A stretch of 64,000 nucleotides of DNA from Dehalococcoidia bacterium (lineage in GTDB: Bacteria; Chloroflexota; Dehalococcoidia; Lucifugimonadales; UBA3495), in NCBI GenBank assembly GCA_022827095.1, contig JAJDTP010000009.1:186001-250000 (forward strand), read 5' to 3'. The notes beneath the pieces are model-generated. The model was not told where the DNA came from and searched no databases. It saw only the letters and a list, made by a program, of their open reading frames with translations. Positions 1 to 64,000 of the stretch are shown piece after piece. The position numbers were made by a program, and so were the translations under genes. Each line of letters begins with the position of its first letter. Position 1 is the stretch's first letter.

Positions 1-1
1 G

Positions 2-409
2 GAGTCCAACCTTGCCGGTCGCTGGGAGCTCGAGCCGGCGGACGGCGGCGCATGGGTCGACCGCTTCCTCATAGGCGGGAACATCATGGACTCCGGCGCC
101 GGCTATTTCGGGCGTTATGGACACCAGGCGGTGATCACCCGCGCCGAACGGCCCGACATCCAGATGGCGTCCCTGATGCAGGATACGCGTTGCCTGGTGC
201 TGACCGGTGGCTCGCGACCCACCGAGTACATCAGGGTCGAGGCGGCCAAGCGTAATGTGCCCGTCCTGCTGGTAGATCAGGGGACTGTGGCCACAGCCGA
301 CGCCGTCGGCGGACTGATGGGCGCCGTTGTGCCCCACGCCCGGCACAAGGCCGAGCGCATGGCCGACCTGCTGGCGGGTCAGGTAGATCTGGGTGCCCTG
401 CTGGCGTGA
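2..409 (+). CDS. C-terminal part of DRTGG-domain protein (phosphotransacetylase N-terminal-like/BioD-like family)
   Basis: The reading frame is open from the first complete codon at base 2, so the gene starts outside the window and only about 135 residues are seen. Recognisable stretches are an IGGNIMDSGAGYF-type segment and a later VLTGG...VPVLLVDQGTVATADAV segment. Both resemble the DRTGG domain found in cobyrinic-acid-synthase/BioD-like ATPases and at the N terminus of some phosphotransacetylases. The N-terminal P-loop part is not in the window. A hairpin with a T tract follows 26 bases after the stop. The role is probably nucleotide or acyl-phosphate related regulation, but only the family is inferred. 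Confidence 0.6.
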   Translation, partial: ESNLAGRWELEPADGGAWVDRFLIGGNIMDSGAGYFGRYGHQAVITRAERPDIQMASLMQDTRCLVLTGGSRPTEYIRVEAAKRNVPVLLVDQGTVATADAVGGLMGAVVPHARHKAERMADLLAGQVDLGALLA

Positions 410-435
410 CGCCCTGCTGACCGGCGCGTTCGCAG

Positions 436-460
436 GGGCGAATCTTCATTCGCCCTTTTT
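436..460 (+). terminator. Rho-independent terminator after the DRTGG gene
   Basis: A perfect 8-bp stem (GGGCGAAT / ATTCGCCC) with a CTTC loop is followed by five T residues. It lies between convergent genes and ends at the stop codon of the minus-strand gene. Confidence 0.8.
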
Positions 461-753
461 CAGTCTTGCATCTCGAAGCGCTCAGACTCGGGCGGGCGGG
501 ACCAGAGATCGTCCGCGCCGGCCATGGCGACGGCGCGCTCGGGACTGGCTCGCCAAGCATCATAGATCTCGTTGCTATCCCAAGTGACCAGGGTCGAGAT
601 CTTGGTTGGGTCCGCCAGTGAGATGAAGGTATGACGCGCGCCGAAGCCGGGCGCGTGGCTCTGGGCCACACCGTTCCGATCCAGCAACGCCTTAGCCTCT
701 TCGACCTTGTCTTCCTTAGCCCAATGGTGGGTCAGTACACCTATCAATGCCAT
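460..753 (-). CDS. Small dimeric alpha/beta-barrel (ABM-like) protein
   Basis: The product has 97 residues and begins MALIGVLTHHW. A short N-terminal strand, a helix rich in acidic residues and Lys (KEDKVEEAKALL), a GFGARHTFISLADPTKISTLVTWDS segment and a YDAWRASPER helix match the general ferredoxin-like layout of antibiotic-biosynthesis-monooxygenase or stress-responsive small barrels. No catalytic residues can be assigned. The gene stands alone between the convergent DRTGG gene and the end of nhaA. The family call is by fold pattern only. Confidence 0.5.
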   Translation of the reverse strand: MALIGVLTHHWAKEDKVEEAKALLDRNGVAQSHAPGFGARHTFISLADPTKISTLVTWDSNEIYDAWRASPERAVAMAGADDLWSRPPESERFEMQD

Positions 754-827
754 CGGCGTGTCCTCCTGTCAGGTTAGATCGGTTGCAGGGCGACGGCGAA
801 CGGACCAGGCCGATCGCCCAGCGGTGG

Positions 828-2216
828 TCAGCTGCGAGTCCAAGGGAAAATTATCCTGGATCGCAGGCCCTCATAGCGGACGCGTAATACCTTGCCCAGG
901 ACGAATGCCACCAGCGCAGCGCCAATGCTTAACACGGCTCCCATTTTGCCCGGCTCCTGGAACGGGGAATCCCCGGGGAACGCCTTTCCCGCAACGAACA
1001 GGGCAACCGTCAGCCCGAGGCCTGCTACAACCCCCGTGACCACCAGGTGCCGCACGCCCATTCCCGGAGGCAATGGGAAACCGATCAGCGACGCTACCCA
1101 GGAGAACAAAGTTACGCCAATGGCTTTGCCCACTATCAGCGAGACCAGGACCATCATTGTCACCCACCCGATGCTGGTGAACGCCACGCCCGCGTTGGCA
1201 AAAGCAAAGAAAAACAGGCCGTAGTCCACGAAGGGTTTGAGCTGGTGCTCGAAGTTTTCCAGCACGCCATGGCCCCCATGCTCGGCGGCGCCCGCGTGAT
1301 GTGCCGCATCCGCGAGGTGGGGGTGGGGCGCAGTTTCCGCAGCGTGCGCGTGCTCCTCCTCGTGCGATCCTGTGTGGTGGATGGCGGCGGGCATGAACGG
1401 CACGATGGGCACCAGCGCGAGCGCAGGCTCCACTCCCGCCTTGGCCATACCGATCCACGACAGCGCTCCGCCGATCAGGATGTAAACCGGCCACCAGCGG
1501 ACTCGGAACCGCCGGATGGCATACGCGGCCGCCATGCCGCCGACCACAAACAGCAGCCAGATGGGTTCCACCGGATGATTCGGATCCGGGTAGAAGACGG
1601 CGATGATCACCAGTCCGATGGCGTCGTCGGCCACCGCCAGGAGCAGGAGAAAGTTCACGGCCGGATGCATGGGGCCGAACACAACCCGTGCCACCAGCCA
1701 GGCCAGCGCGATGTCTGTGGCGGTGGGAATCGCCCATCCATTGGCTACCGCGCCGAAATCGTCGGTGCCTCCGTAAAGAAGCCAGGCGAGCGCGAAGTAC
1801 ATGCCCACTGGGCCGAACACACCGCCCAGAGTTCCGGCCAGCGGGTTGATGGCCCGCCTCAAGGGGTTTAGCACGCCGCCCGGCAACGTCGACTCGGTGA
1901 TCTCCTTCGCGGCAATGCCGAAGAAAAGGCACATGAAAATGCCGTTGATGATGAAATGGACCGTCACCGGGTGCCCGAACACGTAGGCGTGATGGCCCAA
2001 CGGGTGAAAGTCGACCAACACCTCGTACCAGTGGTGATTTACGTTGGCGGCCACCAAGCCCAGAATGACGCCCAGAATCAGCGGCATCGAAAACTCCTGC
2101 ACAAAATTGGACACCCGACTAATCTGGGTCATGGGACGGGAGGTATGGGCCTGCATCAGTTGTGATCTCGCATAAGGAGCGGCCGGAAAAATGCCGGCGG
2201 AAAATTCTACCATCAA
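828..2216 (-). CDS. nhaA: Na+/H+ antiporter NhaA
   Basis: The product is an inner-membrane sodium/proton antiporter of 462 residues. NhaA hallmarks are present: HFIINGIFMCLFFGIAAKEITES near residue 88, the PTATDIALA segment, and the LAVADDAIGL segment near residues 188-198 carrying the paired aspartates that bind Na+/H+. Unusually, a histidine-rich loop near residues 272-315 (runs such as HHTGSHEEEHAHAAE and HAGAAEHGGHG) sits between the two halves of the transporter; typical NhaA proteins of about 390 residues lack it. The chosen start has an AGGAAA ribosome site upstream. Internal methionines at residues 21 and 29 are possible but lack a good site. The gene is divergent from the gatC-like gene. 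Confidence 0.93.
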   Translation of the reverse strand: MMVEFSAGIFPAAPYARSQLMQAHTSRPMTQISRVSNFVQEFSMPLILGVILGLVAANVNHHWYEVLVDFHPLGHHAYVFGHPVTVHFIINGIFMCLFFGIAAKEITESTLPGGVLNPLRRAINPLAGTLGGVFGPVGMYFALAWLLYGGTDDFGAVANGWAIPTATDIALAWLVARVVFGPMHPAVNFLLLLAVADDAIGLVIIAVFYPDPNHPVEPIWLLFVVGGMAAAYAIRRFRVRWWPVYILIGGALSWIGMAKAGVEPALALVPIVPFMPAAIHHTGSHEEEHAHAAETAPHPHLADAAHHAGAAEHGGHGVLENFEHQLKPFVDYGLFFFAFANAGVAFTSIGWVTMMVLVSLIVGKAIGVTLFSWVASLIGFPLPPGMGVRHLVVTGVVAGLGLTVALFVAGKAFPGDSPFQEPGKMGAVLSIGAALVAFVLGKVLRVRYEGLRSRIIFPWTRS

Positions 2217-2340
2217 TTTTCCTACTTAACGGGCTTTCCGCTTTCCGAGTTGACAATGCCGGCCGGCCCGCACAAAATTGCGGCACCCCGATCCGACCGG
2301 CCACCCAGCTTTGCTGGTGTTCTCCCGTGAGAGGTGCATA

Positions 2341-2541
2341 GTGGCAGATTTGAACGACGCCGACGTTCGGGCTTTGGCAAAAGCCGCGGACATCAACATC
2401 CCCGACGACCTGGTTGCCGAGGTGCGCGAATCGCTGAATGGGCTGCTCGAGGCCCTGGCAGCCGTCACCGAGCCGGACGTAGCCAACATCCAACCGTTGC
2501 CAATCATCGTGTCCGAAACGGCGCGCAAGCAGGAGGGGTAA
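2341..2541 (+). CDS. GatC/AtzG-like small amidase subunit
   Basis: The product is 66 residues. The GTG start at 2341 is preferred because GAGAGG lies just upstream; an ATG 21 codons earlier has no good site. The DLNDADVRALAKAADINIP...LNGLLEALAAV pattern is a short helical hairpin like GatC or AtzG, the small subunits that stabilise GatA or AtzE amidases. Its stop is two bases from the start of the following amidase, and that gene's AGGAGGGG ribosome site lies inside this gene. A shared operon and physical partnership are therefore likely. No GatB is seen nearby, which favours an AtzG-like catabolic role over tRNA amidation. Confidence 0.65.
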   Translation: MADLNDADVRALAKAADINIPDDLVAEVRESLNGLLEALAAVTEPDVANIQPLPIIVSETARKQEG

Positions 2542-2543
2542 TA

Positions 2544-3965
2544 ATGCCCGACGCCAACATCTGCTACCTGTCGGCAACCGAGTTGGGCGAACGCATCGCC
2601 GCCGGCGAGGTTTCTTCGCTTGATGCCACCGAGGCTTACCTGGAGCGGATCGCCAGTCTGGACGGCAACTACGCTTCGTACATCACAGTAACCGCCGACC
2701 GCGCCCGTGAGGACGCGCGCCGCGCCGACGCCGAGATCGCCGCCGGAAACCGGCGTGGCCCGTTGCACGGCGTTCCAGTTGCCGTCAAGGACCAGTTCGA
2801 CACCGCCGGCATCCTGACCACCAATGGGTCGACCATCCTCGGCGAGAACATTCCCGATGAGGATGCCACCATAATGGAACGGCTCAAGACGGCCGGCGCC
2901 GTGTTGCTGGGCAAGCTCAACATGAGCGAGTACGCCAGCGGCGACGCCTTCCGCCACCCCTACGGTCGGCCGCGCAATCCGTGGGATACGCGACGCAATC
3001 CTGGCACCTCCAGCAGCGGTTCGGGCGCAGCCACCGCTGCGTTCCTGTGCGCGACCTCGCTGGGTGAGGACACCGGCGGCAGCATTCGAGGACCCGCGGC
3101 GTTCTGTGGCCTGGTCGGCATCCGGCCCACGCTCGGGTTGGTCAGTCGGCATGGTGTATTCGGAGCCAGTTGGTCCATGGATACGGCCGGGCCAATCTCG
3201 CGTACCGTCACCGATTGCGCTCATACCCTGGCCGCCATCGCCGGGCACGACCCCAAGGACCCACAGTCGTGGGACGTTCCCGTCCCGGACTACGTAGCTG
3301 CGCTGGACGGCGACATCAACGGCCTCAAGGTGGGTCTAATATCCGAACGGGTGCACACCGACGCCAATGACCCCGAGGTTCGCGATGCCGTGATTGCCGC
3401 CGTGGGCGTGTTGGCCGGCCTCGGCGCCGACGTTCGAGAGGTGTCCATACCGCTAATCGTCAACTCGTCGGAGATATCCTACGGCATCATCAGCAGCGAC
3501 GCTGCCATGCTGAACTGGGACATCATCTCCACCGATCGGCTGCGCGAATTGGACCACAACAACCAGGTGCGCCTCCTCATGGGCAGCATCCTGCCGGCCA
3601 AGGTTTACCAGAAATCGGCGCGCCTTCGTGATGTGCTCCGCACGGAGATCCTGGCCGCGCTGGATGAAGTGGACGTACTGGTGATGCCGGCCTCATCCGT
3701 GCCGGCCACGTTGATTCCGGAAACCACCGGCCTCGGAACCAAGGAGGACGTCATCGCCGGATTCAAGGGACGACGCGGGTTCACCGCCCCCTTCAACTTG
3801 GCGAACCTGCCCGCGCTGTCCATCAACTGCGGCTTCACAGCGGCCGGCCTGCCCATCGGGCTACAGATCGCGGGCCGGGCGTTCGACGAGACCACACTGT
3901 TCCGAGCCGCCTATGCATACGAGCAGGCGACGGACTGGGGGGAGCGCCGCCCGCCCGGCGTATAA
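2544..3965 (+). CDS. Amidase signature enzyme (AtzE/GatA-like)
   Basis: The product has 473 residues, a usual length for the family. The Ser-cisSer-Lys triad is visible: Lys in GVPVAVKDQ, the glycine/serine-rich GTSSSGSGAAT segment, and the nucleophile region DTGGSIRGPAA. The start at 2544 follows a strong AGGAGGGG site and leaves only two bases after the small subunit gene. The enzyme hydrolyses an amide bond; the substrate cannot be read from the sequence. A second amidase of the same superfamily lies 1.2 kb downstream, separated by a HEPN-type cluster. It could be aryl-amide, allophanate-type or ureido-amide hydrolysis. Confidence 0.88.
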   Translation: MPDANICYLSATELGERIAAGEVSSLDATEAYLERIASLDGNYASYITVTADRAREDARRADAEIAAGNRRGPLHGVPVAVKDQFDTAGILTTNGSTILGENIPDEDATIMERLKTAGAVLLGKLNMSEYASGDAFRHPYGRPRNPWDTRRNPGTSSSGSGAATAAFLCATSLGEDTGGSIRGPAAFCGLVGIRPTLGLVSRHGVFGASWSMDTAGPISRTVTDCAHTLAAIAGHDPKDPQSWDVPVPDYVAALDGDINGLKVGLISERVHTDANDPEVRDAVIAAVGVLAGLGADVREVSIPLIVNSSEISYGIISSDAAMLNWDIISTDRLRELDHNNQVRLLMGSILPAKVYQKSARLRDVLRTEILAALDEVDVLVMPASSVPATLIPETTGLGTKEDVIAGFKGRRGFTAPFNLANLPALSINCGFTAAGLPIGLQIAGRAFDETTLFRAAYAYEQATDWGERRPPGV

Positions 3966-4017
3966 TCGACTCTGATTGCCCTTTGATAAACCATCCCGGA
4001 AACTGCGAGGACGGGCC

Positions 4018-4332
4018 ATGTCTTTCAGTCCAGACACCCTGGAGAAAGTGGCCGACATCGCCAGGGACTTGCTCAACGAACGCTTTGGGAATGATCTGGT
4101 TTTCGACCCCGTTTTCGCGAAGTCGCTGGTCGACCACTACGGCGACGACTACATCCAACTGTACCTGGTGTTCGACGGCGACGAGAAACACCTGCGCACG
4201 GACGCGGCGCTGGACTGGGCCCTCAGTATGGGTCGATTGATGGATCCTGCACTACAGCAGATAGGCGTATTCGACCGCCCGGGGAGGTTCTTCATCAAAA
4301 AGTCCGAATGGGAAGAAGGGCCTCCCAAGTAG
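4018..4332 (+). CDS. Hypothetical protein, first gene of a HEPN-type trio
   Basis: The product is 104 residues from the ATG at 4018, which has a GAGG-type site; the 14 codons upstream look non-coding. It is acidic and helical at the N terminus (SFSPDTLEKVADIARDLLNERFG), then contains YGDDYIQLYLVFDGDEKHL and a C-terminal SEWEEGPPK. It stops 4 bases before the HEPN-like gene, so the two are probably co-translated. It has no nucleotidyltransferase (MNT) motif, so it is not the classic partner of HEPN toxins. The function is unknown; a dedicated partner or antitoxin is a possibility inferred from position only. Confidence 0.6.
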   Translation: MSFSPDTLEKVADIARDLLNERFGNDLVFDPVFAKSLVDHYGDDYIQLYLVFDGDEKHLRTDAALDWALSMGRLMDPALQQIGVFDRPGRFFIKKSEWEEGPPK

Positions 4333-4336
4333 CCGG

Positions 4337-4816
4337 ATGCATCCACCGCACCTGATGGCAATCGCCCGTCAGCTGGCGGCTCGCGAAGGGAGGCGAGGCC
4401 GCCCTCGCCAAACCGACCTGTGCCGCGCGGTCAGCGCCGCCTACTATGCCATGTTCCATACCCTGGCCCGGTGCGGCGCTGACCTGATCGCCGGCGCAAC
4501 CCGCGCTGGCCGCAGCCAACCTGCCTGGGAGCAGACTTACCGCGCGTTGGAGCATGGTCACGCCAGGAATCAGTGTCGAAACCAGTCTATGGTAAGCCGC
4601 TTCCCACTGGACATCCATGATTTTGCTGAACACTTCGTCAATATGCAGCTCCACCGTCAGTTCGCTGACTATGCGCCAATAACCGACTTTGATCGCTCCC
4701 GAGTTGCTTATCTGGTTGATCTAACAGAGCGGACTATCAACCTGTTCAACGGTGTGCCCACCAGAGACCGCCGCGCCTTCGCCATCTACGTGCTGTTCCG
4801 GACGCGCCGCGATTAG
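4337..4816 (+). CDS. HEPN-domain-like protein
   Basis: The product has 159 residues. A helix with the pattern LCRAVSAAYYAMFHTLA at about residues 28-44 is typical of HEPN proteins, many of which are ribonuclease toxins or nucleotide-binding partners. The usual R-x4-6-H catalytic motif is not clear: the Arg-His spacing in this helix is larger. It lies between a short acidic gene (4-base gap) and a second HEPN/PaREP1-like gene (16-base gap). The start ATG at 4337 overlaps no other gene. The family call rests on the helix pattern and the context. Confidence 0.6.
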   Translation: MHPPHLMAIARQLAAREGRRGRPRQTDLCRAVSAAYYAMFHTLARCGADLIAGATRAGRSQPAWEQTYRALEHGHARNQCRNQSMVSRFPLDIHDFAEHFVNMQLHRQFADYAPITDFDRSRVAYLVDLTERTINLFNGVPTRDRRAFAIYVLFRTRRD

Positions 4817-4832
4817 CGGGAAGGACTAACCG

Positions 4833-5204
4833 ATGCTGACCACAGACCACGCCCAAACCGCAGAGGGCTTCCTGGCCGATTCGGACCGGGAGTTTGACGC
4901 CGGCGATACGTTGCAGGCATCCGAGAAACTCTGGGGCGCGGCAGCCCATGCGATCATGGGGGTGGCGCAGCAGCGGGGGCTGGAATACGGAACCCACCGC
5001 GCGCTGGTCAACGCTGCCCGGACTATCGCCGATGCTGTGGACAGCGAGTTAATCCGGGCTGAAATGCGCTTGGGCATATCAGCGGCACAGCACTTTCACT
5101 CCAACTTTTACAACAGAACGATGGAACCAGAAGACATTGAATACGACCGCCCCTTGGTGCATCGTTACGTTGCGCTGATGCTCACATTCTTGGACCAGGA
5201 GTAA
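4833..5204 (+). CDS. HEPN/PaREP1-like small helical protein
   Basis: The product is 123 residues and mostly helical. The early segment AEGFLADSDREFDAGDTLQASEKLWGAAAHAIMGVAQQRG is the pattern of PaREP1/HEPN-like proteins (sample-in-clusters helix followed by an Ala-rich helix). A later FHSNFYNRTMEPEDIEYDRPLVHRYVALM segment also suits this group. It is the third gene of a tightly spaced set and is followed only 6 bases later by an amidase. The biochemical activity is unknown. Confidence 0.55.
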   Translation: MLTTDHAQTAEGFLADSDREFDAGDTLQASEKLWGAAAHAIMGVAQQRGLEYGTHRALVNAARTIADAVDSELIRAEMRLGISAAQHFHSNFYNRTMEPEDIEYDRPLVHRYVALMLTFLDQE

Positions 5205-5210
5205 TAACCG

Positions 5211-6560
5211 ATGCCCAATCCCAACGAACTCACCGCCGCCCAAGCCGCCCGCGCCATCGCCCGGCGCGAACTCACCGCCGTCGAACTGGCGGAAGCGTGC
5301 CTGGACCGTATTGAATCCCTGGACGAACGCTTACTGGCGTGGGTGTACGTTGACCGCGAAACGGTGCTCGCCGATGCCCGCCAAGCCGACGCCACGGTGG
5401 CGGAGGGACGACCGTTGGGCCCGTTGCACGGCGTTCCCATTGGGCTGAAGGACATTTACTACACCGCCGGAATCCCGACCAAGGCGGGCAGCGAGGTCTA
5501 CAAGGATTTCGTGCCCGACTACGACGCAACTTCGCTGACCCTGCTCAGGAAGGCCGGAGCGCTGATGCTGGGCAAGGCCGTGACCACCGAGTTCGCGTGC
5601 CTGGACCCGTCGCCCACATACAACCCATGGAACCCGGCACACACGCCGGGCGGGAGCAGCAGCGGGTCAGCGGTGGCCGTGGCATCCCGGATGTGTCCAG
5701 CCGCTTTGGGGTCGCAGACGGTGGGATCGGTGTTGCGCCCGGCTGCCTACAACGGCGTGGTTGGTTTCAAGCCTACCTTCGGCCGCGTCAGCCGCTATGG
5801 GGTGGTTCCGGTGAGCTGGAACCTGGACACCGTGGGCTGGCTGGTGCGCACGGTGGAAGACGCGGCGTTGCTGCTGCAGGTGATGGCCGGCCCCGACGTG
5901 GCCGATCCGGTGTCCTCCCGAGAGCCGGTGGGCGACTACCTATCGGCCATCGTGGAGCCGCCGGCCCCACGCATCGGGCTGCTGCGCCGCTACTTCTACG
6001 AGGGGGCGGATACTGAGAGCCGCCGCCACCTGGACGCCGTGGCCGAACAGCTGGCCGAAGCGGGGGCCGAGATCGAGGAGATACCCCTGGAGGAGAGCAT
6101 CGAATCGGCCTACGTGGACCAGCGTCTGATCATGGCGGTGGAGGCGGCGGCCTTCCACGAGCCGATGTACCGGCGTCAGGCCGAGGACTACCAGCCCAAA
6201 CTGCGGGCGATGCTGGCCGAGGGCCTTGCGGTGGACGGGATCGACTACTCCCGCGCCCTGGAGCGGCGCCGACAATTCACCACGGACATGGAGGAGGCGG
6301 CCAGGCAATGCGACGTGCTGCTGACGCCGGGCGCGCCGTCGCCTCCCCAAGCCGACCGCACCAACACGGGCGACCCTGCCTTCCAAGGGCCGTGGACGTC
6401 GTGCGGCTTCCCGGCCATCGCCCTGCCCTCCGGCCTGGCGGAGACTGGCGTGCCGCTGGGCATCCAGATGGTAGCGTCGCCGTTTGCCGAGGCTCGTCTC
6501 CTGTCCGCCGCCGCGTGGTGCGAGGACGTGCTCGGCGTGTCGCTGAACCCGCCGCTGTAA
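5211..6560 (+). CDS. Amidase signature enzyme
   Basis: The product has 449 residues. The catalytic Lys lies in GVPIGLKDIYYTAG, the Ser-rich loop is TPGGSSSGSAVAV, and the nucleophile region is SQTVGSVLRPAAY. The last deviates from the common GGSIR form by having TVGSVLR, which is tolerated in several subfamilies. The start is six bases after the HEPN/PaREP1-like gene. It is clearly a different subfamily from the amidase at 2.5 kb and has no small subunit. Substrate unknown. Confidence 0.88.
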   Translation: MPNPNELTAAQAARAIARRELTAVELAEACLDRIESLDERLLAWVYVDRETVLADARQADATVAEGRPLGPLHGVPIGLKDIYYTAGIPTKAGSEVYKDFVPDYDATSLTLLRKAGALMLGKAVTTEFACLDPSPTYNPWNPAHTPGGSSSGSAVAVASRMCPAALGSQTVGSVLRPAAYNGVVGFKPTFGRVSRYGVVPVSWNLDTVGWLVRTVEDAALLLQVMAGPDVADPVSSREPVGDYLSAIVEPPAPRIGLLRRYFYEGADTESRRHLDAVAEQLAEAGAEIEEIPLEESIESAYVDQRLIMAVEAAAFHEPMYRRQAEDYQPKLRAMLAEGLAVDGIDYSRALERRRQFTTDMEEAARQCDVLLTPGAPSPPQADRTNTGDPAFQGPWTSCGFPAIALPSGLAETGVPLGIQMVASPFAEARLLSAAAWCEDVLGVSLNPPL

Positions 6561-6612
6561 GAGCAGTCGAAACGGCGGATATGCTAATAGCGGAGGCCGT
6601 TGGGAAACTGCC

Positions 6613-7935
6613 ATGCCTATCAAGTCACTGGAACTGTTCAATATGGGGCCGTTCCGGCTTCGACCGGGTACTGTCGAGGCATACAAAATTGTATTGGAAT
6701 TTGACCCCAATGCGAACTTGCTAATTGGCCCCAATAACGTGGGGAAATCCACGGTTTTGCAGGCGCTAATCTCAGCAATCGCCACGGACCCAAATGTTAT
6801 AAAAGCGCTTCCGCGAGCGCATATTAACGCTTCGCACGAACGTTCCATATTGGGTTTCCGTATGCCATTCGCTGAATTGGTATGGACTAATTCAGTTGGC
6901 GATTATCGAGCACTTTACATTTCTGAGACTTCTGATGACGGAGACTGGCAGTTTGCTTCACTACAGATTGGCGGGAAGGACGGGCTACAATTCGCAGATG
7001 AAATTGACTGGGAAGAACTGCAACGGGATTTTGGTTACGTGGGTTATCACAATCCAGCATCACCCCAGAGGGATACTGAATCTGCAACTTTTTGGCCATA
7101 TCGCCTGTCGAAAGATGCTGAAGACGACCTCAATGTACTCCGGGCTGTCAATTTGAAACACGGCGCTGAAGAATGGGAACATGACGTATTTGACGAGATA
7201 GACCGGGTGATTCTTGAAATCACTGAAGGCTTTCGGGTAGAGATGGGTGTCGGGGTTTTTGCTAGTGACCCTGAATCCGAACGTCACGAATGGAGAGAGG
7301 GTCAGAACAAGTTCGCTACGATGGACGGTGAGCTAACCTTCCCCGAATTGAGTCATGGTACGCGCTCGGTGCTTTCATGGGTTTCGCAGCTCATGTTGGG
7401 CATGGCGGAGCATTACGAATACTACGACGATTGGAAGCAGCGGCGTGGGATTTTCATCATCGACGAAATCGACGCGCACCTGCATCCGTCCTGGCAGCGG
7501 CGCATCATCCCCACGCTGCAACGGCACTTCCCCAACGTGCAGATTTTCGCCAGCACTCACTCGCCGATGATGGTGGCTGGGTTGAAGAAAGGGCAGGTTC
7601 ACCTGCTGAAACGTGATGAAACCGGGCAGGTGGTCTGGTCGCGCAACGAGCAGGACATCATCGGCTGGACGGCGGACGAGATCTACCGGACGTTCATGGG
7701 GATAGACGATCCGACCGATGAGCTGACGGTGCAGCGGGCCAACCGGCTGCGGGAGTTGCGGAGAAAGGAATCGCTTGCACCGGAAGAGGAACGCGAGATG
7801 GACGAGCTGCGCCGTCTGGTCAATCAGGATTTGCTGTCCAAAGGTCCGGTCAGCCCTCAAAATGAGCGGTACTCGGAATTGATGCACCGCTTCTTGCGCT
7901 CCCTTGAAACCGAATTGTCCCAAGATGGAGCGTAG
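6613..7935 (+). CDS. ptuA: Septu-like AAA ATPase (PtuA family)
   Basis: The product has 440 residues. Walker A is GPNNVGKST at residues 39-47. Walker B is GIFIIDEIDAHLHPSW near residue 280, and the ASTHSPMMVAGL switch follows. The C-terminal part (GWTADEIYRTFMGIDDP then a charged helix ending in VNQDLLSKGP) is the layout seen in PtuA-type ATPases of Septu and Ec78-type retron systems. An HNH nuclease gene follows 5 bases after the stop, which is the diagnostic pair. The first 760 bases are visibly lower in GC than the remainder. I infer an anti-phage role in which the ATPase controls the nuclease. Confidence 0.82.
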   Translation: MPIKSLELFNMGPFRLRPGTVEAYKIVLEFDPNANLLIGPNNVGKSTVLQALISAIATDPNVIKALPRAHINASHERSILGFRMPFAELVWTNSVGDYRALYISETSDDGDWQFASLQIGGKDGLQFADEIDWEELQRDFGYVGYHNPASPQRDTESATFWPYRLSKDAEDDLNVLRAVNLKHGAEEWEHDVFDEIDRVILEITEGFRVEMGVGVFASDPESERHEWREGQNKFATMDGELTFPELSHGTRSVLSWVSQLMLGMAEHYEYYDDWKQRRGIFIIDEIDAHLHPSWQRRIIPTLQRHFPNVQIFASTHSPMMVAGLKKGQVHLLKRDETGQVVWSRNEQDIIGWTADEIYRTFMGIDDPTDELTVQRANRLRELRRKESLAPEEEREMDELRRLVNQDLLSKGPVSPQNERYSELMHRFLRSLETELSQDGA

Positions 7936-7940
7936 TCGCA

Positions 7941-8603
7941 ATGAGGTGGGTGGATCGCGCCCCGGCTCCGTCCGGCGTAGTCCACTACGCCAAGATGTAC
8001 ACCCACCTATGGGTGCAATACTTTCAACAACGCGGTAGCAACCCCAGCCAGCACAACTATTGGACCGTGTTTGCAGCCGACTTGCGCGAGTGTTTCAACG
8101 ATAAGTGCGGGTATTGCGAGCAGCGATTTGAGCCTGTCGGCGAATTACAATCATCGGTTGACCACTTTCGGCCACGGAGCCGTTTCCCTCGCCTGGTTTA
8201 TGATTGGGACAATTGGGTGTCCAGCTGCCAGCGATGCAACTTTGCCAAAGCCGACCAATGGCCGGATACAGGCTATGTTGATCCTTGTGCAGTGGATTTG
8301 TTGGATCAGCCGGAAGAGCATTTCGATTACGTGCCGCTTACCGGCGAGATAGTTCCAAAGTCGGGTTTGACTCACAATGCCAGGCACAGAGCGCAAAGCA
8401 CCATTGATGACATTGGGCTGAATGAAACACGATTGCGCGAAACCCGGTTCAGGCTAATCGGTTCTTTTGTCCAAGATTTATTACTGGCAACCCCGGGTGC
8501 AGACAGGTTCGCCGTTGTCAGCAGGTATCAAGAGCCGTCGGAACCTCACGTCGGCGTCGTCAAAATGTTCACCAACCAGTTGCGTCAAGCCGGCAGAATA
8601 TAG
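7941..8603 (+). CDS. ptuB: Septu-like HNH nuclease (PtuB family)
   Basis: The product has 220 residues. The HNH/zinc layout is clear: CGYC at residues 56-59, the DHFRPRSRFP motif with His75, then DNWVSSCQRCNFAK with Cys96, Cys99 and Asn100. It matches the nuclease partner of PtuA in Septu and of retron-Ec78-type systems. A GGAG site lies inside the end of ptuA, so translation is probably coupled. The gene ends eight bases before a decayed transposase, and no reverse transcriptase or msr/msd is visible here, so a Septu-type rather than a retron locus is the better reading. Confidence 0.82.
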   Translation: MRWVDRAPAPSGVVHYAKMYTHLWVQYFQQRGSNPSQHNYWTVFAADLRECFNDKCGYCEQRFEPVGELQSSVDHFRPRSRFPRLVYDWDNWVSSCQRCNFAKADQWPDTGYVDPCAVDLLDQPEEHFDYVPLTGEIVPKSGLTHNARHRAQSTIDDIGLNETRLRETRFRLIGSFVQDLLLATPGADRFAVVSRYQEPSEPHVGVVKMFTNQLRQAGRI

Positions 8604-8611
8604 CCGTTTGG

Positions 8612-8969
8612 TCAGCACTGTTGGAGACGCTGGAAGCTGTACCGGGCGCCAGACGGATCACCGTGAGCGCCGACCGTGGCTATGACACCCGCGGTATCCG
8701 TCAAGGAGTGTCGCAGGTCTCGGGTAACACCCCACGTGGCCCAGAAGCAGCGCTCGGCCATTAACCGGCACACCACTCGGCATGAGGGGTATCGCCTCAG
8801 CCAGCGGGCCAGGAAACAGGTTGAGGAAGTCTTCGGCTGGGTGAAGACCGTGGGCGGCGGCCGGAAACTGCGCTGTGGCGGCGTGGCACGCAATCGGTTC
8901 TGGATGGAGATGACCACCGCCAGTTACAACCTGGTGCGATTGCTGAAACTGACGCCGGTGGTGGCGTGA
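8612..8969 (+). pseudogene. Decayed C-terminal end of an IS5-type DDE transposase
   Basis: The last 97 codons encode RHEGYRLSQRARKQVEEVFGWVKTVGGGRKLRCGGVARNRFW, the C-terminal catalytic end of an IS5-like transposase. The preceding stretch reads ALLETLEAVPGARRITVSADRGYDTRG in a different frame, so a frameshift near 8690 separates the two halves. Only the 3' part of the element is left, joined directly to the end of ptuB. It cannot transpose. Confidence 0.8.
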
Positions 8970-9125
8970 ACCGTGGGATAGGTCTGTCCTGACCACCGCC
9001 GACAACGCTCCGTAACCTGCCGACCAGCCCCCTCACTCACTAATCCCAAGGTAGCCCGCAGTTTGTCGACCAGTCATCACCACCTTCCCTCCAAGCTGCC
9101 ACTCATTTCAACACCCTGTTAAGGT

Positions 9126-9262
9126 TGAGATGGGGTCGGTGTTTTTGATAGTGCCACTGAATCCGAACGCCAGGAATGGAGAAAATGGCAGAGCAAGTTA
9201 GCTACGATGGACGGAGAATTGACCTTCCCTGAACTGAGCCACGGCACGCGCTCAGTGATAGC
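9126..9262 (+). pseudogene. Fragment of a second, divergent ptuA-like gene
   Basis: After correcting one missing base near the left end, this stretch encodes a peptide running VGVFDSATESERQEWRKWQ and on through ATMDGELTFPELSHGTRSV. It aligns residue by residue with the intact ptuA product (bases 7241-7374) but differs at many positions. It is therefore a paralog remnant, not a recent copy. It is frameshifted and has no flanking ATPase motifs. Confidence 0.8.
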
Positions 9263-9334
9263 AGCCTGTCCGAGAAACAGGTCAGCGAGGTGGAGGGGAT
9301 ATGATGGGGGCAGTCCACTGGTTGGGAGCCGGTG

Positions 9335-10013
9335 ATGAGCAAGACCTACCTGTCTTACGATCCTGACCAGCAGTTACTGCTGCCGGCGGCGCTGCGGGAG
9401 TGGCTGTCCAAGGGTCACCTGGCCTACTTCATCTCCGACGTGGTGGACCAGTTGGACCTGTCGGCCATCACCGCCCGCTACGATGGCGAACGGATAGGTG
9501 GTCCGCCCTGCAATCCTCGGATGATGGTGAAGTTGCTGTTGTATGCCTACTGCATCGGGGCGCCGTCATCGCGGCGCATCGCCACCAGGTTGCATGAGGA
9601 CATCGCCTTCCGTGTGCTGGCGGTGAATAACACACCCGATTTCCACACCATCTCGGACTTTCGCAAGGACCGCCTGGCGGCGCTGGCAGGATTGTTCCTG
9701 CAGGTGCTTTTGCTGTGCCAGCGTGAGGGATTGGTGAAGCTGGGACACGTGGCGCTGGACGGCGCCAAAGCCAGAGCCAACGCATCGAAACACAAGGCGA
9801 TGAGTTACAGGCGGATGAAAGACCAGGAAGCGCAGTTGCAGGGCGAGGTGGATGAGGAGGAAGATCGCCAATACGGGAAGGGCAAACGTGGTAATGAGTT
9901 GCCGGCGGAGTTGGCCTTCCGGGAAGGGTGGTTGGAGAAGATCCGGGAAGGGCTGAAAGCCGAGGCTCAGGGCCGAGGCGGAACGGACGGCAGAGGAGGG
10001 CGCGGCGCCGACG
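9335..10013 (+). pseudogene. Truncated IS1182-family transposase
   Basis: The N-terminal DUF772-type region is intact: SYDPDQQLLLPAALREWL, then CNPRMMVKLLLYAYCIGAPSSRRIA, FHTISDFRKDRL and the LGHVALDGAKARANASKHK segment with the first catalytic Asp. Near base 9970 the frame shifts: the RAEAERTAEEG continuation expected for the family is in the next frame. Everything after that, including the second half of the catalytic core, is missing and replaced by Calx-beta sequence. A GGGAG site precedes the ATG; GTG at 9332 is an alternative start. Confidence 0.82.
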
Positions 10014-10047
10014 AGTACGCCGGGATCGCCGTTGCCGCCGTAACCTG

Positions 10048-10315
10048 TCAGCGTAACCGACGATGACACCGCCGGGGTGACGGTGAGCGAGAGCAGCTTC
10101 AGCCTGAACGAGGGCGACTCAGCCACCTACCAGGTGTCGCTGGACACGTAGACCATCGGCGACATGCTCATCTCCGTATTCGCCCAAGGCGTCACGGCGG
10201 AGCCGGCCAAGTCGATCTTCACATCCGACCAACTGGTGGACGGCGAAGACCGTAACCGTCCGTGTCGCCGAGGACGACGATCCGGCCTTCATCACCCACG
10301 GTATCGGGGCCGATC
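10048..10315 (+). pseudogene. Calx-beta repeat remnant of a surface protein
   Basis: In one frame the bases from 10048 read VSVTDDDTAGVTVSESSFSL and then NEGDSATYQVSLDT followed by a stop. Further on, NWWTAKTVTVRVAEDDD appears. Both are pieces of the repeated Calx-beta/cadherin-like unit that also occurs in the ORF from 10504. The frame is broken by stops, and the piece is separated from the next part by an inserted palindromic repeat. It is the decayed upstream part of one long extracellular repeat protein. Confidence 0.65.
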
Positions 10316-10455
10316 CCTCACGCGTACCCGGTTTGTCATCGCGAGGAGCGCAGCGACGTGGCGATCTCGCTGCCGCGGCGGTGTCCGTTGCCCTGACGAG
10401 ATTGCCACGCTGCGCTCGCAATGACAGGTCTGGCGAAACTGGGTACGCGTGAGGG
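10316..10455. repeat. Palindromic MITE-like repeat, copy 1
   Basis: The outer ends are inverted repeats: CCTCACGCGTACCC on the left and GGGTACGCGTGAGG on the right. Just inside lie a second pair, GTCATCGCGAGGAGCGCAG and CTGCGCTCGCAATGAC. The same structure occurs at 46.61 kb, with shorter relatives at 55.5 and 60.2 kb. It interrupts the Calx-beta gene, so it behaves like a small non-autonomous mobile repeat. Confidence 0.85.
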
Positions 10456-10503
10456 GCTGATCCCGGTTCCGCATACGTAGATGTACTGGTTGGCTCCATA
10501 ACC

Positions 10504-11280
10504 GTGGCCATAATCAACGACGAAAACACGCCCCAACCGGCCCTGCAGAAGGAGCCGGAACCCGGCAGCGTGTCGGTGAGCGCAACCAACCTCAGCGTCC
10601 GCGAGGGCAACTCCGCGGGAACCTATACCGTGACGCTGGACGTGGATCCCACGGAGAACGTCACCATCACAGCGAGCAGCGACAACGGCTACGTGTCGAC
10701 GCAGCCGTCCAGCCTCGCCTTTACCACCGGCAACTGGCAAACGGCCCAAACCGTAACCGTCAGCGCCGGGCAGGATGCGGACCGGACCGACGACGCGGCC
10801 ACCATCAGCTACGCGGCCAGGGGCGGCAACTACGACAGCGTTGCAGTGGCGTCCATGTCGGTCAGCGTGACCGACGACAGCGACCGGGCGGTCCTAGAGG
10901 CGTTCTACCAGGGCACGGGCGGCCGTATCTGGACCAACGTCGGCAACTGGCGGAGCGACAAGCCGCTGAACCAGTGGCGCAGCGTAACCACCAACGGATC
11001 AGGGCAGGTTACGCACCTGTCGCTGCGCAATAACGGACTGATCGGTTCCTTGCCTGCCGCATTGGGCAAGATGGAAAGCCTGCAAGTCCTGACCCTGGAC
11101 CGGAACAACATCAGCGGCAGCCCGCCCGTCGAGTTGGGCAACCTGTCTAACCTGACTCGGCTGGCGATGAACCGCAACAGCCTCACCGGGGCCATATCGT
11201 CGCAGTTGGGCAACCTGCCCAACCTGAGCATCCTCGGCCTGGCGGAGCAATGGAGCCAACCACGGAAGCGCGGACTGTAA
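10504..11280 (+). pseudogene. Calx-beta plus leucine-rich-repeat surface protein fragment
   Basis: The open frame gives 258 residues. It begins with a Calx-beta-like unit (SVSVSATNLSVREGNSAGTY, NWQTAQTVTVSAGQDADRTDD). It continues into a leucine-rich-repeat region (LRNNGLIGSLPAALGKMESL, LDRNNISGSPPVELGNLSNL, MNRNSLTGAISSQLGNLPNL) and ends abruptly in LAEQWSQPRKRGL. There is no signal peptide, and the upstream Calx-beta pieces are out of frame. It is best read as the 3' remnant of a large secreted adhesin-like gene. A short independent product cannot be excluded. Confidence 0.65.
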
Positions 11281-11314
11281 CGTCCGCGTTTCCATTGGCT
11301 GTTTCGGCAACGAG

Positions 11315-11347
11315 ATTGCGACCCCGCACCTGATGCGGGGTCGCAAT
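11315..11347. repeat. Hairpin remnant of the palindromic repeat family
   Basis: A perfect 14-bp stem, ATTGCGACCCCGCA pairing with TGCGGGGTCGCAAT, has a five-base loop. It carries the ATTGC...GCAATGAC ends shared with the repeats at 10.3, 46.6, 55.5 and 60.2 kb. It could also act as a transcription barrier before rpsA. Confidence 0.6.
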
Positions 11348-11382
11348 GACACAGGGGTTACGCGGGCCTTGGGGTTTTGCGG

Positions 11383-11411
11383 TTGCAATTTGCGTGCGGT
11401 ATAAGTATTAT
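11383..11411 (+). promoter_or_regulatory. Sigma-70-type promoter for rpsA
   Basis: TTGCAA (11383-11388) and TATTAT (11406-11411) are separated by exactly 17 bases. The resulting leader before rpsA would be about 100 bases. Confidence 0.55.
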
Positions 11412-11519
11412 TAGGCAGGCGAATTGTGGGGAAAGTGATCCAAGCGAGAACGAAGTACCTGCTCGACCTGTGCGGCCGCGCCAACCGGCCGTAAGCAAGA
11501 GTAAGGAGCAGCTTAACTG

Positions 11520-12620
11520 ATGGTAGCCCAGGACCCGAACGTAGTCGAAGTCACCGATATGTCTCAACTCCCGGAATCGGCGTTTTCGCCGAGAGAGTAC
11601 CGGAGAGGAGACTTGGTGACCGGCGAGATAGTGCGCATCGATGACGAGGGCATGGTCATCAGCGCCGGCCTCAAAACCGAGGGCATCGTTCCGCCGCAAG
11701 AGATGCGAACACTTACCGACGAGAAGCGCGATCAGATGCAGCCGGGCTCGAACGTGATTGTTATTCACCTGAACAATCGCGGTCCGGGGGGAATGGCTGT
11801 ATTCTCATATGATCAAGCGCAGGAAAAGCAGGTCTGGGAAGATCTGATCGAACTGCACAAGCAGGACTCCGAACTAGCGGCCAAGGTTGTGCAACACAAC
11901 AAGGGCGGCCTGGTGGTCGACTGGCAGGGGGTGCGCGGTTTCGTGCCCTTCTCACAGATGGCGCCGGTACCGAAGGAAGGCCGTATCGAACACCTGGACG
12001 CCAGGATCGGGGAGGACGCCCGGTTCAACATCCTGGAGTTGGATGCCCAGCGCGAAAAGCTGGTGCTCACCGAGCGGCGGATCTGGCGACAACTGCGCAA
12101 TGCGGCCAAGGAGCGCCTGCTGGAAGAGTTGCAGGAAGGCCAGATCGTCCAGGGCACGGTCCGATCGATGCGTGGGTTCGGCGCCTTCGTCGACCTGGGC
12201 GATGCGGAGGGGCTGGTGCCCATTTCCGAGCTGTCCTGGTCGATGATCAAGTCACCGGAGGAAGTGGTCAGTGTGGGCGACGACCTGACCCTCAAGGTGC
12301 TGAGAGTGGATCGGGAGAACAGCAAGATCTCGTTGAGCCTCAAGCGCACCCAGCCGGAGCCGTGGGACACTGTGCCGGAACGGTACCATGTTGGCGACAT
12401 TGTCGACGGGACCGTCACTCGCCTGATGGACTTCGGCGCCTTTGTCAAGCTGGAAGACTGGGTCGAGGGCCTGGTGCATATCTCCGAGCTGTCGGCTCGC
12501 CGGATGGAGCACCCCCGGGAGATCGTCTACCAGGGCCAGTTGATCAAGGTGCAGATCCTGAGCATCGACACTGAACGCAAGCGGATGAGCTTGAGCTACC
12601 GCAAGGTGTACGGCCTGTAG
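11520..12620 (+). CDS. rpsA: 30S ribosomal protein S1-like, four S1 domains
   Basis: The product is 366 residues with four consecutive S1 (OB-fold) repeats, starting near residues 27, 112, 200 and 285. The last two are most canonical (VQGTVRSMRGFGAFVDLG and VDGTVTRLMDFGAFVKLED). It binds mRNA at the ribosome to help initiation. A four-domain S1 is shorter than the six-domain E. coli form but is normal in many other phyla. AAGGAG precedes the ATG, a promoter lies about 110 bases upstream and a perfect terminator follows. Confidence 0.92.
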   Translation: MVAQDPNVVEVTDMSQLPESAFSPREYRRGDLVTGEIVRIDDEGMVISAGLKTEGIVPPQEMRTLTDEKRDQMQPGSNVIVIHLNNRGPGGMAVFSYDQAQEKQVWEDLIELHKQDSELAAKVVQHNKGGLVVDWQGVRGFVPFSQMAPVPKEGRIEHLDARIGEDARFNILELDAQREKLVLTERRIWRQLRNAAKERLLEELQEGQIVQGTVRSMRGFGAFVDLGDAEGLVPISELSWSMIKSPEEVVSVGDDLTLKVLRVDRENSKISLSLKRTQPEPWDTVPERYHVGDIVDGTVTRLMDFGAFVKLEDWVEGLVHISELSARRMEHPREIVYQGQLIKVQILSIDTERKRMSLSYRKVYGL

Positions 12621-12652
12621 CCTAACCACCCAGCGCAACGTTGCAAATGATT

Positions 12653-12681
12653 TAGGGGCGATGGTTATCGCCCCTATTTTG
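12653..12681 (+). terminator. Rho-independent terminator of rpsA
   Basis: A perfect 10-bp stem (TAGGGGCGAT / ATCGCCCCTA) with a GGTT loop is followed by TTTTGTTG. It overlaps the stop codon of the convergent gene. Confidence 0.88.
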
Positions 12682-13465
12682 TTGAGTGCAGCGCTCGCAG
12701 GTCGATGTCGTTGATAATGAGGTGGCCGGGATCGGCGGCATTCTCATCGTCGCGCAACTCACGCAGCCGTTCCAGGCCGCGCCGGGTATCACTGGCGACA
12801 CGGGCCGGGTGCCACTTGCGAATGCGACGCTTGAACAACCAGTAGGTGAACTCCTTCCAGGCGACCAGGGAAAGCTCCTCGGGATCGTGGCCCCAGCTTC
12901 CGCCGGCGTCGGTGAGGAATTCGGGGACGAGGTTGGTGCGGGTCTCCCCGTAGAGATGGCGGTAGGCTTCCTCAACCACGTCGTCGCTGTCGCCGTAGCA
13001 GCGAGCCAGCCGGCTTTTGCGAATGGAGTCTTCCGTCACCAACTGCAACGCCTCCTCGACTACCACGCCGTACCAGAAGTTCAGGTGGGCAGTGTACCGG
13101 TAGGGCCCGATGAGTTGGCGGAACCGTTCCGGGTCAATGTCCTCTGGCAGACGGCCGAAGAACAGCAGGTCCTCCAACTCATCGGGAGGAACGGCGTCGG
13201 GTATGGAAAGGCAGAGACGATGGGCCAGCGTGAGCCAGTCCAGCGCTTCGCCGCCGATAACGTAGCGCCAATGCCTTCCCCAGAGGTCCTCGTGGGTGAG
13301 GCTCCAGCAACCGATGGCGTCCAACAGCGCAATGTGCCACGGCTCGGTGCGGCCGGCGCGGGATCGCAGCCGCTCGATGACGTGCTCGTATACCGGTAAC
13401 GATTCCCCATCGCCGTACGCCGGCGAGATAACCGCTACCCCGGTGTCATCCACCGTGAAGGTCAT
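12674..13465 (-). CDS. Hypothetical protein translationally coupled to polX
   Basis: The product is 263 residues from the ATG at 13465, which overlaps the polX stop as ATGA; the longer upstream extension lies inside polX and is rejected. The protein is soluble and rich in Trp, Arg and acidic residues (HEDLWGRHWRYVIGGEALDWL; EEFTYWLFKRRIRKWHPARV-like C terminus). I recognise no domain. The overlap implies co-expression with PolX, but no functional link can be read from the sequence. Confidence 0.75.
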   Translation of the reverse strand: MTFTVDDTGVAVISPAYGDGESLPVYEHVIERLRSRAGRTEPWHIALLDAIGCWSLTHEDLWGRHWRYVIGGEALDWLTLAHRLCLSIPDAVPPDELEDLLFFGRLPEDIDPERFRQLIGPYRYTAHLNFWYGVVVEEALQLVTEDSIRKSRLARCYGDSDDVVEEAYRHLYGETRTNLVPEFLTDAGGSWGHDPEELSLVAWKEFTYWLFKRRIRKWHPARVASDTRRGLERLRELRDDENAADPGHLIINDIDLRALHSTK

Positions 13466-15261
13466 GGTCGGGACACCGCGGCGCCTCGGGCCTCGACCAT
13501 TGCCGCAAAACGTTCCGTTCGCTGCCCCTTCGGGGCGCGGAGCCACGCGAGGAAATCGCCAGCCGGATAGGTGTTCAGGATGTGCTCGGGTCCGCACCAG
13601 GCGCGCCGGGCCACGGCCACCCCAAAGGTGCGGTTCGTCAGACCGTCGATGTGATGCGAGTCGGTGTTGATCACCAGCGGTACGCCCAACTCGCGGGCGC
13701 GGGCCGCGTGAGTGTCCTTGAGGTCCAGGCGCTCCGGCGCGGCGTTGATTTCCATGGCCGTGCCGGTCTCGCGGGCGGTCTGCAGCAGCGCCTCGATGTC
13801 GAATTCGACCGGATCCCGGCGGCCCAGCAGGCGCGTGGAGGCGTGGCCTATGACGGACACCTGGGGGTTCTCCATGGCGCGAGTGATGCGCCGGGTCATG
13901 GTGTCCCGGTCCTGGCTCATGGCGTTGTGAACCGAGGCGATTACCCAGTCCAGCATGCCCAGGACGTCGTCGGGGAAGTCCATGGCGCCGTCGGCGCGGA
14001 TGTCCACCTCGGAGCCGCAGAGGATGGTCATGTCGTAGCGGGACTGGAGGCTCTTCAGGATTTCGATCTGGCGGGCCAGGCGGTCGGGGGTCAGGCCGTT
14101 GGCGACGCCCAGGCCCTGGGAATGGTCCGTGAGCGCCATGTACTCGTAGCCCATGGCGGCAACGGCGGCGACCATCTCCTCCAGCGGGAACTTGCCGTCG
14201 CTCCAGTCGCTGTGGAGGTGGAGGTCACCCCGGAGGTCGGCCTCGATTATCAGGTTGGGCAGGCTGCCTTCCCGGGCGGCGTCCAACTCGTCAGCGCCGC
14301 GGCGGAGTTCGGGCGGTATCCAGGGCAGGTCCAGGCGGCCGTAGAAGGTCTCCTCGTCCGGGAAGTGTTCGGTTTCGCCGGTTTCGATAACGGTGATGCC
14401 GTATTCGTTTAGAGATAGACCCCGGCGGTTGGCGTAGTCGCGCAGACGGATGTTGTGCTGCTGGCTGCCGGTGAAGTACTGAAGCATCGCGCCCATGGCG
14501 TCGGGCTCGCCGATGCGCAGATCTATCTGGATGCCCGGGTCCACTATCACGGAGGTCTTGGAGTCGCCCTGGACCAGGACCTCGCGGACGGACGACAGGG
14601 CGGCCAGGGCCGGACCGGTTTCGGCCGGATTTTCCGACACGGCGATGAGGTCGAGGTCGCCGATGGTCTCCTCCCAGCGGCGCAGCGAACCGGCCGGGGT
14701 GATGCTCACCAACCCGGCGCAGGCGTCGAACAACTGGGCGGTCACCGCGGCGCAAGTCTCGGAGGCGATGCCAAGGGGCGTGCGATCGGATCGCATCCTT
14801 TGGGCCTGGATATGGCGGAGGATGTTGGCCACGGAACGCTTGCCCATTCGGGGCAGCTGTTCGAGCCGGCCGTCCAAAGCGGCCTGCTCCAGTTCGGCGA
14901 CAGACCCGATAGCCAGCTCGTCCACGGCGGCTTTTACGGTCTTCGGTCCCATGCCGGGGACTTCCAGCAGTTCCAGCACGTTGTGCGGAAGCTCCTCGGC
15001 CAGGCGATCGTAGGCGGCCACGTGGCCCGTCGCCACGTATTCCTGTACCTTTTCGCTGATGGCCTTGCCGACACCGGGGATTTTCTTCAGGTCGTCGCCG
15101 GCGGCGGCCGCCGCGGCCAGCGACCAGCTGAGCTGTTCGATGGTGTTGGCGGCGCGCTGGTAGGCGCGAATCTTGAAGACGGTATCGCCCTTGATCTCCA
15201 GCATGGCCGCCATGTTGTTGAACAGCTGGACGATGTCTTCGTTGGTGATTTGCGTGGTCAT
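13462..15261 (-). CDS. polX: DNA polymerase/3'-5' exonuclease PolX
   Basis: The product has 599 residues from the ATG at 15261; the nine upstream codons are unlikely to be used. The order is N-terminal HhH/8-kDa domain (MAAMLEIKGDTVFKIRAYQRAANTIE, IPGVGKAISEKVQEY), family X polymerase core with GSLRRWEETIGDLDLI carrying metal-binding Asp residues, and C-terminal PHP domain (DLHLHSDWSDGKF, LTDHS, GSEVDI, IASVHN, IGHAS, NTDSHH). It fills short gaps in base excision repair; the PHP domain supplies nuclease activity. The length is standard. Confidence 0.95.
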   Translation of the reverse strand: MTTQITNEDIVQLFNNMAAMLEIKGDTVFKIRAYQRAANTIEQLSWSLAAAAAAGDDLKKIPGVGKAISEKVQEYVATGHVAAYDRLAEELPHNVLELLEVPGMGPKTVKAAVDELAIGSVAELEQAALDGRLEQLPRMGKRSVANILRHIQAQRMRSDRTPLGIASETCAAVTAQLFDACAGLVSITPAGSLRRWEETIGDLDLIAVSENPAETGPALAALSSVREVLVQGDSKTSVIVDPGIQIDLRIGEPDAMGAMLQYFTGSQQHNIRLRDYANRRGLSLNEYGITVIETGETEHFPDEETFYGRLDLPWIPPELRRGADELDAAREGSLPNLIIEADLRGDLHLHSDWSDGKFPLEEMVAAVAAMGYEYMALTDHSQGLGVANGLTPDRLARQIEILKSLQSRYDMTILCGSEVDIRADGAMDFPDDVLGMLDWVIASVHNAMSQDRDTMTRRITRAMENPQVSVIGHASTRLLGRRDPVEFDIEALLQTARETGTAMEINAAPERLDLKDTHAARARELGVPLVINTDSHHIDGLTNRTFGVAVARRAWCGPEHILNTYPAGDFLAWLRAPKGQRTERFAAMVEARGAAVSRP

Positions 15262-15385
15262 GGTGAATACCTTACCACCGGCCAACAAGGGCGGGCAAGG
15301 CGAGGGTTTGGCGTCGGGCCCTCGGGCAAACTCAAGGGCGCCCGCGAAAGCAGGCGCCCCTGTGTAGTCCCATATGTGAACTCGG

Positions 15386-17668
15386 CTAGCTGCTGGCGCC
15401 CTCCAGGTTCTTCATGTGGTTCATGGCGCTGCCGGCCCGGAACCACGCGATCTGGGTGTCGTTCAGCGTGTGCCGCAGGTTGAGGGTTTCCTCAGAGCCG
15501 TCGGCGTGCTTGAGGACCGCCTGCACCGGGCGGTCCGGCGCCAGGTCGTTGAGGCCGACCAGGCTCATGCGGTCGTCCTCCAGCACACGATCCCAGTCCG
15601 CCGGGTCCTCGAAGGTGAGGGGTAGGAGCCCCTGCTTCTTCAGGTTCGACTCGTGGATGCGGGCGAAGCTGCGGGTGATGATGGCCGCGGCGCCCAGCAT
15701 GCGCGGCGACAGGGCGGCGTGCTCCCGGCTGGAGCCCTCGCCGTAGTTCTCGTCACCGATGGCGACCCAGCGGATTCCCTGCGCGCTGTAGGCGCGGGCG
15801 ATCTCCGGAATGGGCATGATCTCCTCGCCGGAGAGTTGGTTCTTGCCGGTGCCGGTGTCCTCGGTATAGGCGTTGTTGGCGCCCAGGAACATGTTGTCGC
15901 TGAGGTTGTTCAGGTGACCGCGGAAGCGGAGCCACGGACCCGCCGGGGAGATGGAGTCGGTGGTCGTCTTGCCCTCGGTCTTCACCAGAACCGGCACGTC
16001 TTCGAAGTCGTTGCCATCCCACGGATCCCACGGATCCAGGACCTGCAGCCGGTTGCTGTTGGGGTCAACGCGCACTTCAACGTCGCTGCCGTCTTCCGGC
16101 GGCTCGACGTACATGTCGGTGCCCGGGTCGAAGCCGGTGGGCGGGACCTCCGGGGCCTCGGTCGGCGGCTGGAGCATGAACTCGTTGCCGTTGGCGTCCA
16201 CCAGCGGATCGGTCAGCGGGTTGAAGGACAGGCTGCCGCCCAGTCCCATAGCAATGGCGATTTCGGGGCTGGCGATGAAGTTCATGGTTCCCGCGTTGCC
16301 GTCGTTGCGGCTGGGGAAGTTGCGGTTGTAGGAGGTGACGATGCTGTTGTCGGTGCCGCGGGCCTCGGGCCGGTTCCACTGACCGATGCAGGGGCCGCAG
16401 GCGTTGGCCAGCACGGTGGCCCCGATGGATTCCAGGGCGGCCTGCTGACCGTCCCGCTCGATGGTGGCACGGACCTGCTCGGAACCAGGGGTGACCAGCA
16501 GGCCGGACGCGGCGGAAACGCCCCGGGCGGCGGCCTGGCGGGCCACGTCGGCGCAGCGCTCCATATCTTCGTACGAGGAGTTGGTGCAGCTGCCCACCAG
16601 AGACACGGAAACCCGCTCCGGGAATCCTTCCTGCTGCACCTCGGCGGCCAGCTCGGAAATCGGGCGCGCCCGGTCGGGCGAGTGGGGCCCCGTGATGTGG
16701 GGTTCCAGGGTGGACAGGTCGATCTCGACGATCTGGTCGTAGAACTGCTCGGGCTGCTCCTCGACCTCGGGGTCGGATTGGAGCAGATGCTTGTACTCTT
16801 CGGCGATGGCGACCAGGTCACCGCGGCCGGTGGCGCGCAGGTAGGTGGCCATGCGCTCGTCGTAGGGGAACACGTCGCCGGTGGCGCCCAGCTCAGCGCC
16901 CATGTTGCAGATCGTGCCCTTGCCGGTGGCGGAGATTGACGCGGCGCCCGGTCCGAAGTATTCGATGATGGCGTTGGTGCCGCCGGACACGGTGAGCTCG
17001 TAGGCCAGCTTGATGATGACATCCTTGGGCGCGGTCCAGCCGCTCATGGAGCCGGTGAGCTTGACGCCTATGATGCGCGGATACCGGACTTCCCAGGGCA
17101 GGCCGGCCATCACGTCGGCGGCGTCCGCGCCGCCCACGCCGATGGCCAGGGATCCCAGGCCGCCGCCGTTAACGGTGTGGGAGTCAGTTCCGATGATCAG
17201 GCTGCCGGGGAAGGCGTACTTTTCCAGAACCACCTGGTGGATGATGCCGGAGCCGGGCTTCCAGAAACCCATGCCGAAGCGGCGGCTGGCGGATTCCAGG
17301 AACTGGTAGACCTCGTTGCTCTCGTTGAGAGCGTCCTGGAGGTCGGAGGAGGCGCCGACGCGGGCCTGGATGAGGTGGTCGCAGTGGACGGTGGTTGGGA
17401 CGGCGACACGTTCGCGACCGGACTGCATGAACTGCAGTATGGCCATCTGGCCGGTGACGTCCTGGTGGGCCACGCGGTCGGGGCGGAGGTTGATATAGCT
17501 GTCGCCCGGGCGCAGGTCGGCGTCGGCGACGTCGTCCAGGTGGGACAGCAGCAGCTTCTCAGTCATGGTCAGGGGCCGGTTCAGTCTGCCCCGCACCTGG
17601 GCCAGCTTCTCGTCCATCTTGCGGTAGGTTTCCCGCACGAATTCCGGAGTGGAATCGATATTGCTCAT
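15386..17668 (-). CDS. acn: Aconitate hydratase, mitochondrial-type
   Basis: The product has 760 residues, the size of mitochondrial aconitase rather than AcnA (about 890) or AcnB. The 4Fe-4S cysteines lie in SLVGSCTNSSYED (near residue 358) and NACGPCIGQW (near 421 and 424). IGTDSHTVNGGGLG and GDENYGEGSSREHAAL are aconitase signatures. It interconverts citrate and isocitrate in the TCA cycle. It is not adjacent to other TCA genes here, although a ferredoxin-like gene and a ferredoxin follow in the same direction. Confidence 0.94.
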   Translation of the reverse strand: MSNIDSTPEFVRETYRKMDEKLAQVRGRLNRPLTMTEKLLLSHLDDVADADLRPGDSYINLRPDRVAHQDVTGQMAILQFMQSGRERVAVPTTVHCDHLIQARVGASSDLQDALNESNEVYQFLESASRRFGMGFWKPGSGIIHQVVLEKYAFPGSLIIGTDSHTVNGGGLGSLAIGVGGADAADVMAGLPWEVRYPRIIGVKLTGSMSGWTAPKDVIIKLAYELTVSGGTNAIIEYFGPGAASISATGKGTICNMGAELGATGDVFPYDERMATYLRATGRGDLVAIAEEYKHLLQSDPEVEEQPEQFYDQIVEIDLSTLEPHITGPHSPDRARPISELAAEVQQEGFPERVSVSLVGSCTNSSYEDMERCADVARQAAARGVSAASGLLVTPGSEQVRATIERDGQQAALESIGATVLANACGPCIGQWNRPEARGTDNSIVTSYNRNFPSRNDGNAGTMNFIASPEIAIAMGLGGSLSFNPLTDPLVDANGNEFMLQPPTEAPEVPPTGFDPGTDMYVEPPEDGSDVEVRVDPNSNRLQVLDPWDPWDGNDFEDVPVLVKTEGKTTTDSISPAGPWLRFRGHLNNLSDNMFLGANNAYTEDTGTGKNQLSGEEIMPIPEIARAYSAQGIRWVAIGDENYGEGSSREHAALSPRMLGAAAIITRSFARIHESNLKKQGLLPLTFEDPADWDRVLEDDRMSLVGLNDLAPDRPVQAVLKHADGSEETLNLRHTLNDTQIAWFRAGSAMNHMKNLEGASS

Positions 17669-17784
17669 TGTGTTCGCTCCTCCTCGAGTTTAGCCCCGCT
17701 GGATCGGCCTGCTGGCGGGTCGTCAATCACGGAAATTACCCGTGTTTCAGAACGCCGCGGCGGGCGACCAGGCCCGGGGAGATG

Positions 17785-18612
17785 TTACAGGGTTGCCTTT
17801 TCGCCATACTGTTCAATGAGGTCCATGAAGAGGCGATGACGCAGGGGATTGTGGTCCGGGTTTTCCGACCGGCGCAGGTAGATGCGGTACACGGTCGCCA
17901 GATCGTCGTCCCGCAGGCAGATGGAGTAGCTGGGCGTCCCGTTGCGCAGTTGGCGGTACAGAAACTCGACCTGGCGGATACGGCTGAGTTGCAGGGCCGC
18001 CTGACCGTCGCCGTCGGTGGTCAGCCGGGCGATGTCTCCGGTTGGGCCGACTCTCCCGCTGCCGTCCACGAATTGCAGGTTGTCCAGCGTGGCAGGAATG
18101 GAGACGGTGGCGGCCGGATTGTGCACCATGATCACGGCCTCGGACAGCCCGACAGGGGCATCGGCCATCCCCCGGCTGCAGTCCGACAGGATGCGCCGCA
18201 GCAGGTCGACGTTGGCGGGAGGGTTGGACCCGCCGAGGCCGTGGATGGGAGCAGCGGTCTCAGGCAGGTGGTCGGACAACACTTCGCCCAAGTCGTCCGG
18301 GATGGGGGCGAATCTGACTCGCCCGCGCCGGGTAACACTAGCTTCGCCCGTGATCGAGCCGTACAACGCTTTTTCGCCGGACCAACGGCGGACGACGTCG
18401 AATCTCGGACCGTAGGTGCAGCCCAGGATGCAACCGGACGTGGTTACCTGCACGCGATCATCACCCAAATCCTCTGTGGCGGTACGAAAATCGCCCAGCA
18501 CGTCGGCGGCATTGCGGCCACGATGGTACCAGCGCCCGCACCCGTACTCGTCGGTGCAGACGACAACGTTTACTTCAGGGCGAGCGGATCGCTGCGGGTC
18601 AGTTTCGGACAT
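17785..18612 (-). CDS. Thioredoxin-like [2Fe-2S] ferredoxin-domain protein
   Basis: The product has 275 residues. The first 75 residues hold VNVVVCTDEYGCGRWYH and VQVTTSGCILGCTYGP, giving Cys19, Cys25, Cys60 and Cys64. This is the C-x(n)-C...C-x3-C pattern of thioredoxin-fold [2Fe-2S] ferredoxins. The C-terminal 200 residues are a separate, unrecognised domain with no cysteine pairs. It lies upstream of acn in the same direction and downstream of a small ferredoxin, suggesting a redox or iron-sulfur context. The partner is unknown. Confidence 0.65.
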   Translation of the reverse strand: MSETDPQRSARPEVNVVVCTDEYGCGRWYHRGRNAADVLGDFRTATEDLGDDRVQVTTSGCILGCTYGPRFDVVRRWSGEKALYGSITGEASVTRRGRVRFAPIPDDLGEVLSDHLPETAAPIHGLGGSNPPANVDLLRRILSDCSRGMADAPVGLSEAVIMVHNPAATVSIPATLDNLQFVDGSGRVGPTGDIARLTTDGDGQAALQLSRIRQVEFLYRQLRNGTPSYSICLRDDDLATVYRIYLRRSENPDHNPLRHRLFMDLIEQYGEKATL

Positions 18613-18699
18613 CTGAGATCCTGTTAACCGTTAAACGTGCGCCCGGCAGCCAAGCGCCGGGCGCACGACGGGGTCGGTGTACGCCGGGCGGCGCGACGA

Positions 18700-18942
18700 C
18701 TACTTGCTGAAGTAGTCGTAGTTGATCTTGATATATTCTTCGTACATGGACGGCACGGCTTCCTCGGCGAAGATGGCCGTGACCGGGCACACTGGCTCGC
18801 AGGCGGCGCAGTCGATGCATTCATCGGGGCTGATGAAATACATGTCATCGTCGTCGGTGGTGTAGATGCAGTCCACCGGGCAAACGTCGACACACGCGGC
18901 GTCTTTCACGCCCACGCATGGCTCGGTAATGATGTAGGTCAT
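18700..18942 (-). CDS. Ferredoxin (3Fe-4S/4Fe-4S type)
   Basis: The product has 80 residues from the ATG at 18942, which has a GAGGG site; the longer frame upstream overlaps the promoter region. The first cluster region is CVGVKDAACVDVCPVDC and the second is CIDCAACEPVCP. The wider spacing in the first motif is typical of seven-iron ferredoxins. An acidic surface (TTDDDDMYF) is typical of electron carriers. It is a soluble electron-transfer protein. Confidence 0.9.
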   Translation of the reverse strand: MTYIITEPCVGVKDAACVDVCPVDCIYTTDDDDMYFISPDECIDCAACEPVCPVTAIFAEEAVPSMYEEYIKINYDYFSK

Positions 18943-19098
18943 AGCGGCATTCCCTCGGATGATGTGGTGTGGGTTGACAGTGGCAAACCGAACTTCGGGC
19001 CACAACTCACGGGTGCGGAAATTATAGCACGGTAGGTAGGCAATGCAAACGAACCGGGTCGCCCGGAACACTGAACGGGAGCCTCGTTAAAGGAGGTT

Positions 19099-19533
19099 TT
19101 ACACGCGGGTGAAACGCTTCTTGGTCGACAGGGTCACGAATGTCTGGGTCTTTTGCACGCCGTCGATGACTCCGATGCGAGTACGCAGGAAATCTCCAAG
19201 ACTCTCGGCCGATTCCAGGGCAGTCCAGACGAAAACGTCGTAGGGGCCGGTGGCGACTACGACGTAATGCGCTTCATCGAGGTCGGCGATGCATTCTGCG
19301 ACGGCATCGGACTTGCCCGGGCCGGTTTCCAAACCGATCAGGGCGGTGGTGCCGTAGCCCATTTTTTCCAGGTTGGGGACTGCCACCACATGCACGATGT
19401 CTTCTTTGATGAGGCGACGCAGACGTCGCCTTACGGTGCCTTCACTGACACCCACTGCGCGCGCAATCTTGGCGTTGGACGCACGCCCGTCCGATTGCAG
19501 GATACCGATGATCTTCAGGTCAAGTTCATCCAT
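19099..19533 (-). CDS. Lrp/AsnC-family transcriptional regulator
   Basis: The product has 144 residues: an N-terminal helix-turn-helix (LKIIGILQSDGRASNAKIARAVGVSEGTVRRRLRRL) followed by a RAM/AsnC effector domain (ALIGLETGPGKSDAVAECIADLDEAHYVVVATGPYDVFVW). Such proteins sense amino acids or related metabolites and often control their own gene. A textbook promoter lies about 75 bases upstream. Its targets cannot be deduced. Confidence 0.9.
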   Translation of the reverse strand: MDELDLKIIGILQSDGRASNAKIARAVGVSEGTVRRRLRRLIKEDIVHVVAVPNLEKMGYGTTALIGLETGPGKSDAVAECIADLDEAHYVVVATGPYDVFVWTALESAESLGDFLRTRIGVIDGVQKTQTFVTLSTKKRFTRV

Positions 19534-19603
19534 TGGTTGGCAGACTCCGTCCTAGGTATGCAGTCACATTCCTACGCTCAATGGCGCAGATATTTGGCAC
19601 AAG

Positions 19604-19632
19604 ATAATATTCGTTGTTGCTGCGGTTGTCAA
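19604..19632 (-). promoter_or_regulatory. Sigma-70 promoter of the Lrp-family gene
   Basis: On the minus strand TTGACA (19632-19627) and TATTAT (19609-19604) are separated by exactly 17 bases. The -35 box is consensus and the -10 box matches at 5 of 6 positions. It reads into the Lrp-family gene. Confidence 0.8.
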
Positions 19633-19757
19633 CCATCAAAGAGACGATGATAAACATTATCGATTTATTCGTGACGGATTCGCTGCTTTTTCTCCGCTTT
19701 CGACGCAGCATTAACGTAATGACCGGCGGCATGGCGGGAAGTTCCCGTTTTTGGGCG

Positions 19758-20714
19758 TCAACCCATGCTGAGTGTGCCCACGCCACCTACAATCATCACT
19801 ATGGACGCAGCTTTTACCGACAGCACGCGGGGGCTCAGCGACTCGTCCAGGAACTGCCAGCGCATGCGGGATAGGAGTGTCGAGGCGATGAACACGAACA
19901 GCGGTCGGGTCGCCAGGACCGCCGCCACCAGGGAGGCGGGGCCCAGGCTGTACGCGTAGACTCCCAGCAGGATGGATACCGCCGGCATCAGCGACTCACC
20001 GAACAGAAGCATTGCCAGGACGCCCGGCTGTTTCACTGCGGTCCACAGACGGGGCCCGCCGCTCAACCCGACGCAGAAGAACACCGCGCCCACCGTGGCC
20101 TGCTGGATCCCGAATACCGTCAGCACGGGAAGTTCAGCGTTCAGCGCGGCCTTGGCCACTACGAAGCTGGAGGCGGCGCACATCGCGCTGAGGATCAGCA
20201 GCGCCGGTCCGTAGACTGTGCCGCGGTCGCGCAGGTCGAAAATTGCGGTACTCGGAACCGCCAATCCCGCCCCGATCCGACCGAAGGGCCGTTCCTGGAA
20301 CAGCCGCACCGAGATGAGCACGGCACCCGCCACCACCAGGGCGATGCCGAACCATTGGGCGGGCGATATGTGCTCACCCAGGAACATCAGGGCCAGAACG
20401 GCGACGAAAATCGGATTAGTCTGGGAAATGGCGACGGCTCGCGAAGCCTCCATTAAACGGAGGCCGCGGAACAGGAGCACCACGGAACAACCCATGAACA
20501 GGCCAGCTACCGCGGGAGTCACCGCCACCTGCCAGGTGGTGCCGGCCGGGACACCCACAATCGCAGCCACGATGGTGCCGTAGATCAGTCCAGTGGCCCC
20601 GCACCACAGGCACAGGGGCGGCACGCCGTTCAGGTGGAACGACAGCAGGCGCTTGTCGCAGACGCTGACGAAGCAAAATGCCAGGGCTGAGCCCAGCGCG
20701 AGCAACGGCCACAT
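19758..20714 (-). CDS. EamA-family (DMT) permease
   Basis: The product has 318 residues. About ten hydrophobic segments form two EamA repeats; SRAVAISQTNPIFVAVLALMFLGEHISPAQWFGIALVVAGAVLI is the typical end of the first repeat. It exports or imports small metabolites across the inner membrane; the substrate cannot be predicted. The gene is convergent with nothing and ends about 220 bases before the Lrp-family gene region. Confidence 0.85.
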   Translation of the reverse strand: MWPLLALGSALAFCFVSVCDKRLLSFHLNGVPPLCLWCGATGLIYGTIVAAIVGVPAGTTWQVAVTPAVAGLFMGCSVVLLFRGLRLMEASRAVAISQTNPIFVAVLALMFLGEHISPAQWFGIALVVAGAVLISVRLFQERPFGRIGAGLAVPSTAIFDLRDRGTVYGPALLILSAMCAASSFVVAKAALNAELPVLTVFGIQQATVGAVFFCVGLSGGPRLWTAVKQPGVLAMLLFGESLMPAVSILLGVYAYSLGPASLVAAVLATRPLFVFIASTLLSRMRWQFLDESLSPRVLSVKAASIVMIVGGVGTLSMG

Positions 20715-20858
20715 TACTCTATGATAGCCTTGCGATTGGTTTCTGCGCTGCGGTGTCGAGCAAATTGACGCGAGACGGTCGCCGTCGCGAACGCCGAGTG
20801 TCCGTCTCGTTGGCCGCCGAACACCCGTGGCCGGTCTATGGGGGACAAGGCGAAAGGT

Positions 20859-21236
20859 TCAGACGCGGCAATGACCGTCGCACCGGCCCAGCCAGTTGCT
20901 GATGCGCATCCGGTTGCGCGCGAAACCACGGTAGAAGAGATCAAAGGCAGGGCGGGCCGGCCACCATTGGGTCCAGCCCAGCACCCAGCCCAGGCCGGCC
21001 CGGCGGTAGCCCTCGCGCAGACTTTCCATTCCCACCGTGATGGTACCGTCCGGCTTGATGCCGTACATGGCAGACTGGACCTGATCGGCGTCCAGGCCCC
21101 ATGCCGCAGCGTCGAAATCTCCGGCGGAGATGTCCACGGGCTCGATGGCGTCGGGTCGGCGACGGTACAGATTCATCACCTCACGGCTGCACATGGGACA
21201 CGACCCGTCGTATAGCATACGGAAACGATTACTCAT
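20859..21236 (-). CDS. DUF393 thiol-disulfide oxidoreductase-like protein (DCC family)
   Basis: The product has 125 residues. The signature YDGSCPMCSREV lies near residues 9-20 and is the DCC-type CxxC redox motif. The C-terminal half is typical of the family (WGLDADQVQSAMYGIKPDGTITVGMESL, GLGWVLGW). It probably acts as a disulfide exchange protein. It ends about 145 bases before the permease and starts 40 bases after the PEP mutase-family gene, so it could be in one operon with it. Confidence 0.85.
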   Translation of the reverse strand: MSNRFRMLYDGSCPMCSREVMNLYRRRPDAIEPVDISAGDFDAAAWGLDADQVQSAMYGIKPDGTITVGMESLREGYRRAGLGWVLGWTQWWPARPAFDLFYRGFARNRMRISNWLGRCDGHCRV

Positions 21237-21276
21237 CGCCGGCCTCCCCGCTGAGGCTTTGCGTTGCCCGGGTGCG

Positions 21277-22203
21277 TCAGTCGTCCGCCGGCGTGAGCAC
21301 GGCGGCGTCAGCAGCCATCTGGGCGGCTTGGGCAGCGGCCAGGCCGGCCACGTCGGTGCCCACGTCCTGCACGCCGTACTTCTTTTCCAGCTCGTAGATG
21401 GCGTCCAGGCCCAGCACGGATGCTACGTCCCAGCGGGTGCCATAGCGGTCCGGGTTCACCTTGCCGTCGGCCATGAGCTCTTCGTAGGCGGCGCGCACCT
21501 GCTTGTAAATGAGCCAGATGGTGCTGCCGCAGATCATGATCTTGTAACCCAGTTCATCCATGGTCTGCGTCGTGGCCAGGTCGCCGTTGTACATGCGCGG
21601 CACGTCGGCCAGGTCGGCGGCGTAGCGCTGGATGTCGTCCTGGGACTTGATGCCGTCGACGAACACCAGGTCGGCGCCAGCCTCGACGTAGGCGCGGCAA
21701 CGGCTGACGGTGTCCTCCCAGCCGGTGACGGCGTAGGCGTCACAGCGAGCGATGATGACGAAATCGGGATCGGTGCGGGCGTCCAGCGCGGCATGGATCT
21801 TCTGGACGTGTTCCTCCACCGGGACCACCTGCTTGCCGGCGAAGAAGCCGCACTTCTTGGGGAACACCTGGTCCTCCAGGTGTATCGCGGCCACGCCGGC
21901 GGACTCGTACTCGCGAACGGTGCGGTGCACGTTGAGTGGGTTGCCGTAGCCGGTGTCGGCGTCGCAGATCACCGGGATGTTGATGGCGTCCGCGATATAC
22001 TTGGCGTTGGAGACCATTTCGGTCATGGTCAGCAGGCCGACGTCAGGGAAGCCCCGTTCGGCGGCAGTGCCGGCGCCGGTCATGTAGACGGCCTGGTGTC
22101 CCACGTCCTCGGCGATGCGGGCGTGAAGGGCGTTGAGCACGAAGGGGGCGACGACCAACCGGTCGGACGCGAGCATCTGGCGTAGCTGGGCAGTGGCTTT
22201 CAT
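21277..22203 (-). CDS. Isocitrate lyase/PEP mutase-family enzyme
   Basis: The product has 308 residues from the ATG at 22203, which has GGAGG upstream; the longer frame is rejected. DADTGYGNPLNVHRTVREYESAGVAAIHLEDQVFPKKCGF contains the metal-binding Asp/Glu residues and the KKCG loop carrying the lyase Cys. True isocitrate lyases have KKCGH or KRCGH; the Phe in place of His suggests a methylisocitrate-lyase or oxaloacetate-hydrolase-like relative. It probably cleaves or rearranges a C4-C7 dicarboxylate. Confidence 0.85.
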   Translation of the reverse strand: MKATAQLRQMLASDRLVVAPFVLNALHARIAEDVGHQAVYMTGAGTAAERGFPDVGLLTMTEMVSNAKYIADAINIPVICDADTGYGNPLNVHRTVREYESAGVAAIHLEDQVFPKKCGFFAGKQVVPVEEHVQKIHAALDARTDPDFVIIARCDAYAVTGWEDTVSRCRAYVEAGADLVFVDGIKSQDDIQRYAADLADVPRMYNGDLATTQTMDELGYKIMICGSTIWLIYKQVRAAYEELMADGKVNPDRYGTRWDVASVLGLDAIYELEKKYGVQDVGTDVAGLAAAQAAQMAADAAVLTPADD

Positions 22204-22281
22204 AGTTGCAATACCTCCACAAATGAACTTACATCGATGCACAGGATAGACAAGATAATACGGTATCCGTGAGAGTTGAGA

Positions 22282-22653
22282 TCAACGGGTTGAGCGAGTG
22301 AACCGTTGAAACTCGACCTTGGGGCTACCAAAATTGATGAGCAATCCCACTAGGATCCCGGTAGCATTCAGGTAGTTGATTACCTGCGCTTTATGCTGCG
22401 GGGTAAGCCGCTCCACGGCTTTTAGTTCGATGATCACTTTGCCCGGCACCAATAGATCGGCATAAAAATCACCCACAGGGGTATTGCGAAACGTTACTTT
22501 GATTAGAGCCTGCGCCTTCACCGGAATGCCAGCGTCGTCGAGTGCAACCGCCATAGCGTTTTCGTACACCGATTCCAGGAACCCTGCTCCCAGTTCGTTC
22601 TGCACTTCGAATGCACAACCTATTATCGCCCTGGTCAAATCTGAATACAGCAA
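22282..22653 (-). CDS. GxxExxY-family protein
   Basis: The product has 123 residues. The signature GAGFLESVYENAM lies near residues 22-34. VIIELKAVERLTPQHKAQVINYLNATGILVGLLINFG is the other conserved block, with an E-x-K pair resembling PD-(D/E)XK nucleases. Short copies of ATCCTGTC-type repeats lie just upstream, as is common for this family. The biological role is unknown. Confidence 0.88.
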   Translation of the reverse strand: MLYSDLTRAIIGCAFEVQNELGAGFLESVYENAMAVALDDAGIPVKAQALIKVTFRNTPVGDFYADLLVPGKVIIELKAVERLTPQHKAQVINYLNATGILVGLLINFGSPKVEFQRFTRSTR

Positions 22654-22659
22654 TCCCCG

Positions 22660-22699
22660 ATCCTGTCCATCCTGTCTATCTCCATCCTGTCTATCGATG
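22660..22699. repeat. Short tandem ATCCTGTC(T/C)AT repeat beside the GxxExxY gene
   Basis: ATCCTGTC occurs three times within 40 bases, with units ATCCTGTCCATCCTGTCTAT and ATCCTGTCTATCG. A similar ACAGGATAGACAAGAT lies on the other side of the gene at about 22240, and CATCCTGCCCATCCTGTG occurs at about 28405. These flank the gene and may reflect its mobility. Confidence 0.6.
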
Positions 22700-22717
22700 T
22701 AGAGATTCTATTCGCGA

Positions 22718-23428
22718 TCAGAAGATGCGGTCGGTTTCTTCCACCAGCGGGGGCAGGAGGGCTTCCATCCAGGGAACCATGTCGCGGAGGACCTCCACCG
22801 GGATTTCGTGGCCCATGCTGTACTCGTTATAGGACAGGTTGTAGTTCTCCGCGTCGAGAAATTCTCGGGTTCGACGCGCGCTGTCCATCGAAACCATCTG
22901 GTCATACAGGCCGTGGGCGACGAAAACCGGCTGTTTGCGGTGGTCAGGCAGGCGCGGTCGCAGGATCTCGGGGTCAGGCAGGGATGCGCTGAGCGCAACC
23001 AGGGCCACGAACTTGTCCGGCCGCTCCAGGCCCATGCGGTAGGTCATGCCGCCGCCCTGGGAGAAGCCCAACAGCACGGCCCGGTCTTCCTGGGCCCGAA
23101 ACTCATTCAGCACCTCCGAAAAGCAGGCATCCAGAAGCGACTCAGCCTGATCGAAATGCTCCTCGGTCGCCTGGCCGCGGGGCGGATGCCAGCCGTAGCC
23201 GATCATGCCGGGGGCCAACTCAAAGGGGATGGGAGCGTTGGGGCACACGTACACGTAGCCCTTGCGGTTGATGGACGGGGCGAGGCCGGCGAGGTCCTGC
23301 ATGTTGGCGCCAAAACCGTGCAGCATGACCACCAGCGGGTAATCGGCGTCGGCGTCATAATCGTCGGGAAAGATGACGAGATAGTGGAGGCCTTCATCGG
23401 CTACCCTGCGCTGTTCGGCGTGCATCAA
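22718..23428 (-). CDS. Alpha/beta-hydrolase, phospholipase/carboxylesterase type
   Basis: The product has 236 residues. VVMLHGFGANMQDL forms the oxyanion region, LLGFSQGGGMTYRMGLE carries the nucleophilic Ser, AHGLYDQMV contains the catalytic Asp and SMGHEIP the His. This is the family-wide layout of YpfH/EstB-type esterases of about 220 residues. The protein has no signal peptide and is cytoplasmic. The starts at 23428 and 23425 are equivalent. Substrate unknown. Confidence 0.88.
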   Translation of the reverse strand: MMHAEQRRVADEGLHYLVIFPDDYDADADYPLVVMLHGFGANMQDLAGLAPSINRKGYVYVCPNAPIPFELAPGMIGYGWHPPRGQATEEHFDQAESLLDACFSEVLNEFRAQEDRAVLLGFSQGGGMTYRMGLERPDKFVALVALSASLPDPEILRPRLPDHRKQPVFVAHGLYDQMVSMDSARRTREFLDAENYNLSYNEYSMGHEIPVEVLRDMVPWMEALLPPLVEETDRIF

Positions 23429-23552
23429 TCAGGCTCCTTTGTGTCGATACGCAATGGGGGACTAGCCCAATCGTAACATATCGAAACCCGGCGACCCCTT
23501 CGGGGACGTTGGGGAAGCAGGCACCGGGCACGCCGGCGGCGGATCAGCGCCG

Positions 23553-23741
23553 TCAACACCCGGGTTGGCCGGTATTGCCGCAGCAGGTGCGCCGGGACAC
23601 CACCTTCAGCCACATGTTGGATGCTGCCAGCCGGAGGACCTCGCGCCACGGCAATCCGGTGCCCCCCAGGTTTGCGAATCCAGAACCCAGGGAATCCGGA
23701 CCACGATGCGGATGGCGGTGTTCAGGTTCCTGGTCTGCCAT
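23553..23741 (-). CDS. Small hypothetical protein ending in CCGNTGQPGC
   Basis: The product has 62 residues. A charged N terminus (MADQEPEHRHPHRGPDS) precedes an amphipathic region (WREVLRLAASNMWLKVVSRR) and a terminal cysteine motif CCGNTGQPGC. This end suggests metal or cofactor binding. The gene starts 18 bases after the yhhQ-like gene in the same direction. I do not know the family. The coding call is supported by the cysteine motif and gene position only. Confidence 0.45.
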   Translation of the reverse strand: MADQEPEHRHPHRGPDSLGSGFANLGGTGLPWREVLRLAASNMWLKVVSRRTCCGNTGQPGC

Positions 23742-23759
23742 GAGCGCAGCTCACCGCCT

Positions 23760-24569
23760 TCAGGCGCGGGTGGCGGCGGCGTTGGTGTCCCCGCTGCCGA
23801 ACACGCCGAAGGGGTTCAGCGACCGCGGCGCGTCGTAGACGTCCATCCGCTCAGTCCGCTTCAGCCAACCAACCACGAGGTAGGTAATCGGCGTGGCGAC
23901 GATCTCGTACACCGACTTGGCGATCCAGGCGCACACGGCGGCATTGAACACCGGCAGCCAGGAGCCGTCCGGACCGACCCACAGGCCCGAAACGCCAAAG
24001 GCGATGGTGAAGAACAGGATGGAGTCGATACCCTGCCCCACCACGGTGGAGGATATGGTGCGGAGCCACAGGAAGCGCCCCTGGGTGCGGTTCTTGAGCA
24101 GGACCATGACCACGGCGTTGGAAAACTCGCCGACGATATAGGCCACGAAGGAGCCGAGGAGGATCCAGCCGGTGGCGCCCAGGATCGCTTCATACGCGTG
24201 TTCGCTGGGCAGGTTGGCCACGACGTTTCCGCCGTCGTCGGTGATTATCACCGGATCTATCGACCAAAACACGGCACCCGGGATCATATCGCCGACCCAG
24301 AACAGGAACACCATCAGCAGGTTGCACACGAACCCCAGCCAGATCACGCCGCGAGCGACACGGAACCCGTACACCTCGGTCAGGATGTCGCTGATGATGT
24401 AGCCGATTGGGAAACAGACTATGGCCGCTGACACCACAAACAGGTTGCTGCCGATGAAGTCGAAAGGCAGAGTGAACAGCGACACCGGCTTGGTGGCGAT
24501 GATGTTGCTGACCAACAGCACTGTCACCGCTATCGCGGCGATGATGACCAATTTCCCGGAGAATTGCAT
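23760..24569 (-). CDS. yhhQ: Queuosine precursor transporter (YhhQ/VUT family)
   Basis: The product has 269 residues with about six membrane segments. The family hallmark FPIGYIISDILTEVYGFRVARGVIWLGF is near residues 53-80. It imports 7-cyano-7-deazaguanine-type precursors for queuosine modification of tRNA. No queuosine enzymes are nearby in the window. The gene ends just before a small Cys-rich gene and lies after glnA in the same direction. Confidence 0.9.
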   Translation of the reverse strand: MQFSGKLVIIAAIAVTVLLVSNIIATKPVSLFTLPFDFIGSNLFVVSAAIVCFPIGYIISDILTEVYGFRVARGVIWLGFVCNLLMVFLFWVGDMIPGAVFWSIDPVIITDDGGNVVANLPSEHAYEAILGATGWILLGSFVAYIVGEFSNAVVMVLLKNRTQGRFLWLRTISSTVVGQGIDSILFFTIAFGVSGLWVGPDGSWLPVFNAAVCAWIAKSVYEIVATPITYLVVGWLKRTERMDVYDAPRSLNPFGVFGSGDTNAAATRA

Positions 24570-24597
24570 GGGCGACCTCTTTGACGGTGCAACCGTG

Positions 24598-25938
24598 CTA
24601 CAGCAGCGGTAGGTAGCGTGAGATCTCGTAATCCGTGACGGTAGAGCGGTATTGTTCCCATTCCTGTTTCTTGTTGCGTATCAGAGTTTCGAAGACGAAA
24701 TCACCCAGTGTCTTGCGCAGCAGGTCGCTGTCTTCAGCCAGCGCGATGGCCTCGCCCATGCTGGTGGGCAGCCGCCCGATGCCGCGGGCAGTACGCTCCT
24801 CGGCGGACATGGAAGCCACGTTGCCGGTGATGGGAGACGGCAGCGGGTATTCTTCCTCGATGCCCTTCATGCCGGCGGCCAGCAGCGCGCTGAACGCCAG
24901 GTACGGGTTGCAGGCCGGGTCGGGTGCGCGGTACTCCACACGCAGGGAGGTCTCGTAGCCCGCCTTGTACGAGGGCACTCGTATGAGGTCCAGGCGGCTG
25001 GACATGGTCCAGGACACGTGCACCGGAGCCTCGTATCCCGGCACCAGGCGCTTGTAGGAGTTCACCCACTGGTTGGTCACCAGGGTGATCTCGGGGGCGT
25101 GGCGCAGCAGGCCGGCGATGAACCGCTTGCCGATGACGGACAGGTGCAGGTCGTCGTCCGGGTCGTAGAAGGCGTTGTTGTTGCCGCGGAACAGCGACTG
25201 GTGGGTGTGCATGCCGCTGCCGTTGGCCGTAGAAAACGGCTTGGGCATGAACGAGGCGTAGACCCCCTGCTGCTGGGCCAGTTCCTTGATGACCATGCGG
25301 GCGGTCATGACGTTGTCGGCCATGGTCAGAGCGTCGGTGTACTGGAGGTCGATTTCGTGCTGGCTGGGCGCGCCCTCGTGGTGGGAGTATTTTACGGGGA
25401 TGCCCATTTCCGCCAAGTTGAGCACAGTGTCCCGACGCAGGTCGGAAGCGGGGTTGCTGGAGAGCTGGTCATAATACCCGTAGGTGTCCAGGGGTTCCGG
25501 CGTTTCGGCGTCCCGCAGGTAGAAATATTCCAGCTCGGGTCCCACGTAGTAGATGTAGCCCAGGCTGGCCAGACGCTCCAGATTACGCTTCAGCACGTGA
25601 CGCGGATCTCCGATGAACGGCTCCCCCCTGGGGGTGCGGACGTCGCAGAAAATCCGGGCCACAGCGTTGCGCCGGGGACGCCAGGGCAGGAGCGTGAAGG
25701 TGGTCGGGTCCGGGAAAGCCCGCATGTCGCTTTCCGTGTCGGTGCTGTAGCCCTCGATGGCTGCGCCGTCGAATCCGACGCCCAGCTCCAGGGCATCCTC
25801 CAGGTCATCCACGGTGATGGCGAATCCCTTGAGGTTTCCCAGGATGTCGGTGAACCACAGGCGGATGAACTTGACGTCGAAGTCGCGGGCGCTGCGGAGC
25901 ACGTACTCGCGCTCGGCGGCGTGGTGGTCAGTCAGCAC
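24598..25938 (-). CDS. glnA: Glutamine synthetase type I
   Basis: The product has 446 residues. Motifs include FTDILGNLKGFAI, FDGAAIEGYS, PELEYFYL, the metal-binding EGAPSQHEIDLQY, HTHQSLF and the SSRLDLIRVPSYKAGYETSLRVEYRAPDPACNPYLAFSALLAAG region. The size and lack of an E. coli-type adenylylation site suggest the GSI-alpha type. It makes glutamine from glutamate and ammonia; ammonium transporter 1 lies about 1 kb upstream in the same direction, so this is a nitrogen-assimilation neighbourhood. Confidence 0.95.
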   Translation of the reverse strand: MLTDHHAAEREYVLRSARDFDVKFIRLWFTDILGNLKGFAITVDDLEDALELGVGFDGAAIEGYSTDTESDMRAFPDPTTFTLLPWRPRRNAVARIFCDVRTPRGEPFIGDPRHVLKRNLERLASLGYIYYVGPELEYFYLRDAETPEPLDTYGYYDQLSSNPASDLRRDTVLNLAEMGIPVKYSHHEGAPSQHEIDLQYTDALTMADNVMTARMVIKELAQQQGVYASFMPKPFSTANGSGMHTHQSLFRGNNNAFYDPDDDLHLSVIGKRFIAGLLRHAPEITLVTNQWVNSYKRLVPGYEAPVHVSWTMSSRLDLIRVPSYKAGYETSLRVEYRAPDPACNPYLAFSALLAAGMKGIEEEYPLPSPITGNVASMSAEERTARGIGRLPTSMGEAIALAEDSDLLRKTLGDFVFETLIRNKKQEWEQYRSTVTDYEISRYLPLL

Positions 25939-26046
25939 TGGAGGTCTCCTGATGGATGCATGGGTCGGCGGCGGCGCTATCGGCGGTGCGCCAGCAGCGC
26001 ACTGTCTAGATAGCAGAAAGTTCGGAGGGTTCGGATGCCATAGCGA

Positions 26047-26457
26047 TTACTCTTCCTCAGCCTCGCGCTTGATGTCGTCCCAATGCACCATTCGGCTGAC
26101 GGTAACGGCGCCGTTGGGGAAGAGGTACGCTGAAAGGTAACTGTCCCAGATCAGGCCCATGCCCACATAAGCGGGCCGGTCGGTCTCCACAACATATACG
26201 GGTATATGTCCGTCGTGCCATTCCACATAAGCAACGTACCGGGGCATATCGTGAGATGTGCCATTGGACCTGTAATCGATATTTCCAGCCTGCTCTAGAC
26301 CGAGTTCCACAATATCCTGAATTGGCAAGGCCAATTCCATATCGCTGGCGGTATCAACCTCGAAAACCATTTCCCGATACTCTCCCGCATCGCTGGAGAC
26401 GTTGACACGCACGGTCATACGCCTGGAGTTGCCGTCGACACGGCCCGGAATTGGCAT
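26047..26457 (-). CDS. Clan AA (retropepsin-like) aspartic protease-like protein
   Basis: The product has 136 residues. EYREMVFEVDTASDMELALPIQDIVELGLEQAG is the position of the D-T-G catalytic loop in retropepsin-like proteins, and PVYVVETDRPAYVGMGLIWDSYL is the typical second conserved block. The loop reads D-T-A rather than D-T-G, so catalysis is uncertain. An AGGGAAA site precedes the ATG. It is 11 bases from a small partner gene, and such pairs recur in bacteria, possibly as toxin-antitoxin-like sets. Confidence 0.6.
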   Translation of the reverse strand: MPIPGRVDGNSRRMTVRVNVSSDAGEYREMVFEVDTASDMELALPIQDIVELGLEQAGNIDYRSNGTSHDMPRYVAYVEWHDGHIPVYVVETDRPAYVGMGLIWDSYLSAYLFPNGAVTVSRMVHWDDIKREAEEE

Positions 26458-26468
26458 AACAGATTTCC

Positions 26469-26726
26469 CTAAGGCCGCTCGTTGAAAGTCGTCGGGTAGC
26501 CGATGCGGAAGGCAAAGTGGGGTGGCATTTCACCCTTGGGAATCTGGTGCTTTGCCAGCATCCTAGCATCGGCTTGCCCCAGCCTCTCGTCAATTTCGTA
26601 GTGGCCGGTTTCCACGTTGAGCACCAGGTACTTGCCGTTGAACTCCGGTTCCACCAGATGCTTGATGTCGGCGTTGTAGATGACCCAAGCTCTTTCCCGC
26701 AGGCTCTTCAGATTGTCGGCAGCCAT
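26469..26726 (-). CDS. Small partner protein of the retropepsin-like gene
   Basis: The product has 85 residues (MAADNLKSLRERAWVIYNADIK start). It has no transmembrane segment or known motif; the C terminus FAFRIGYPTTFNERP is compact and aromatic. The gene ends 11 bases before the aspartic protease-like gene in the same direction, implying co-expression. Function unknown. Confidence 0.6.
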   Translation of the reverse strand: MAADNLKSLRERAWVIYNADIKHLVEPEFNGKYLVLNVETGHYEIDERLGQADARMLAKHQIPKGEMPPHFAFRIGYPTTFNERP

Positions 26727-26750
26727 ATCATCCTCCCCGCGTGTTGCAAT

Positions 26751-26786
26751 TGCAGTAGGGGCGAATGATCATTCGCCCCTACTGCA
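26751..26786. repeat. Perfect 36-bp palindrome
   Basis: The left half TGCAGTAGGGGCGAATGA is followed by its exact inverse complement. A related but disrupted copy occurs at 46584-46757, and the core GGGCGAAT...ATTCGCCC also forms the terminator at 436-460. It lies upstream of the small partner gene and downstream of ammonium transporter 1. Confidence 0.9.
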
Positions 26787-26924
26787 CTGCTCTCGCCGCA
26801 GCATGTGGCAATTGTATCACCGGGCATCTGGCGTCGAAGTGCTTGAAGAATCTAATTGGGAAGCGCCGCAGGCGCAGACCGTCCGCGGCGTTCTGCTTGT
26901 AGTCCACCCAGCCGACAAATCAAC

Positions 26925-28145
26925 CTAGATGTTCATCCTCTCGCCGTGCTGGGTGAGGTCCACGCCAATCTCCTCTTCCTGGTCGGTGACCCGTAGCCCG
27001 ATGGTGTACTTGAGGGCGAGCAGGATGATGGCGGAAATCACGAACGACCAGGCGAAAGCGGCGGCGATGCCGATGATCTGGTAGAGAATTTGCTCGATGC
27101 GCGTGACGTCGGCGTCCAGCGCGCCGAAGCCGATGCCGACGAAAATTCCCGTCGCCAGCGCGCCCCACATGCCGCCGACGCCGTGGATGCCGAACACGTC
27201 CAGCGAGTCGTCGATACGGAACTTGTGGATCAGTTCAACGGCGATGAAGCAGGCTCCGCCGGCGCCAGCACCGATGATGATGGCGGGCATGACGCCCACG
27301 AAACCGGCGGCCGGGGTGATCGCGACCAGGCCGGCCACCGCGCCAGCCGCCGCGCCGCTGGCCGACGGGCGCTTGGTGATGAACCAAGAGATGATGGACC
27401 ACGAGGACATGGCGGTGGCCGCCGCCACGTTGGTAACCACGAAGGCGTTGGCCGCGCTCTCGGTGGACAGGTCGAAGCTGCTGCCCGCGTTGAAGCCGAA
27501 CCAGCCGAACCAGAGCAGGCCGGCGCCCAGCAGCACCAGTGGAACGTTGTCGGGAGCCAGGGTCGCAGTGCCAAAGCCGCTGCGGCGTCCCACGATCAGA
27601 GCGGCGGCTAGGGCAGCCGTGCCCGATGCAATGTGGACTACGGTGCCGCCGGCGAAGTCCAGGGCAAATCCGGCCTCGCTCATTCCCAGCAACGGGCCCA
27701 GGTTGCCGAGCCATCCGCCGCCCCAAACCCAGTGACACAGCGGGGCGTACACAATGGTCACCCACAGGGCGGCGAAGATGATGTAGGACTGGAACTTGAA
27801 CCGCTCGGCGAACCCGCCGGCGATCAGCGCCACGGTGATGATGGCGAACATGCCCTGGAAGATCATGAAGGCCTGTTCGTCCAGGCCGACGCCCACCATG
27901 CCGAACTTGCCCAGGTCACCCACGAAGCCCAGGCCGCCGACGCTGGTGCTGAAGGCGAGGCTGTATCCCCAGAGCACCCATAGCACGCTGACCACCCCGA
28001 TTGCGGTGATGGAGTGCATCATCGTGCCGATCACGTTCTTGTGGCGCACTAGCCCGCCGTAGAACAGGGCCAGGCCGGGCACCATCAGGAACACCAGAGC
28101 GGCTGAAATAAGGAAGGAAAATACTTCCAGCTCAGTGAATTCCAT
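26925..28145 (-). CDS. amt: Ammonium transporter (Amt family), first copy
   Basis: The product has 406 residues from the ATG at 28145, which has a GGGGAG site; the upstream extension is non-coding. It has about eleven membrane segments, with MMHSITAIGVVSVLWVLWGYSLAF, CHWVWGGGWLGNLG, ALDFAGGTVVHIASG and DVFGIHGVGGMWGALATGIF; the histidines in these blocks line the conduction pore. It is a single-domain Amt of the short class. A PII gene is not in the window. glnA lies downstream in the same direction. Confidence 0.94.
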   Translation of the reverse strand: MEFTELEVFSFLISAALVFLMVPGLALFYGGLVRHKNVIGTMMHSITAIGVVSVLWVLWGYSLAFSTSVGGLGFVGDLGKFGMVGVGLDEQAFMIFQGMFAIITVALIAGGFAERFKFQSYIIFAALWVTIVYAPLCHWVWGGGWLGNLGPLLGMSEAGFALDFAGGTVVHIASGTAALAAALIVGRRSGFGTATLAPDNVPLVLLGAGLLWFGWFGFNAGSSFDLSTESAANAFVVTNVAAATAMSSWSIISWFITKRPSASGAAAGAVAGLVAITPAAGFVGVMPAIIIGAGAGGACFIAVELIHKFRIDDSLDVFGIHGVGGMWGALATGIFVGIGFGALDADVTRIEQILYQIIGIAAAFAWSFVISAIILLALKYTIGLRVTDQEEEIGVDLTQHGERMNI

Positions 28146-28815
28146 GTCTCTTTCTCCCCACTGATGTTGGCCGCTGATCGTGATCAGTCGCATCGCCGTC
28201 GCGGCCCGCTCAGGAGCGGATGACCATGCCGGGAACGGTGGCACCGCGATGCGTGGATCGGCCAACGATTTACCGCATAAATTTAGGTATCCGGTGTTAC
28301 GGACGAATGACGTAATTGTTACAAAGATGTTTCGGGGCAGTCTGCAACCTCCGTTACGAAAGCTGCGCCGATGGCGAAATTGCACCCGTCCAGCGTTGTC
28401 AGCATCCTGCCCATCCTGTGCACCCATGCAGATGTACCCCGGCAATCCCGCAAGCCGGTAGGCATGAGCGCTCACCCCGTGTGCTTAACAGCCGACATCG
28501 CCCCGCTGTTAAGACGGAAGCGACAGAATCGGCGGCCTACTGTTGGCGGCCTCCGTCGACGACCAGTTCGGGAGCTTGGACGCGGCCATCCGCGTGTTCG
28601 CAGGCTATTTTGCACTCAGCTCAACGCTGGTCTGGCTGGTGGGCCGGGTGAGAAGCGTGGGCGCGCCCACGAGTGGGTGACCGGGTTGAGAACGTTTTGA
28701 TGCTGGGATACCGTTGTTGGCATTCCACGAGACGGTAATATCTCCACCTCTTATTGTGTTGTCAAACCGCCTGTGCTCACCTTGGTTTAGGGTCAATTCA
28801 AATGGCCGTTGACTT
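28146..28815. other. Gene-free region upstream of ammonium transporter 1
   Basis: About 670 bases without a convincing gene; short frames here have no motifs or ribosome sites. It holds a CATCCTGCCCATCCTGTG repeat related to the one at 22.66 kb and a TGTTAC direct repeat (see the next entry). Confidence 0.6.
28295..28322 (-). promoter_or_regulatory. Direct repeat TGTTAC x2 upstream of amt
   Basis: TGTTAC occurs at 28295-28300 and 28317-28322, exactly 22 bases apart, about 150 bases upstream of amt. On the minus strand these read GTAACA. Two sites about two helical turns apart in an otherwise gene-free region are consistent with a dimeric activator site. The factor is unknown. Confidence 0.3.
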
Positions 28816-29229
28816 TCATTGGCTGGGAGGCGCAAACGGTCTCTCGATGTATGCGTCTTCCAAGTATAGTGTTGAGATGTTTGCGGCGGTTGCCATGGCC
28901 TTGATCAACACAGTGACGTTTTGGGCAAGGAGGCCGCGTTTGCCCAGATCATTGTGCAATTTGGCTAACGTCGCCGTCACCTCGGGAAAACCGGCGAATA
29001 CAATCCACGCTTCATTCAACGCTATGAACGGCTCTCCATCGGTACCACGCAAAGAATCGGTCAAACGGTAGCGATAAGCAAAGAAGCGTCGCAGCACGTC
29101 CCGTCGAGTCTCTATTTCGTCCCTCCTCCACTGCCGTTTCTGCAGTCTCCAACTCTGCCAAACCGCGATGATCGCGATCGCCGCAGATACGACGGATATC
29201 ACTATCGGCAGCACAGTGGAAACACCCAT
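28816..29229 (-). CDS. Hypothetical membrane-anchored protein (DUF6680-like)
   Basis: The product has 137 residues. The N terminus STVLPIVISVVSAAIAIIAVW is one transmembrane helix, followed by a basic stretch (RLQKRQWRRDEIETRRDVLRR) and a helical cytoplasmic part with ALNEAWIVFAGFPEVTATL. The layout resembles small DUF6680-type membrane proteins. Function unknown. Neighbouring genes give no clue. Confidence 0.6.
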   Translation of the reverse strand: MGVSTVLPIVISVVSAAIAIIAVWQSWRLQKRQWRRDEIETRRDVLRRFFAYRYRLTDSLRGTDGEPFIALNEAWIVFAGFPEVTATLAKLHNDLGKRGLLAQNVTVLIKAMATAANISTLYLEDAYIERPFAPPSQ

Positions 29230-29370
29230 AATTTGCTCCTGTTGCGCGGGACAAAGTGGTGGAGTTAGTCGCTGCGACGCCGGACCTCATCCCCTGCGCC
29301 ATCGGATCCACATAGTGAGCCGTAACCCGACAATAGTAGACTCCTGTGCCTCAGCCAAATCCAGACGCGT

Positions 29371-30462
29371 TTAGAAGCACGCGAAACTGACTACAACCGC
29401 CCCTGGCTCCCCTGGGGCATCGTCCTCCTTCGTAACATCCCGGTCAAACACCCGCACCGGTGTATTCCCGGCCACGTCCTCCAGGAGCGGTTCGACTACC
29501 AGTTCGTACTCGCTGGCCCGCCAGGCAGCGTTCGACACAAACCACCAGCTGCATTCGCCTTTTCCGATCTCACCGACGCCGTCCACGGTCTTGCCTGAGG
29601 CGTCTCGGACCGACAAGGTGTGCAGCAGCAGCCCGTGGTCCAGCGGCCGGTCGAACTCAACCCGGAGCGGTTCTCGGGAGCCGGCGGCCGGAGCGGTCAA
29701 CCGCCAGGCATACGGGTCGATCCGCGATCGCAACGCTGGCCCGATGCCGTAGGTGCGTTCCGCCCCGGCCCGGAGCGGCTGGCCCGTGGCGTCGCGAAAG
29801 GCGGCATCTATGGTGATGCTGATCGTCGTCCCTTCAACCAGCGGGTACCCCAACTCCAGGTTGGGCGCCAGGCCGCGCTTGATGCGGCCGGGATCCAGCA
29901 GCATGGTCAGGCGTTTGCGCTGGGCATCCCATAGCTCCGGCTCGGGCGGCAGGAAGACGTCGTCCAGGGTTTCGCCGGTGTCCGCTTGAGTGACCCTGAT
30001 CGCGCGCGCTGCCCAGCCCTCGCTCATGGGCGCAGAGAAGTGCACGTACACCCGCAGCAGGTTCACCGGCAACTCGGCGGCGGTGGGGTAGATCGCCAGC
30101 ACCTCCGCGGTCGAACTCGCTTGCGGCGATGGCCGCACGATCTCCCAGACCGCGGCGGATTCACCAGCATCCGCCGGATTGACCAGCAGCGAATAGCTCA
30201 CGCCGCCGACGAAGGGGAACCGGGGCACGAAGCAGACGGTCCCATCCTGGATCAGAATTCGGCCGGCGACGGATGGAACGGTCTGACTATCTCCACGGCG
30301 AAGCAAAGCTTCGCTGGTGTAAAGGGCCAGACGCCGGGACAACGCCCCGGCATCCAGCCTTCCCAGCCCGTCAAGCTCGGCCTCAGTCCAGCCGCTGATC
30401 CTCAGGCAGTCGCGCCCCTCGTACTGCGCCCACTCCAGTTGCAGGCGGCGGCCCTGGGTCAC
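29371..30462 (-). CDS. Hypothetical protein with Ig-like (Big_5-type) regions
   Basis: The product has 363 residues from a GTG at 30462 that overlaps the TGA of the preceding gene (GTGA), so it is translationally coupled. VYVHFSAPMSEGWAARAIRVTQADTGE and LRVEFDRPLDHGLLLHTLSVRDASGKTV are typical of SbsA/Big_5 Ig-like repeats. No signal peptide or anchor is visible. It was probably made as one unit with the propeller-like protein upstream. Function unknown. Confidence 0.6.
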   Translation of the reverse strand: MTQGRRLQLEWAQYEGRDCLRISGWTEAELDGLGRLDAGALSRRLALYTSEALLRRGDSQTVPSVAGRILIQDGTVCFVPRFPFVGGVSYSLLVNPADAGESAAVWEIVRPSPQASSTAEVLAIYPTAAELPVNLLRVYVHFSAPMSEGWAARAIRVTQADTGETLDDVFLPPEPELWDAQRKRLTMLLDPGRIKRGLAPNLELGYPLVEGTTISITIDAAFRDATGQPLRAGAERTYGIGPALRSRIDPYAWRLTAPAAGSREPLRVEFDRPLDHGLLLHTLSVRDASGKTVDGVGEIGKGECSWWFVSNAAWRASEYELVVEPLLEDVAGNTPVRVFDRDVTKEDDAPGEPGAVVVSFACF

Positions 30463-31547
30463 AGCGTCGCGGTGGCGTAGGTGCGCAGGTGGCTGCCGTC
30501 CTCGTCCTGCTGGAGCATCAGCACGCCGTTGCCGTTCAGGTTCGCCATGCGCTTGACCCCGGGATGGGGCAGCAGTTCACGCGGCACGCCCACGCCCGGG
30601 GTGACCGGGTCGGCCGGCGATGCGTCCAGCGAATCATCCGGCACCGTGAGCGGGCCCTGCCCGTCGATGTCCTTGCACGCGATCTTGAACAGTGGGTGCC
30701 GGTCGTTGCAGACCAGCAGGTACTCGCCGCCGTCGTGCTGATAGGAAATGAGGTCGATCGGATGGTTGTGGGAACCCAGCTCAGCCACCGTCTTGCCCAT
30801 GACGTGCTTTTCGGCGTCGAAATCGGCCAGGGTGAACTGCACCACCGGGGTGCAGGTGTAGCTGGCCAGGATGCTGGTGTTGTCCTGGTAGGGCACGAAG
30901 GCGCGGATGGGCGCCGCCGTCTCGTACACGCCGTGGGATACGTGGAAGATCTCCAGCGAGTTGGACTTGCCCTCGCCGTTGAAGGGGAAGGGTATCCGCC
31001 GCAGGGTGGAGGTGAACTCCTCGTTGGAGGTTCCGGCCACCAGCAGCAGCCCGTCGACGTACGACATGTCCGTTACGGTGACGGTGCGCAGCTGCATCCG
31101 CGTGACCAGCCGGGGATCGTCGGCGTCGGCCGCATCCGTGATGTCGTACTGGGAGAAGGCCACGTCGTCCAGCAGCACGTCACCGATGGAACCGTCGCCG
31201 GACACCCTGATGATCACAGGCGTCGCGGCGTCACCGCTGCCTCGCATGACGGAGCAGTACACGTTGCCCGAGGTCGGATGCGCCACGATGTCTCGGATGG
31301 TCACATCCTCCCGGGAACAGCCCAGGTAGGACGCCAGGGAGGCGTCGAAGTTCTCGAGGTTCACGTCCTGCGGGTCGCCGTCACCGGAGTCTCCGACGTC
31401 GATGGCGAAGATGGCTGCGCCCACGTTGTCGGCGGCGAACAGCAAACCTTCAGGGCCGAAGGCCAGCGGACCCACCGATTTGATCGCCGGCGTACCGACG
31501 GTCAGGCCGAGATTTTCCAGATTTGTCGCAGTTCCGAGGTCTACCAT
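30459..31547 (-). CDS. Beta-propeller-like hypothetical protein
   Basis: The product has 362 residues. Repeated short-strand motifs such as VGPLAFGPEGLLFAADNVGAAIFAID, VRDIVAHPTSGNVYCSV-like and YQHDGGEYLLVCNDRHPLFKIA resemble an NHL/SMP-30-type or YncE-type beta-propeller. There is no signal peptide. It is the first gene of a two-gene coupled unit. The role is unknown; such proteins are often binding or scaffolding modules. Confidence 0.6.
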   Translation of the reverse strand: MVDLGTATNLENLGLTVGTPAIKSVGPLAFGPEGLLFAADNVGAAIFAIDVGDSGDGDPQDVNLENFDASLASYLGCSREDVTIRDIVAHPTSGNVYCSVMRGSGDAATPVIIRVSGDGSIGDVLLDDVAFSQYDITDAADADDPRLVTRMQLRTVTVTDMSYVDGLLLVAGTSNEEFTSTLRRIPFPFNGEGKSNSLEIFHVSHGVYETAAPIRAFVPYQDNTSILASYTCTPVVQFTLADFDAEKHVMGKTVAELGSHNHPIDLISYQHDGGEYLLVCNDRHPLFKIACKDIDGQGPLTVPDDSLDASPADPVTPGVGVPRELLPHPGVKRMANLNGNGVLMLQQDEDGSHLRTYATATL

Positions 31548-31698
31548 AACTGCCTCCTACGCTTTTCGTATCCAGATTTTCGCCAGTGTAGCATCGCGGC
31601 GACTGCCGGGCTACCGCCAGACCAAAACCGACGCGGTTTTGCTATACTCCGGCCGGTAAGCACCAAGAGGATCTGCCGACCGCCGCGAGGAGATCGCC

Positions 31699-32067
31699 AT
31701 GACTACCGAACGTCGCCGAGGAACCGTTACCCTCCGCCAAGTGAGCGGATCCGCACGCTCGAAGAAAGTGAGGGTCGAGTTGGGAGAGGAGTCCGCCTTC
31801 ACCGATCTGCCGGCTCCCGTGAAGGTGGGCGATGCGCGGTACTTCCTGGTGCGAGGGCGGGACGGCTACAAGCTGCTGTCCACCATCTGCCCCCACCAGG
31901 GCGGCGAGATCGAGGACGAGGGCGATGAGGTTTTCGTCTGCGACGGCCACGGCTGGCAATACGAGAAGGGCGAGGGCACTTGCGTCAACAACCCCGACTT
32001 CCGCATGAAGGCGTTCCTGGTCACCCAGCAGGATGGTCGGCTGGTGGCGCTGGTTCCCGACGAATAG
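31699..32067 (+). CDS. Rieske [2Fe-2S] protein
   Basis: The product has 122 residues. The cluster motifs CPHQGGEI and CDGHGWQYEKGEGTC fit the C-x-H...C-x2-H form of Rieske ferredoxins. There is no membrane anchor, so it is a soluble ferredoxin-type electron carrier. It is monocistronic, with a long gene-free leader and a hairpin after it. The redox partner is not seen nearby. Confidence 0.9.
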   Translation: MTTERRRGTVTLRQVSGSARSKKVRVELGEESAFTDLPAPVKVGDARYFLVRGRDGYKLLSTICPHQGGEIEDEGDEVFVCDGHGWQYEKGEGTCVNNPDFRMKAFLVTQQDGRLVALVPDE

Positions 32068-32094
32068 GGCCGGCTCGGCCATCGGAATGAAACC

Positions 32095-32121
32095 GGCCCC
32101 GGAGCGCGAAGCTCCGGGGCC
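32095..32121. terminator. GC-rich hairpin between convergent genes
   Basis: A perfect 11-bp stem (GGCCCCGGAGC / GCTCCGGGGCC) has a GCGAA loop. It separates the Rieske gene from the convergent D-aminoacylase-like gene. It lacks a real T tract on either side, so it may only slow transcription. Confidence 0.5.
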
Positions 32122-32152
32122 ATTCGTATGACCGTCAGCGACCGGGTCGGGA

Positions 32153-33829
32153 TCAGCCAACCATGTCGTAGCTGCGCAGCAACTTGCCCGGCAACTCGCC
32201 GGTGCACTCGTTTTCCACGAAGGTGACGGTGCCGTTGACCAGGATGTAGCGGATGCCGGTGGGCTTCTGCACCAGCCGCTTCTCGCCGCCGGGGAAGTCA
32301 GTCTCGAAGCGCGGCTTGTCGTACAGCAGTCCCAGCTCGTCCATGTTGTAGATCATGACATCGGCATAGTCGCCGACGCGCAGCGTGCCACGACCCTTCA
32401 TGTCGGAGAACGCCGCCGGCAGGGCGCTCATCTTCTGGTGCGCCTGCTCCAGGCTCATCAGCTCGTTGTCGCGGATCCAGTGCCCCAGGAAGTACACCGG
32501 CCACACGCTGTTGACCAAGAACCGGGTGTGCGCGCCGCCGTCCGACACCGAGATGTGGACGAAGGGATTGACCAGCCGCTCGGCTCGCGCGTCGTCGCCC
32601 TGTCCGCCGGCCGGGTGGGCGAACTCCGTCTCGAGATCCTCGTCCAGGGCGATGTCCAGGAACACGTCCAGCGGATGCTTGCCCTCGGCTTCGGCGATGT
32701 CGGCGATGGACAGGCCCTCGTACTTGAGGTTCCGCTCCAGCGCCACCTCCACCACCTGCACCTGCGTCCAGTCGGTCCGCGCGTGGGGCCGCTCGATGAC
32801 GTCGCGCTTCATGCCGGAGCGAATGCCGTCCTCGGACAGCTTGGCGATGCGCTCCTCCTTGGTGCCCACCAGCGGCTGCACCCAGTTGGGCATGTAGTCG
32901 AACAGGTTGTACTCGGAGAGCTTGAACTCGGCGATGGTCGGCACCGAGCCCTGCTGCGCCAGCACGGGCAGCCCTTCCTGCCGGACTTCCTCCAGCCAGT
33001 CGTAGCCCTCCTCGTCGCCCAGCGCGACGTGCAGCGGGCGCCCGCTCATGCGCACCATCTCCGCCAGCATCTCCCGCTGGCCGGGGCGGTCGTCGGAGAT
33101 GCCGATGGTCCACCCCAGGTGGCCCACGCCGAACTGGCTCAGGACCTGGGACAGCGCGTAGAACTCTTCGGGCGACGCCACGTGGCTGGGCAGCCAGCTG
33201 CCGTCCTCGGGGCGGTCCTCCAGGTTCTTGTCGGCCGACAGCCCGAACGCTCCGGCCTTCATGGAGTCGTGCAGGATCTGCTTCATCTGGTTCAGCTCGG
33301 CCTCGGTGACCGACGTGCGCTCCCGCGCCGGGATCATGCCCAGCACGTAGCCCCGCAGCGGGGAAAAGGGCACCAGCGCGCCGACGTTCACCCCCAGGCC
33401 CTGGCGGTCCAGGCTATCCATGTATTCGGGGAAGGTCTCCCAGTCCCAGCGCATCCCCAGGCGCATCGACTCCAGCGGAATCGCCTCGATGCGGTTCATC
33501 ATGCGCATGTTCAGGTCCCGGTCCTCGGGCCGGGTCGGCGCGAACCCGAAGCCACACTGCCCCACGGTCAGGGAGGTCACGCCGAACCATCCCGACAGCG
33601 ACGCGTAGGGGTCCCAGTTCAGTTGCGCGTCGTAGTGCGTGTGCAGGTCCACCGCGCCCGGCGCGACGATGCACCCGCTGGCGTCCAGCTCTTTGGCGCC
33701 GGCCGAGCTGATGCGCCCGCTGATCATGGCTACCCGCCCGTCCTTGATGCCGACGTCGGCGCGGATGCGGGGCAGGCCGGTGCCGTCGATTACGGTTCCA
33801 CCGCGAATTACCAAGTCAAATTCCGGCAT
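32153..33829 (-). CDS. D-aminoacylase-like amidohydrolase
   Basis: The product has 558 residues. VDLHTHYDAQLNWDP supplies the metal-binding HxH, and LTVGQCGFGFAPT contains the Cys used as a metal ligand in D-aminoacylases. IRGGTVIDGTGLPRIRADVGIKDGRVAMI is the usual N-terminal beta-sandwich start, and VSDGGAHTRF carries the catalytic Asp. It deacylates N-acyl-D-amino acids or similar cyclic amides. The length is near the family's usual size. Confidence 0.85.
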   Translation of the reverse strand: MPEFDLVIRGGTVIDGTGLPRIRADVGIKDGRVAMISGRISSAGAKELDASGCIVAPGAVDLHTHYDAQLNWDPYASLSGWFGVTSLTVGQCGFGFAPTRPEDRDLNMRMMNRIEAIPLESMRLGMRWDWETFPEYMDSLDRQGLGVNVGALVPFSPLRGYVLGMIPARERTSVTEAELNQMKQILHDSMKAGAFGLSADKNLEDRPEDGSWLPSHVASPEEFYALSQVLSQFGVGHLGWTIGISDDRPGQREMLAEMVRMSGRPLHVALGDEEGYDWLEEVRQEGLPVLAQQGSVPTIAEFKLSEYNLFDYMPNWVQPLVGTKEERIAKLSEDGIRSGMKRDVIERPHARTDWTQVQVVEVALERNLKYEGLSIADIAEAEGKHPLDVFLDIALDEDLETEFAHPAGGQGDDARAERLVNPFVHISVSDGGAHTRFLVNSVWPVYFLGHWIRDNELMSLEQAHQKMSALPAAFSDMKGRGTLRVGDYADVMIYNMDELGLLYDKPRFETDFPGGEKRLVQKPTGIRYILVNGTVTFVENECTGELPGKLLRSYDMVG

Positions 33830-34068
33830 AACGTTTCCTCCCGATAGCGGCGTGCTGTGAATTCAATCTGCCCCGCCTGACGACAAGAGCAACTTGCGAT
33901 GGCCGAAGTGTAAATACGCTGTATTCCAATGTCAAATAATGGCTGATTTCGGCAAAAATCATGCTATCAATTGCGCAATATCGTCCAACCGTATCCCGCA
34001 GCGTGTCGCACCGGCCGCCCTGCCAACCTGATACCATGCGCGCCACCGCATCGTAAGGAGCGCGCTCC

Positions 34069-34953
34069 ATGGCCGATCAGCCCATCTCTCCTACCGATCC
34101 CCATCCCCGACGCCGGGTGCCGGCCCTGGACGTGGAGCTATCCACCGTGGACACCGGCCAGGGCGACCCGGTGGTGTTTCTGCACGGCAACCCCACCTCG
34201 TCCTACCTGTGGCGCAACGTCATTCCCCACGTGTCCAGCATGGCCCGCTGCCTGGCACCCGACCTGCTGGGCATGGGCGACTCGGACCGCGCTCCGGATG
34301 GCTCATACCGGTTCGTCGACCATGCCCGCTACCTGGACGCGTGGTTCGATGCCCTGGGCCTGACCGAAAACGTCACGCTGGTGTGCCACGACTGGGGCTC
34401 TGCGCTGGCATTCCACTGGGCCAATCGCCACCAGGAGCGGGTCAAGGGGATCGCGTACATGGAGGCCATCGTCCGGCCCCTAGCCTGGGAGGAGTGGCCC
34501 GAGCGTTCCCGCGGGTTGTTCCAGTCCATGCGCTCACCCGACGGCGAGCAGATCATCCTGGAGCGAAACGTGTTCGTCGAGCGCATCCTGCCGGCCAGCG
34601 TGATGCGCGGACTGACCGAAACGGAGATGGAGGTGTACCGCCGTCCCTACCTGGAGCCCGGCGAATCCCGCCGGCCGACCCTTACCTGGCCCCGCCAAAT
34701 TCCCCTGGACGGCGAGCCGGCCGACGTGGTGGCCATCGTTGATGCCTATTCCCAATGGCTGTCCACCAGCTACGTCCCCAAGCTGTTCATCAACGCCGAC
34801 CCGGGCGTCATCCTCACCGGCGCCCAGCGCGAGCACTGCCGCGCCTGGCCCAACCAAACCGAGGTAACCGTCCCCGGCTACCACTTCATCCAGGAAGACT
34901 CGCCGGCGGAGATCGGACAGGCGATAGCGGAGTGGCTGGGGTCGGTAGGATAG
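34069..34953 (+). CDS. dhaA: Haloalkane dehalogenase, HLD-II type
   Basis: The product has 294 residues. The motif HGNPTSSYLWR lies at residues 39-49, the nucleophile Asp108 in CHDWGS, the acid Glu132 in YMEAIVRP and the base His272 in PGYHFIQED. Asn41 and Trp109 form the halide site. The Asp-Glu-His layout matches the HLD-II (DhaA) subfamily. It hydrolyses carbon-halogen bonds of alkyl halides. Two truncated copies of its 3' half occur at 37.57 and 41.2 kb, showing past duplication of the locus. Confidence 0.9.
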   Translation: MADQPISPTDPHPRRRVPALDVELSTVDTGQGDPVVFLHGNPTSSYLWRNVIPHVSSMARCLAPDLLGMGDSDRAPDGSYRFVDHARYLDAWFDALGLTENVTLVCHDWGSALAFHWANRHQERVKGIAYMEAIVRPLAWEEWPERSRGLFQSMRSPDGEQIILERNVFVERILPASVMRGLTETEMEVYRRPYLEPGESRRPTLTWPRQIPLDGEPADVVAIVDAYSQWLSTSYVPKLFINADPGVILTGAQREHCRAWPNQTEVTVPGYHFIQEDSPAEIGQAIAEWLGSVG

Positions 34954-34984
34954 CAAGCCGGCAAGCACGTCACGGCATATCGCA

Positions 34985-36955
34985 CTAGGACTGAGTTTTG
35001 AGAGCGACTACGTTCTCAACGATACCTTCCAGCGATGTGCTAGAGTTCCCACATAAAGAGGCTCTTGCAACCACATTTTCAATGATGGCAGGGTTTTTCA
35101 GGGCGTGTTTCTTCTTAGCGATGCCCAATTTTTGTTGAGCCTCAGATAGCAATTTGCCGAAAGACTCCTTCCCTATTTCGTCCTCCAATGTCTTCTCCAA
35201 ATTTGTTTTGAAACACGCAGATGAAGCCTTGACAAAGTGCGGCCAGTCCTCCTCGGGCTCGCCGACTAGCTTAAGGAGGTACCTGTTATCCTCCGGTTTC
35301 GCGCCGGTGTCGCCGAAGTCGCCATCCCATACCACATAAACTGAGACGCCCAATTGCCTCAGAATCACCAAGGGCCGGTCGATGTTGGGCTTCCCAAAGC
35401 ACGGTATCACGGTGATTCCCAGAGCATCAAAGTCTATGTCCTTTGATTTGGCAAACCCCAAGATTGCGGAACGATCGTCTTCGCCTTCGACCAAGACAAC
35501 AACGTCTGAAAAAAATCCCTCGCCCATCCAGGGCGTCATAAGGGCTTGCAGGCGGGGCCTCAGAGTTTCGGGGGTGAACTGTCCACTATTTCGATCGCTC
35601 GCCTCCCATAGTTCATGGGCAACGGCTGCCATATCGGCCTTCATGAGTTGAGTAGCCTTTGGATTCCCGTTCTCTTGGGTGACCTTGTGCAAGACACGAA
35701 CCTGGTCGAAGCGGTCTAGTCCCACGAATAACGGCGAATGTGTGGCATAGATGACTTGGGTTTTGTCGGCCACCCCCGGGATCTCGCCCGTCGCTAGGTT
35801 CAACAACACTGAGGCCAGATGCCGTTGACGACTAGGGTGTTGATATAGCTCGGGTTCCTCTATTGCCAGCACCAAGTTAGGCAAGTGACCAGCTGCACCA
35901 CTGGTCCTCTCTGTTGATCCAAGATCGTCGGAATCTTCTTGGATTGTCGCTCCCACATTGCGCACCGCATCAAGATGCTGCAGCATAGTGATTATGAACG
36001 CACGTTGAAGACCATGCCCGGTCCTTTCTACTCTCGATTCGTACTCGTCCTCTGTGAGTTTGACCTCCGCTTGGGGCATAGGAATCGAAATGTCTGCCAG
36101 TTCAGACCATTGCAATAAGACGCTAGCGTCCGGCACAAATGATTGAAGCGTTTCAGATAAATTGACCGCAAGGTCATTTAATTCTGTCAGGTTTTGCGGA
36201 TTCATAATGTCTTTGTATTGGTCTAGGGTACGTTGCCTGAAATCCGTAACATCTTTACGATTGGCGAGTGCATTCCGTACTACCAGGTCCATTATCTCCG
36301 TGACCGATGATCCCCTTCTCTCGGTTGCGTCCTCCAGGGCATCCCTCACTGCCGGGATGTAAATGAACTTGGTATGTCGCCCAAGGTAACCTTGACCAAC
36401 CTGGGTGAAACCAAAGAATTGACCATCGTCTCTCATTGAAATGGAATGTTCGGGGTTCTGACTTTCCCATTCATCTAAAGCTCGCCGCACCGCCGCCGCA
36501 GAACTGGCCGACGGCAATGAATCGTACTTATCCGACGCCCTAATCTCGGCATATTTTCCTCTGATAGCCGTGGCGGCACCTGCATTCCTGACTGCAACGA
36601 AATCAGGATTTTGAAGCCGCGTCCCGTGGTAAGTGCCTGACTTTCCCGCTTGGGGGTCGGAGAAGACACGAACCACGGTTAGACCGTCATCCTCCATGTA
36701 GGCGGAAAACCGATCGATTTCCTGAGCGTCAAGATCAGAATAGGTGACGGCTATTTCGATGTTATTGCTTACATCCTGTGCGTAAAAATCCTCGACAGTC
36801 ACTGCGGCTGATGGGCTGTAGAAAAATTCCAGCGCCCTCAAGAAAGAAGACTTGCCCGAACCGTTTCGCCCCACCAACGCCGTGAGGGAATCGCACGGCA
36901 GCGATTCATCCAAAATGGAGCGGAAGTTCTTTACGTGCACTGTTTTTATCTGCAT
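34985..36955 (-). CDS. OLD-family ATP-dependent endonuclease
   Basis: The product has 656 residues from the ATG at 36955 with an AGAGGAG site; the 20 codons upstream are rejected. Walker A is GRNGSGKS at residues 29-36, Walker B LVLAIEEPEL near 360, the ATHSPLFVGL switch follows, and a C-terminal TOPRIM domain contains VVVLVEGEDD near 487 and VWDGDFGD near 540. This is the OLD layout. No UvrD-type helicase (GajB) gene is adjacent, so it looks like a stand-alone class 1 OLD rather than Gabija. Its composition is lower in GC than its neighbours, suggesting acquisition. Confidence 0.88.
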   Translation of the reverse strand: MQIKTVHVKNFRSILDESLPCDSLTALVGRNGSGKSSFLRALEFFYSPSAAVTVEDFYAQDVSNNIEIAVTYSDLDAQEIDRFSAYMEDDGLTVVRVFSDPQAGKSGTYHGTRLQNPDFVAVRNAGAATAIRGKYAEIRASDKYDSLPSASSAAAVRRALDEWESQNPEHSISMRDDGQFFGFTQVGQGYLGRHTKFIYIPAVRDALEDATERRGSSVTEIMDLVVRNALANRKDVTDFRQRTLDQYKDIMNPQNLTELNDLAVNLSETLQSFVPDASVLLQWSELADISIPMPQAEVKLTEDEYESRVERTGHGLQRAFIITMLQHLDAVRNVGATIQEDSDDLGSTERTSGAAGHLPNLVLAIEEPELYQHPSRQRHLASVLLNLATGEIPGVADKTQVIYATHSPLFVGLDRFDQVRVLHKVTQENGNPKATQLMKADMAAVAHELWEASDRNSGQFTPETLRPRLQALMTPWMGEGFFSDVVVLVEGEDDRSAILGFAKSKDIDFDALGITVIPCFGKPNIDRPLVILRQLGVSVYVVWDGDFGDTGAKPEDNRYLLKLVGEPEEDWPHFVKASSACFKTNLEKTLEDEIGKESFGKLLSEAQQKLGIAKKKHALKNPAIIENVVARASLCGNSSTSLEGIVENVVALKTQS

Positions 36956-37309
36956 GGTGCTCCTCTTGTAACGGTATGGCGTGCAAAACCCAACCCCCGA
37001 AAAAATTAGAATCACATCGTATTGACGGATTCAGAAAATGACGATGTATTCCGAGGATAATGGTTTCGCAACCCGATCAAGTAATCGGTACCTGTAGTCC
37101 TTACAAGATTTTAGCACGCATTTGGCTTGACCACTTCGGCGTCACTTTTGGCCACTAACGCCGAAAGTATGATACCAGCCTGACCATTTATAACGACTTG
37201 CTAAGGATCCCCAAACGCGGTGTCCTCCGCATCCCAAAATCTCCCATCGAGATCACCCATTTGAGGCGTTTTCACCGCACCCAAACTGGTTCCCCAAATT
37301 GGCCACAAC
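36956..37309. other. Gene-free leader region upstream of the OLD gene
   Basis: About 350 bases without a supported gene. A CGGCGT...ACGCCG hairpin occurs near 37137-37165. I see no other feature. Confidence 0.5.
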
Positions 37310-37383
37310 CAAAAAACGAGAGCCGAGGGTGGCCACAACCCCCGGCCCTCGCAGTGAGGAGAGGAAAAGTCGGATTTGGTGCG

Positions 37384-37563
37384 CTAGCTGGTAGCGGCCG
37401 ATTCGGGGTAGGTCTGGATGCCGTGCTCGGAGATGTCCAGGCCCTGCATCTCTTCCTGTTCGCTGACGCGCACGCCCATGGTGAACTTCAGCAGGAAGAA
37501 CAGCGCGAAGCCGGTGACCAACGACCACACCACCACCGCGACGATGCTCACGATCTGCGGCAC
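37384..37563 (-). pseudogene. C-terminal fragment of an ammonium transporter
   Basis: The minus strand encodes [39 protein letters not shown] and [16 protein letters not shown], the last 55-60 residues of Amt. It is closely related to the second intact copy (44.0 kb) but differs at several positions (FTMGV for FSMGV, SEQEEM for SEAEEM). At 37563 it is joined in the opposite direction to a dehalogenase fragment. The terminator-like repeat found after the intact copy also lies beside it (near 37313). Confidence 0.88.
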
Positions 37564-37564
37564 C

Positions 37565-37692
37565 AGCGCGAGTTCTGCCGCGCCTGGCCGAACCAGCGCG
37601 AGGTCGCGGTCCCCGGCTACCACTTCATCCAGGAAGACTCTCCCGCCGAGATCGGCCAGGCCATCGCCGAATGGCTGGCGTCGCTGCGCTAG
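37565..37692 (+). pseudogene. C-terminal fragment of a haloalkane dehalogenase
   Basis: The plus strand encodes [38 protein letters not shown] and a stop, matching the last 37 residues of the intact enzyme with a few changes. The joint to the amt fragment lies in a shared CAGCGCGAG segment. This is recombination debris with no function of its own. Confidence 0.88.
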
Positions 37693-37730
37693 CAATTCCG
37701 CGGAACACTTTGCTTGATGGAGGCCCTCTT

Positions 37731-38945
37731 TCAGAAAAAGGCGTATCTTGGACGCTGTTCCGGCAACGGGGGACCTCCCGCCAGGCGGTCCAGGCTGCTC
37801 ATTGGCTTGCGCCGGTTTTGACGCAGCGGAGCGCTCACCGCGTGCAGGTAGCTCAGTATCTCCTGGTTGGACCGCCAGAAACCCGTCTCGTGATAGGGCA
37901 CCCCGTGGTCGGCGCAGAACGCCTTGATCACGGGCCGTGCATCCTTCAGCTGGTTGCGAGGCATGTTGGGGAAGAGGTGGTGCTCAATCTGGTAGTTCAA
38001 CCCGCCGTACATGTAATCGACGACAGGGTTGGGAATGACGTTCCGGGACGTCAGCACCTGCTGCCGCAGGTGATCGAGCTCGGTATCGGGCCCCAGGATC
38101 GGCATTCCCTTGTGATTGGGAGCAAACACTGAGCCCAGGTGCAATCCGGTCAGAGCTCGATGGACTACGATGAACAGGACCCCGTGCCAGAAGGGCAGGA
38201 ATGCGAAAACCAGGGCCAGATAGGCCGCAATCGCGGTTGCCACGACGATGGGTTCCAGGACCGGATGCTTCACCCCTTTCGGCCGCGCCAGGAAGACGAT
38301 GCCCGCGAACAGCAGACTGTACGACGTGAGCATGAGCATCGGATAGAACCAGAAGGCTTGATGGCGGACGAAGAACCGCGCAACTCCCCACGACTCCAGA
38401 GCCTGCTCGTGGGTGAAAGCAAAAACCGAAACCTCGATGTCGCCATCATGCCCGATCTGGTTAGGGCTGACGTGATGCTTGATGTGCTTTTCCTGCCACC
38501 AACTGGGCGCCATACCCGTGACCAGCGCCGCCAGCATCATGAGCATGTCGTTACGCTTCATCGACCGGAAGACCTGACGGTGTCCGGAGTCGTGCCCCAG
38601 GAAGGCGAACTGGCCGAACCCGACTGCCATCAGGGCCGCGTTCAGCATCTGCACCCACAGGCTGTCAACAACGACCAGTATGACCGCACTGGCGATGAGA
38701 AGCGCGAATGCGACTGCTACCTTGACCGCGTAATAAGCGTATTGCCGATCCAGGAGCCCGTGCTCCAATATCAAACGCCGTAGCTTGAAATATTCCTCGT
38801 TGCGTTGCCGTCCATCCAAAATGCCCGCCGTGGCGTCTGCGAGTCCCCGGTTGCTTGCTGGTTCGCTGTGCGGCGGGCCCACCGTATCGTTGGCGATAAT
38901 CCTTCTCTCTTTACCTGCTGCTGCGGAGTGGTCGAGATCGCGCAT
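37731..38945 (-). CDS. Membrane fatty acid desaturase
   Basis: The product has 404 residues. The three histidine boxes are HDSGHRQVF (near residue 114), KHIKHHVSPN (near 155) and YQIEHHLFP (near 318), with four hydrophobic segments between them. This is the acyl-lipid/acyl-CoA desaturase (DesA/linoleoyl-type) layout that binds two irons. It introduces double bonds in membrane lipids. The N-terminal 45 residues are polar and extend the family's usual start. The next gene on the plus strand is divergent. Confidence 0.88.
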   Translation of the reverse strand: MRDLDHSAAAGKERRIIANDTVGPPHSEPASNRGLADATAGILDGRQRNEEYFKLRRLILEHGLLDRQYAYYAVKVAVAFALLIASAVILVVVDSLWVQMLNAALMAVGFGQFAFLGHDSGHRQVFRSMKRNDMLMMLAALVTGMAPSWWQEKHIKHHVSPNQIGHDGDIEVSVFAFTHEQALESWGVARFFVRHQAFWFYPMLMLTSYSLLFAGIVFLARPKGVKHPVLEPIVVATAIAAYLALVFAFLPFWHGVLFIVVHRALTGLHLGSVFAPNHKGMPILGPDTELDHLRQQVLTSRNVIPNPVVDYMYGGLNYQIEHHLFPNMPRNQLKDARPVIKAFCADHGVPYHETGFWRSNQEILSYLHAVSAPLRQNRRKPMSSLDRLAGGPPLPEQRPRYAFF

Positions 38946-39046
38946 CCAGATATGCAGTATGAAAATGTGGCGCCAGTATACCCCCGTGGTTTGCGCGGTG
39001 CCAGCAGCGGTCTCGCCTGATGCGTGCCCCGCTTGCAGCGCGGGAA

Positions 39047-39158
39047 CGTCAGAAGCAGGATTTTCAAGATTTGGTGATTATCGGGATCGGCACCGTTCCG
39101 TGATGGATCTCTCCTAATCCTGGCAAATCATAAAATCCCGCAAATCCTGCTTCTGACG
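39047..39158. repeat. Inverted-repeat element with 14-bp ends
   Basis: The ends are perfect inverted repeats: CGTCAGAAGCAGGA and TCCTGCTTCTGACG. The inner arms also match imperfectly (AGGATTTTCAAGATTTGG and GCAAATCCTGC-type). A related half-element, CTGAAGCAGGATTTGCCGGA, is found at 60.18 kb. It lies in the gene-free stretch before the DEAD-box gene. Confidence 0.8.
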
Positions 39159-39350
39159 ATTTATCGAACTGCGCACGCACAAGACCGCAGCGACGCTGAC
39201 CGCGGTGGGACGCTGTTACAATGGATGCGTCCGATAAATTGCATTGATTGATGGTTTTTGCAGCAACGAACTTCATCATAATGCACGGTTTTGCTCGGCG
39301 CGGGGCGCCGCCCATTCTTTTCCTGTCGAGACCAAGGAGTCTTTCTCTAC

Positions 39351-40826
39351 ATGCCATTTCAACCCCGTCAGACTGGTACACACTCCAATAATCGCAAACA
39401 TACCAACAGCCCACAGATCAACCGACCACAACGGCACGCCGCCGTATGCGCGGACTGCCGAGACGACACCACCGTTCCTTTCCGGCCGACAGAGGGTCGG
39501 CCTGTTTATTGTCCCTCCTGCCTGTACCTGCGGCGCAACGGTGTCGCTTCTTCCCGTCCTGCGGAGGGTCGCAAATCGGCATCTCCGGTGGTCTCCGCTA
39601 GTGAACGCCGGTCTGAAGCCGCTGCACGCGAAACCGTCTTTCCCGGCATGGTGCTGAATCCCGGGACCAGGACCGCCATCGCGGGCATGAACATCTCCGA
39701 TCCCACGCCGATACAGGAACAGTCGATCCCGCCGTTGCTGGAAGGCCGCGATCTCATTGGCCAGGCCCGCACCGGATCCGGCAAAACCCTGGCCTTTGCG
39801 GTCCCGCTGGTGGAACAGTGCGACGCCACCGCCAGGCAGGTGCAGGCGCTGGTCCTGGTGCCGACCCGCGAGTTGGCCATCCAGGTGGGCGGCGTCGTGG
39901 AGGACCTCGCCCGACCGCAGGGCCTGCACGTCACCCTGTTGTACGGTGGGCGGTCGTTGGGCAAGGACCACCGGGCGTTGCAGCAGGGCGCGCAGATCAT
40001 CATCGGCACCCCGGGCCGGACATTGGATCACGTCCGGCAGGGCAGCCTAAAGCTGAGATCGGTGCGGTTCCTGGTACTGGACGAAGCTGACGAGATGCTC
40101 GACAGGGGTTTCGCCCGCGACGTCGACGCCATTTTGAGCGAGACTCCGACCCAGCGGCAGACTGCGCTATTCTCGGCCACCGTGCCGGACTGGGTGGCGA
40201 AGACCGCCAGAAAACACCTCCATGATCCGGTCACCGTGGCAGTGGACGCAGATTTGGAAACCCTGCCCAGCGTGGAGCACCTGGTTTACAGCATCCAGAA
40301 GACCGACAAGATGGAGGCGCTGCGCATCCTGCTGGATCGCCGGGACGGGGCGCCGGTCCTCGTATTCGGGAAGACCAAGCACGGCGTCAAAAGACTGGCC
40401 AGACAACTGGATGAGGCGGGTTACCCGGTGGGCGCCCTGCAGGGCAATCTCAGCCAGGTCGCCCGCGAGCGGGTGATGCAGGACTTCCGCTCGGGGGTCG
40501 CGCCAATCCTCGTTGCCACCAACGTGGCGGCGCGCGGCCTGGACGTCGAGGGCATTGGACAGGTCATCAATTACGACCTCCCCGACTCGGAGCAGCTGTT
40601 CACCCACCGGGTGGGCCGCACCGGCCGCATGGGACGCGCCGGCGAGGCCATCACGTTCATCACGCCGGACGAAGACCGCAAGTGGCGCGAGATCGAGCGT
40701 GGCCTGGGTCGCCAGTTCACCCGCAAATCATGGACGCGGGAGCAGCGGTCAGCCAAGCGCCGCCGGAGGTCGGAGGCCGAACGAGAAGTCGAGGCCAACG
40801 CGGCGCGGGTCAGGCCGGCCCGGTAG
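39351..40826 (+). CDS. DEAD-box RNA helicase with N-terminal zinc ribbon
   Basis: The product has 491 residues from the ATG at 39351 with an AAGGAG site. An N-terminal CxxC...CxxC ribbon (CADC at residues 33-36, CPSC at 54-57, with FRPTEGRPVYC between) precedes the helicase core. The Q motif is MNISDPTPIQEQSIPPLLEG, Walker A ARTGSGKT near 139-146, the DEAD box near 243-246, then FSATVP, LVATNVAARGLDV and HRVGRTGRMGR. It has a short Arg-rich tail. It remodels RNA; a cold or ribosome-assembly role is likely for the family. The long gene-free leader could be regulatory. Confidence 0.9.
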   Translation: MPFQPRQTGTHSNNRKHTNSPQINRPQRHAAVCADCRDDTTVPFRPTEGRPVYCPSCLYLRRNGVASSRPAEGRKSASPVVSASERRSEAAARETVFPGMVLNPGTRTAIAGMNISDPTPIQEQSIPPLLEGRDLIGQARTGSGKTLAFAVPLVEQCDATARQVQALVLVPTRELAIQVGGVVEDLARPQGLHVTLLYGGRSLGKDHRALQQGAQIIIGTPGRTLDHVRQGSLKLRSVRFLVLDEADEMLDRGFARDVDAILSETPTQRQTALFSATVPDWVAKTARKHLHDPVTVAVDADLETLPSVEHLVYSIQKTDKMEALRILLDRRDGAPVLVFGKTKHGVKRLARQLDEAGYPVGALQGNLSQVARERVMQDFRSGVAPILVATNVAARGLDVEGIGQVINYDLPDSEQLFTHRVGRTGRMGRAGEAITFITPDEDRKWREIERGLGRQFTRKSWTREQRSAKRRRRSEAEREVEANAARVRPAR

Positions 40827-41141
40827 CCTGTGCCTCCGGTCTGTTTCGCCCGGATTGGAGCGTTGAGGAAGTCCGTCCGCTATTGCGTCATTGCCAATCC
40901 AAGGGTCTGGAACCATACGCGTCCCGAACCGACCATGTCCGCGCGACTTATGGGCAGCGTGGTAACGTCGGTTGACCTGAAAGATAATACGGCCAACATC
41001 GAGAGGACTGTGTCAGGCGCACTCTACTGTTGAGTCTCTGAAAATGGTTGGTGAGATCGACCAAAAACGAGAGCCGGAGGTGGCCACAACCCCCGGCCCT
41101 CGCAGTGATAGAGAGGAAATGTCGTTGGGGCGCGCGCTGAG

Positions 41142-41195
41142 CGTTAGCTGGCGGGGCACGACTCGGGGTAGGTCTGGATGCCGTGCGTAGATATC
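41142..41195 (-). pseudogene. Short C-terminal remnant of an ammonium transporter
   Basis: The minus strand matches the last 18 codons of amt, but with a one-base deletion in the GACATCTCCGAG-type segment and several substitutions. The downstream repeat (CGAGAGCCGGAGG...CCCCCGGCCCTCG) is present at about 41067-41101, as after the intact gene. It is joined to a dehalogenase fragment as at 37.56 kb. Confidence 0.8.
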
Positions 41196-41214
41196 GGACA
41201 GGGCGACGCGCCGG

Positions 41215-41547
41215 GGTTCTGCCCTAGCGTTCCACTGGGCCTACCTGGAGCCCGGCGAGTCCCGCCGCCCGACCCTGACCTGGCCCCGGCAGATCCCCCT
41301 GGACGGCGAGCCGGCCGACGTGGAGGCCATCGTCGACGACTACTCCCGGTGGCTGTCCACCAGCAACGTCCCCAAGCTATTCATCAACGCCGACCCGGGC
41401 ACCATCCTCACCGGCGTCCAGCGCGAGCACTGCCGCGCCTGGCCCAACCAGATCGAGGTCACCGTCCCCGGCTACCACTTCATCCAGGAAGACTCGCCGG
41501 CGGAGATTGGCCGGGCGGTGGCGGGGTGGGTGGCGACCCTCGGGTAG
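41215..41547 (+). pseudogene. Haloalkane dehalogenase fragment with internal deletion
   Basis: The start reads GSALAFHWA, which normally surrounds the nucleophile region, and jumps straight to YLEPGESRRPTLTWPRQI. About 75 residues between them are missing. The end DSPAEIGRAVAGWVATLG matches the intact enzyme. There is no start codon or nucleophile Asp motif in frame. It is a decayed copy. Confidence 0.88.
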
Positions 41548-42429
41548 TAATCGAACCAGCGAGACAGTCACGTCAAAGACGAGAAGGAGACGTATGGTGC
41601 GATCTGTGATGCCATTTTAGGCGAGCGCCCGATCCGAATACGCGTAAACGTGCTCCAGGTACAAACGAGATGTTCGGCCGGCACATAGCAAGACCGGAAG
41701 GGGCTCACTGACTGCGTCAGTAAGTGCTGCCTCCGAACTTACTGATCGAGCGAAAGGAGGTGTGTTCGAGCAGCACGAGTCTGAGGGTGCGAGTTCGCCA
41801 CCAACACCCTGCAGCTTGCAGGCCAAGCGGCGGCGCTGGGCCACGCCTACGGCATGAACCCTTGGGTGAACCCGCCGTTTGGCTCACGCGTTGATGGCCA
41901 GAATAGCATCGCTGACGTGGGTCGACCGCGAGATACAACCCACGGCTGCGCCGCCGCCCTCTACTGGGAGTTCGCACAACTGAGCCTGACCGACCAGAGG
42001 ATGTACCCTTCATCCGCACCCACGCCGACGCGGGACGCCTGCAATCTCCGGCAGGCAGCATCCTGCTCACTTTGAACGCCGAAGAAACTACGTAAATGAC
42101 GGGCGGCGGTGGGGCGAGTCGATGCCGACGGCACCTGTTACATCTCAACGCAGTTCCACCGCGTGGTGAAGGGCAAGGGGTATGGAAGGAGTTAAGTATC
42201 ACAATTGTAAAGCATGGAAACGAAAGACATTGTTAATGTGTCTGTTGGCACTTTTTTACTCACTCAAAACCAGATAACCTGCACGAACCATATGTGCAAA
42301 GATGTAACGATCCGCGCATGGCACAACAGATGCTCCGAGGCAACAGAGTTGGCGCAGGATCTGTGTCTGTCGATATAGGTAGAACGCGAGTTCGTGGGCA
42401 CTGAAATGTTGTTTTTTGCCTAATCAGTT
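41548..42429. other. Gene-poor region with coding debris
   Basis: No intact gene is supported. From about 41791 one frame reads EFATNTLQLAGQAAALGHAYGMNPWV and continues to about 41950. Another frame reads FIRTHADAGRL near 42010, and DGTCYISTQFHRVVKGKGYG occurs near 42130. These look like pieces of one broken gene that I cannot identify. From about 42190 the DNA becomes AT-rich towards the methyltransferase pair. Confidence 0.4.
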
Positions 42430-43233
42430 TCACCCCGAACGCTGTAGGGTCGAACGCTGGGAGATTGCTCTAAAAACCAGGAATCGAGGGAAATCCCATC
42501 GCTCTGGGTACAAAGATTGGATCGATTCATTTGGATACGGTTCAAATATGCGGTCGATAACGAACCCCATTTCAGACAGTGTTTGTGTATACGACGAAAA
42601 GGGTCGGTGAACGTGAGTAGTCGTATAATGAGTTTGATCTTTGGAAATTCCGAAAGGTGCCTCCAGCACGATTTCTTTGTCATAACGAAACCAGTCAGCG
42701 TTTGCGTACTGCCAATAGTGCGGCCAAAACCATGGATGAGTGATGGAAGCGACCAGATGTCCGCCGGGCATGAGCAACTTAGCAATAGATCCAACGAGCG
42801 AACGTAGGTTCAGGCAAGTCATCAACGTCATGTTTGCTACGGCGCTAGTAAACGCGGGTCCGGTCCATTTACGTGCGAAATTCTCAACTGTGTCAGCGTA
42901 GAATGATACGTTAGGCAACTGGTGCTGGACTGATTGGGCAATTTCGATGCTTCGACGAGAGACATCCACCCCTACGATCCATTCGGAAATCGTGGCCAGT
43001 GCCTTGGTGGGTTCTCCCGTCCCGCACCCAACGTCCAAAACGCGAGTTAGCTCGCAACCATCCAAGGTTTCCAAGATAGAGGGCAACAATACGTGCTGGT
43101 AGCTGAGATCGTTGCCGGTTGCCATCTGCTGTTGACGGACAAGCGCAATGCGGTCCCATTCGGTGCGTAGGTCGTCGACCGATTTCCCGAAAACCGGCTT
43201 GACTTGGGGCTTTTCACGAGGATGCATTGTCAC
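42430..43233 (-). CDS. SAM-dependent methyltransferase
   Basis: The product has 267 residues from the GTG at 43233; an ATG two codons later is equally possible. LTRVLDVGCGTGEPTKALATISEWIVGVDVS is motif I and the acidic loop of class I methyltransferases, and LMPGGHLVASITHPWFW is the post-motif region. The start overlaps the end of the membrane protein gene by 20 bases, so the two are translationally coupled. Its GC is lower than in the surrounding genes, suggesting acquisition. Substrate unknown. Confidence 0.8.
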   Translation of the reverse strand: MTMHPREKPQVKPVFGKSVDDLRTEWDRIALVRQQQMATGNDLSYQHVLLPSILETLDGCELTRVLDVGCGTGEPTKALATISEWIVGVDVSRRSIEIAQSVQHQLPNVSFYADTVENFARKWTGPAFTSAVANMTLMTCLNLRSLVGSIAKLLMPGGHLVASITHPWFWPHYWQYANADWFRYDKEIVLEAPFGISKDQTHYTTTHVHRPFSSYTQTLSEMGFVIDRIFEPYPNESIQSLYPERWDFPRFLVFRAISQRSTLQRSG

Positions 43234-43840
43234 GCGCCCGCACCAACTGTGCTAAATCGTAAGCTAAGTGGAATGCTGGGTGTTCTTCCGCCGAATATTC
43301 TTGGATGATGTGCTTATCACCACTCCGTCTACCCACCGCCACTCGGGATCCTGCACGGCCATAATGCACTATCGTAAACGTCACTGAGGGAGTGTCTAAC
43401 GTTTCGTACGCTATCACTTCTGCACCATGACCCTCTAACTGATCGCTCTTGTCGATACGATGTGGTAAGCAGATAATCAATTCTCCATCCTCTGCTTTTT
43501 TGCGCAACATGGGCATCATTTCATCGGGATCTACCCAGCTCATATCTCGAGTCCAAATGACGACCCGTCCGCCTTTACTGATCCAATCGAACAGATAGTT
43601 GTTGATTCCGACAGTGTCGCTTAGGTCGTACCGTCGGGTCGCGCGGTCAGGCCAAAACCACGCAATCCCTGCGAGGGCGATAGTGACAGTAGCAGCGATG
43701 ACAATCACTACAATCAACCAAACAGACCAGTGATCCGCGGAAAAAATTAGAGAGATGATGAGACCCAGAACCGATGCCGGAGAGGCTATGATCGTGGCTA
43801 TCTCTGGTATTCGGTGATTGCGGAAATTAGCGTACCACAT
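43214..43840 (-). CDS. Membrane protein with two N-terminal helices and a cytoplasmic domain
   Basis: The product has 208 residues. IATIIASPASVLGLIISLIF and VWLIVVIVIAATVTIALAGIAWF are two membrane helices. The rest is soluble: GINNYLFDWISKGGRVVIWTRDMSWV, ELIICLPH, HGAEVIAYETLDTPSVTFTIVHYG and VAVGRRSGDKHIIQEY. This order of strands and the shape GGxVVIWTRDMSW resemble a small phospholipase D-like or effector-type domain, but no HKD motif is present. It overlaps the methyltransferase gene by 20 bases. Confidence 0.6.
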   Translation of the reverse strand: MWYANFRNHRIPEIATIIASPASVLGLIISLIFSADHWSVWLIVVIVIAATVTIALAGIAWFWPDRATRRYDLSDTVGINNYLFDWISKGGRVVIWTRDMSWVDPDEMMPMLRKKAEDGELIICLPHRIDKSDQLEGHGAEVIAYETLDTPSVTFTIVHYGRAGSRVAVGRRSGDKHIIQEYSAEEHPAFHLAYDLAQLVRARDNASS

Positions 43841-43961
43841 GATTTGATGAGTTCCTTCGTCGGCACGTAGCCGAATATCCTACCGTCCGGTCGCACGTCC
43901 GGGGACGGAAGGTACACTCTCTATGCCTCATCGTCAAAGAGCCGAGGAAACAGCTTGCCAA

Positions 43962-44001
43962 CAAACGAGAGCCGGAGGTGGCCACAACCCCCGGCCCTCG
44001 C
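43962..44001 (-). terminator. Terminator-like hairpin repeat after ammonium transporter 2
   Basis: CGAGAGCCGGAGG pairs with CCCCCGGCCCTCG around a loop, and the minus-strand copy ends in CTCGTTTGTTG. Copies of this hairpin also occur at about 37313-37345 and 41067-41101 beside the amt remnants. It is a terminator that was copied along with the gene end. Confidence 0.7.
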
Positions 44002-44032
44002 AGTGAGGAGAGGAAAAGTCGTATTTGGTGCG

Positions 44033-45394
44033 CTAGCTGGTAGCGGCCGACTCGGGGTAGGTCTGGATGCCGTGCTCGGAGATGTCCAGGCCCTGCATCT
44101 CTTCCGCTTCGCTGACGCGCACGCCCATGCTGAACTTCAGCAGGAAGAACAGCGCGAAACCGGTGACCAGCGACCAGACCAGGACAGCAATCATGCTGAC
44201 GATCTGGGGAACGAGCAGCGACGCGCTGCCGCCCACCAGGCCGCCGTCCTTGGCGAAGATCGCGATGGCCAGCAGGCCCCACAGACCGGTCACGCCGTGC
44301 ACGCTGATGGCGCCCACCGGGTCGTCAATCTTGAGGACCCGCTCCATGAACATCACCGAGCCGTACATGACGGGCGCGGCGATGGCGCCGATGACCACGG
44401 CGGCCCAGGGATCAACGAAGTTCACGGGCGCCGTGATGCCCACCAGGCCGGCCAGCGCGCCGTTGCAGGCCATCAGGATGTCCGCCTTGCCCTTCACGAT
44501 CAGCGTGATATACATCGCCACGACCGCGCCGGTGGCTCCCGACAGCAGCGTGTTGACCGCGTTCAGGCCGATGTCGTCGCCCCAGCCGATGTTGAAGCCG
44601 AACCAGCCGAAGAACAGGATGAAGGTGCCCACCACCACGAAGGGGGTGCTGTGCGCGGGCAGTTCCTGCGCCACGCCGTTGACGAACTTGCCCATGCGGG
44701 GGCCGACCACGACCGCGCCGGTCAGGGCCACGAAACCGCCCACCGCGTGCACGACGCCGGAACCGGCGTAGTCCAGGGCGCCCATGTTGGCCAGCCAGCC
44801 GCCGCCCCAGACCCAGTGTCCGTAGATGGGGTAGATCAGCGCGGAGACGATGAAGCTGTAGGCCAGGTAGGTCTGCAGCTTGGTGCGCTCGGCCATGGCT
44901 CCGGCCACGATGGTGGCGGCGGTGGCAGCGAAGACCATCTGGAAGATCCAGCCCACGTAGTCGCCGGAGGTCAGGAACCAGCCGGTCAGGCCGATGAACC
45001 CGCCCGCCGTGTCGCCCAGCATGAACGCGAAGCCGAAGGCCCAGAAGCCCAGCGACGCGATGGCGAAGTCCATGAAGGACTTGGTGAGGTAGTTGGTGGT
45101 GTTCTTGGAGCGGATCAGGCCGGCGCCCAGGAAGGCAAAGCCGGCCTGCATGAAGAAGACCAGCGCGGCCGCGACCACCGTGACGATGTTGTCCGAGTAG
45201 CCATTGAGCCATTCGGTGGTGGGTCCGTCATCCTGCGCGAAAACCGCGTTGTAGGTAGCCAGCAGACCGACCGCCAGCAGACCGACCGCCAGCGCCAGCA
45301 GCGTCCGCCGCAGCGAAAATGGGTACTCTCGCACCGCGGCGACGCCGTGACTGAGTACCCCGTTGCCTGAAAGTGATTTCGTGGCCGAAAGCAT
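44033..45394 (-). CDS. amt: Ammonium transporter (Amt family), second copy
   Basis: The product has 453 residues from the ATG at 45394 with an AAGGAGG site; the upstream 28 codons are rejected. RRTLLALAVGLLAVGLLATYNAVFA may be a signal peptide or a first membrane segment, as in the AmtB class. FFMQAGFAFLGAGLIRSKNTTNYL, GHWVWGGGWLANMGALDYAGSGVVHAVGG, FGWFGFNIGW and SVHGVTGLWGLL are Amt blocks with the pore histidines. It is a different class from the copy at 27 kb. Its 3' end was copied twice (37.38 and 41.14 kb). Confidence 0.94.
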   Translation of the reverse strand: MLSATKSLSGNGVLSHGVAAVREYPFSLRRTLLALAVGLLAVGLLATYNAVFAQDDGPTTEWLNGYSDNIVTVVAAALVFFMQAGFAFLGAGLIRSKNTTNYLTKSFMDFAIASLGFWAFGFAFMLGDTAGGFIGLTGWFLTSGDYVGWIFQMVFAATAATIVAGAMAERTKLQTYLAYSFIVSALIYPIYGHWVWGGGWLANMGALDYAGSGVVHAVGGFVALTGAVVVGPRMGKFVNGVAQELPAHSTPFVVVGTFILFFGWFGFNIGWGDDIGLNAVNTLLSGATGAVVAMYITLIVKGKADILMACNGALAGLVGITAPVNFVDPWAAVVIGAIAAPVMYGSVMFMERVLKIDDPVGAISVHGVTGLWGLLAIAIFAKDGGLVGGSASLLVPQIVSMIAVLVWSLVTGFALFFLLKFSMGVRVSEAEEMQGLDISEHGIQTYPESAATS

Positions 45395-45621
45395 TTGTGC
45401 CTCCTTGCGGATTTGAGGCGTCGTCGCGCAACGTGTGACCTGAACGCTGTGGACCGGCGTCCCATGTGAATGTGACAAACCGTAGGCTAGGCGCAGGGTG
45501 TTAAACGTCCGTTGCGCGCCGATTAAAAAACTGTTGCGTGCGCGTTACTTTTTTGTTTCGCGGCCCCCGGACTAATGCACGTCAGCGTAACCCGGGGTCT
45601 GAGGCAGCGCGGTACGCTGTG

Positions 45622-45627
45622 TATAAT
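45622..45627 (+). promoter_or_regulatory. -10 box for the sulfurtransferase gene
   Basis: TATAAT is a perfect -10 hexamer about 80 bases upstream of the start. No clear -35 is found at 17 bases; it may be a weak or extended promoter. Confidence 0.4.
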
Positions 45628-45709
45628 GGGCCAACCGGCCCTGATGGCCGGAGATGATGAAAACGAACACCGTCCCGACCGTAATCCCGATAAATGGAGA
45701 GGTGTAACC

Positions 45710-46558
45710 ATGGCTGAATACGCGCATCCCGAATCCCTGGTGAGTACCGACTGGGTGGCTGAGCACGGCGGCGATGCCAACGTGCGGCTGGTGGAGGTCG
45801 ACGTTGACACGTCCGCCTACGAGCAGGGCCACATCGCTGGTGCCGTCACCTGGAACTGGCAGAGCCAGCTCCAGCAGAACGTCGCCCGGGACATTGTTTC
45901 CCGCGGCGAGATGGAAGCGCTGCTGAGCGGCAGCGGCATCGGCCCCGACACCACGATCATCCTGTATGGCGACAACAACAACTGGTTCGCCGCGTGGGCC
46001 TTCTGGCAACTGCGGTACTACGGACACCAGGACGTCAAGCTGATGAACGGCGGCCGCGCCCTGTGGCTGGCGGAGAACCGGCCCACCACCACCGACGTCC
46101 CGTCCTACGCTGCCACCAGCTACAGCATCAGCACGGAGAACACCGACCTGCGCGCCCTGCGGGACTACGTGCTGCAGGCAGTGAACAGCGGCAGCCACGC
46201 ATTGGTCGACGTGCGATCCCCCGACGAGTTCTCTGGCGCGCTGAATGCCCCGCCGAACCTGCCGCAGGAAGGTTCCCAGCGCAACGGGCACATCCCCGGC
46301 GCGGCAAACGTTCCCTGGGGACAGGCGGTCAACGAGGACGGCACCTTCAAGTCCGCCGACGAGTTGAGCGCCCTCTACGGCGGCAGGGGCGTGGACGGCA
46401 GCCGCGAGACCATCGCCTACTGCCGGATCGGCGAGCGGTCTTCGCACACCTGGTTCGTGCTCAGCCAGTTGCTGGGCTACGACAATGTGCGCAACTACGA
46501 CGGCTCGTGGACCGAGTGGGGCAGCATCGTCGGCGCGCCCATCGAGCGGGACGTGTAG
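45710..46558 (+). CDS. Two-domain rhodanese-type sulfurtransferase
   Basis: The product has 282 residues from the ATG at 45710 with GGAGAGG. The N-terminal inactive domain is followed by the catalytic domain with NGHIPGAANVPWGQAV and the active-site loop IAYCRIGERSSHTWF. The CRIGERS loop is typical of thiosulfate sulfurtransferases rather than 3-mercaptopyruvate enzymes (CG[S/T]GVT). It transfers sulfane sulfur from thiosulfate to cyanide or another acceptor in the cytoplasm; no signal peptide is visible. Confidence 0.9.
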   Translation: MAEYAHPESLVSTDWVAEHGGDANVRLVEVDVDTSAYEQGHIAGAVTWNWQSQLQQNVARDIVSRGEMEALLSGSGIGPDTTIILYGDNNNWFAAWAFWQLRYYGHQDVKLMNGGRALWLAENRPTTTDVPSYAATSYSISTENTDLRALRDYVLQAVNSGSHALVDVRSPDEFSGALNAPPNLPQEGSQRNGHIPGAANVPWGQAVNEDGTFKSADELSALYGGRGVDGSRETIAYCRIGERSSHTWFVLSQLLGYDNVRNYDGSWTEWGSIVGAPIERDV

Positions 46559-46583
46559 CCGAACATACCAACTATGCATCCAC

Positions 46584-46757
46584 GTAGGGGCGAATGATTA
46601 TTCGCCCCTCACGCGTACCCAGTTTGTCATCGCGAGGAGCGCAGCGACGCGGCGATCCCGTTCCGGCGGCGGTGTCCGCTGCCCTAACGAGATTGCCACG
46701 CTTCGCTCGCAATGACAGGTTGCAGAAAGCGGGTACGCGTGAGTCATTCGCCCCTAC
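46584..46757. repeat. Palindromic repeat, copy 2, nested in a second palindrome
   Basis: The outer part GTAGGGGCGAATGATTATTC is the palindrome of 26.75 kb. It is interrupted by the MITE-like element of 10.3 kb (CACGCGTACCC...GGGTACGCGTG at 46611-46742, with GTCATCGCGAGGAGCGCAGC and GCTCGCAATGACA inside). The right end of the palindrome, TCATTCGCCCCTAC, reappears at 46744-46757. One small element has inserted into another. Confidence 0.85.
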
Positions 46758-47095
46758 TCACTGTGCCGTATCTGTATCGTCCAAACTCCGGGCGGCCACC
46801 GATCCGCGCTGTTGACGCTGCTGATTATGAACCTCGTTACAACGTCTCGTGTCAAATCCCTATGGATGCGGAACAAAAGCACGCCATAGGGCGCCGACAT
46901 CCCTCGGGCGCGCACTAACTCTCCGTAGTCAGTGTCATAGGTAATCAGGGTTCGCCTTTCCTGCGTCGCCAACTCCAGCAGGTCATGGTCCGGGTCGCTG
47001 GGGTTGGTCTCGCGGACCAAGCGAACATCGTGACGGGCAACCCGCAGCCCGGCGACCACCCGTCTCATCATATTTTCATCAGCCAGTATCCTCAC
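46754..47095 (-). CDS. DUF5615 PIN-like toxin
   Basis: The product has 113 residues from the GTG at 47095, which overlaps the TGA of the DUF433 gene (GTGA). MRILADENMMRRVVAGLRVARHDV is the family's DEN start with its acidic pocket, followed by RRTLITYDTDYGELV. PIN-like proteins of this family are thought to act as ribonucleases and are usually paired with a DUF433 protein, as here. The C terminus runs into the edge of the repeat at 46.75 kb. Confidence 0.85.
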   Translation of the reverse strand: MRILADENMMRRVVAGLRVARHDVRLVRETNPSDPDHDLLELATQERRTLITYDTDYGELVRARGMSAPYGVLLFRIHRDLTRDVVTRFIISSVNSADRWPPGVWTIQIRHSE

Positions 47096-47640
47096 GATCT
47101 GCGCAACTCATCGGCATCCATCAAGGCATTCAAATCGTCCCACGTAAAGTTGGACAATTTCGCGCCCGTCGCTTTGTACTTCACGCAGGCGTCAACATCC
47201 TCAGCCCTGATATGGGGATAGCTGTCGAGAATATCGGCTACTGTCCAACTTCCCTCCAGAAAGTCAGTCACCAGCTCCACCGAAATACGCGTATTCACGA
47301 TCACCGGCTTGCCGCCCAATCTCCCCGGAACGCATTCAATCCGGTCCCGCCAGTCGGCAACCTTTTCCGGCGTTCGTTTCTCAATTTCTATGCGCTCTTC
47401 CGAACGGCGCTGCTGTTCCGCCATCTCCCCGTAGCGTCGGCAAGCCTCGACGTCCTCCTCCGTAATGTGAAGGTAGTTGCCGACGATGGCTTCGCGGGTA
47501 TATCCCCTCCACAGCAGTTGGTTCACCAGCGCCACGGCGATACCCGTGCCCTTGATGGTCGGCTTGCCGCCCAGTATTTCCGGATCGCACACAATCCGCT
47601 CCTGCCAGTCGGCGGGCGGGTCTTGTTTCGGCGCGGTCAT
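47092..47640 (-). CDS. Tandem DUF433 antitoxin
   Basis: The product has 182 residues from the ATG at 47640 with an AGGAGA site. Two DUF433 (winged-helix) domains lie one after the other: residues about 10-75 with IVCDPEILGGKPTIKGTGIAV, and about 105-170 with IECVPGRLGGKPVIVNTRISV. Most DUF433 antitoxins have one. It is coupled by a GTGA overlap to the PIN-like toxin. It probably binds DNA as repressor and neutralises the toxin. Confidence 0.85.
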   Translation of the reverse strand: MTAPKQDPPADWQERIVCDPEILGGKPTIKGTGIAVALVNQLLWRGYTREAIVGNYLHITEEDVEACRRYGEMAEQQRRSEERIEIEKRTPEKVADWRDRIECVPGRLGGKPVIVNTRISVELVTDFLEGSWTVADILDSYPHIRAEDVDACVKYKATGAKLSNFTWDDLNALMDADELRRS

Positions 47641-47765
47641 GACAGTGGTCTCCTGTAGGTGCGCAAAGGGCTTCATTGCATTGTACTCGATGCAATAGAC
47701 ATCCCCGGCGGGCCGGGCTAGACTGCCAGTTACACAGAATACTTACACCCCATAAAGGAGCCAAA

Positions 47766-48845
47766 ATGGCCGAATACAACCTGGCCGTCATTGCCGGCGA
47801 CGGCATCGGGCCGGAGGTTATAGCCGAAGGGCGCAAGGTCCTGGACGCGGTGGCCGCGCAGACCGACGGCCTGTCCTTCCGCGCCGTCGAATACCCCTGG
47901 GGCAGCGACTACTACCGCGAGACCGGTCGGATGATGCCCGAGGATGGGCTGGACCAGCTTTCCAGCAGCGACGCGGTCCTGTTCGGCGCGGTGGGCGACC
48001 CCAACATCCCCGACCATGTGACGCTGCAGGGCCTGCTCCTGCCCATGCGCCGGGCCTTCGACCAGGCCATCTGCGTGCGCCCTGCTGTGTTGTTCCCCGG
48101 CGTCGAGTCGCCCATCGCCGGCAAAGCCGCCGGCGATGTTGACATGGTCATCTTCCGCGAAAATACCGAAGGCGAGTACGCGCCCGTGGGCGGCCGGCTG
48201 TACGCGGGCACTGCTCACGAGACGGTCATCCAGAGCGGGGTTTTCACGCGGCGGGGCACGGAACGGATCATCCGCGCTGCCTTCGAGCACAGCGTCCGTC
48301 GGGGTGGCAAAAACAAGGTGACCTCGGTTACCAAGTCCAACGCCCAGGCTTTCAGCATGGTGTTCTGGGACGAGGTGTTCGAGGACGTGGCCACCGAATA
48401 TCCACAGGTGCAGACGGAATCGCTGCTGGTGGACCGGGCGGCCATGGACCTGGTACGGTGGCCGGAGGACTTCGACGTCATCGTAGCGTCCAACCTGTTC
48501 GCGGACATCCTGTCGGACATCGCCGCCGTGGTCACGGGCAGCATGGGCCTGGCGCCCAGCGCCAACATCAACCCGGAGGGGACGTTCCCCTCAATGTTCG
48601 AGCCGGTCCACGGCGCGGCATTCGACATCACCGGAAAGAGCCTGGCCAATCCCCTGGCGACGATCTTCGCGGTGGCCATGATGCTGGACCACCTGGGCGA
48701 AACGGAGGCGGCCGACCGTGTCAACGCGGCCGCGCTGCAGACGCTGAATGAACGCCAGGTCGTTACGGGCGACTTGGGCGGCAGCGCCAGCACGCAGCAG
48801 GTGGGCGATGAAGTGGTGCGGCTGCTGGGCAGCGCCGTCGACTAA
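47766..48845 (+). CDS. Tartrate/D-malate dehydrogenase (isocitrate/isopropylmalate dehydrogenase family)
   Basis: The product has 359 residues from the ATG at 47766 with AAAGGAG. VIAGDGIGPEVIAEG is the family start. EYPWGSDYYRETGRMMPEDGLDQLSSSDAVLFGAVGDPNIPDHVTLQGLLLPMRRAFDQ is the pattern of TtuC/DmlA rather than LeuB. VIFRENTEGEYAPVGG, SNLFADILSDIAA and EPVHGAAFDITGK supply metal and NAD sites. It oxidises tartrate or D-malate in the cytoplasm. Confidence 0.88.
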   Translation: MAEYNLAVIAGDGIGPEVIAEGRKVLDAVAAQTDGLSFRAVEYPWGSDYYRETGRMMPEDGLDQLSSSDAVLFGAVGDPNIPDHVTLQGLLLPMRRAFDQAICVRPAVLFPGVESPIAGKAAGDVDMVIFRENTEGEYAPVGGRLYAGTAHETVIQSGVFTRRGTERIIRAAFEHSVRRGGKNKVTSVTKSNAQAFSMVFWDEVFEDVATEYPQVQTESLLVDRAAMDLVRWPEDFDVIVASNLFADILSDIAAVVTGSMGLAPSANINPEGTFPSMFEPVHGAAFDITGKSLANPLATIFAVAMMLDHLGETEAADRVNAAALQTLNERQVVTGDLGGSASTQQVGDEVVRLLGSAVD

Positions 48846-48880
48846 AAGCCCGGCACGGGCGCCGCCACCGTGCCGGGCGA
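48846..48880 (-). terminator. Hairpin terminator for the PemK/ISP operon
   Basis: A perfect 11-bp stem (GCCCGGCACGG / CCGTGCCGGGC) is followed on the minus strand by TTTTAGT. It also separates the convergent dehydrogenase gene. Confidence 0.7.
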
Positions 48881-48882
48881 AA

Positions 48883-49197
48883 TCAGAAGATGGCGCGCAC
48901 CGCCGCCGTTATCTCCGTCAGCTTGGCATCGGTGAGGCGGCCCACTGTGTCCTCAATCAACCCCTCGTTCAGGGCGTGCAGACGGCCAGGACGCGCCCAG
49001 CTGTCTCTATCCAGCGCGCCATCCTGCATATCACCCTGCGTGATAGGAATATCTCCCGGCCTCTGACGACGCCGGCCGGTAACTTCGCACAATATCCAAT
49101 CGCCCATCCCCACGTCAGCGAGAACTACGGCAGGGCGAGACTTTGCGTTGCTCAGGTCGGTGTACGGAAAGGGAACCTCCACTACGTCTCCGACCAC
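48883..49197 (-). CDS. PemK/MazF-family toxin-like protein
   Basis: The product has 104 residues from a GTG start. VGDVVEVPFPYTDLSNAKSRPAVVLADVG is the first block of the MazF/PemK fold, and ILCEVTGRRRQRPGDIPITQ continues it. MazF-type proteins cut mRNA. It starts inside the end of the type ISP-like gene (16-base overlap). No MazE/PemI-like antitoxin gene is found next to it. Confidence 0.75.
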   Translation of the reverse strand: MVGDVVEVPFPYTDLSNAKSRPAVVLADVGMGDWILCEVTGRRRQRPGDIPITQGDMQDGALDRDSWARPGRLHALNEGLIEDTVGRLTDAKLTEITAAVRAIF

Positions 49198-52100
49198 GCC
49201 GCCTCCATTTCCAGATCATTGGGACGGCTGAACCACTGTGACAACCCCAGCATCGCCCACTCGTGCTTGTCCCTGTCGCCCAATACGATCAGCTTGTCGC
49301 CCTTCCAGTAGGCCATGTCGTCCACCACGTCCATCGTCCCCACGCTGACCGTGCAGACCCGGCGCAGCAGGTCGATCACCCGCTCCTTGTGGTCGGCAAA
49401 GCGGTAGGTGTTGAAGCGCTCGCGGATGGTGGGGTCGCGGGGCTTGCGCTCCTTGTACTGGTCGAGGACCCATTCCAGAGCGGAGCGGCTGCCCAACTGA
49501 TACCGCCAAGCGTCAGCTGGCACACCTGCCAAAGTGGTTTGCTCGTCCAGCCTGATGATGCCCCGTTCCTTGTCGGCTCGCAGGATGGCCCGCTGCGGCT
49601 CCACGTCGGGATTATCCCGGCGCTCCAGCCCGTAGGGCACGGCGGTTTCAAACCCCAGGTGCAGGTCCAGCAGTTCCCGCCCCATTTGTACCCACAGGTC
49701 GAAATCGTGATACAGGGGCAGGCGCGGAAACTCCCGCAGCAGGTCGACTCGGTAGTCATGCCGATACACCGGGTCGTGCAGCACGGCGTAGGTGTAGGCG
49801 AAAATATCCTCCGCCCCGATGCCGTCGGGATAGGTGTCGTCAAAGTGTGCGCCCCAATCTTTGCGGTAATGCTCGTTGATCTGGCGCAGACCCCACTCGG
49901 TGATGTTGCTGACCCGCTCGCTGTCAGGGGTGTAGCGGTAGAGGGGGAGGCATTGGGTCTTCTCGAGGGTATCGAAGTTAGGAACAGTATTTGTAGCCAA
50001 TACCTGAAAAGGCTTCGATGAAGCCACACCTGAAAAACAGATAACAATGTTCGCGTCGCTTGTAGCGTCTGGAAATATAGAAGGCAGTTGATACTGCATT
50101 TCATTCAACGCAGGATTGAAGTAAAGCTCTTTGGCAACGAATGGCCGGTAAACGGTACGCCTTACTCCGAGCCGGTCAAAAATATTCGGAGCATCCAAGC
50201 GTAATTGGCGTTTAAGGTCTCGCGTCCATTTAATCGCAGTTCCCAACTCAGCATCGTCGAATTGCGTACCGCCGTATGTCGCGCGGCTTTCCTCGTATTC
50301 GGCGATAAAGGCTCGAACCTTGATGCCGAGAAGCTGGGCGTCGAAGTCGTACACCCACTCATCCCGCGCAGTTATCACCCCTTGGGAGTACAGCCCGAAC
50401 ACCGCCTGCTCGTCGGCGACTGACTTCGCAAGTTTGGTTTCCCGGTTGGCAAGTGGCAACAGTCGCTCAAAAGTGCCGTCGCTCTGGTTGAGCCACTGCC
50501 CTTTGGAATCAGGGGCAATCTCAGAGAAGGCAAAGTTGGTGAGGGTTTTGTCCTTGATGTAATCAACCTTGTCCGGCGCTTTGAGATAGGGCCGAACATC
50601 GTTGTAAAACACCTTGAACCCATCTAGCCCCTTCCGGCGCACCAGGAAATAGATGGCGACGCCGACGCGGATTTTGTCGTCGAAGACGTTGCCGCCTTCC
50701 TGCCGGCGGCGCTCGCCGCTGGTGCGGGCGTTGCCCTTCATGTCGATGGCCCAAAGCTCATTGAACTCGTCGGCGACGACCTTGCGGAAACCGTCGTCCT
50801 GGCGAGCGTCGAGGAAGGCACTGTTGCTGACGAAACCAATGATGCCATCATCCGCCAGCCGGTCGGAGGCCCAGCGGATGAACCGCTTGTACATGTCGTA
50901 CTGCTTGGTTTTCTGCGCCGTGCTGGCGGCGATGTAGGTCTCGCTGATGCGGCGGTCGATTTCGGGATATTCCCGGTTCTTGTTATTATCATTTTCGTTC
51001 TGCTGGTTGGCGTTGTAGGGCGGGTTGCCGACGATGACGCTGATGGGTTGCTCGTTCTGTTCCTGCACCCGTAGCCAGTTCTCTTCCGACAGGCCGCCCA
51101 GGTTGAAGGCCGCCTGTCGTTGCACCGCGCCGCCGCTGGCTCCCTGCCCCTGCCAGTCCATGTTGTCCAGAGTGTCCACAAAGCACAGGTTGGGGAACTC
51201 CACGTACCCCCCCATACGTTCCCGGTAGCTGTACTCAATGTTCAGATTGGCGATGTAGTAGGGCAGGATCGCCACCTCGTTGGCGTAGATTTCGTTGCGG
51301 TACTTGTACTCTAGCCGCTCCGTGGGCAGGTAGTCGATGAGGCTGGTGACAAAGGTTCCCGTGCCGGTGGCCGGGTCCAGGATGCGCACGTTGTCGTCGG
51401 CCAGGGTCTTGCCGAAATGCTTTTGCAGCAGGTGGTCCGTGCCCCGGATGATGAAGTCCACCACCTCGTTGGGGGTGTAGACTACTCCCAGGCGGTCAGC
51501 GGCGGCGGGGTTGTAGGCCTGGTAAAAGTCCTCGTAGATTGCCTTCAGGAACCGCTGCTTTTCGGAGTAATCCGTAATATCCCAGGCAGCGCTTCCGATG
51601 GCGCCATAGTAATGGCGCAGGCGGTCTATTGCCTGGCGCTGAACGTCGCCAGTGAAGAACGTCCCTTCCAGGTCGTCCAACTGACGGGCGATGTTGTTAT
51701 AGCGATGGAACTGAGTTTCACGGAAAATCGCTAAAAAAATGTCCTTCGTCAGAATATGCTGCAACAGCATCTCTCTTACGTCGGCGTCTGAAATCTCGGG
51801 ACTGATGGTGCGGTGACAGACAGCGAGAAATGCCGCGGCCGCGTTACGATAGCTGGCGTTTCCGGCAGAGGCAGCTTCCACAGCAGCGCGGAGATCCTCC
51901 AGTACGGAGGGCAGGTCGGTTTTGAACTGCTGGCGGGCTTGGCGGAACTCCCCAATTTGGGGTAGTTCGTAGTCGAGGAATCGCTGGATAAGACGATGCA
52001 GCTCGCCGGGGCGAGTCATATCCACCCGCATCGCCTGGCCCCCGCTCTGAATCAAGGCAGCGGTTCGAGAGTCTTCAAAGAGAATATTCTCCTGGGGGTA

Positions 52101-52391
52101 GCCAAGGTTGAACTTGCGCACAATTTCGGCGTCAAGGTCGTCGTGGGAATCCTTGGCCTCCCAATACCCCCGCGCCATCCGCAGCGTGTCCTTCACCGTA
52201 CCGTCTGGGATGACGCCCGTAGGCGTGCGAAGCTCGGAAACCAGCGTCAGCTTTTCCCGGTGCGCTAGGCAGTACTCGGCCAGGCAGTTCTGGAAAGCCG
52301 GCCTTATGACCAGTTCGTTATCAGACCCGCTGACCGCAACGAGTTGCTGCAGGCTTTCGTAATAGCGTTTGATGAGCGGGTAGTCGGGCAT
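49182..52391 (-). CDS. Type ISP-like restriction-modification protein (nuclease-methylase)
   Basis: The product has 1069 residues. PDG near residue 62 and YWEAKDSHDD near 76-78 form a D...ExK nuclease motif. Methylase motif I is RILDPATGTGTFV near 336-346 and motif IV VGNPPYN near 455-459. The C-terminal half carries recognition-like blocks. Full-length type ISP enzymes (about 1500 or more residues) also have a helicase between nuclease and methylase; that part is absent here. The segment at about residues 600-810 is lower in GC than the rest, which suggests a swapped recognition domain. Confidence 0.78.
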   Translation of the reverse strand: MPDYPLIKRYYESLQQLVAVSGSDNELVIRPAFQNCLAEYCLAHREKLTLVSELRTPTGVIPDGTVKDTLRMARGYWEAKDSHDDLDAEIVRKFNLGYPQENILFEDSRTAALIQSGGQAMRVDMTRPGELHRLIQRFLDYELPQIGEFRQARQQFKTDLPSVLEDLRAAVEAASAGNASYRNAAAAFLAVCHRTISPEISDADVREMLLQHILTKDIFLAIFRETQFHRYNNIARQLDDLEGTFFTGDVQRQAIDRLRHYYGAIGSAAWDITDYSEKQRFLKAIYEDFYQAYNPAAADRLGVVYTPNEVVDFIIRGTDHLLQKHFGKTLADDNVRILDPATGTGTFVTSLIDYLPTERLEYKYRNEIYANEVAILPYYIANLNIEYSYRERMGGYVEFPNLCFVDTLDNMDWQGQGASGGAVQRQAAFNLGGLSEENWLRVQEQNEQPISVIVGNPPYNANQQNENDNNKNREYPEIDRRISETYIAASTAQKTKQYDMYKRFIRWASDRLADDGIIGFVSNSAFLDARQDDGFRKVVADEFNELWAIDMKGNARTSGERRRQEGGNVFDDKIRVGVAIYFLVRRKGLDGFKVFYNDVRPYLKAPDKVDYIKDKTLTNFAFSEIAPDSKGQWLNQSDGTFERLLPLANRETKLAKSVADEQAVFGLYSQGVITARDEWVYDFDAQLLGIKVRAFIAEYEESRATYGGTQFDDAELGTAIKWTRDLKRQLRLDAPNIFDRLGVRRTVYRPFVAKELYFNPALNEMQYQLPSIFPDATSDANIVICFSGVASSKPFQVLATNTVPNFDTLEKTQCLPLYRYTPDSERVSNITEWGLRQINEHYRKDWGAHFDDTYPDGIGAEDIFAYTYAVLHDPVYRHDYRVDLLREFPRLPLYHDFDLWVQMGRELLDLHLGFETAVPYGLERRDNPDVEPQRAILRADKERGIIRLDEQTTLAGVPADAWRYQLGSRSALEWVLDQYKERKPRDPTIRERFNTYRFADHKERVIDLLRRVCTVSVGTMDVVDDMAYWKGDKLIVLGDRDKHEWAMLGLSQWFSRPNDLEMEAAWSET

Positions 52392-52400
52392 GATTTACGA

Positions 52401-52553
52401 TTATACTAAGCATCGCTGGACGTTGGCAAAATGGCCCGGCACTTTTGTTCTCCGATTTCCGCTGCTCAAACTACCTCGCGGGATCGTGCCACTGTCGTTC
52501 AGCAAGACTGCGATGGCTGGGGGCATATTTTCATCAAGGATGAACTGCGTCAC
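52401..52553 (-). pseudogene. Truncated DUF5615 PIN-like toxin
   Basis: A GTG four bases after the DUF433 stop starts VTQFILDENMPPAIAVLLND, the first block of DUF5615 proteins. The frame then continues for only 30 unrelated residues and stops. The remainder of the toxin is missing. It is the broken partner of the DUF433 gene next to it. Confidence 0.65.
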
Positions 52554-52556
52554 GAC

Positions 52557-52871
52557 TTACTCATGCCGGAACAGGCTTTCCAGCGTCGGAGCCTCTTCGC
52601 CTTCCTCCAGCGTCCATGCGTCGCTGTCCAGAAAGCTCCCCTCGAACTTCCATTGGGGGGTTCCGCCCGTCAGGTTTTCGCTGGCATACAGGAAACAGGC
52701 GCGTATGTCCTCGGGGGTCAGGTGGGGATAATACTTCACGATGTCTTCTTCTTTCGTCCCGCCGGCCAGCAGGCGGAGGACGAAAGCCACCGAGATGCGG
52801 GTTCCCTTTACGCACGGCCTGCCCCGCAAAATCTCGGGGTCGGATACTATGCGCTTGCGTAAATCAATCAC
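52557..52871 (-). CDS. DUF433 antitoxin, single domain
   Basis: The product has 104 residues from a GTG at 52871 with a GGAG site; longer frames begin upstream in non-coding DNA. IVSDPEILRGRPCVKGTRISVAFVLRLLAGGTKEEDIVKYYPHL is the DUF433 core, and an acidic C-terminal tail follows (LDSDAWTLEEGEEAPTLESL). It is a likely DNA-binding antitoxin whose toxin gene is truncated. Confidence 0.82.
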   Translation of the reverse strand: MIDLRKRIVSDPEILRGRPCVKGTRISVAFVLRLLAGGTKEEDIVKYYPHLTPEDIRACFLYASENLTGGTPQWKFEGSFLDSDAWTLEEGEEAPTLESLFRHE

Positions 52872-53090
52872 AATCGCCAACTCCGTTAGGAACACTCCGG
52901 CCAATAATGCTGGGGCATAACCTGATTGTAGCATCTCTGCTTGCGTAGTCGCCGCTTCCATGCTCGCCGCCAGGGTCGGCCCGGCGCCGCTCCCGTTTGG
53001 CAGTCCCGCCATTTCTGAGTAAACTTGCCATTGCAGCGTCGCCGCGAACCCCGGCCGACACTGGTCCAACCCGACAACAGGCGGACAGCA

Positions 53091-53708
53091 ATGAGCAGTA
53101 ATTGGGAAAGGCGCGAGTTCAACCTCCCCGAAGACCACGGGTGGACGGCAAAACCGGGCAACCGGATTTTCGTGGCTAACCAGGGAGCGGTGCGATTCGA
53201 GGTCCCTAACACGTGGATACTGGACATGCCCAAGGGCTCCCGGTCGTTCGTGTTTTTGGACCGGAAACCGGAGGCCGACGCCGACATCCGACTGGACGTC
53301 CGCGTGATGCCGCTGGCGGCCGCCCGTCCCGACGTGGACTGGTCGCAGTTGCAGCCGTGGGACGAACCGCCCATCGCTGACTGGCTGAAAAAGAACCTGG
53401 CCAGCGACGAACGCATTCCCACCCGGGTCGGGAATCCCCTCACCCTGCGGCTGGACGGAACGACCATCGTTTGGGCGGAGATGGATTTCATCGACCCGTT
53501 GGAGAAACGTCCGGCCCACACCCGCCTGTGCTACGCGATGAAGACACAAGCCGCGCTGCTGGCGATGATCGCCATGGACTACTGGGATGATCACGCCGAC
53601 CGGGCCAAGGCGGCCTGGAACGATATCCTGGGGACCCTGAAGGTCGGTGAGTTCATCGAAAGCCCTTTCCGTGGACCCGACCGCCGGTCTCGACGGAAAC
53701 AGCGCTAA
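53091..53708 (+). CDS. Hypothetical protein
   Basis: The product has 205 residues from the ATG at 53091; the upstream extension overlaps the region before the DUF433 gene. The N terminus is WERREFNLPEDHGWTAKPGNRIFVANQGAVRFEVPNTW, and a later block is ALLAMIAMDYWDDHADRAKAAWNDILGTLKVG. The even strand pattern and the tail resemble DUF1795/PsbP-like lipid-binding proteins, but without a signal peptide. Function unknown. Confidence 0.6.
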   Translation: MSSNWERREFNLPEDHGWTAKPGNRIFVANQGAVRFEVPNTWILDMPKGSRSFVFLDRKPEADADIRLDVRVMPLAAARPDVDWSQLQPWDEPPIADWLKKNLASDERIPTRVGNPLTLRLDGTTIVWAEMDFIDPLEKRPAHTRLCYAMKTQAALLAMIAMDYWDDHADRAKAAWNDILGTLKVGEFIESPFRGPDRRSRRKQR

Positions 53709-53762
53709 CAACGCCATCAACCACTAACACCCGATTACAACTACTGGACAACGGCAGGTAAC

Positions 53763-55013
53763 ATGACAGCTACACCCGCATCGGCCGGCATCAACTCCGC
53801 CCGCCTGAACGACCACCTGAACTCGCTGGGCGAAATCGGCCGTGACGAATTCGGGATGCAGCGAGTGGCGTTCTCCCGTCAGGACGTTGCCGGCCGCGAC
53901 TACGTCAGCAACCTGATGCGCCGAGCCGGCATGTCCGTCCGCATCGACCCGGCCGGCAACATCATCGGCCGAACCGAAGGCGCGGATCCCACTCTGCCCG
54001 CCATCGTCCTCGGATCGCACACCGACACGGTGCCCAGCGGCGGCGCGTACGACGGCGCCCTGGGTGTAATCGGAGCCATTGAGGTGGCGGAGGCGTTGCG
54101 GGACGCCGGTCGCACCGCCCGGCATCCCATCGAGGTGATGGTGTTCACCAACGAGGAGGGCACAAGCTTCCATCGCTGGTTGCTGGGCAGCCGGGCCATC
54201 GCGGGGCTATGGGAATCGGAGGACTTCGCGGCGGTGGCCGACGACGGGACAACTCTTGGGGAAACCTTACCGAACGTCGGGGGCAATATATCTCGAATCG
54301 AGGCGGCGCGCCGCCGACCCGAGGAGTTCGCCTGTTACTTTGAACTGCACATTGAGCAGGGGCCGACCCTGCACCGGGGCGGTTTCCCAATCGGAGTGGT
54401 CACCGGCATAACTGGCCGCTCGGTGTACCACGTGGACATCGTGGGCGAGGCCAACCATGCCGGCACCACGCCCATGGCGCTGCGGCGAGACGCCATGTCG
54501 GCAGCGGCGCAGATCGCCCTGGCCGTGCGTCGTATCGCCGGCGAGATGGAAGTGTGCCGGGTGGGTACGGTGGGCTCCATGGACGTGCATCCCAACGCCG
54601 GCAACGTGATCCCGGGTCGGGTGCAGATGGGCGTGGAGTTTCGGGACGAGCGGATGGAATCGCTGGCCGGCGCCGAGGTGGAGTTGCGCCGCACCGCCGA
54701 GGAAGTGGGGCATGCCGAGCAGGTGGCAATCACCGTGACCGCCCAGCGCAACACTCCGTCGGTGCCCATATCCGGGAACATGCAGCAGTTGGTCGCGGAC
54801 GCATCGGAGATGGCCGGCCTCGAACACGTCAGCTTGCCCAGTGGAGCCGGCCACGACGCCCAGGCCATCGCCGCGATAACGCCGGCGGCCATGTTGTTCG
54901 TGCCCAGCGTGGGCGGGATCAGCCACGCGCCCGCCGAGTACAGCACGCCGGAGGATTGCGCCAACGGGGCCCAGGTGCTGCTGAACGCGCTGCTGCTGGC
55001 CGATGAACGGTGA
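53763..55013 (+). CDS. M20-family Zn-hydrolase (N-carbamoyl-L-amino acid hydrolase/allantoate amidohydrolase type)
   Basis: The product has 416 residues. IVLGSHTDTVPSGGAYDGALGV carries the first two metal ligands, VFTNEEGTSF the bridging Glu, FELHIEQGPTL the third His and SGAGHDAQ the last. AIMPTVG-type regions are missing but not needed. The enzyme splits carbamoyl or amide groups from amino-acid-like substrates. A CoxG-like gene follows in the same direction. Confidence 0.9.
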   Translation: MTATPASAGINSARLNDHLNSLGEIGRDEFGMQRVAFSRQDVAGRDYVSNLMRRAGMSVRIDPAGNIIGRTEGADPTLPAIVLGSHTDTVPSGGAYDGALGVIGAIEVAEALRDAGRTARHPIEVMVFTNEEGTSFHRWLLGSRAIAGLWESEDFAAVADDGTTLGETLPNVGGNISRIEAARRRPEEFACYFELHIEQGPTLHRGGFPIGVVTGITGRSVYHVDIVGEANHAGTTPMALRRDAMSAAAQIALAVRRIAGEMEVCRVGTVGSMDVHPNAGNVIPGRVQMGVEFRDERMESLAGAEVELRRTAEEVGHAEQVAITVTAQRNTPSVPISGNMQQLVADASEMAGLEHVSLPSGAGHDAQAIAAITPAAMLFVPSVGGISHAPAEYSTPEDCANGAQVLLNALLLADER

Positions 55014-55073
55014 TTGATAGTCAGAAAACCGGGTGCGCGTGAGGGGACGATTGCCCCTGCTATAATCGCCGCC

Positions 55074-55508
55074 ATGGAACTTTCTGCCGATTACCATTTC
55101 GACAAGGAACCGCAGGCCGTCTGGGACGCGCTGATGAACCCGGACGTGCTGGCCGGCTGCATCCCGGGCTGCCGCGGCATCGAGCCGGACGGGCCGGACC
55201 GCTACCGCGCCAGCGCGACGGTGCGCGTGGGACCGATCAGCGGGAATTTCACCGCCACGGTGGCGTTGTCGGAGCTCGACCCGCCGAACTCCTACAAAAT
55301 GGCCATCGAGGGTTCCGGCAACCTGGGCTTTGCCAGCGGCGTGTCCAGCGTCACGCTCTCGCCCGGCGCGAACGGTGGGACCGACCTGCACGTGGATACC
55401 GACGGTCAGGTGGGCGGCGCCGTGGCCCGGGTCGGCCAGCGCATGATGGGTTCGGTGGCGAAGAGCATGATGGACCGGTTCTTTGGCTGCCTGGCCGAAT
55501 CGGCGTGA
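55074..55508 (+). CDS. CoxG/SRPBCC-family protein
   Basis: The product has 144 residues from the ATG at 55074. MELSADYHFDKEPQAVWDALMNPDVLAGCIPGCRGIE is the typical start of the CoxG (PF06240-like) family, and a C-terminal helix QRMMGSVAKSMMDRFFGCL follows. SRPBCC folds bind hydrophobic ligands. No CO dehydrogenase genes are in the window, so the name reflects the family only. Confidence 0.85.
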   Translation: MELSADYHFDKEPQAVWDALMNPDVLAGCIPGCRGIEPDGPDRYRASATVRVGPISGNFTATVALSELDPPNSYKMAIEGSGNLGFASGVSSVTLSPGANGGTDLHVDTDGQVGGAVARVGQRMMGSVAKSMMDRFFGCLAESA

Positions 55509-55520
55509 GTAGATCTTGTG

Positions 55521-55611
55521 GTCATTGCGAGGAGCGTAGCGACGCGGCAATCTCGCTGCGCAGACGAACCCGTTAATTTGACGAGATTGCCACGCTCCGC
55601 TCGCAATGACA
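55521..55611. repeat. Palindromic repeat, copy 3
   Basis: The ends are GTCATTGCGAGGAGCGTAGC and GCTCCGCTCGCAATGAC as inverted repeats. This is the inner unit of the elements at 10.3 and 46.6 kb without their outer arms. A CCGGGTGCGCGTGAGGGG piece of the outer arm lies at 55030-55047. It sits between CoxG and TenA genes. Confidence 0.85.
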
Positions 55612-55630
55612 TCTCAATGGAGCAAGTGAT

Positions 55631-56308
55631 ATGTCCTTCACCAACGAACTGCGAGCCAAGTATCATGACCAGTGGGAAGCCATGGTCACACATCCCTTCG
55701 TGCTGGAGATGGGCGACGGGAGCCTGGACATCGCCAAATTCCGCAGCTACTTCCGGCAGGACTATGTCTTCTGCAAGGATCTGGTGAAGCTGACGTCCTT
55801 CGCCATCGCCAAGGCGGCGCCGGACTACGAGGCAGGCAAGATACTCAACGGGTTCCTCTCCAACTTCCTGTCCGCCGAGAACGACCTGTTCCTCAACGGC
55901 TTCCACGACTTGGGCGTCACGGCGGAACAGTACCTGGAGACCGAGGCCAACCCCGTGACCCAAGGCTTCGGCGACTTCATGGTTCGGACCGCGCTGGAGG
56001 GCGATTTCGATGACCTGATCGCGCTGTTCTACGTGACCGAGGGCACCTACCTGGACTGGGCGGAACGGCTCATTAACTCAGGGGCGCAACCCAACAACGC
56101 CGTGTACCAGGGCTGGATCGACATCCACAGCCCCGCCGTGCTGGCCGACGTGGTGGCCTGGTTCGCCGAGCGGCTGAACGATGCGGGTGGATGGGCCAGT
56201 GAGACCAAGGCCGCCAACCTGGAGCGCATCTTCCGCACCACCCTGCGCTACGAGTACCAGTTTTGGGAGGCATGCTACCACGGGTGGGACTGGCACGACC
56301 GAAACTGA
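55631..56308 (+). CDS. tenA: TenA-family thiaminase II-like protein
   Basis: The product has 225 residues. HPFVLEMGDGSLDIAKFRSYFRQDYVF and FLSAENDLFLNGFHDLGV are family blocks. The segment DDLIALFYVTEGTYLDWAERL corresponds to the active-site region where TenA_C enzymes have a Cys; here no Cys is present, so it is probably a Cys-lacking TenA_E-type protein that salvages or hydrolyses thiamin breakdown products. The length is standard. No other thiamin genes are adjacent. Confidence 0.82.
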   Translation: MSFTNELRAKYHDQWEAMVTHPFVLEMGDGSLDIAKFRSYFRQDYVFCKDLVKLTSFAIAKAAPDYEAGKILNGFLSNFLSAENDLFLNGFHDLGVTAEQYLETEANPVTQGFGDFMVRTALEGDFDDLIALFYVTEGTYLDWAERLINSGAQPNNAVYQGWIDIHSPAVLADVVAWFAERLNDAGGWASETKAANLERIFRTTLRYEYQFWEACYHGWDWHDRN

Positions 56309-56319
56309 CGGAGGCGGCC

Positions 56320-56610
56320 ATGAACGATACGGCCCGCAATACGTAACCCGATCTCAGGCAACAGGCCCGAGAGCGCGTCGCCGCCAAACTTTCCTTCTTC
56401 GTGCATCTTGCCGTGTACGTCGCGGTCAATGTTCTGCTGGTAGCGGTCAACCTGCTGACCGTACCGGAGCATCTGTGGTTCTACTGGCCCATGCTCGGCT
56501 GGGGGATCGGCGTCATAGTCCACGGTGCGGTCGTGCTGTTGTACACCAAGTGGAACTCCGTGGTCGGTGGCATGGAAGAACGCGAACTGCGCAGGTTGCA
56601 GGGAGAGTGA
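56320..56610 (+). pseudogene. 2TM-domain protein with an in-frame stop
   Basis: The ATG at 56320 has GGAGG upstream and gives MNDTARNT, then a TAA at 56344. The same frame continues PDLRQQARERVAAKLSFFVH then LAVYVAVNVLLVAVN and LWFYWPMLGWGIGVIVHGAVVLLY, a clear 2TM domain. Without the TAA the whole reading frame is a normal small 2TM protein. It is either a new pseudogene, a read-through case or a reading error. An internal start at 56401 has no ribosome site. Confidence 0.7.
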
Positions 56611-56726
56611 GCCATCGGCTCGGGGTGTAAAGCCATCCCGTAACTTGCCATTCCTACCGCATGGTGGCAACCTTGCGGCCAGTCAAATCGGCGCAGGGTG
56701 ACCGCGCCGTTACGGAGGGAATGACC

Positions 56727-57650
56727 ATGACCACCAATCGACAAGCCCCCAGCAAAGAGGAAGTCCTCGGTTATCTCAAGGATGACGTGAACTGGGGCCG
56801 CTGGGGTCCCGACGACCAGAAGGGCGCGGTCAACATGGTTGACGACGCCAAGCGGCTGCGGGCCGCCGGCCTGGTCAAGACGGGCCGGGCGGTGTCGCTG
56901 AGCCGGGAGTTTCCCGTCACGCCGGCGCCCAACAACCCGACTCCGGCCATCCACTACATGCGCAAAGGCCCCCGCGAGCCGGGCGGCGGCATGTCCACCG
57001 ACTACTACGGTATCTCCTACCACGGCACGGCGACCACGCACCTGGACGCGCTGTGCCACGTCTGGGACCACAACGGGATGTGGAACGGCAAGGATCCCAA
57101 TGAGATGATCCAGTTCGACGGCGCCAAGTACGGCTCGGTGGAACACTGGAAGGAGGGCATCATCACGCGGGGCGTACTGTTGGACGTGCCGCGACACCGG
57201 GGCACCGACTACGTGACCCAGGAGACGCCGATCCACGGCTGGGAACTGCAGGATATCTGCGATGCCCAGGGCGTGCAGATGGAGCCGGGCGACGCGCTGG
57301 TGGTGTACGGCGGCCGCGAGAAATGGAACGCCGACGGCAACGCCATCTGGGGCAGCGATGCGACGCAGCGACCGGGATTACACGCCTCGTGCCTGAAGTT
57401 CATCCGTCAGAGCGACTGTTGCGTGCTGGTATGGGACATGATGGACCACACGCCCAACGGGTACGACCTGCCGTGGTCAGTGCACGGGAGCATCTTCGCC
57501 TACGGCATCGGCCTCCTGGACAACGCGCTGCTGCAACCACTGGCGGAGGCCTGCGCTGAGGAGGGCCGCTGGGAGTTCATGCTGACCATCAACCCGCTGC
57601 GGGTGGTGGGCGGCACCGGCTCCCCGGTGAACCCGGTGGCGATACTGTAG
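56727..57650 (+). CDS. Cyclase-family (kynurenine formamidase-like) metal hydrolase
   Basis: The product has 307 residues. The ATG at 56727 is eight bases after GGAGG; an ATG six bases earlier is too close. The metal motif reads YHGTATTHLDALCHVW, a variant of H-x-G-T-H-x-D-x-P-x-H. HRGTDYVTQETPIHGWEL and DDALVVYGGREK-type blocks follow. Members hydrolyse amide or lactone bonds, e.g. N-formylkynurenine or cyclic imides. Substrate unknown. Confidence 0.85.
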   Translation: MTTNRQAPSKEEVLGYLKDDVNWGRWGPDDQKGAVNMVDDAKRLRAAGLVKTGRAVSLSREFPVTPAPNNPTPAIHYMRKGPREPGGGMSTDYYGISYHGTATTHLDALCHVWDHNGMWNGKDPNEMIQFDGAKYGSVEHWKEGIITRGVLLDVPRHRGTDYVTQETPIHGWELQDICDAQGVQMEPGDALVVYGGREKWNADGNAIWGSDATQRPGLHASCLKFIRQSDCCVLVWDMMDHTPNGYDLPWSVHGSIFAYGIGLLDNALLQPLAEACAEEGRWEFMLTINPLRVVGGTGSPVNPVAIL

Positions 57651-57671
57651 ACGGGGTTCCGGCGGCGGCCG

Positions 57672-57992
57672 ATGCCTACTTTGCTGGAGCAAATCCAGGC
57701 GTTGGCCGCCGGGCGGTGGGATCCTAGTGGACACGGGCGAATGCGACGTGACCAGCGGGGGATCCAAAACTCAGACCTAGTCCATGGGCTTGCCCATGCG
57801 ATAGTAGTGGAATTGTACAATGACCCGGGCGAACGACCCGCAGTGTTATTATTGCAGCACGACCGTAGCGGTGCTTCGCTTCACGTAATTTGGGGATTTG
57901 ATGCCGACACCGGCGACGCGCTGGTAATCACTGCGTATTACCCGGGGCTCGACCGCTGGGAACCTGACTTGATAACCAGGAAGCAAAGATGA
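57672..57992 (+). CDS. DUF4258-like (RelE-fold) protein
   Basis: The product has 106 residues. The C-terminal block SLHVIWGFDADTGDALVITAYYPGLDRWEPDL is the pattern of DUF4258 toxins (LHVV...VVTVY.PD...W). The N-terminal part is unusual and longer. The stop overlaps the next start (ATGA), so the two are translated together. In classical systems the partner is a YgiT-type protein; here it is not, so a new pair is possible. Confidence 0.55.
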   Translation: MPTLLEQIQALAAGRWDPSGHGRMRRDQRGIQNSDLVHGLAHAIVVELYNDPGERPAVLLLQHDRSGASLHVIWGFDADTGDALVITAYYPGLDRWEPDLITRKQR

Positions 57993-58540
57993 ACTTTACG
58001 ACCTTTGAATATTTCTCCCGCATGGTCTACCACCGCGGCTATGCTGTTCGTATGGAAATGCGCATCCCCGACCCTAACGAGTGCCCGTTTCCATATATTC
58101 TGATATTTGACTTGGATAGGGTTGAGGATTTTCAGGATGCGATTGACCATGGCTACCTGGACGTAGCTGCTTCTCACGGCGACCTGTACCGAATGATCCC
58201 TCTGGACATCTCGCCCAAGGGCAATGGAGAATTGGCGCCACGCTATAAGCGGTATCGCACTCGATTGGAAGACGCCAACGGATATGTTGTGGAAATACAG
58301 ACCGAACTCAAGGGCATCGGTTCGCCATGGGCGGCCAGCGTATCCCTCCCGGACTGCGACCGCCTCGACGCTGCCCGCTCCGCTCTCCAGTCCGGCGACT
58401 TAGAAAGCGCCGCACAGTACGGCAAGGTCTATCGACTTGAGCCGGTGGACGTGAAGCCAGTGGTTAAACCATGGAGTCCTTCTCAGAAGGACGCTGAGCG
58501 TGAGGCGGAGCATCAGGCCGAGGCCCAGCCGGCTAACTAA
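57989..58540 (+). CDS. Hypothetical partner of the DUF4258-like protein
   Basis: The product has 183 residues. It is a soluble protein with two similar strand/turn blocks (RMEMRIPDPNECPFPYILIFDLDRVEDFQ near 20-48 and EIQTELKGIGSPWAASVSLPDCDRLD near 98-124). These blocks may be an internal repeat. The C-terminal tail is acidic and Ala/Glu-rich (EREAEHQAEAQPAN). Its start overlaps the DUF4258-like stop by ATGA and its end overlaps the convergent amidohydrolase by 8 bases. Function unknown. Confidence 0.6.
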   Translation: MNFTTFEYFSRMVYHRGYAVRMEMRIPDPNECPFPYILIFDLDRVEDFQDAIDHGYLDVAASHGDLYRMIPLDISPKGNGELAPRYKRYRTRLEDANGYVVEIQTELKGIGSPWAASVSLPDCDRLDAARSALQSGDLESAAQYGKVYRLEPVDVKPVVKPWSPSQKDAEREAEHQAEAQPAN

Positions 58541-59744
58541 CCGCCGTTTCCCGCTTATCCGAAACTACCCGCCCGCCCTTAATCACCAGCCGCAACTGGC
58601 GCAGGTTGTGGATGTCGTCCAGGGGGTTGGCGCCGACCACGATGAGGTCGGCGAGTTTGCCGGCCTCTACGGTGCCCAGCTGATCGCCGACGCGGCATAG
58701 CTCGGCGGCGTTGCGGGTGGCGGCGATCAGGGTCTGCCAGGTGGTGGCGCCGTCGCGGACCCACAGGCCCATCTCCAGCAGTGCAGCCTCGCGCAGGGGG
58801 CGGATGTCGGAACCCAGAGCCATCTTCGCTCCGGAATCAAGAGCGCGGCGGAACCAATAGGCGTGCTCGTCGGCGGCTGCGTCGGCGCGGCACTGCAACT
58901 CCTGGGCGATGTTGCGCTGGGCCAGCCAGCGCCGCTCGTAGTCGTTTTGGGCCTGGCCCTCGGTCAGGTGGGAGATGGCCAGGGTGGGCACGTACCAGGT
59001 GGGGGACTCGGCCAGGGTGGCGATGCACTCCTCGTCCATGATGTAGCCGTGCTCCACGGTATGCGCGCCCAGGCGCAGGGCGGACTTGACCGCGTCGGGA
59101 TTTGCCGCGTGGGCCATGACCGGAAACTCGCGTTGGCGGGCGATGGCGAAGGCGGCGGTGAGCTCATCTTCGAGGAAGAACGAGTGCCAATGGCGGTCCC
59201 AGTCGGGGCCCATGATGCCGCCGGTGAGGTTCAGTTTGATGTGGTCGACGCCGTTCTTGATCTGTTCGCGGATGGCCTGGACGAAGCCGTAGGGGCCGTC
59301 GCACTCCCTCGCCTGTCCCGAGGTCAGGAAGTGGCCGCCGGTGGTGGTGAGGAAGTAGCCGGAGGCGAAGACGCGGGGGCCGACCACGTCGCCGGAGTCG
59401 AAAGCACGCTTCCAGGCCACGTCCATGAAGTGGGCCGCCCCGCCGCAGCGGACGGCGGTGACGCCGCCCTCGGTCAGAGCCGACGAGAGGGCACGGCCGA
59501 AGTTGGCGGTCTCCTGGGCCACGGTCATGCCGGGCGGCACGGGATACTCGGGGTGGATGTGAACGTCCCACAGGCCGGGCAGCAGGAACGCGCCGCGCAG
59601 GTCAATGACGCGGGCGTTGGAAGACGCAGCATGGCCGGAGCCAACCCCCACGATGCGGTCGTCATCGATTACCACGGTGGCATCCGGCGTGACGTCCTCG
59701 GTGACGCAATCGATGAGGTTGGCGTTGGTGAGGATCAGAGTCAT
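58533..59744 (-). CDS. Metal-dependent amidohydrolase
   Basis: The product has 403 residues from the ATG at 59744 with GGAGG upstream. WDVHIHPEYP provides HxH, HIKLNLTGG the carbamylated or metal-bridging Lys, VMAHAANPDAVKSAL the third His, AHTVEHGYIMDEE the fourth and LGSDIRP the Asp. The layout is that of imidazolonepropionase-related amidohydrolases of dipeptidase or prolidase type. Substrate unknown. Confidence 0.85.
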   Translation of the reverse strand: MTLILTNANLIDCVTEDVTPDATVVIDDDRIVGVGSGHAASSNARVIDLRGAFLLPGLWDVHIHPEYPVPPGMTVAQETANFGRALSSALTEGGVTAVRCGGAAHFMDVAWKRAFDSGDVVGPRVFASGYFLTTTGGHFLTSGQARECDGPYGFVQAIREQIKNGVDHIKLNLTGGIMGPDWDRHWHSFFLEDELTAAFAIARQREFPVMAHAANPDAVKSALRLGAHTVEHGYIMDEECIATLAESPTWYVPTLAISHLTEGQAQNDYERRWLAQRNIAQELQCRADAAADEHAYWFRRALDSGAKMALGSDIRPLREAALLEMGLWVRDGATTWQTLIAATRNAAELCRVGDQLGTVEAGKLADLIVVGANPLDDIHNLRQLRLVIKGGRVVSDKRETAVS

Positions 59745-60176
59745 GGTGGAACCTCCGGCGGACGGCATTATACGGCACGGGCCGGAGGATTGCGGGTCGG
59801 CAGGGCGCAGGTGAATACCGCTGCCGACCGGAGAAGCGAGGTTTACGTTGCTATGGACAGCCTCCAGGATTTTGATGGCGCAGGCGATGGATTTACGATT
59901 GATGACCAGGTCTCGGAGCGGTTATCAGCCCCACGGCCGGGGGTGTTGCGCTATGCTTTTTGCTCTCATTATCCGTGCCCACGGCACGGCGGGCTGTGGC
60001 GGGCCCGGTGGCCGGGAGACTACCCTGGGTAAGATGATCAGAGACAGTCTCCCATGACGCCGTTTAGCGACTTGGATGCTGATCTGGGTGGCCGTTTTCG
60101 CCCGAGACCTGGTCGGGAAAGGATATCACCTGCGGGACACAGGATAGCACGGACGTTCTGTATGGGTCAAAGGGCA

Positions 60177-60345
60177 TGTCTGAAGCAGGATTTGCCGGAT
60201 TTGGGGATTATCAGGATTGGGTTGGTTGGCGCAGGGGCGGGGGGCGAGATTGCCACGCTGCGCTCGCAATGACAGGAACGGGCGCTCGCAATGACAGGAT
60301 AGGGGCTCGCAATGACAGGGAGGGGCGCTCGCGATGGCATGGGCT
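60177..60345. repeat. Composite repeat with tandem CTCGCAATGACAGG units
   Basis: It starts with GTCTGAAGCAGGATTTGCCG, the half-element of the 39.05 kb repeat. It continues with GAGATTGCCACGCTGCGCTC and GCAATGACAGG of the palindromic family, followed by three more truncated units: CTCGCAATGACAGG twice and the variant CTCGCGATGGCATGG. The two repeat families are fused here. About 700 bases from 59745 to 60484 contain no gene. Confidence 0.8.
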
Positions 60346-60372
60346 GGGGGATATTGCGCACGCATGAGGACG

Positions 60373-60487
60373 GAAATGGAGTGGAAATGAAACTGAAATG
60401 GGCCGGAAATGAAATCCTATTTTTGCTACAATTTGAGCATAAAAATGCGAAATGAACCGGAAACGAAATTGAAATGAGCCGGAAATG
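60373..60487 (+). promoter_or_regulatory. Two arrays of four GAAATG motifs at 11-bp spacing around the fic promoter
   Basis: GAAATG lies at 60373, 60384, 60395 and 60406, and again at 60449, 60460 (GAAACG), 60471 and 60482. Both sets have exactly 11 bases from start to start. Between the arrays a -10-like TACAAT lies at 60427-60432; the expected -35 region falls in the fourth copy. The last copy contains the fic start codon ATG (60485-60487). The spacing puts all sites of each array on the same face of the helix, as expected of a cooperative repressor. The factor is unknown. Confidence 0.7.
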
Positions 60488-61714
60488 ACCTCTGCAAACG
60501 TAAGCCGTTATCTGCGGCCCCAGCGGTGGATACGTTACAACACGGTGGCCGTTATGGACTCTTTGATCGCCGCAAAAACCGCAGCCGGGATTTTACGCGG
60601 ACTGCCGTATCTGCCGCAATGGATCGCGCAAGTCCATGAGGAGCAGCTGCGCCTGGAAGCCGTGGGCACGTCGCGAATAGAAGGCGCGGAGTTCAGCCAG
60701 AGGGAGCAGGACGAAGCGCTGGCCCCCGGATCGGCAACGCGCTACGACTTGACCCACTCGCAGCGGCAGCTCCGGGCGGCCGAGGCTACCTATCGCTGGT
60801 TGCGTTCACGACCTGCTGACCGCCCGGTCAACGACAAGTTCATAATGGACGTCCACCGGCGCTTTGTGACCGGCTGCGATGACGACAATTGTGAACCGGG
60901 CGCGTTGCGGCCGGCGGGCTGGAACGTCACTTTTGGCGCTCCACAATGCCGCGGCGTTGAGGGCGGCAATGATTGTCATGTTGCCTTCGGCGCGCTTTGC
61001 AACGCCGTTGCTGGCGAGTTCAGGCAGTACGACCGTATCATCCAGGCAATGGCGCTTCATTACCATATTGGCGCGATGCACCCTTTTGGCGACGGAAACG
61101 GACGCACTGCTCGCGCGCTTGAGGCTTTTATGCTCCGCCAGGCTGGGGTCAACGAACTGGTTATGGTGAGCCTGTCCAACTACTACTATGAGCACAAAGA
61201 GGAATACTTGGGGGCATTATCTGAATCCAGGAGAGGCGGACATGACCTCACACCATTCCTGATATTCGCCATGTCAGCAGTCGCCCAGCAGTGCGGAACG
61301 GTGTCCAATACAATAATCGACAATCACAAGCGCACCCTGTTTCGGCAATTTGCGGTGGCGCTATTCGGACGGCTGCGCACGCCGCGTCGTCGGGTACTCG
61401 TGGAGCGGCAGTTGGCAGTGCTGGAATCGCTGCTGGAAACAGAGGCATCGGACCCCATCGTATTAATGGATCGAACGGCATCGCACTACAGCATGCTCAA
61501 ATATCCAGGTCGAGCGCAGATAAGGGACCTTATCGACCTATTTGACCTGGGAGCGTTGCAGTTCAGCGACGATGGGATAAAGGTCAACCTGGACTGGCCC
61601 CAGCGGGCTTCCGAATCGGAGTTGATAGAGCGGCTGGAACGGGGAACGTCAGCGGCTTCGACAAATCGTCCCGGGATGGCCAATTTGCAGGATCTGCTCA
61701 ACCGACGCCTTTAG
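60485..61714 (+). CDS. fic: Class II Fic-family protein
   Basis: The product has 409 residues. The Fic motif HPFGDGNGR lies at residues 199-207, matching the AMP-transfer consensus. The inhibitory motif T-x3-E-G occurs at residues 62-67 (TSRIEG), with Glu66 as the blocking residue, so this is class II (intramolecular inhibition). It probably adenylylates a target protein. The C terminus (residues about 340-400) may be a winged helix. The start ATG lies inside the last repeat of the array, so this may be autoregulated. Confidence 0.9.
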   Translation: MTSANVSRYLRPQRWIRYNTVAVMDSLIAAKTAAGILRGLPYLPQWIAQVHEEQLRLEAVGTSRIEGAEFSQREQDEALAPGSATRYDLTHSQRQLRAAEATYRWLRSRPADRPVNDKFIMDVHRRFVTGCDDDNCEPGALRPAGWNVTFGAPQCRGVEGGNDCHVAFGALCNAVAGEFRQYDRIIQAMALHYHIGAMHPFGDGNGRTARALEAFMLRQAGVNELVMVSLSNYYYEHKEEYLGALSESRRGGHDLTPFLIFAMSAVAQQCGTVSNTIIDNHKRTLFRQFAVALFGRLRTPRRRVLVERQLAVLESLLETEASDPIVLMDRTASHYSMLKYPGRAQIRDLIDLFDLGALQFSDDGIKVNLDWPQRASESELIERLERGTSAASTNRPGMANLQDLLNRRL

Positions 61715-61744
61715 TATCGCCGGGGAAACGTGGGAGAGTCTGAA

Positions 61745-63406
61745 TCAGACCAGGTTGTTCTGGCGGGCCTGGGTGCGGCGACGGCGGGGGGCCTGGCGGA
61801 AGGTGGCCGGCGCGCCGCCGCGGGGGTAGGAGACGGTCTGGCCGGCGAGGAGTTCGTCGATGGTGAGGATCTGGACGCGGGGGTGCTGCTGGTCAGGGAA
61901 GTGCTCAGGGGTGTAGATGCCGGCGGAGAGGGCCTCCTGGCGCATGGGCTCGGTGGGCGGCTGGAGGGTAATGAACACGCCGAGCTCGGCCTTCTCCCGC
62001 TCCATGTCGCCTTTCAGCGTGGCGATCATGCCCCGGTTGACGTGGCCGCTCTTGACCTGGGCGATGATGCGCTTGGGCTTGCCGCTGTTGTCGTCGAAGA
62101 AGTTGATGTAGCCGTCCACGCCGGCGTCGGCGCCACGGCGACGGTCGTTGGCGGGACGGGCGTCGACGAGGCCCAGGGCCCACCACTCGAACTGGTAGCG
62201 GTCCTGCTCGGCCAGGGCGGCGGCGCTGCGCGAATCGGTGGGCTGGCCGATGATCTCATAGGGGCACAGGGCGTCGCCGAAGCTGTCGTGCAGGCGGTGG
62301 CGGACCAGGGTGATGGCCAGGTGGGTGATGTCGATGCCGATCCAGCGGCGGTTGAGGCGTTCGGCGGCGACGGTGGCGGTGCCGCAGCCGCAGAAGGGGT
62401 CGAGGACGACGTCGCCCTCGTTGCTGCTGGCGTTGATGATGCGTTCCAGCAGGGCTTCGGGCTTCTGGGTGGGGTAGCCGAGGCGTTCTTGAGCGTGCGC
62501 TCCAATCTGCTCGATGTCATCCCATAGGTTTTGAATGGGCATTCCCTTCAATTCGTCGGCAAAGCTTTTCCTACGGAGGCGCCCGTCTCTTTTCTCCGGG
62601 AAATGTATACGCCCTTCACGATCCCATTGCTCCATTTTCTCCTTCGTGATCATCCATCCGTTTCTAGGCGGCGGATAGCCTTTATATTCATAAATCAGAT
62701 TGGGCCGATACGCCGGATTGGTTAGGCTGGTTGCCTGATAACGGCGCCCGTTCTCGTCGACGTGGGTGAAGTATCGCTCAATGTATGCTTGATACTCTGG
62801 CGACTCTTTATTGTATTGCGCTTCGAACAAGGCCGCGTCGGTTTTGGCGTAGAACAAGATAATGTCGGTACAGACGCCAAACCTTACTGATTGGTGAACA
62901 GCACTTGAGAATCCATGCCGTCTTTTCCAAGTGACCTCGTTCCGAAAATTCACTGACCCGAATACCGCATCTAGTAACAGTTTCAAGTAGTGGCTGGCGG
63001 TGGGGTCGCAGTGGAGGTAGATGCTGCCGGTGGGCTTGAGGACGCGGTGGAGCTCGATCATGCGCTGGGCCATCATGGTGAGATAGGCCATCATGTCGTT
63101 CTGGCCGAGGAACTGGCGCAGGGCGGCGAGGAGGCTGGCGACCTTCTCCGGCCCCTGGGTGACCACGTCCTGGAAGGCTATTTCCGACTCCCAGCCCCAG
63201 TGCCAGGTGTCCTCAAAGGCGGTGATCTGGGCGGCGGATTCCTCGCCGGAGCGCTCGCGGAAGAGGACGTTGTAGGTGGCGTTGGAGTTGAAGGGTGGGT
63301 CGAGGTAGATGAGGTCGACGGATTCGTCGTCGACATACTGGCGGAGGATGTCCAGGTTGTCGCCGAAGTAGAGGCGGTTGGGGGCGGTTGCCTGGGTTGA
63401 GGTCAT
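61745..63406 (-). CDS. DNA methylase-Mrr nuclease fusion
   Basis: The product has 553 residues. Motif IV is [12 protein letters not shown] at residues 35-46 and motif [21 protein letters not shown] near 330-345, i.e. the beta-class order. The C-terminal domain has [15 protein letters not shown] near 424-438 and IAQVKSGHV near 444-452, the D...QxK motif of Mrr-type nucleases. It would methylate adenine or cytosine N4 and cut DNA. Residues about 139-299, between the methylase blocks, are much lower in GC than the rest. The start overlaps the stop of the retropepsin-like gene (ATGA). Confidence 0.85.
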
Positions 63407-63819
63407 GACAAGAGCGCCTGACGCTGAGGGATTCGGGAAGCAATGGATCGGGTTCGGCGGACATACCGCAGAGCGTGAGTTGGCGCCAGCCGCTGCCGTA
63501 CCGGGTCAACGACGAGCAGCGCACCCGTCAGAGTGTAATTGCCCAGTTGAGCCGGAGCGTTGTCGTCTATGAAGGTGACGATGGTGGGTCTCTCGATTCC
63601 CGCCACGCTCACGCGGGCCTCGCCGATGTCATCCTCCACAATGTTGCCGTCGGCCAACTCCGAATGGATGCGGCGGTTGGAGACTATGCCGAGTTCGTGC
63701 AGCAGGGTTGCCGGCAGGCAAGTGTAGGTGGAGCCGGTATTTACCAGAGCGTCCACTGTCTCGGAGCGGCTGCCATCCGCCGAAATGACTACTATGGGGT
63801 AGGTGAAGGTTCCCATCAT
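63403..63819 (-). CDS. Retropepsin-like aspartic protease-like protein
   Basis: The product has 138 residues; the ATGs at 63819 and 63816 are both reasonable, with GTGAGG upstream. [24 protein letters not shown] is the D-T-G loop region, but the catalytic Asp position is Asn (NTG). [20 protein letters not shown] is the second flap block. The stop overlaps the methylase-Mrr start as ATGA. It is probably a non-catalytic or altered partner of the nuclease gene. Confidence 0.65.
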
Positions 63820-63959
63820 CAAGCCTCACGTGTGGCTGCTTTTTCCATTATACCGACGGGGAGGGGTATTCCAGCCGGCGGCGGGCGCGTCGAAGGTGGA
63901 CGAGATCGTGGCGCGGTGGTACGGGCCGCTGCCTTGAACCTGTCGAAATCCGGGTGGCT

Positions 63960-64000
63960 CTAATCGACTTCCACGCTGTCCTCGCCGGCCGGCGGCATGA
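63960..64000 (-). CDS. Possible C-terminal end of a minus-strand gene
   Basis: On the minus strand the last bases read MPPAGEDSVEVD followed by TAG. This acidic tail would be the end of a gene that lies beyond the window. The frame is too short to identify. A plus-strand tail reading SKVDEIVARWYGPLP (63890-63936) is similarly unexplained. Confidence 0.25.
   Translation of the reverse strand, partial: MPPAGEDSVEVD

What the first reader, a model, noticed from the sequence alone, without database searches (positions are those of the whole stretch)
60373..60487. Helically phased GAAATG arrays flanking the fic promoter
Eight copies of GAAATG (seven exact, one GAAACG) form two arrays of four. Within each array every copy starts exactly 11 bases after the previous one (60373/84/95/406 and 60449/60/71/82). 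A TACAAT -10 lies between, and the fic start codon is inside the last copy. An 11-base period cannot be coding and suits a cooperative DNA-binding regulator or an RNA signal. I know of no described control element of this type for class II Fic genes.
Basis: partly seen in the sequence, partly recalled or inferred. Interest (0 to 1): 0.8.

Follow-up and report, generated by a model that had tools for sequence, protein, structure and literature searches.

The report
Conserved repeat operator of a fic gene
A bacterial gene for a toxin-like enzyme (Fic) starts between two rows of short DNA repeats, spaced one helical turn apart, that have travelled with the gene across several bacterial phyla and most likely are where the Fic protein binds to control its own production.

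Summary
Two four-copy arrays of GAAATG (seven exact, one GAAACG) with an 11-bp period flank an extended -10 (TGCTACAAT), and the fic ATG lies in the last copy. The true unit is a 7-bp motif, GAAAYGA, plus a 4-bp free linker.

Most of 19 fic orthologs from Chloroflexota, Acidobacteriota, Latescibacterota, Gemmatimonadota, Entotheonella and (weaker) Proteobacteria have the arrays on both sides of the promoter. The motif is conserved (82-86%) while linkers and flanks are not. Inter-array distances move in steps of about 10.8 bp. Within the genus the paired motif occurs only at fic or at two sites where fic has been lost. No neighbouring gene is conserved.

The best reading is an operator for the Fic protein itself, bound through its C-terminal winged-helix domain, most likely for autorepression. 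The claim that no such control is known for class II Fic genes is only partly right: CccR of Yersinia is a class II Fic autorepressor, but with one long-spaced inverted repeat. Binding and the sign of regulation are not shown. A new variant of a known kind.

The parts
60373..60416 (+). Array 1: four 11-bp units GAAAYGA-N4 starting at 60373, 60384, 60395, 60406; the last unit occupies the place of a -35 element (it starts 21 bp before the -10)
   Evidence: conserved at -112..-79 in orthologs L009 and L010 and at -113..-80 in L054
60424..60432 (+). Extended -10 element TGCTACAAT (inferred promoter; start site predicted near 60439-60441)
   Evidence: L054 and L055 keep a TGn-type -10 at -59 and -57, close to the window's -58; L062 has the weaker TGG-CATGAT at -57; no -35 consensus
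60449..60492 (+). Array 2: four 11-bp units starting at 60449, 60460, 60471, 60482; in the presumed 5' untranslated leader, the last unit holding the fic start codon
   Evidence: copies at -36, -25, -14, -3 relative to ATG also in L009, L010, L054, L058
60485..61714 (+). fic: class II Fic protein, 409 aa, inhibitory motif T62-SRIEG67 and catalytic H199-PFGDGNGRTAR, predicted C-terminal winged-helix domain (about residues 300-367)

Best explanation
The two arrays are a bipartite operator for a DNA-binding protein that recognises GAAAYGA in the major groove, one protein per 11-bp unit and all on one face of the helix, on both sides of the fic promoter. The protein is most likely the Fic protein itself, acting through its C-terminal winged-helix domain. 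At sufficient concentration it would fill array 1 (covering the -35 position) and array 2 (leader and start codon) cooperatively, possibly closing a small loop over the -10, and shut off its own transcription, so that a potentially toxic AMPylating enzyme stays at a low level. Shown here: the arrays, their conservation, their phasing, their exclusive association with fic and the predicted domain. Inferred: that Fic is the binder, and that the effect is repression.
For: (1) Footprint: in pairs with identical spacing (window, L009, L010) the motif is 40-42/49 conserved, linkers 8-16/28, upstream flank 12-22/53; Fisher p 3e-6 to 2e-8. (2) Arrays occur on both sides of the promoter in orthologs of five non-proteobacterial phyla, and as 2+1 copies in three alphaproteobacterial ones. 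(3) The distance from the last upstream copy to the first downstream copy is 43, 44, 54, 67, 75, 86 or 87 bp, clustered on a 10.5-11 bp lattice: Rayleigh p about 1e-5, about 5e-4 with one value per lineage. (4) Exact pairs GAAAYGA-N4-GAAAYGA in 14 genomes of the genus occur only at fic (4 genomes) or at two fic-less relics, controls 0; in 50 genomes of the family the triple with at most 1 mismatch gives the same six genomes. In the G006 relic, arrays, promoter and nine fic-like codons (MTSKIVGRY) remain in front of yqgF; in G007 the array remnant lies beside lysA, where G003 has fic. (5) No neighbour gene is shared across the orthologs, so the only candidate regulator that travels with the arrays is Fic. 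(6) The C-terminal domain models as a winged helix (pLDDT 80; VIA Z about 8 to winged-helix domains including Zur bound to DNA), and the full-length model aligns end to end with Coxiella Fic2 (8cil, 335 residues, 4.4 A), a DNA-binding Fic (PMC10628234). (7) Precedent: CccR binds and represses its own promoter through its HTH. (8) A sister Fic subfamily (about 30% identical, divergent winged helix) carries a different motif, GGACAWTGWC, on both sides of its own fic promoter in G005, G011, G025 and G035.
Against: No binding or expression data exist. The fold of the C-terminal domain rests on a model; Foldseek alone found no significant match for it (best E 0.08). A two-fold Fic dimer fits an inverted repeat, as in CccR, more simply than direct repeats, so a tandem or bridging mode must be assumed. 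Array 1 over an absent -35 would also suit an activator. Orthologs L064 and L066 have no clear arrays, and L055 and the three AT-rich acidobacterial loci have degenerate ones. Most orthologs are metagenome bins.
Confidence: 0.65

Rival explanations
1. The arrays are bound by a host regulator encoded elsewhere, for instance an OmpR/PhoB-type response regulator, whose sites are 7-bp direct repeats with 4-bp spacers and which can replace a -35 element as an activator.
For: Same 7+4 geometry as the PhoP direct repeats, which also bind in rows of three and four (PMC4832192). The last copy of array 1 starts about 21 bp before the -10 and there is no -35.
Against: A response regulator should have other sites; the paired motif occurs nowhere else in 14 genomes of the genus. 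The arrays go with fic across phyla and into unrelated gene neighbourhoods. Array 2 lies downstream of the presumed start site.
Confidence: 0.12
2. Array 2 (and perhaps both arrays) acts in the RNA: a binding site for a repressor protein, or a ladder of tiny reading frames. ATGANNNNGAAATGA is a four-codon frame whose TGA overlaps the next ATG, which would itself give an 11-nt period and end at the fic start codon.
For: The 11-nt period equals a 12-nt frame (four codons) minus the one-base stop-start overlap; the last copy is the fic start codon (sequence).
Against: The T of ATG is C in 9 of 22 non-terminal copies of array 2 and in 12 of 40 of array 1, which breaks the ladder. Array 1 lies upstream of the inferred promoter. 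The spacing between arrays follows the DNA helix. No RNA structure.
Confidence: 0.06
3. The arrays are a neutral tandem-repeat or mobile-element remnant with no regulatory role.
For: A dispersed repeat (CGCTCGCAATGACAGG, about 64 places) lies just upstream.
Against: The arrays are single-copy and strongly conserved in the motif but not in the linkers, in the same position relative to ATG in distant orthologs.
Confidence: 0.02
4. Fic binds the arrays but activates rather than represses, or switches from activation (array 1 alone) to repression (both filled).
For: Extended -10 without -35, array 1 in the position of activator sites that replace a -35.
Against: Array 2 between start site and ATG suits a block; the closest characterised relative, CccR, represses.
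Confidence: 0.15

Closest known systems
CccR of Yersinia pseudotuberculosis (PMC9755527, PDB 7XUX)
   Same: Class II Fic protein with N-terminal inhibitory helix and C-terminal HTH domain; represses its own promoter by binding at the -35/-10 region
   Different: Operator is one pair of inverted 10-bp repeats AGATAATCAT-N26-ATGATAATCT bound by a dimer; here eight direct 11-bp units in two arrays on either side of the -10, down to the start codon. Only 18% aligned identity to the chain 7xux_A.
Coxiella burnetii Fic2 (PMC10628234, PDB 8CIL)
   Same: Same full-length fold with C-terminal winged-helix; binds DNA through it, and DNA binding changes its enzyme activity
   Different: Only random DNA was tested there; no operator described
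SoFic / Sofic anti-phage Fic proteins (PDB 3EQX; PMC12249575)
   Same: Class II Fic, similar architecture; PADLOC SoFic profile matches at E 1.2e-37
   Different: Far below the NCBIfam SoFic cut-off (48.8 against 550 bits); DNA binding not demonstrated for SoFic as of PMC10628234; the antitoxin gene AS1 found downstream of Sofic in E. coli H397 has no room here (31 bp to the convergent gene)
OmpR/PhoB-family direct-repeat operators (for example M. tuberculosis PhoP, PMC4832192)
   Same: 7-bp motif + 4-bp spacer, tandem winged-helix binding extendable to three or four units
   Different: Different regulator class; Fic has no receiver domain, and the sites here are private to one gene

Membership tests
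Class II Fic protein | Catalytic motif HPFx(D/E)GN(G/K)R | tested here: met
   HPFGDGNGR at residues 199-207, every residue but the variable x invariant in 18 orthologs; Pfam Fic E 4e-10
Class II Fic protein | Inhibitory helix motif (S/T)xxxE(G/N) N-terminal to the Fic core | tested here: met
   T62-S-R-I-E66-G67, invariant in 18 orthologs
Class II Fic protein | AMPylation activity | not testable with these tools
   Needs an enzyme assay
CccR-type autoregulated Fic | C-terminal HTH DNA-binding domain | tested here: met
   By model only: winged helix at about residues 300-367; full-length alignment to 7xux_A over model residues 6-368, rmsd 10.8 A, so domain orientation differs
CccR-type autoregulated Fic | Inverted 10-bp repeat with 26-bp spacer in the promoter | tested here: not met
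   No inverted repeat pair in 60000-60560; direct repeats only
CccR-type autoregulated Fic | Binds and represses its own promoter | not testable with these tools
   Inferred from co-inheritance and exclusive association
SoFic (NCBIfam NF046030) | Score above the curated cut-off of 550 bits | tested here: not met
   48.8 bits
OmpR/PhoB-type direct-repeat operator | 7-bp motif repeated head to tail with 4-bp spacers | tested here: met
   GAAAYGA-N4 in 62 non-terminal copies from 13 loci, selected with at most one mismatch
OmpR/PhoB-type direct-repeat operator | Bound by an OmpR/PhoB response regulator | tested here: inconclusive
   No other sites in 14 genomes of the genus; the gene it controls encodes no such domain in Pfam; binding not testable here

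The most novel reading that the evidence does not exclude
The eight-site array is more than a feedback switch: it is the Fic protein's DNA 'antitoxin'. Most Fic molecules are held in a row on their own promoter, where DNA binding sets their AMPylation state (as DNA does for Coxiella Fic2), so that damage to or takeover of the chromosome, for example by a phage, releases or derepresses the enzyme at once. Class II Fic genes in general would carry such private operators, each subfamily with its own motif.
Probability: 0.12. Interest if true: 0.82.

Novelty: new variant of a known kind. Interest (0 to 1): 0.6.

Why it matters
Class II Fic enzymes with a winged helix are widespread and some defend against phage, but in the papers found here the DNA that such a domain recognises is known for only one of them (CccR). 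Here comparative genomics alone gives a precise 7-bp recognition motif, its 11-bp geometry, a portable two-sided operator and at least one sister subfamily with another motif. That makes 'do Fic proteins control their own genes, and does DNA control their activity' directly testable, and it gives a way to find operators for other Fic subfamilies.

Tried and rejected
Recent slippage or mobile repeat: rejected, single copy in the genome, linkers diverged, motif conserved. Known RNA element: none above Rfam gathering score; the only hit, Flavo-1 at 18.6 bits against a cut-off of 42 (E 0.53), is probably chance. RNA hairpin: folding no better than shuffles. Stop-start mini-ORF ladder: considered because ATGANNNNGAAATGA gives a four-codon frame of the right length, disfavoured because ATG is freely ACG in non-terminal copies. 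Co-encoded regulator: no shared neighbour. Viral or plasmid spread: no close ortholog in viral contigs or plasmids (best about 25% identity); 45 viral contigs hold the three-copy pattern but none encodes a relative of this Fic, and three of them repeat it at 33-bp steps. Phage DNA similarity: none. Foldseek with the C-terminal domain alone: no significant match.

Full report
Observation. Array 1 is GAAATGGAGTG GAAATGAAACT GAAATGGGCCG GAAATGAAATC (60373-60416) and array 2 is GAAATGAACCG GAAACGAAATT GAAATGAGCCG GAAATGACCTC (60449-60492). The fic ATG is at 60485, inside the last copy. No other 6-mer in 64 kb repeats four times at any period from 7 to 24; local shuffles gave none in 20,000. The arrays are unique in the 3.79-Mb genome. 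Between them lies an extended -10, TGCTACAAT, with no -35 consensus.

What the unit is. Copies within the window agree in the first seven bases (90%) but not in the last four (36%). Over 62 non-terminal copies from 13 loci, selected with at most one mismatch, positions 1-7 read G-A-A-A-(T/C)-G-A, while the four linker positions are loose, with a weak leaning to A/G, A/C, C/T, G/T. T or C is free at position 5 in both arrays except in the last copy, where T is needed for the start codon.

Conservation. A protein search of one genome per species found 17 loci that encode a relative, and searches of relatives added G002 and G010, giving 19 orthologs besides the window (41-86% identical). They come from Chloroflexota, Acidobacteriota, Latescibacterota, Gemmatimonadota, Entotheonella and Proteobacteria; several are whole chromosomes. 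Upstream of the start codon, arrays of GAAAYGA at 11-bp steps lie on both sides of an AT-richer core in the window, L054, L056, L058, L059, L062, L063, L069, L070, L009 and L010. L055 is degenerate. In L057, L060 and L061 the motif has drifted towards AAAATGA, the period still being visible in L057. L065, L067 and L068 keep two upstream and one downstream copy. L064 and L066 show no clear arrays. In pairs with equal spacing the motif bases are conserved 82-86%, linkers 29-57%, and the flank upstream of array 1 23-42%: a sharp footprint. The tree separates the proteobacterial set from the rest with full support, and within the rest the phyla are not cleanly ordered, as expected for horizontal spread; 350 other genomes drawn from the phylum hold no close ortholog.

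Phasing across the promoter. The distance from the last copy of array 1 to the first copy of array 2 is 43, 44, 43, 43, 54, 54, 54, 54, 43, 54, 67, 86, 87 and 75 bp (read). These values cluster at multiples of about 10.8 bp (Rayleigh p about 1e-5; about 5e-4 with one value per lineage; periods of 8-9.5 bp give nothing). From the last array-1 copy to the start-codon copy the values fall at 65-66, 76-77 and 86-89. Related sequences are not independent, so the p values are indicative. The two arrays appear to stay on the same face of the helix, which argues for protein bound to DNA on both sides at once.

Exclusive link to fic. In 14 genomes of the genus the exact pair GAAAYGA-N4-GAAAYGA occurs only in front of fic (G000, G002, G004, G010) and at two further sites, with reversed-pattern controls all zero. 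In 50 genomes of the family the triple with at most one mismatch gives the same six genomes. The two further sites are relics. In G006 the whole bipartite element stands in front of yqgF and is followed by nine codons, MTSKIVGRY, that match the Fic N-terminus (window: MTSANVSRY) before the frame is lost. In G007 a three-copy remnant lies beside lysA, at the place where G003 has fic. No neighbouring gene is shared by the orthologs apart from close syntenic groups. The only candidate binder that travels with the arrays is therefore the Fic protein.

The protein. It has the class II inhibitory motif TSRIEG and the catalytic motif HPFGDGNGR. A model from 18 orthologs (pLDDT 85) shows the Fic core and a C-terminal domain; this domain modelled alone (pLDDT 80) aligns with winged-helix domains at Z about 8, including Fur-family regulators and Zur bound to DNA, though Foldseek alone gave nothing significant. 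The full-length model aligns over 335 residues, 4.4 A, with Coxiella Fic2, whose HTH binds DNA (PMC10628234). The presumed recognition helix (residues 341-355) has A344, R347 and D348 invariant across the orthologs.

Comparison with the known. CccR of Yersinia is a class II Fic protein that binds its own promoter with its C-terminal HTH and represses itself (PMC9755527). Its operator, AGATAATCAT-N26-ATGATAATCT, is a single inverted pair; no inverted pair was found here. The 7+4 geometry is that of OmpR/PhoB-type tandem operators, which can extend to four units (PMC4832192); this is a likeness of geometry, not membership.

Generality. Fic paralogs in related genomes have other repeated motifs at their promoters. 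Five members of one sister subfamily carry GGACATTGACC-like sites on both sides of the -10, and a pattern for that two-sided layout (GGACAWTGWC) finds the fic loci of G005, G011, G025 and G035, the other hits being mostly tandem repeats. As a group, upstream regions of Fic genes are richer in repeats than those of other genes in the same loci (p 1e-5; this includes the array-bearing orthologs and duplicate loci, so it is only indicative). The winged helices of the sister subfamily are quite different, which fits a motif set by the protein.

Verdict. The best explanation is an autoregulatory operator of the Fic protein, probably repressive. Binding by Fic and the sign of regulation remain to be tested.

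Noticed in passing
window 60260-60336: Three to four tandem copies of a 22-bp unit containing CGCTCGCAATGACAGG, a dispersed element found at about 64 places in the genome, directly upstream of the arrays.
   Followed up: partly
window 61745-63406 (-): DNA methyltransferase (N6/N4) fused to an Mrr/NA-iREase-like domain, convergent with fic; a related ORF lies near fic in the alphaproteobacterial locus L067.
   Followed up: no
L147 (own genome, G000:C14:241900-243600): A second class II fic gene with its own repeated TGTAA/TTACA sites upstream; similar sites in front of related fic genes L022, L025 and L029.
   Followed up: partly
L011, L012, L013, L014, L016, upstream of fic: A sister Fic subfamily has GGACATTGACC/TGTCC sites on both sides of the -10: a different motif in the same layout.
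   Followed up: partly
L148 (G006:C36:16500-20000): fic deleted but its bipartite operator, promoter and nine codons left directly in front of yqgF (Holliday-junction resolvase homolog).
   Followed up: partly
G057:C1 (several places): Dispersed multicopy repeat GAAATGGCCGCGAAATGCCCGCAAAATC in a genome of the same order, similar in period; not at fic.
   Followed up: no
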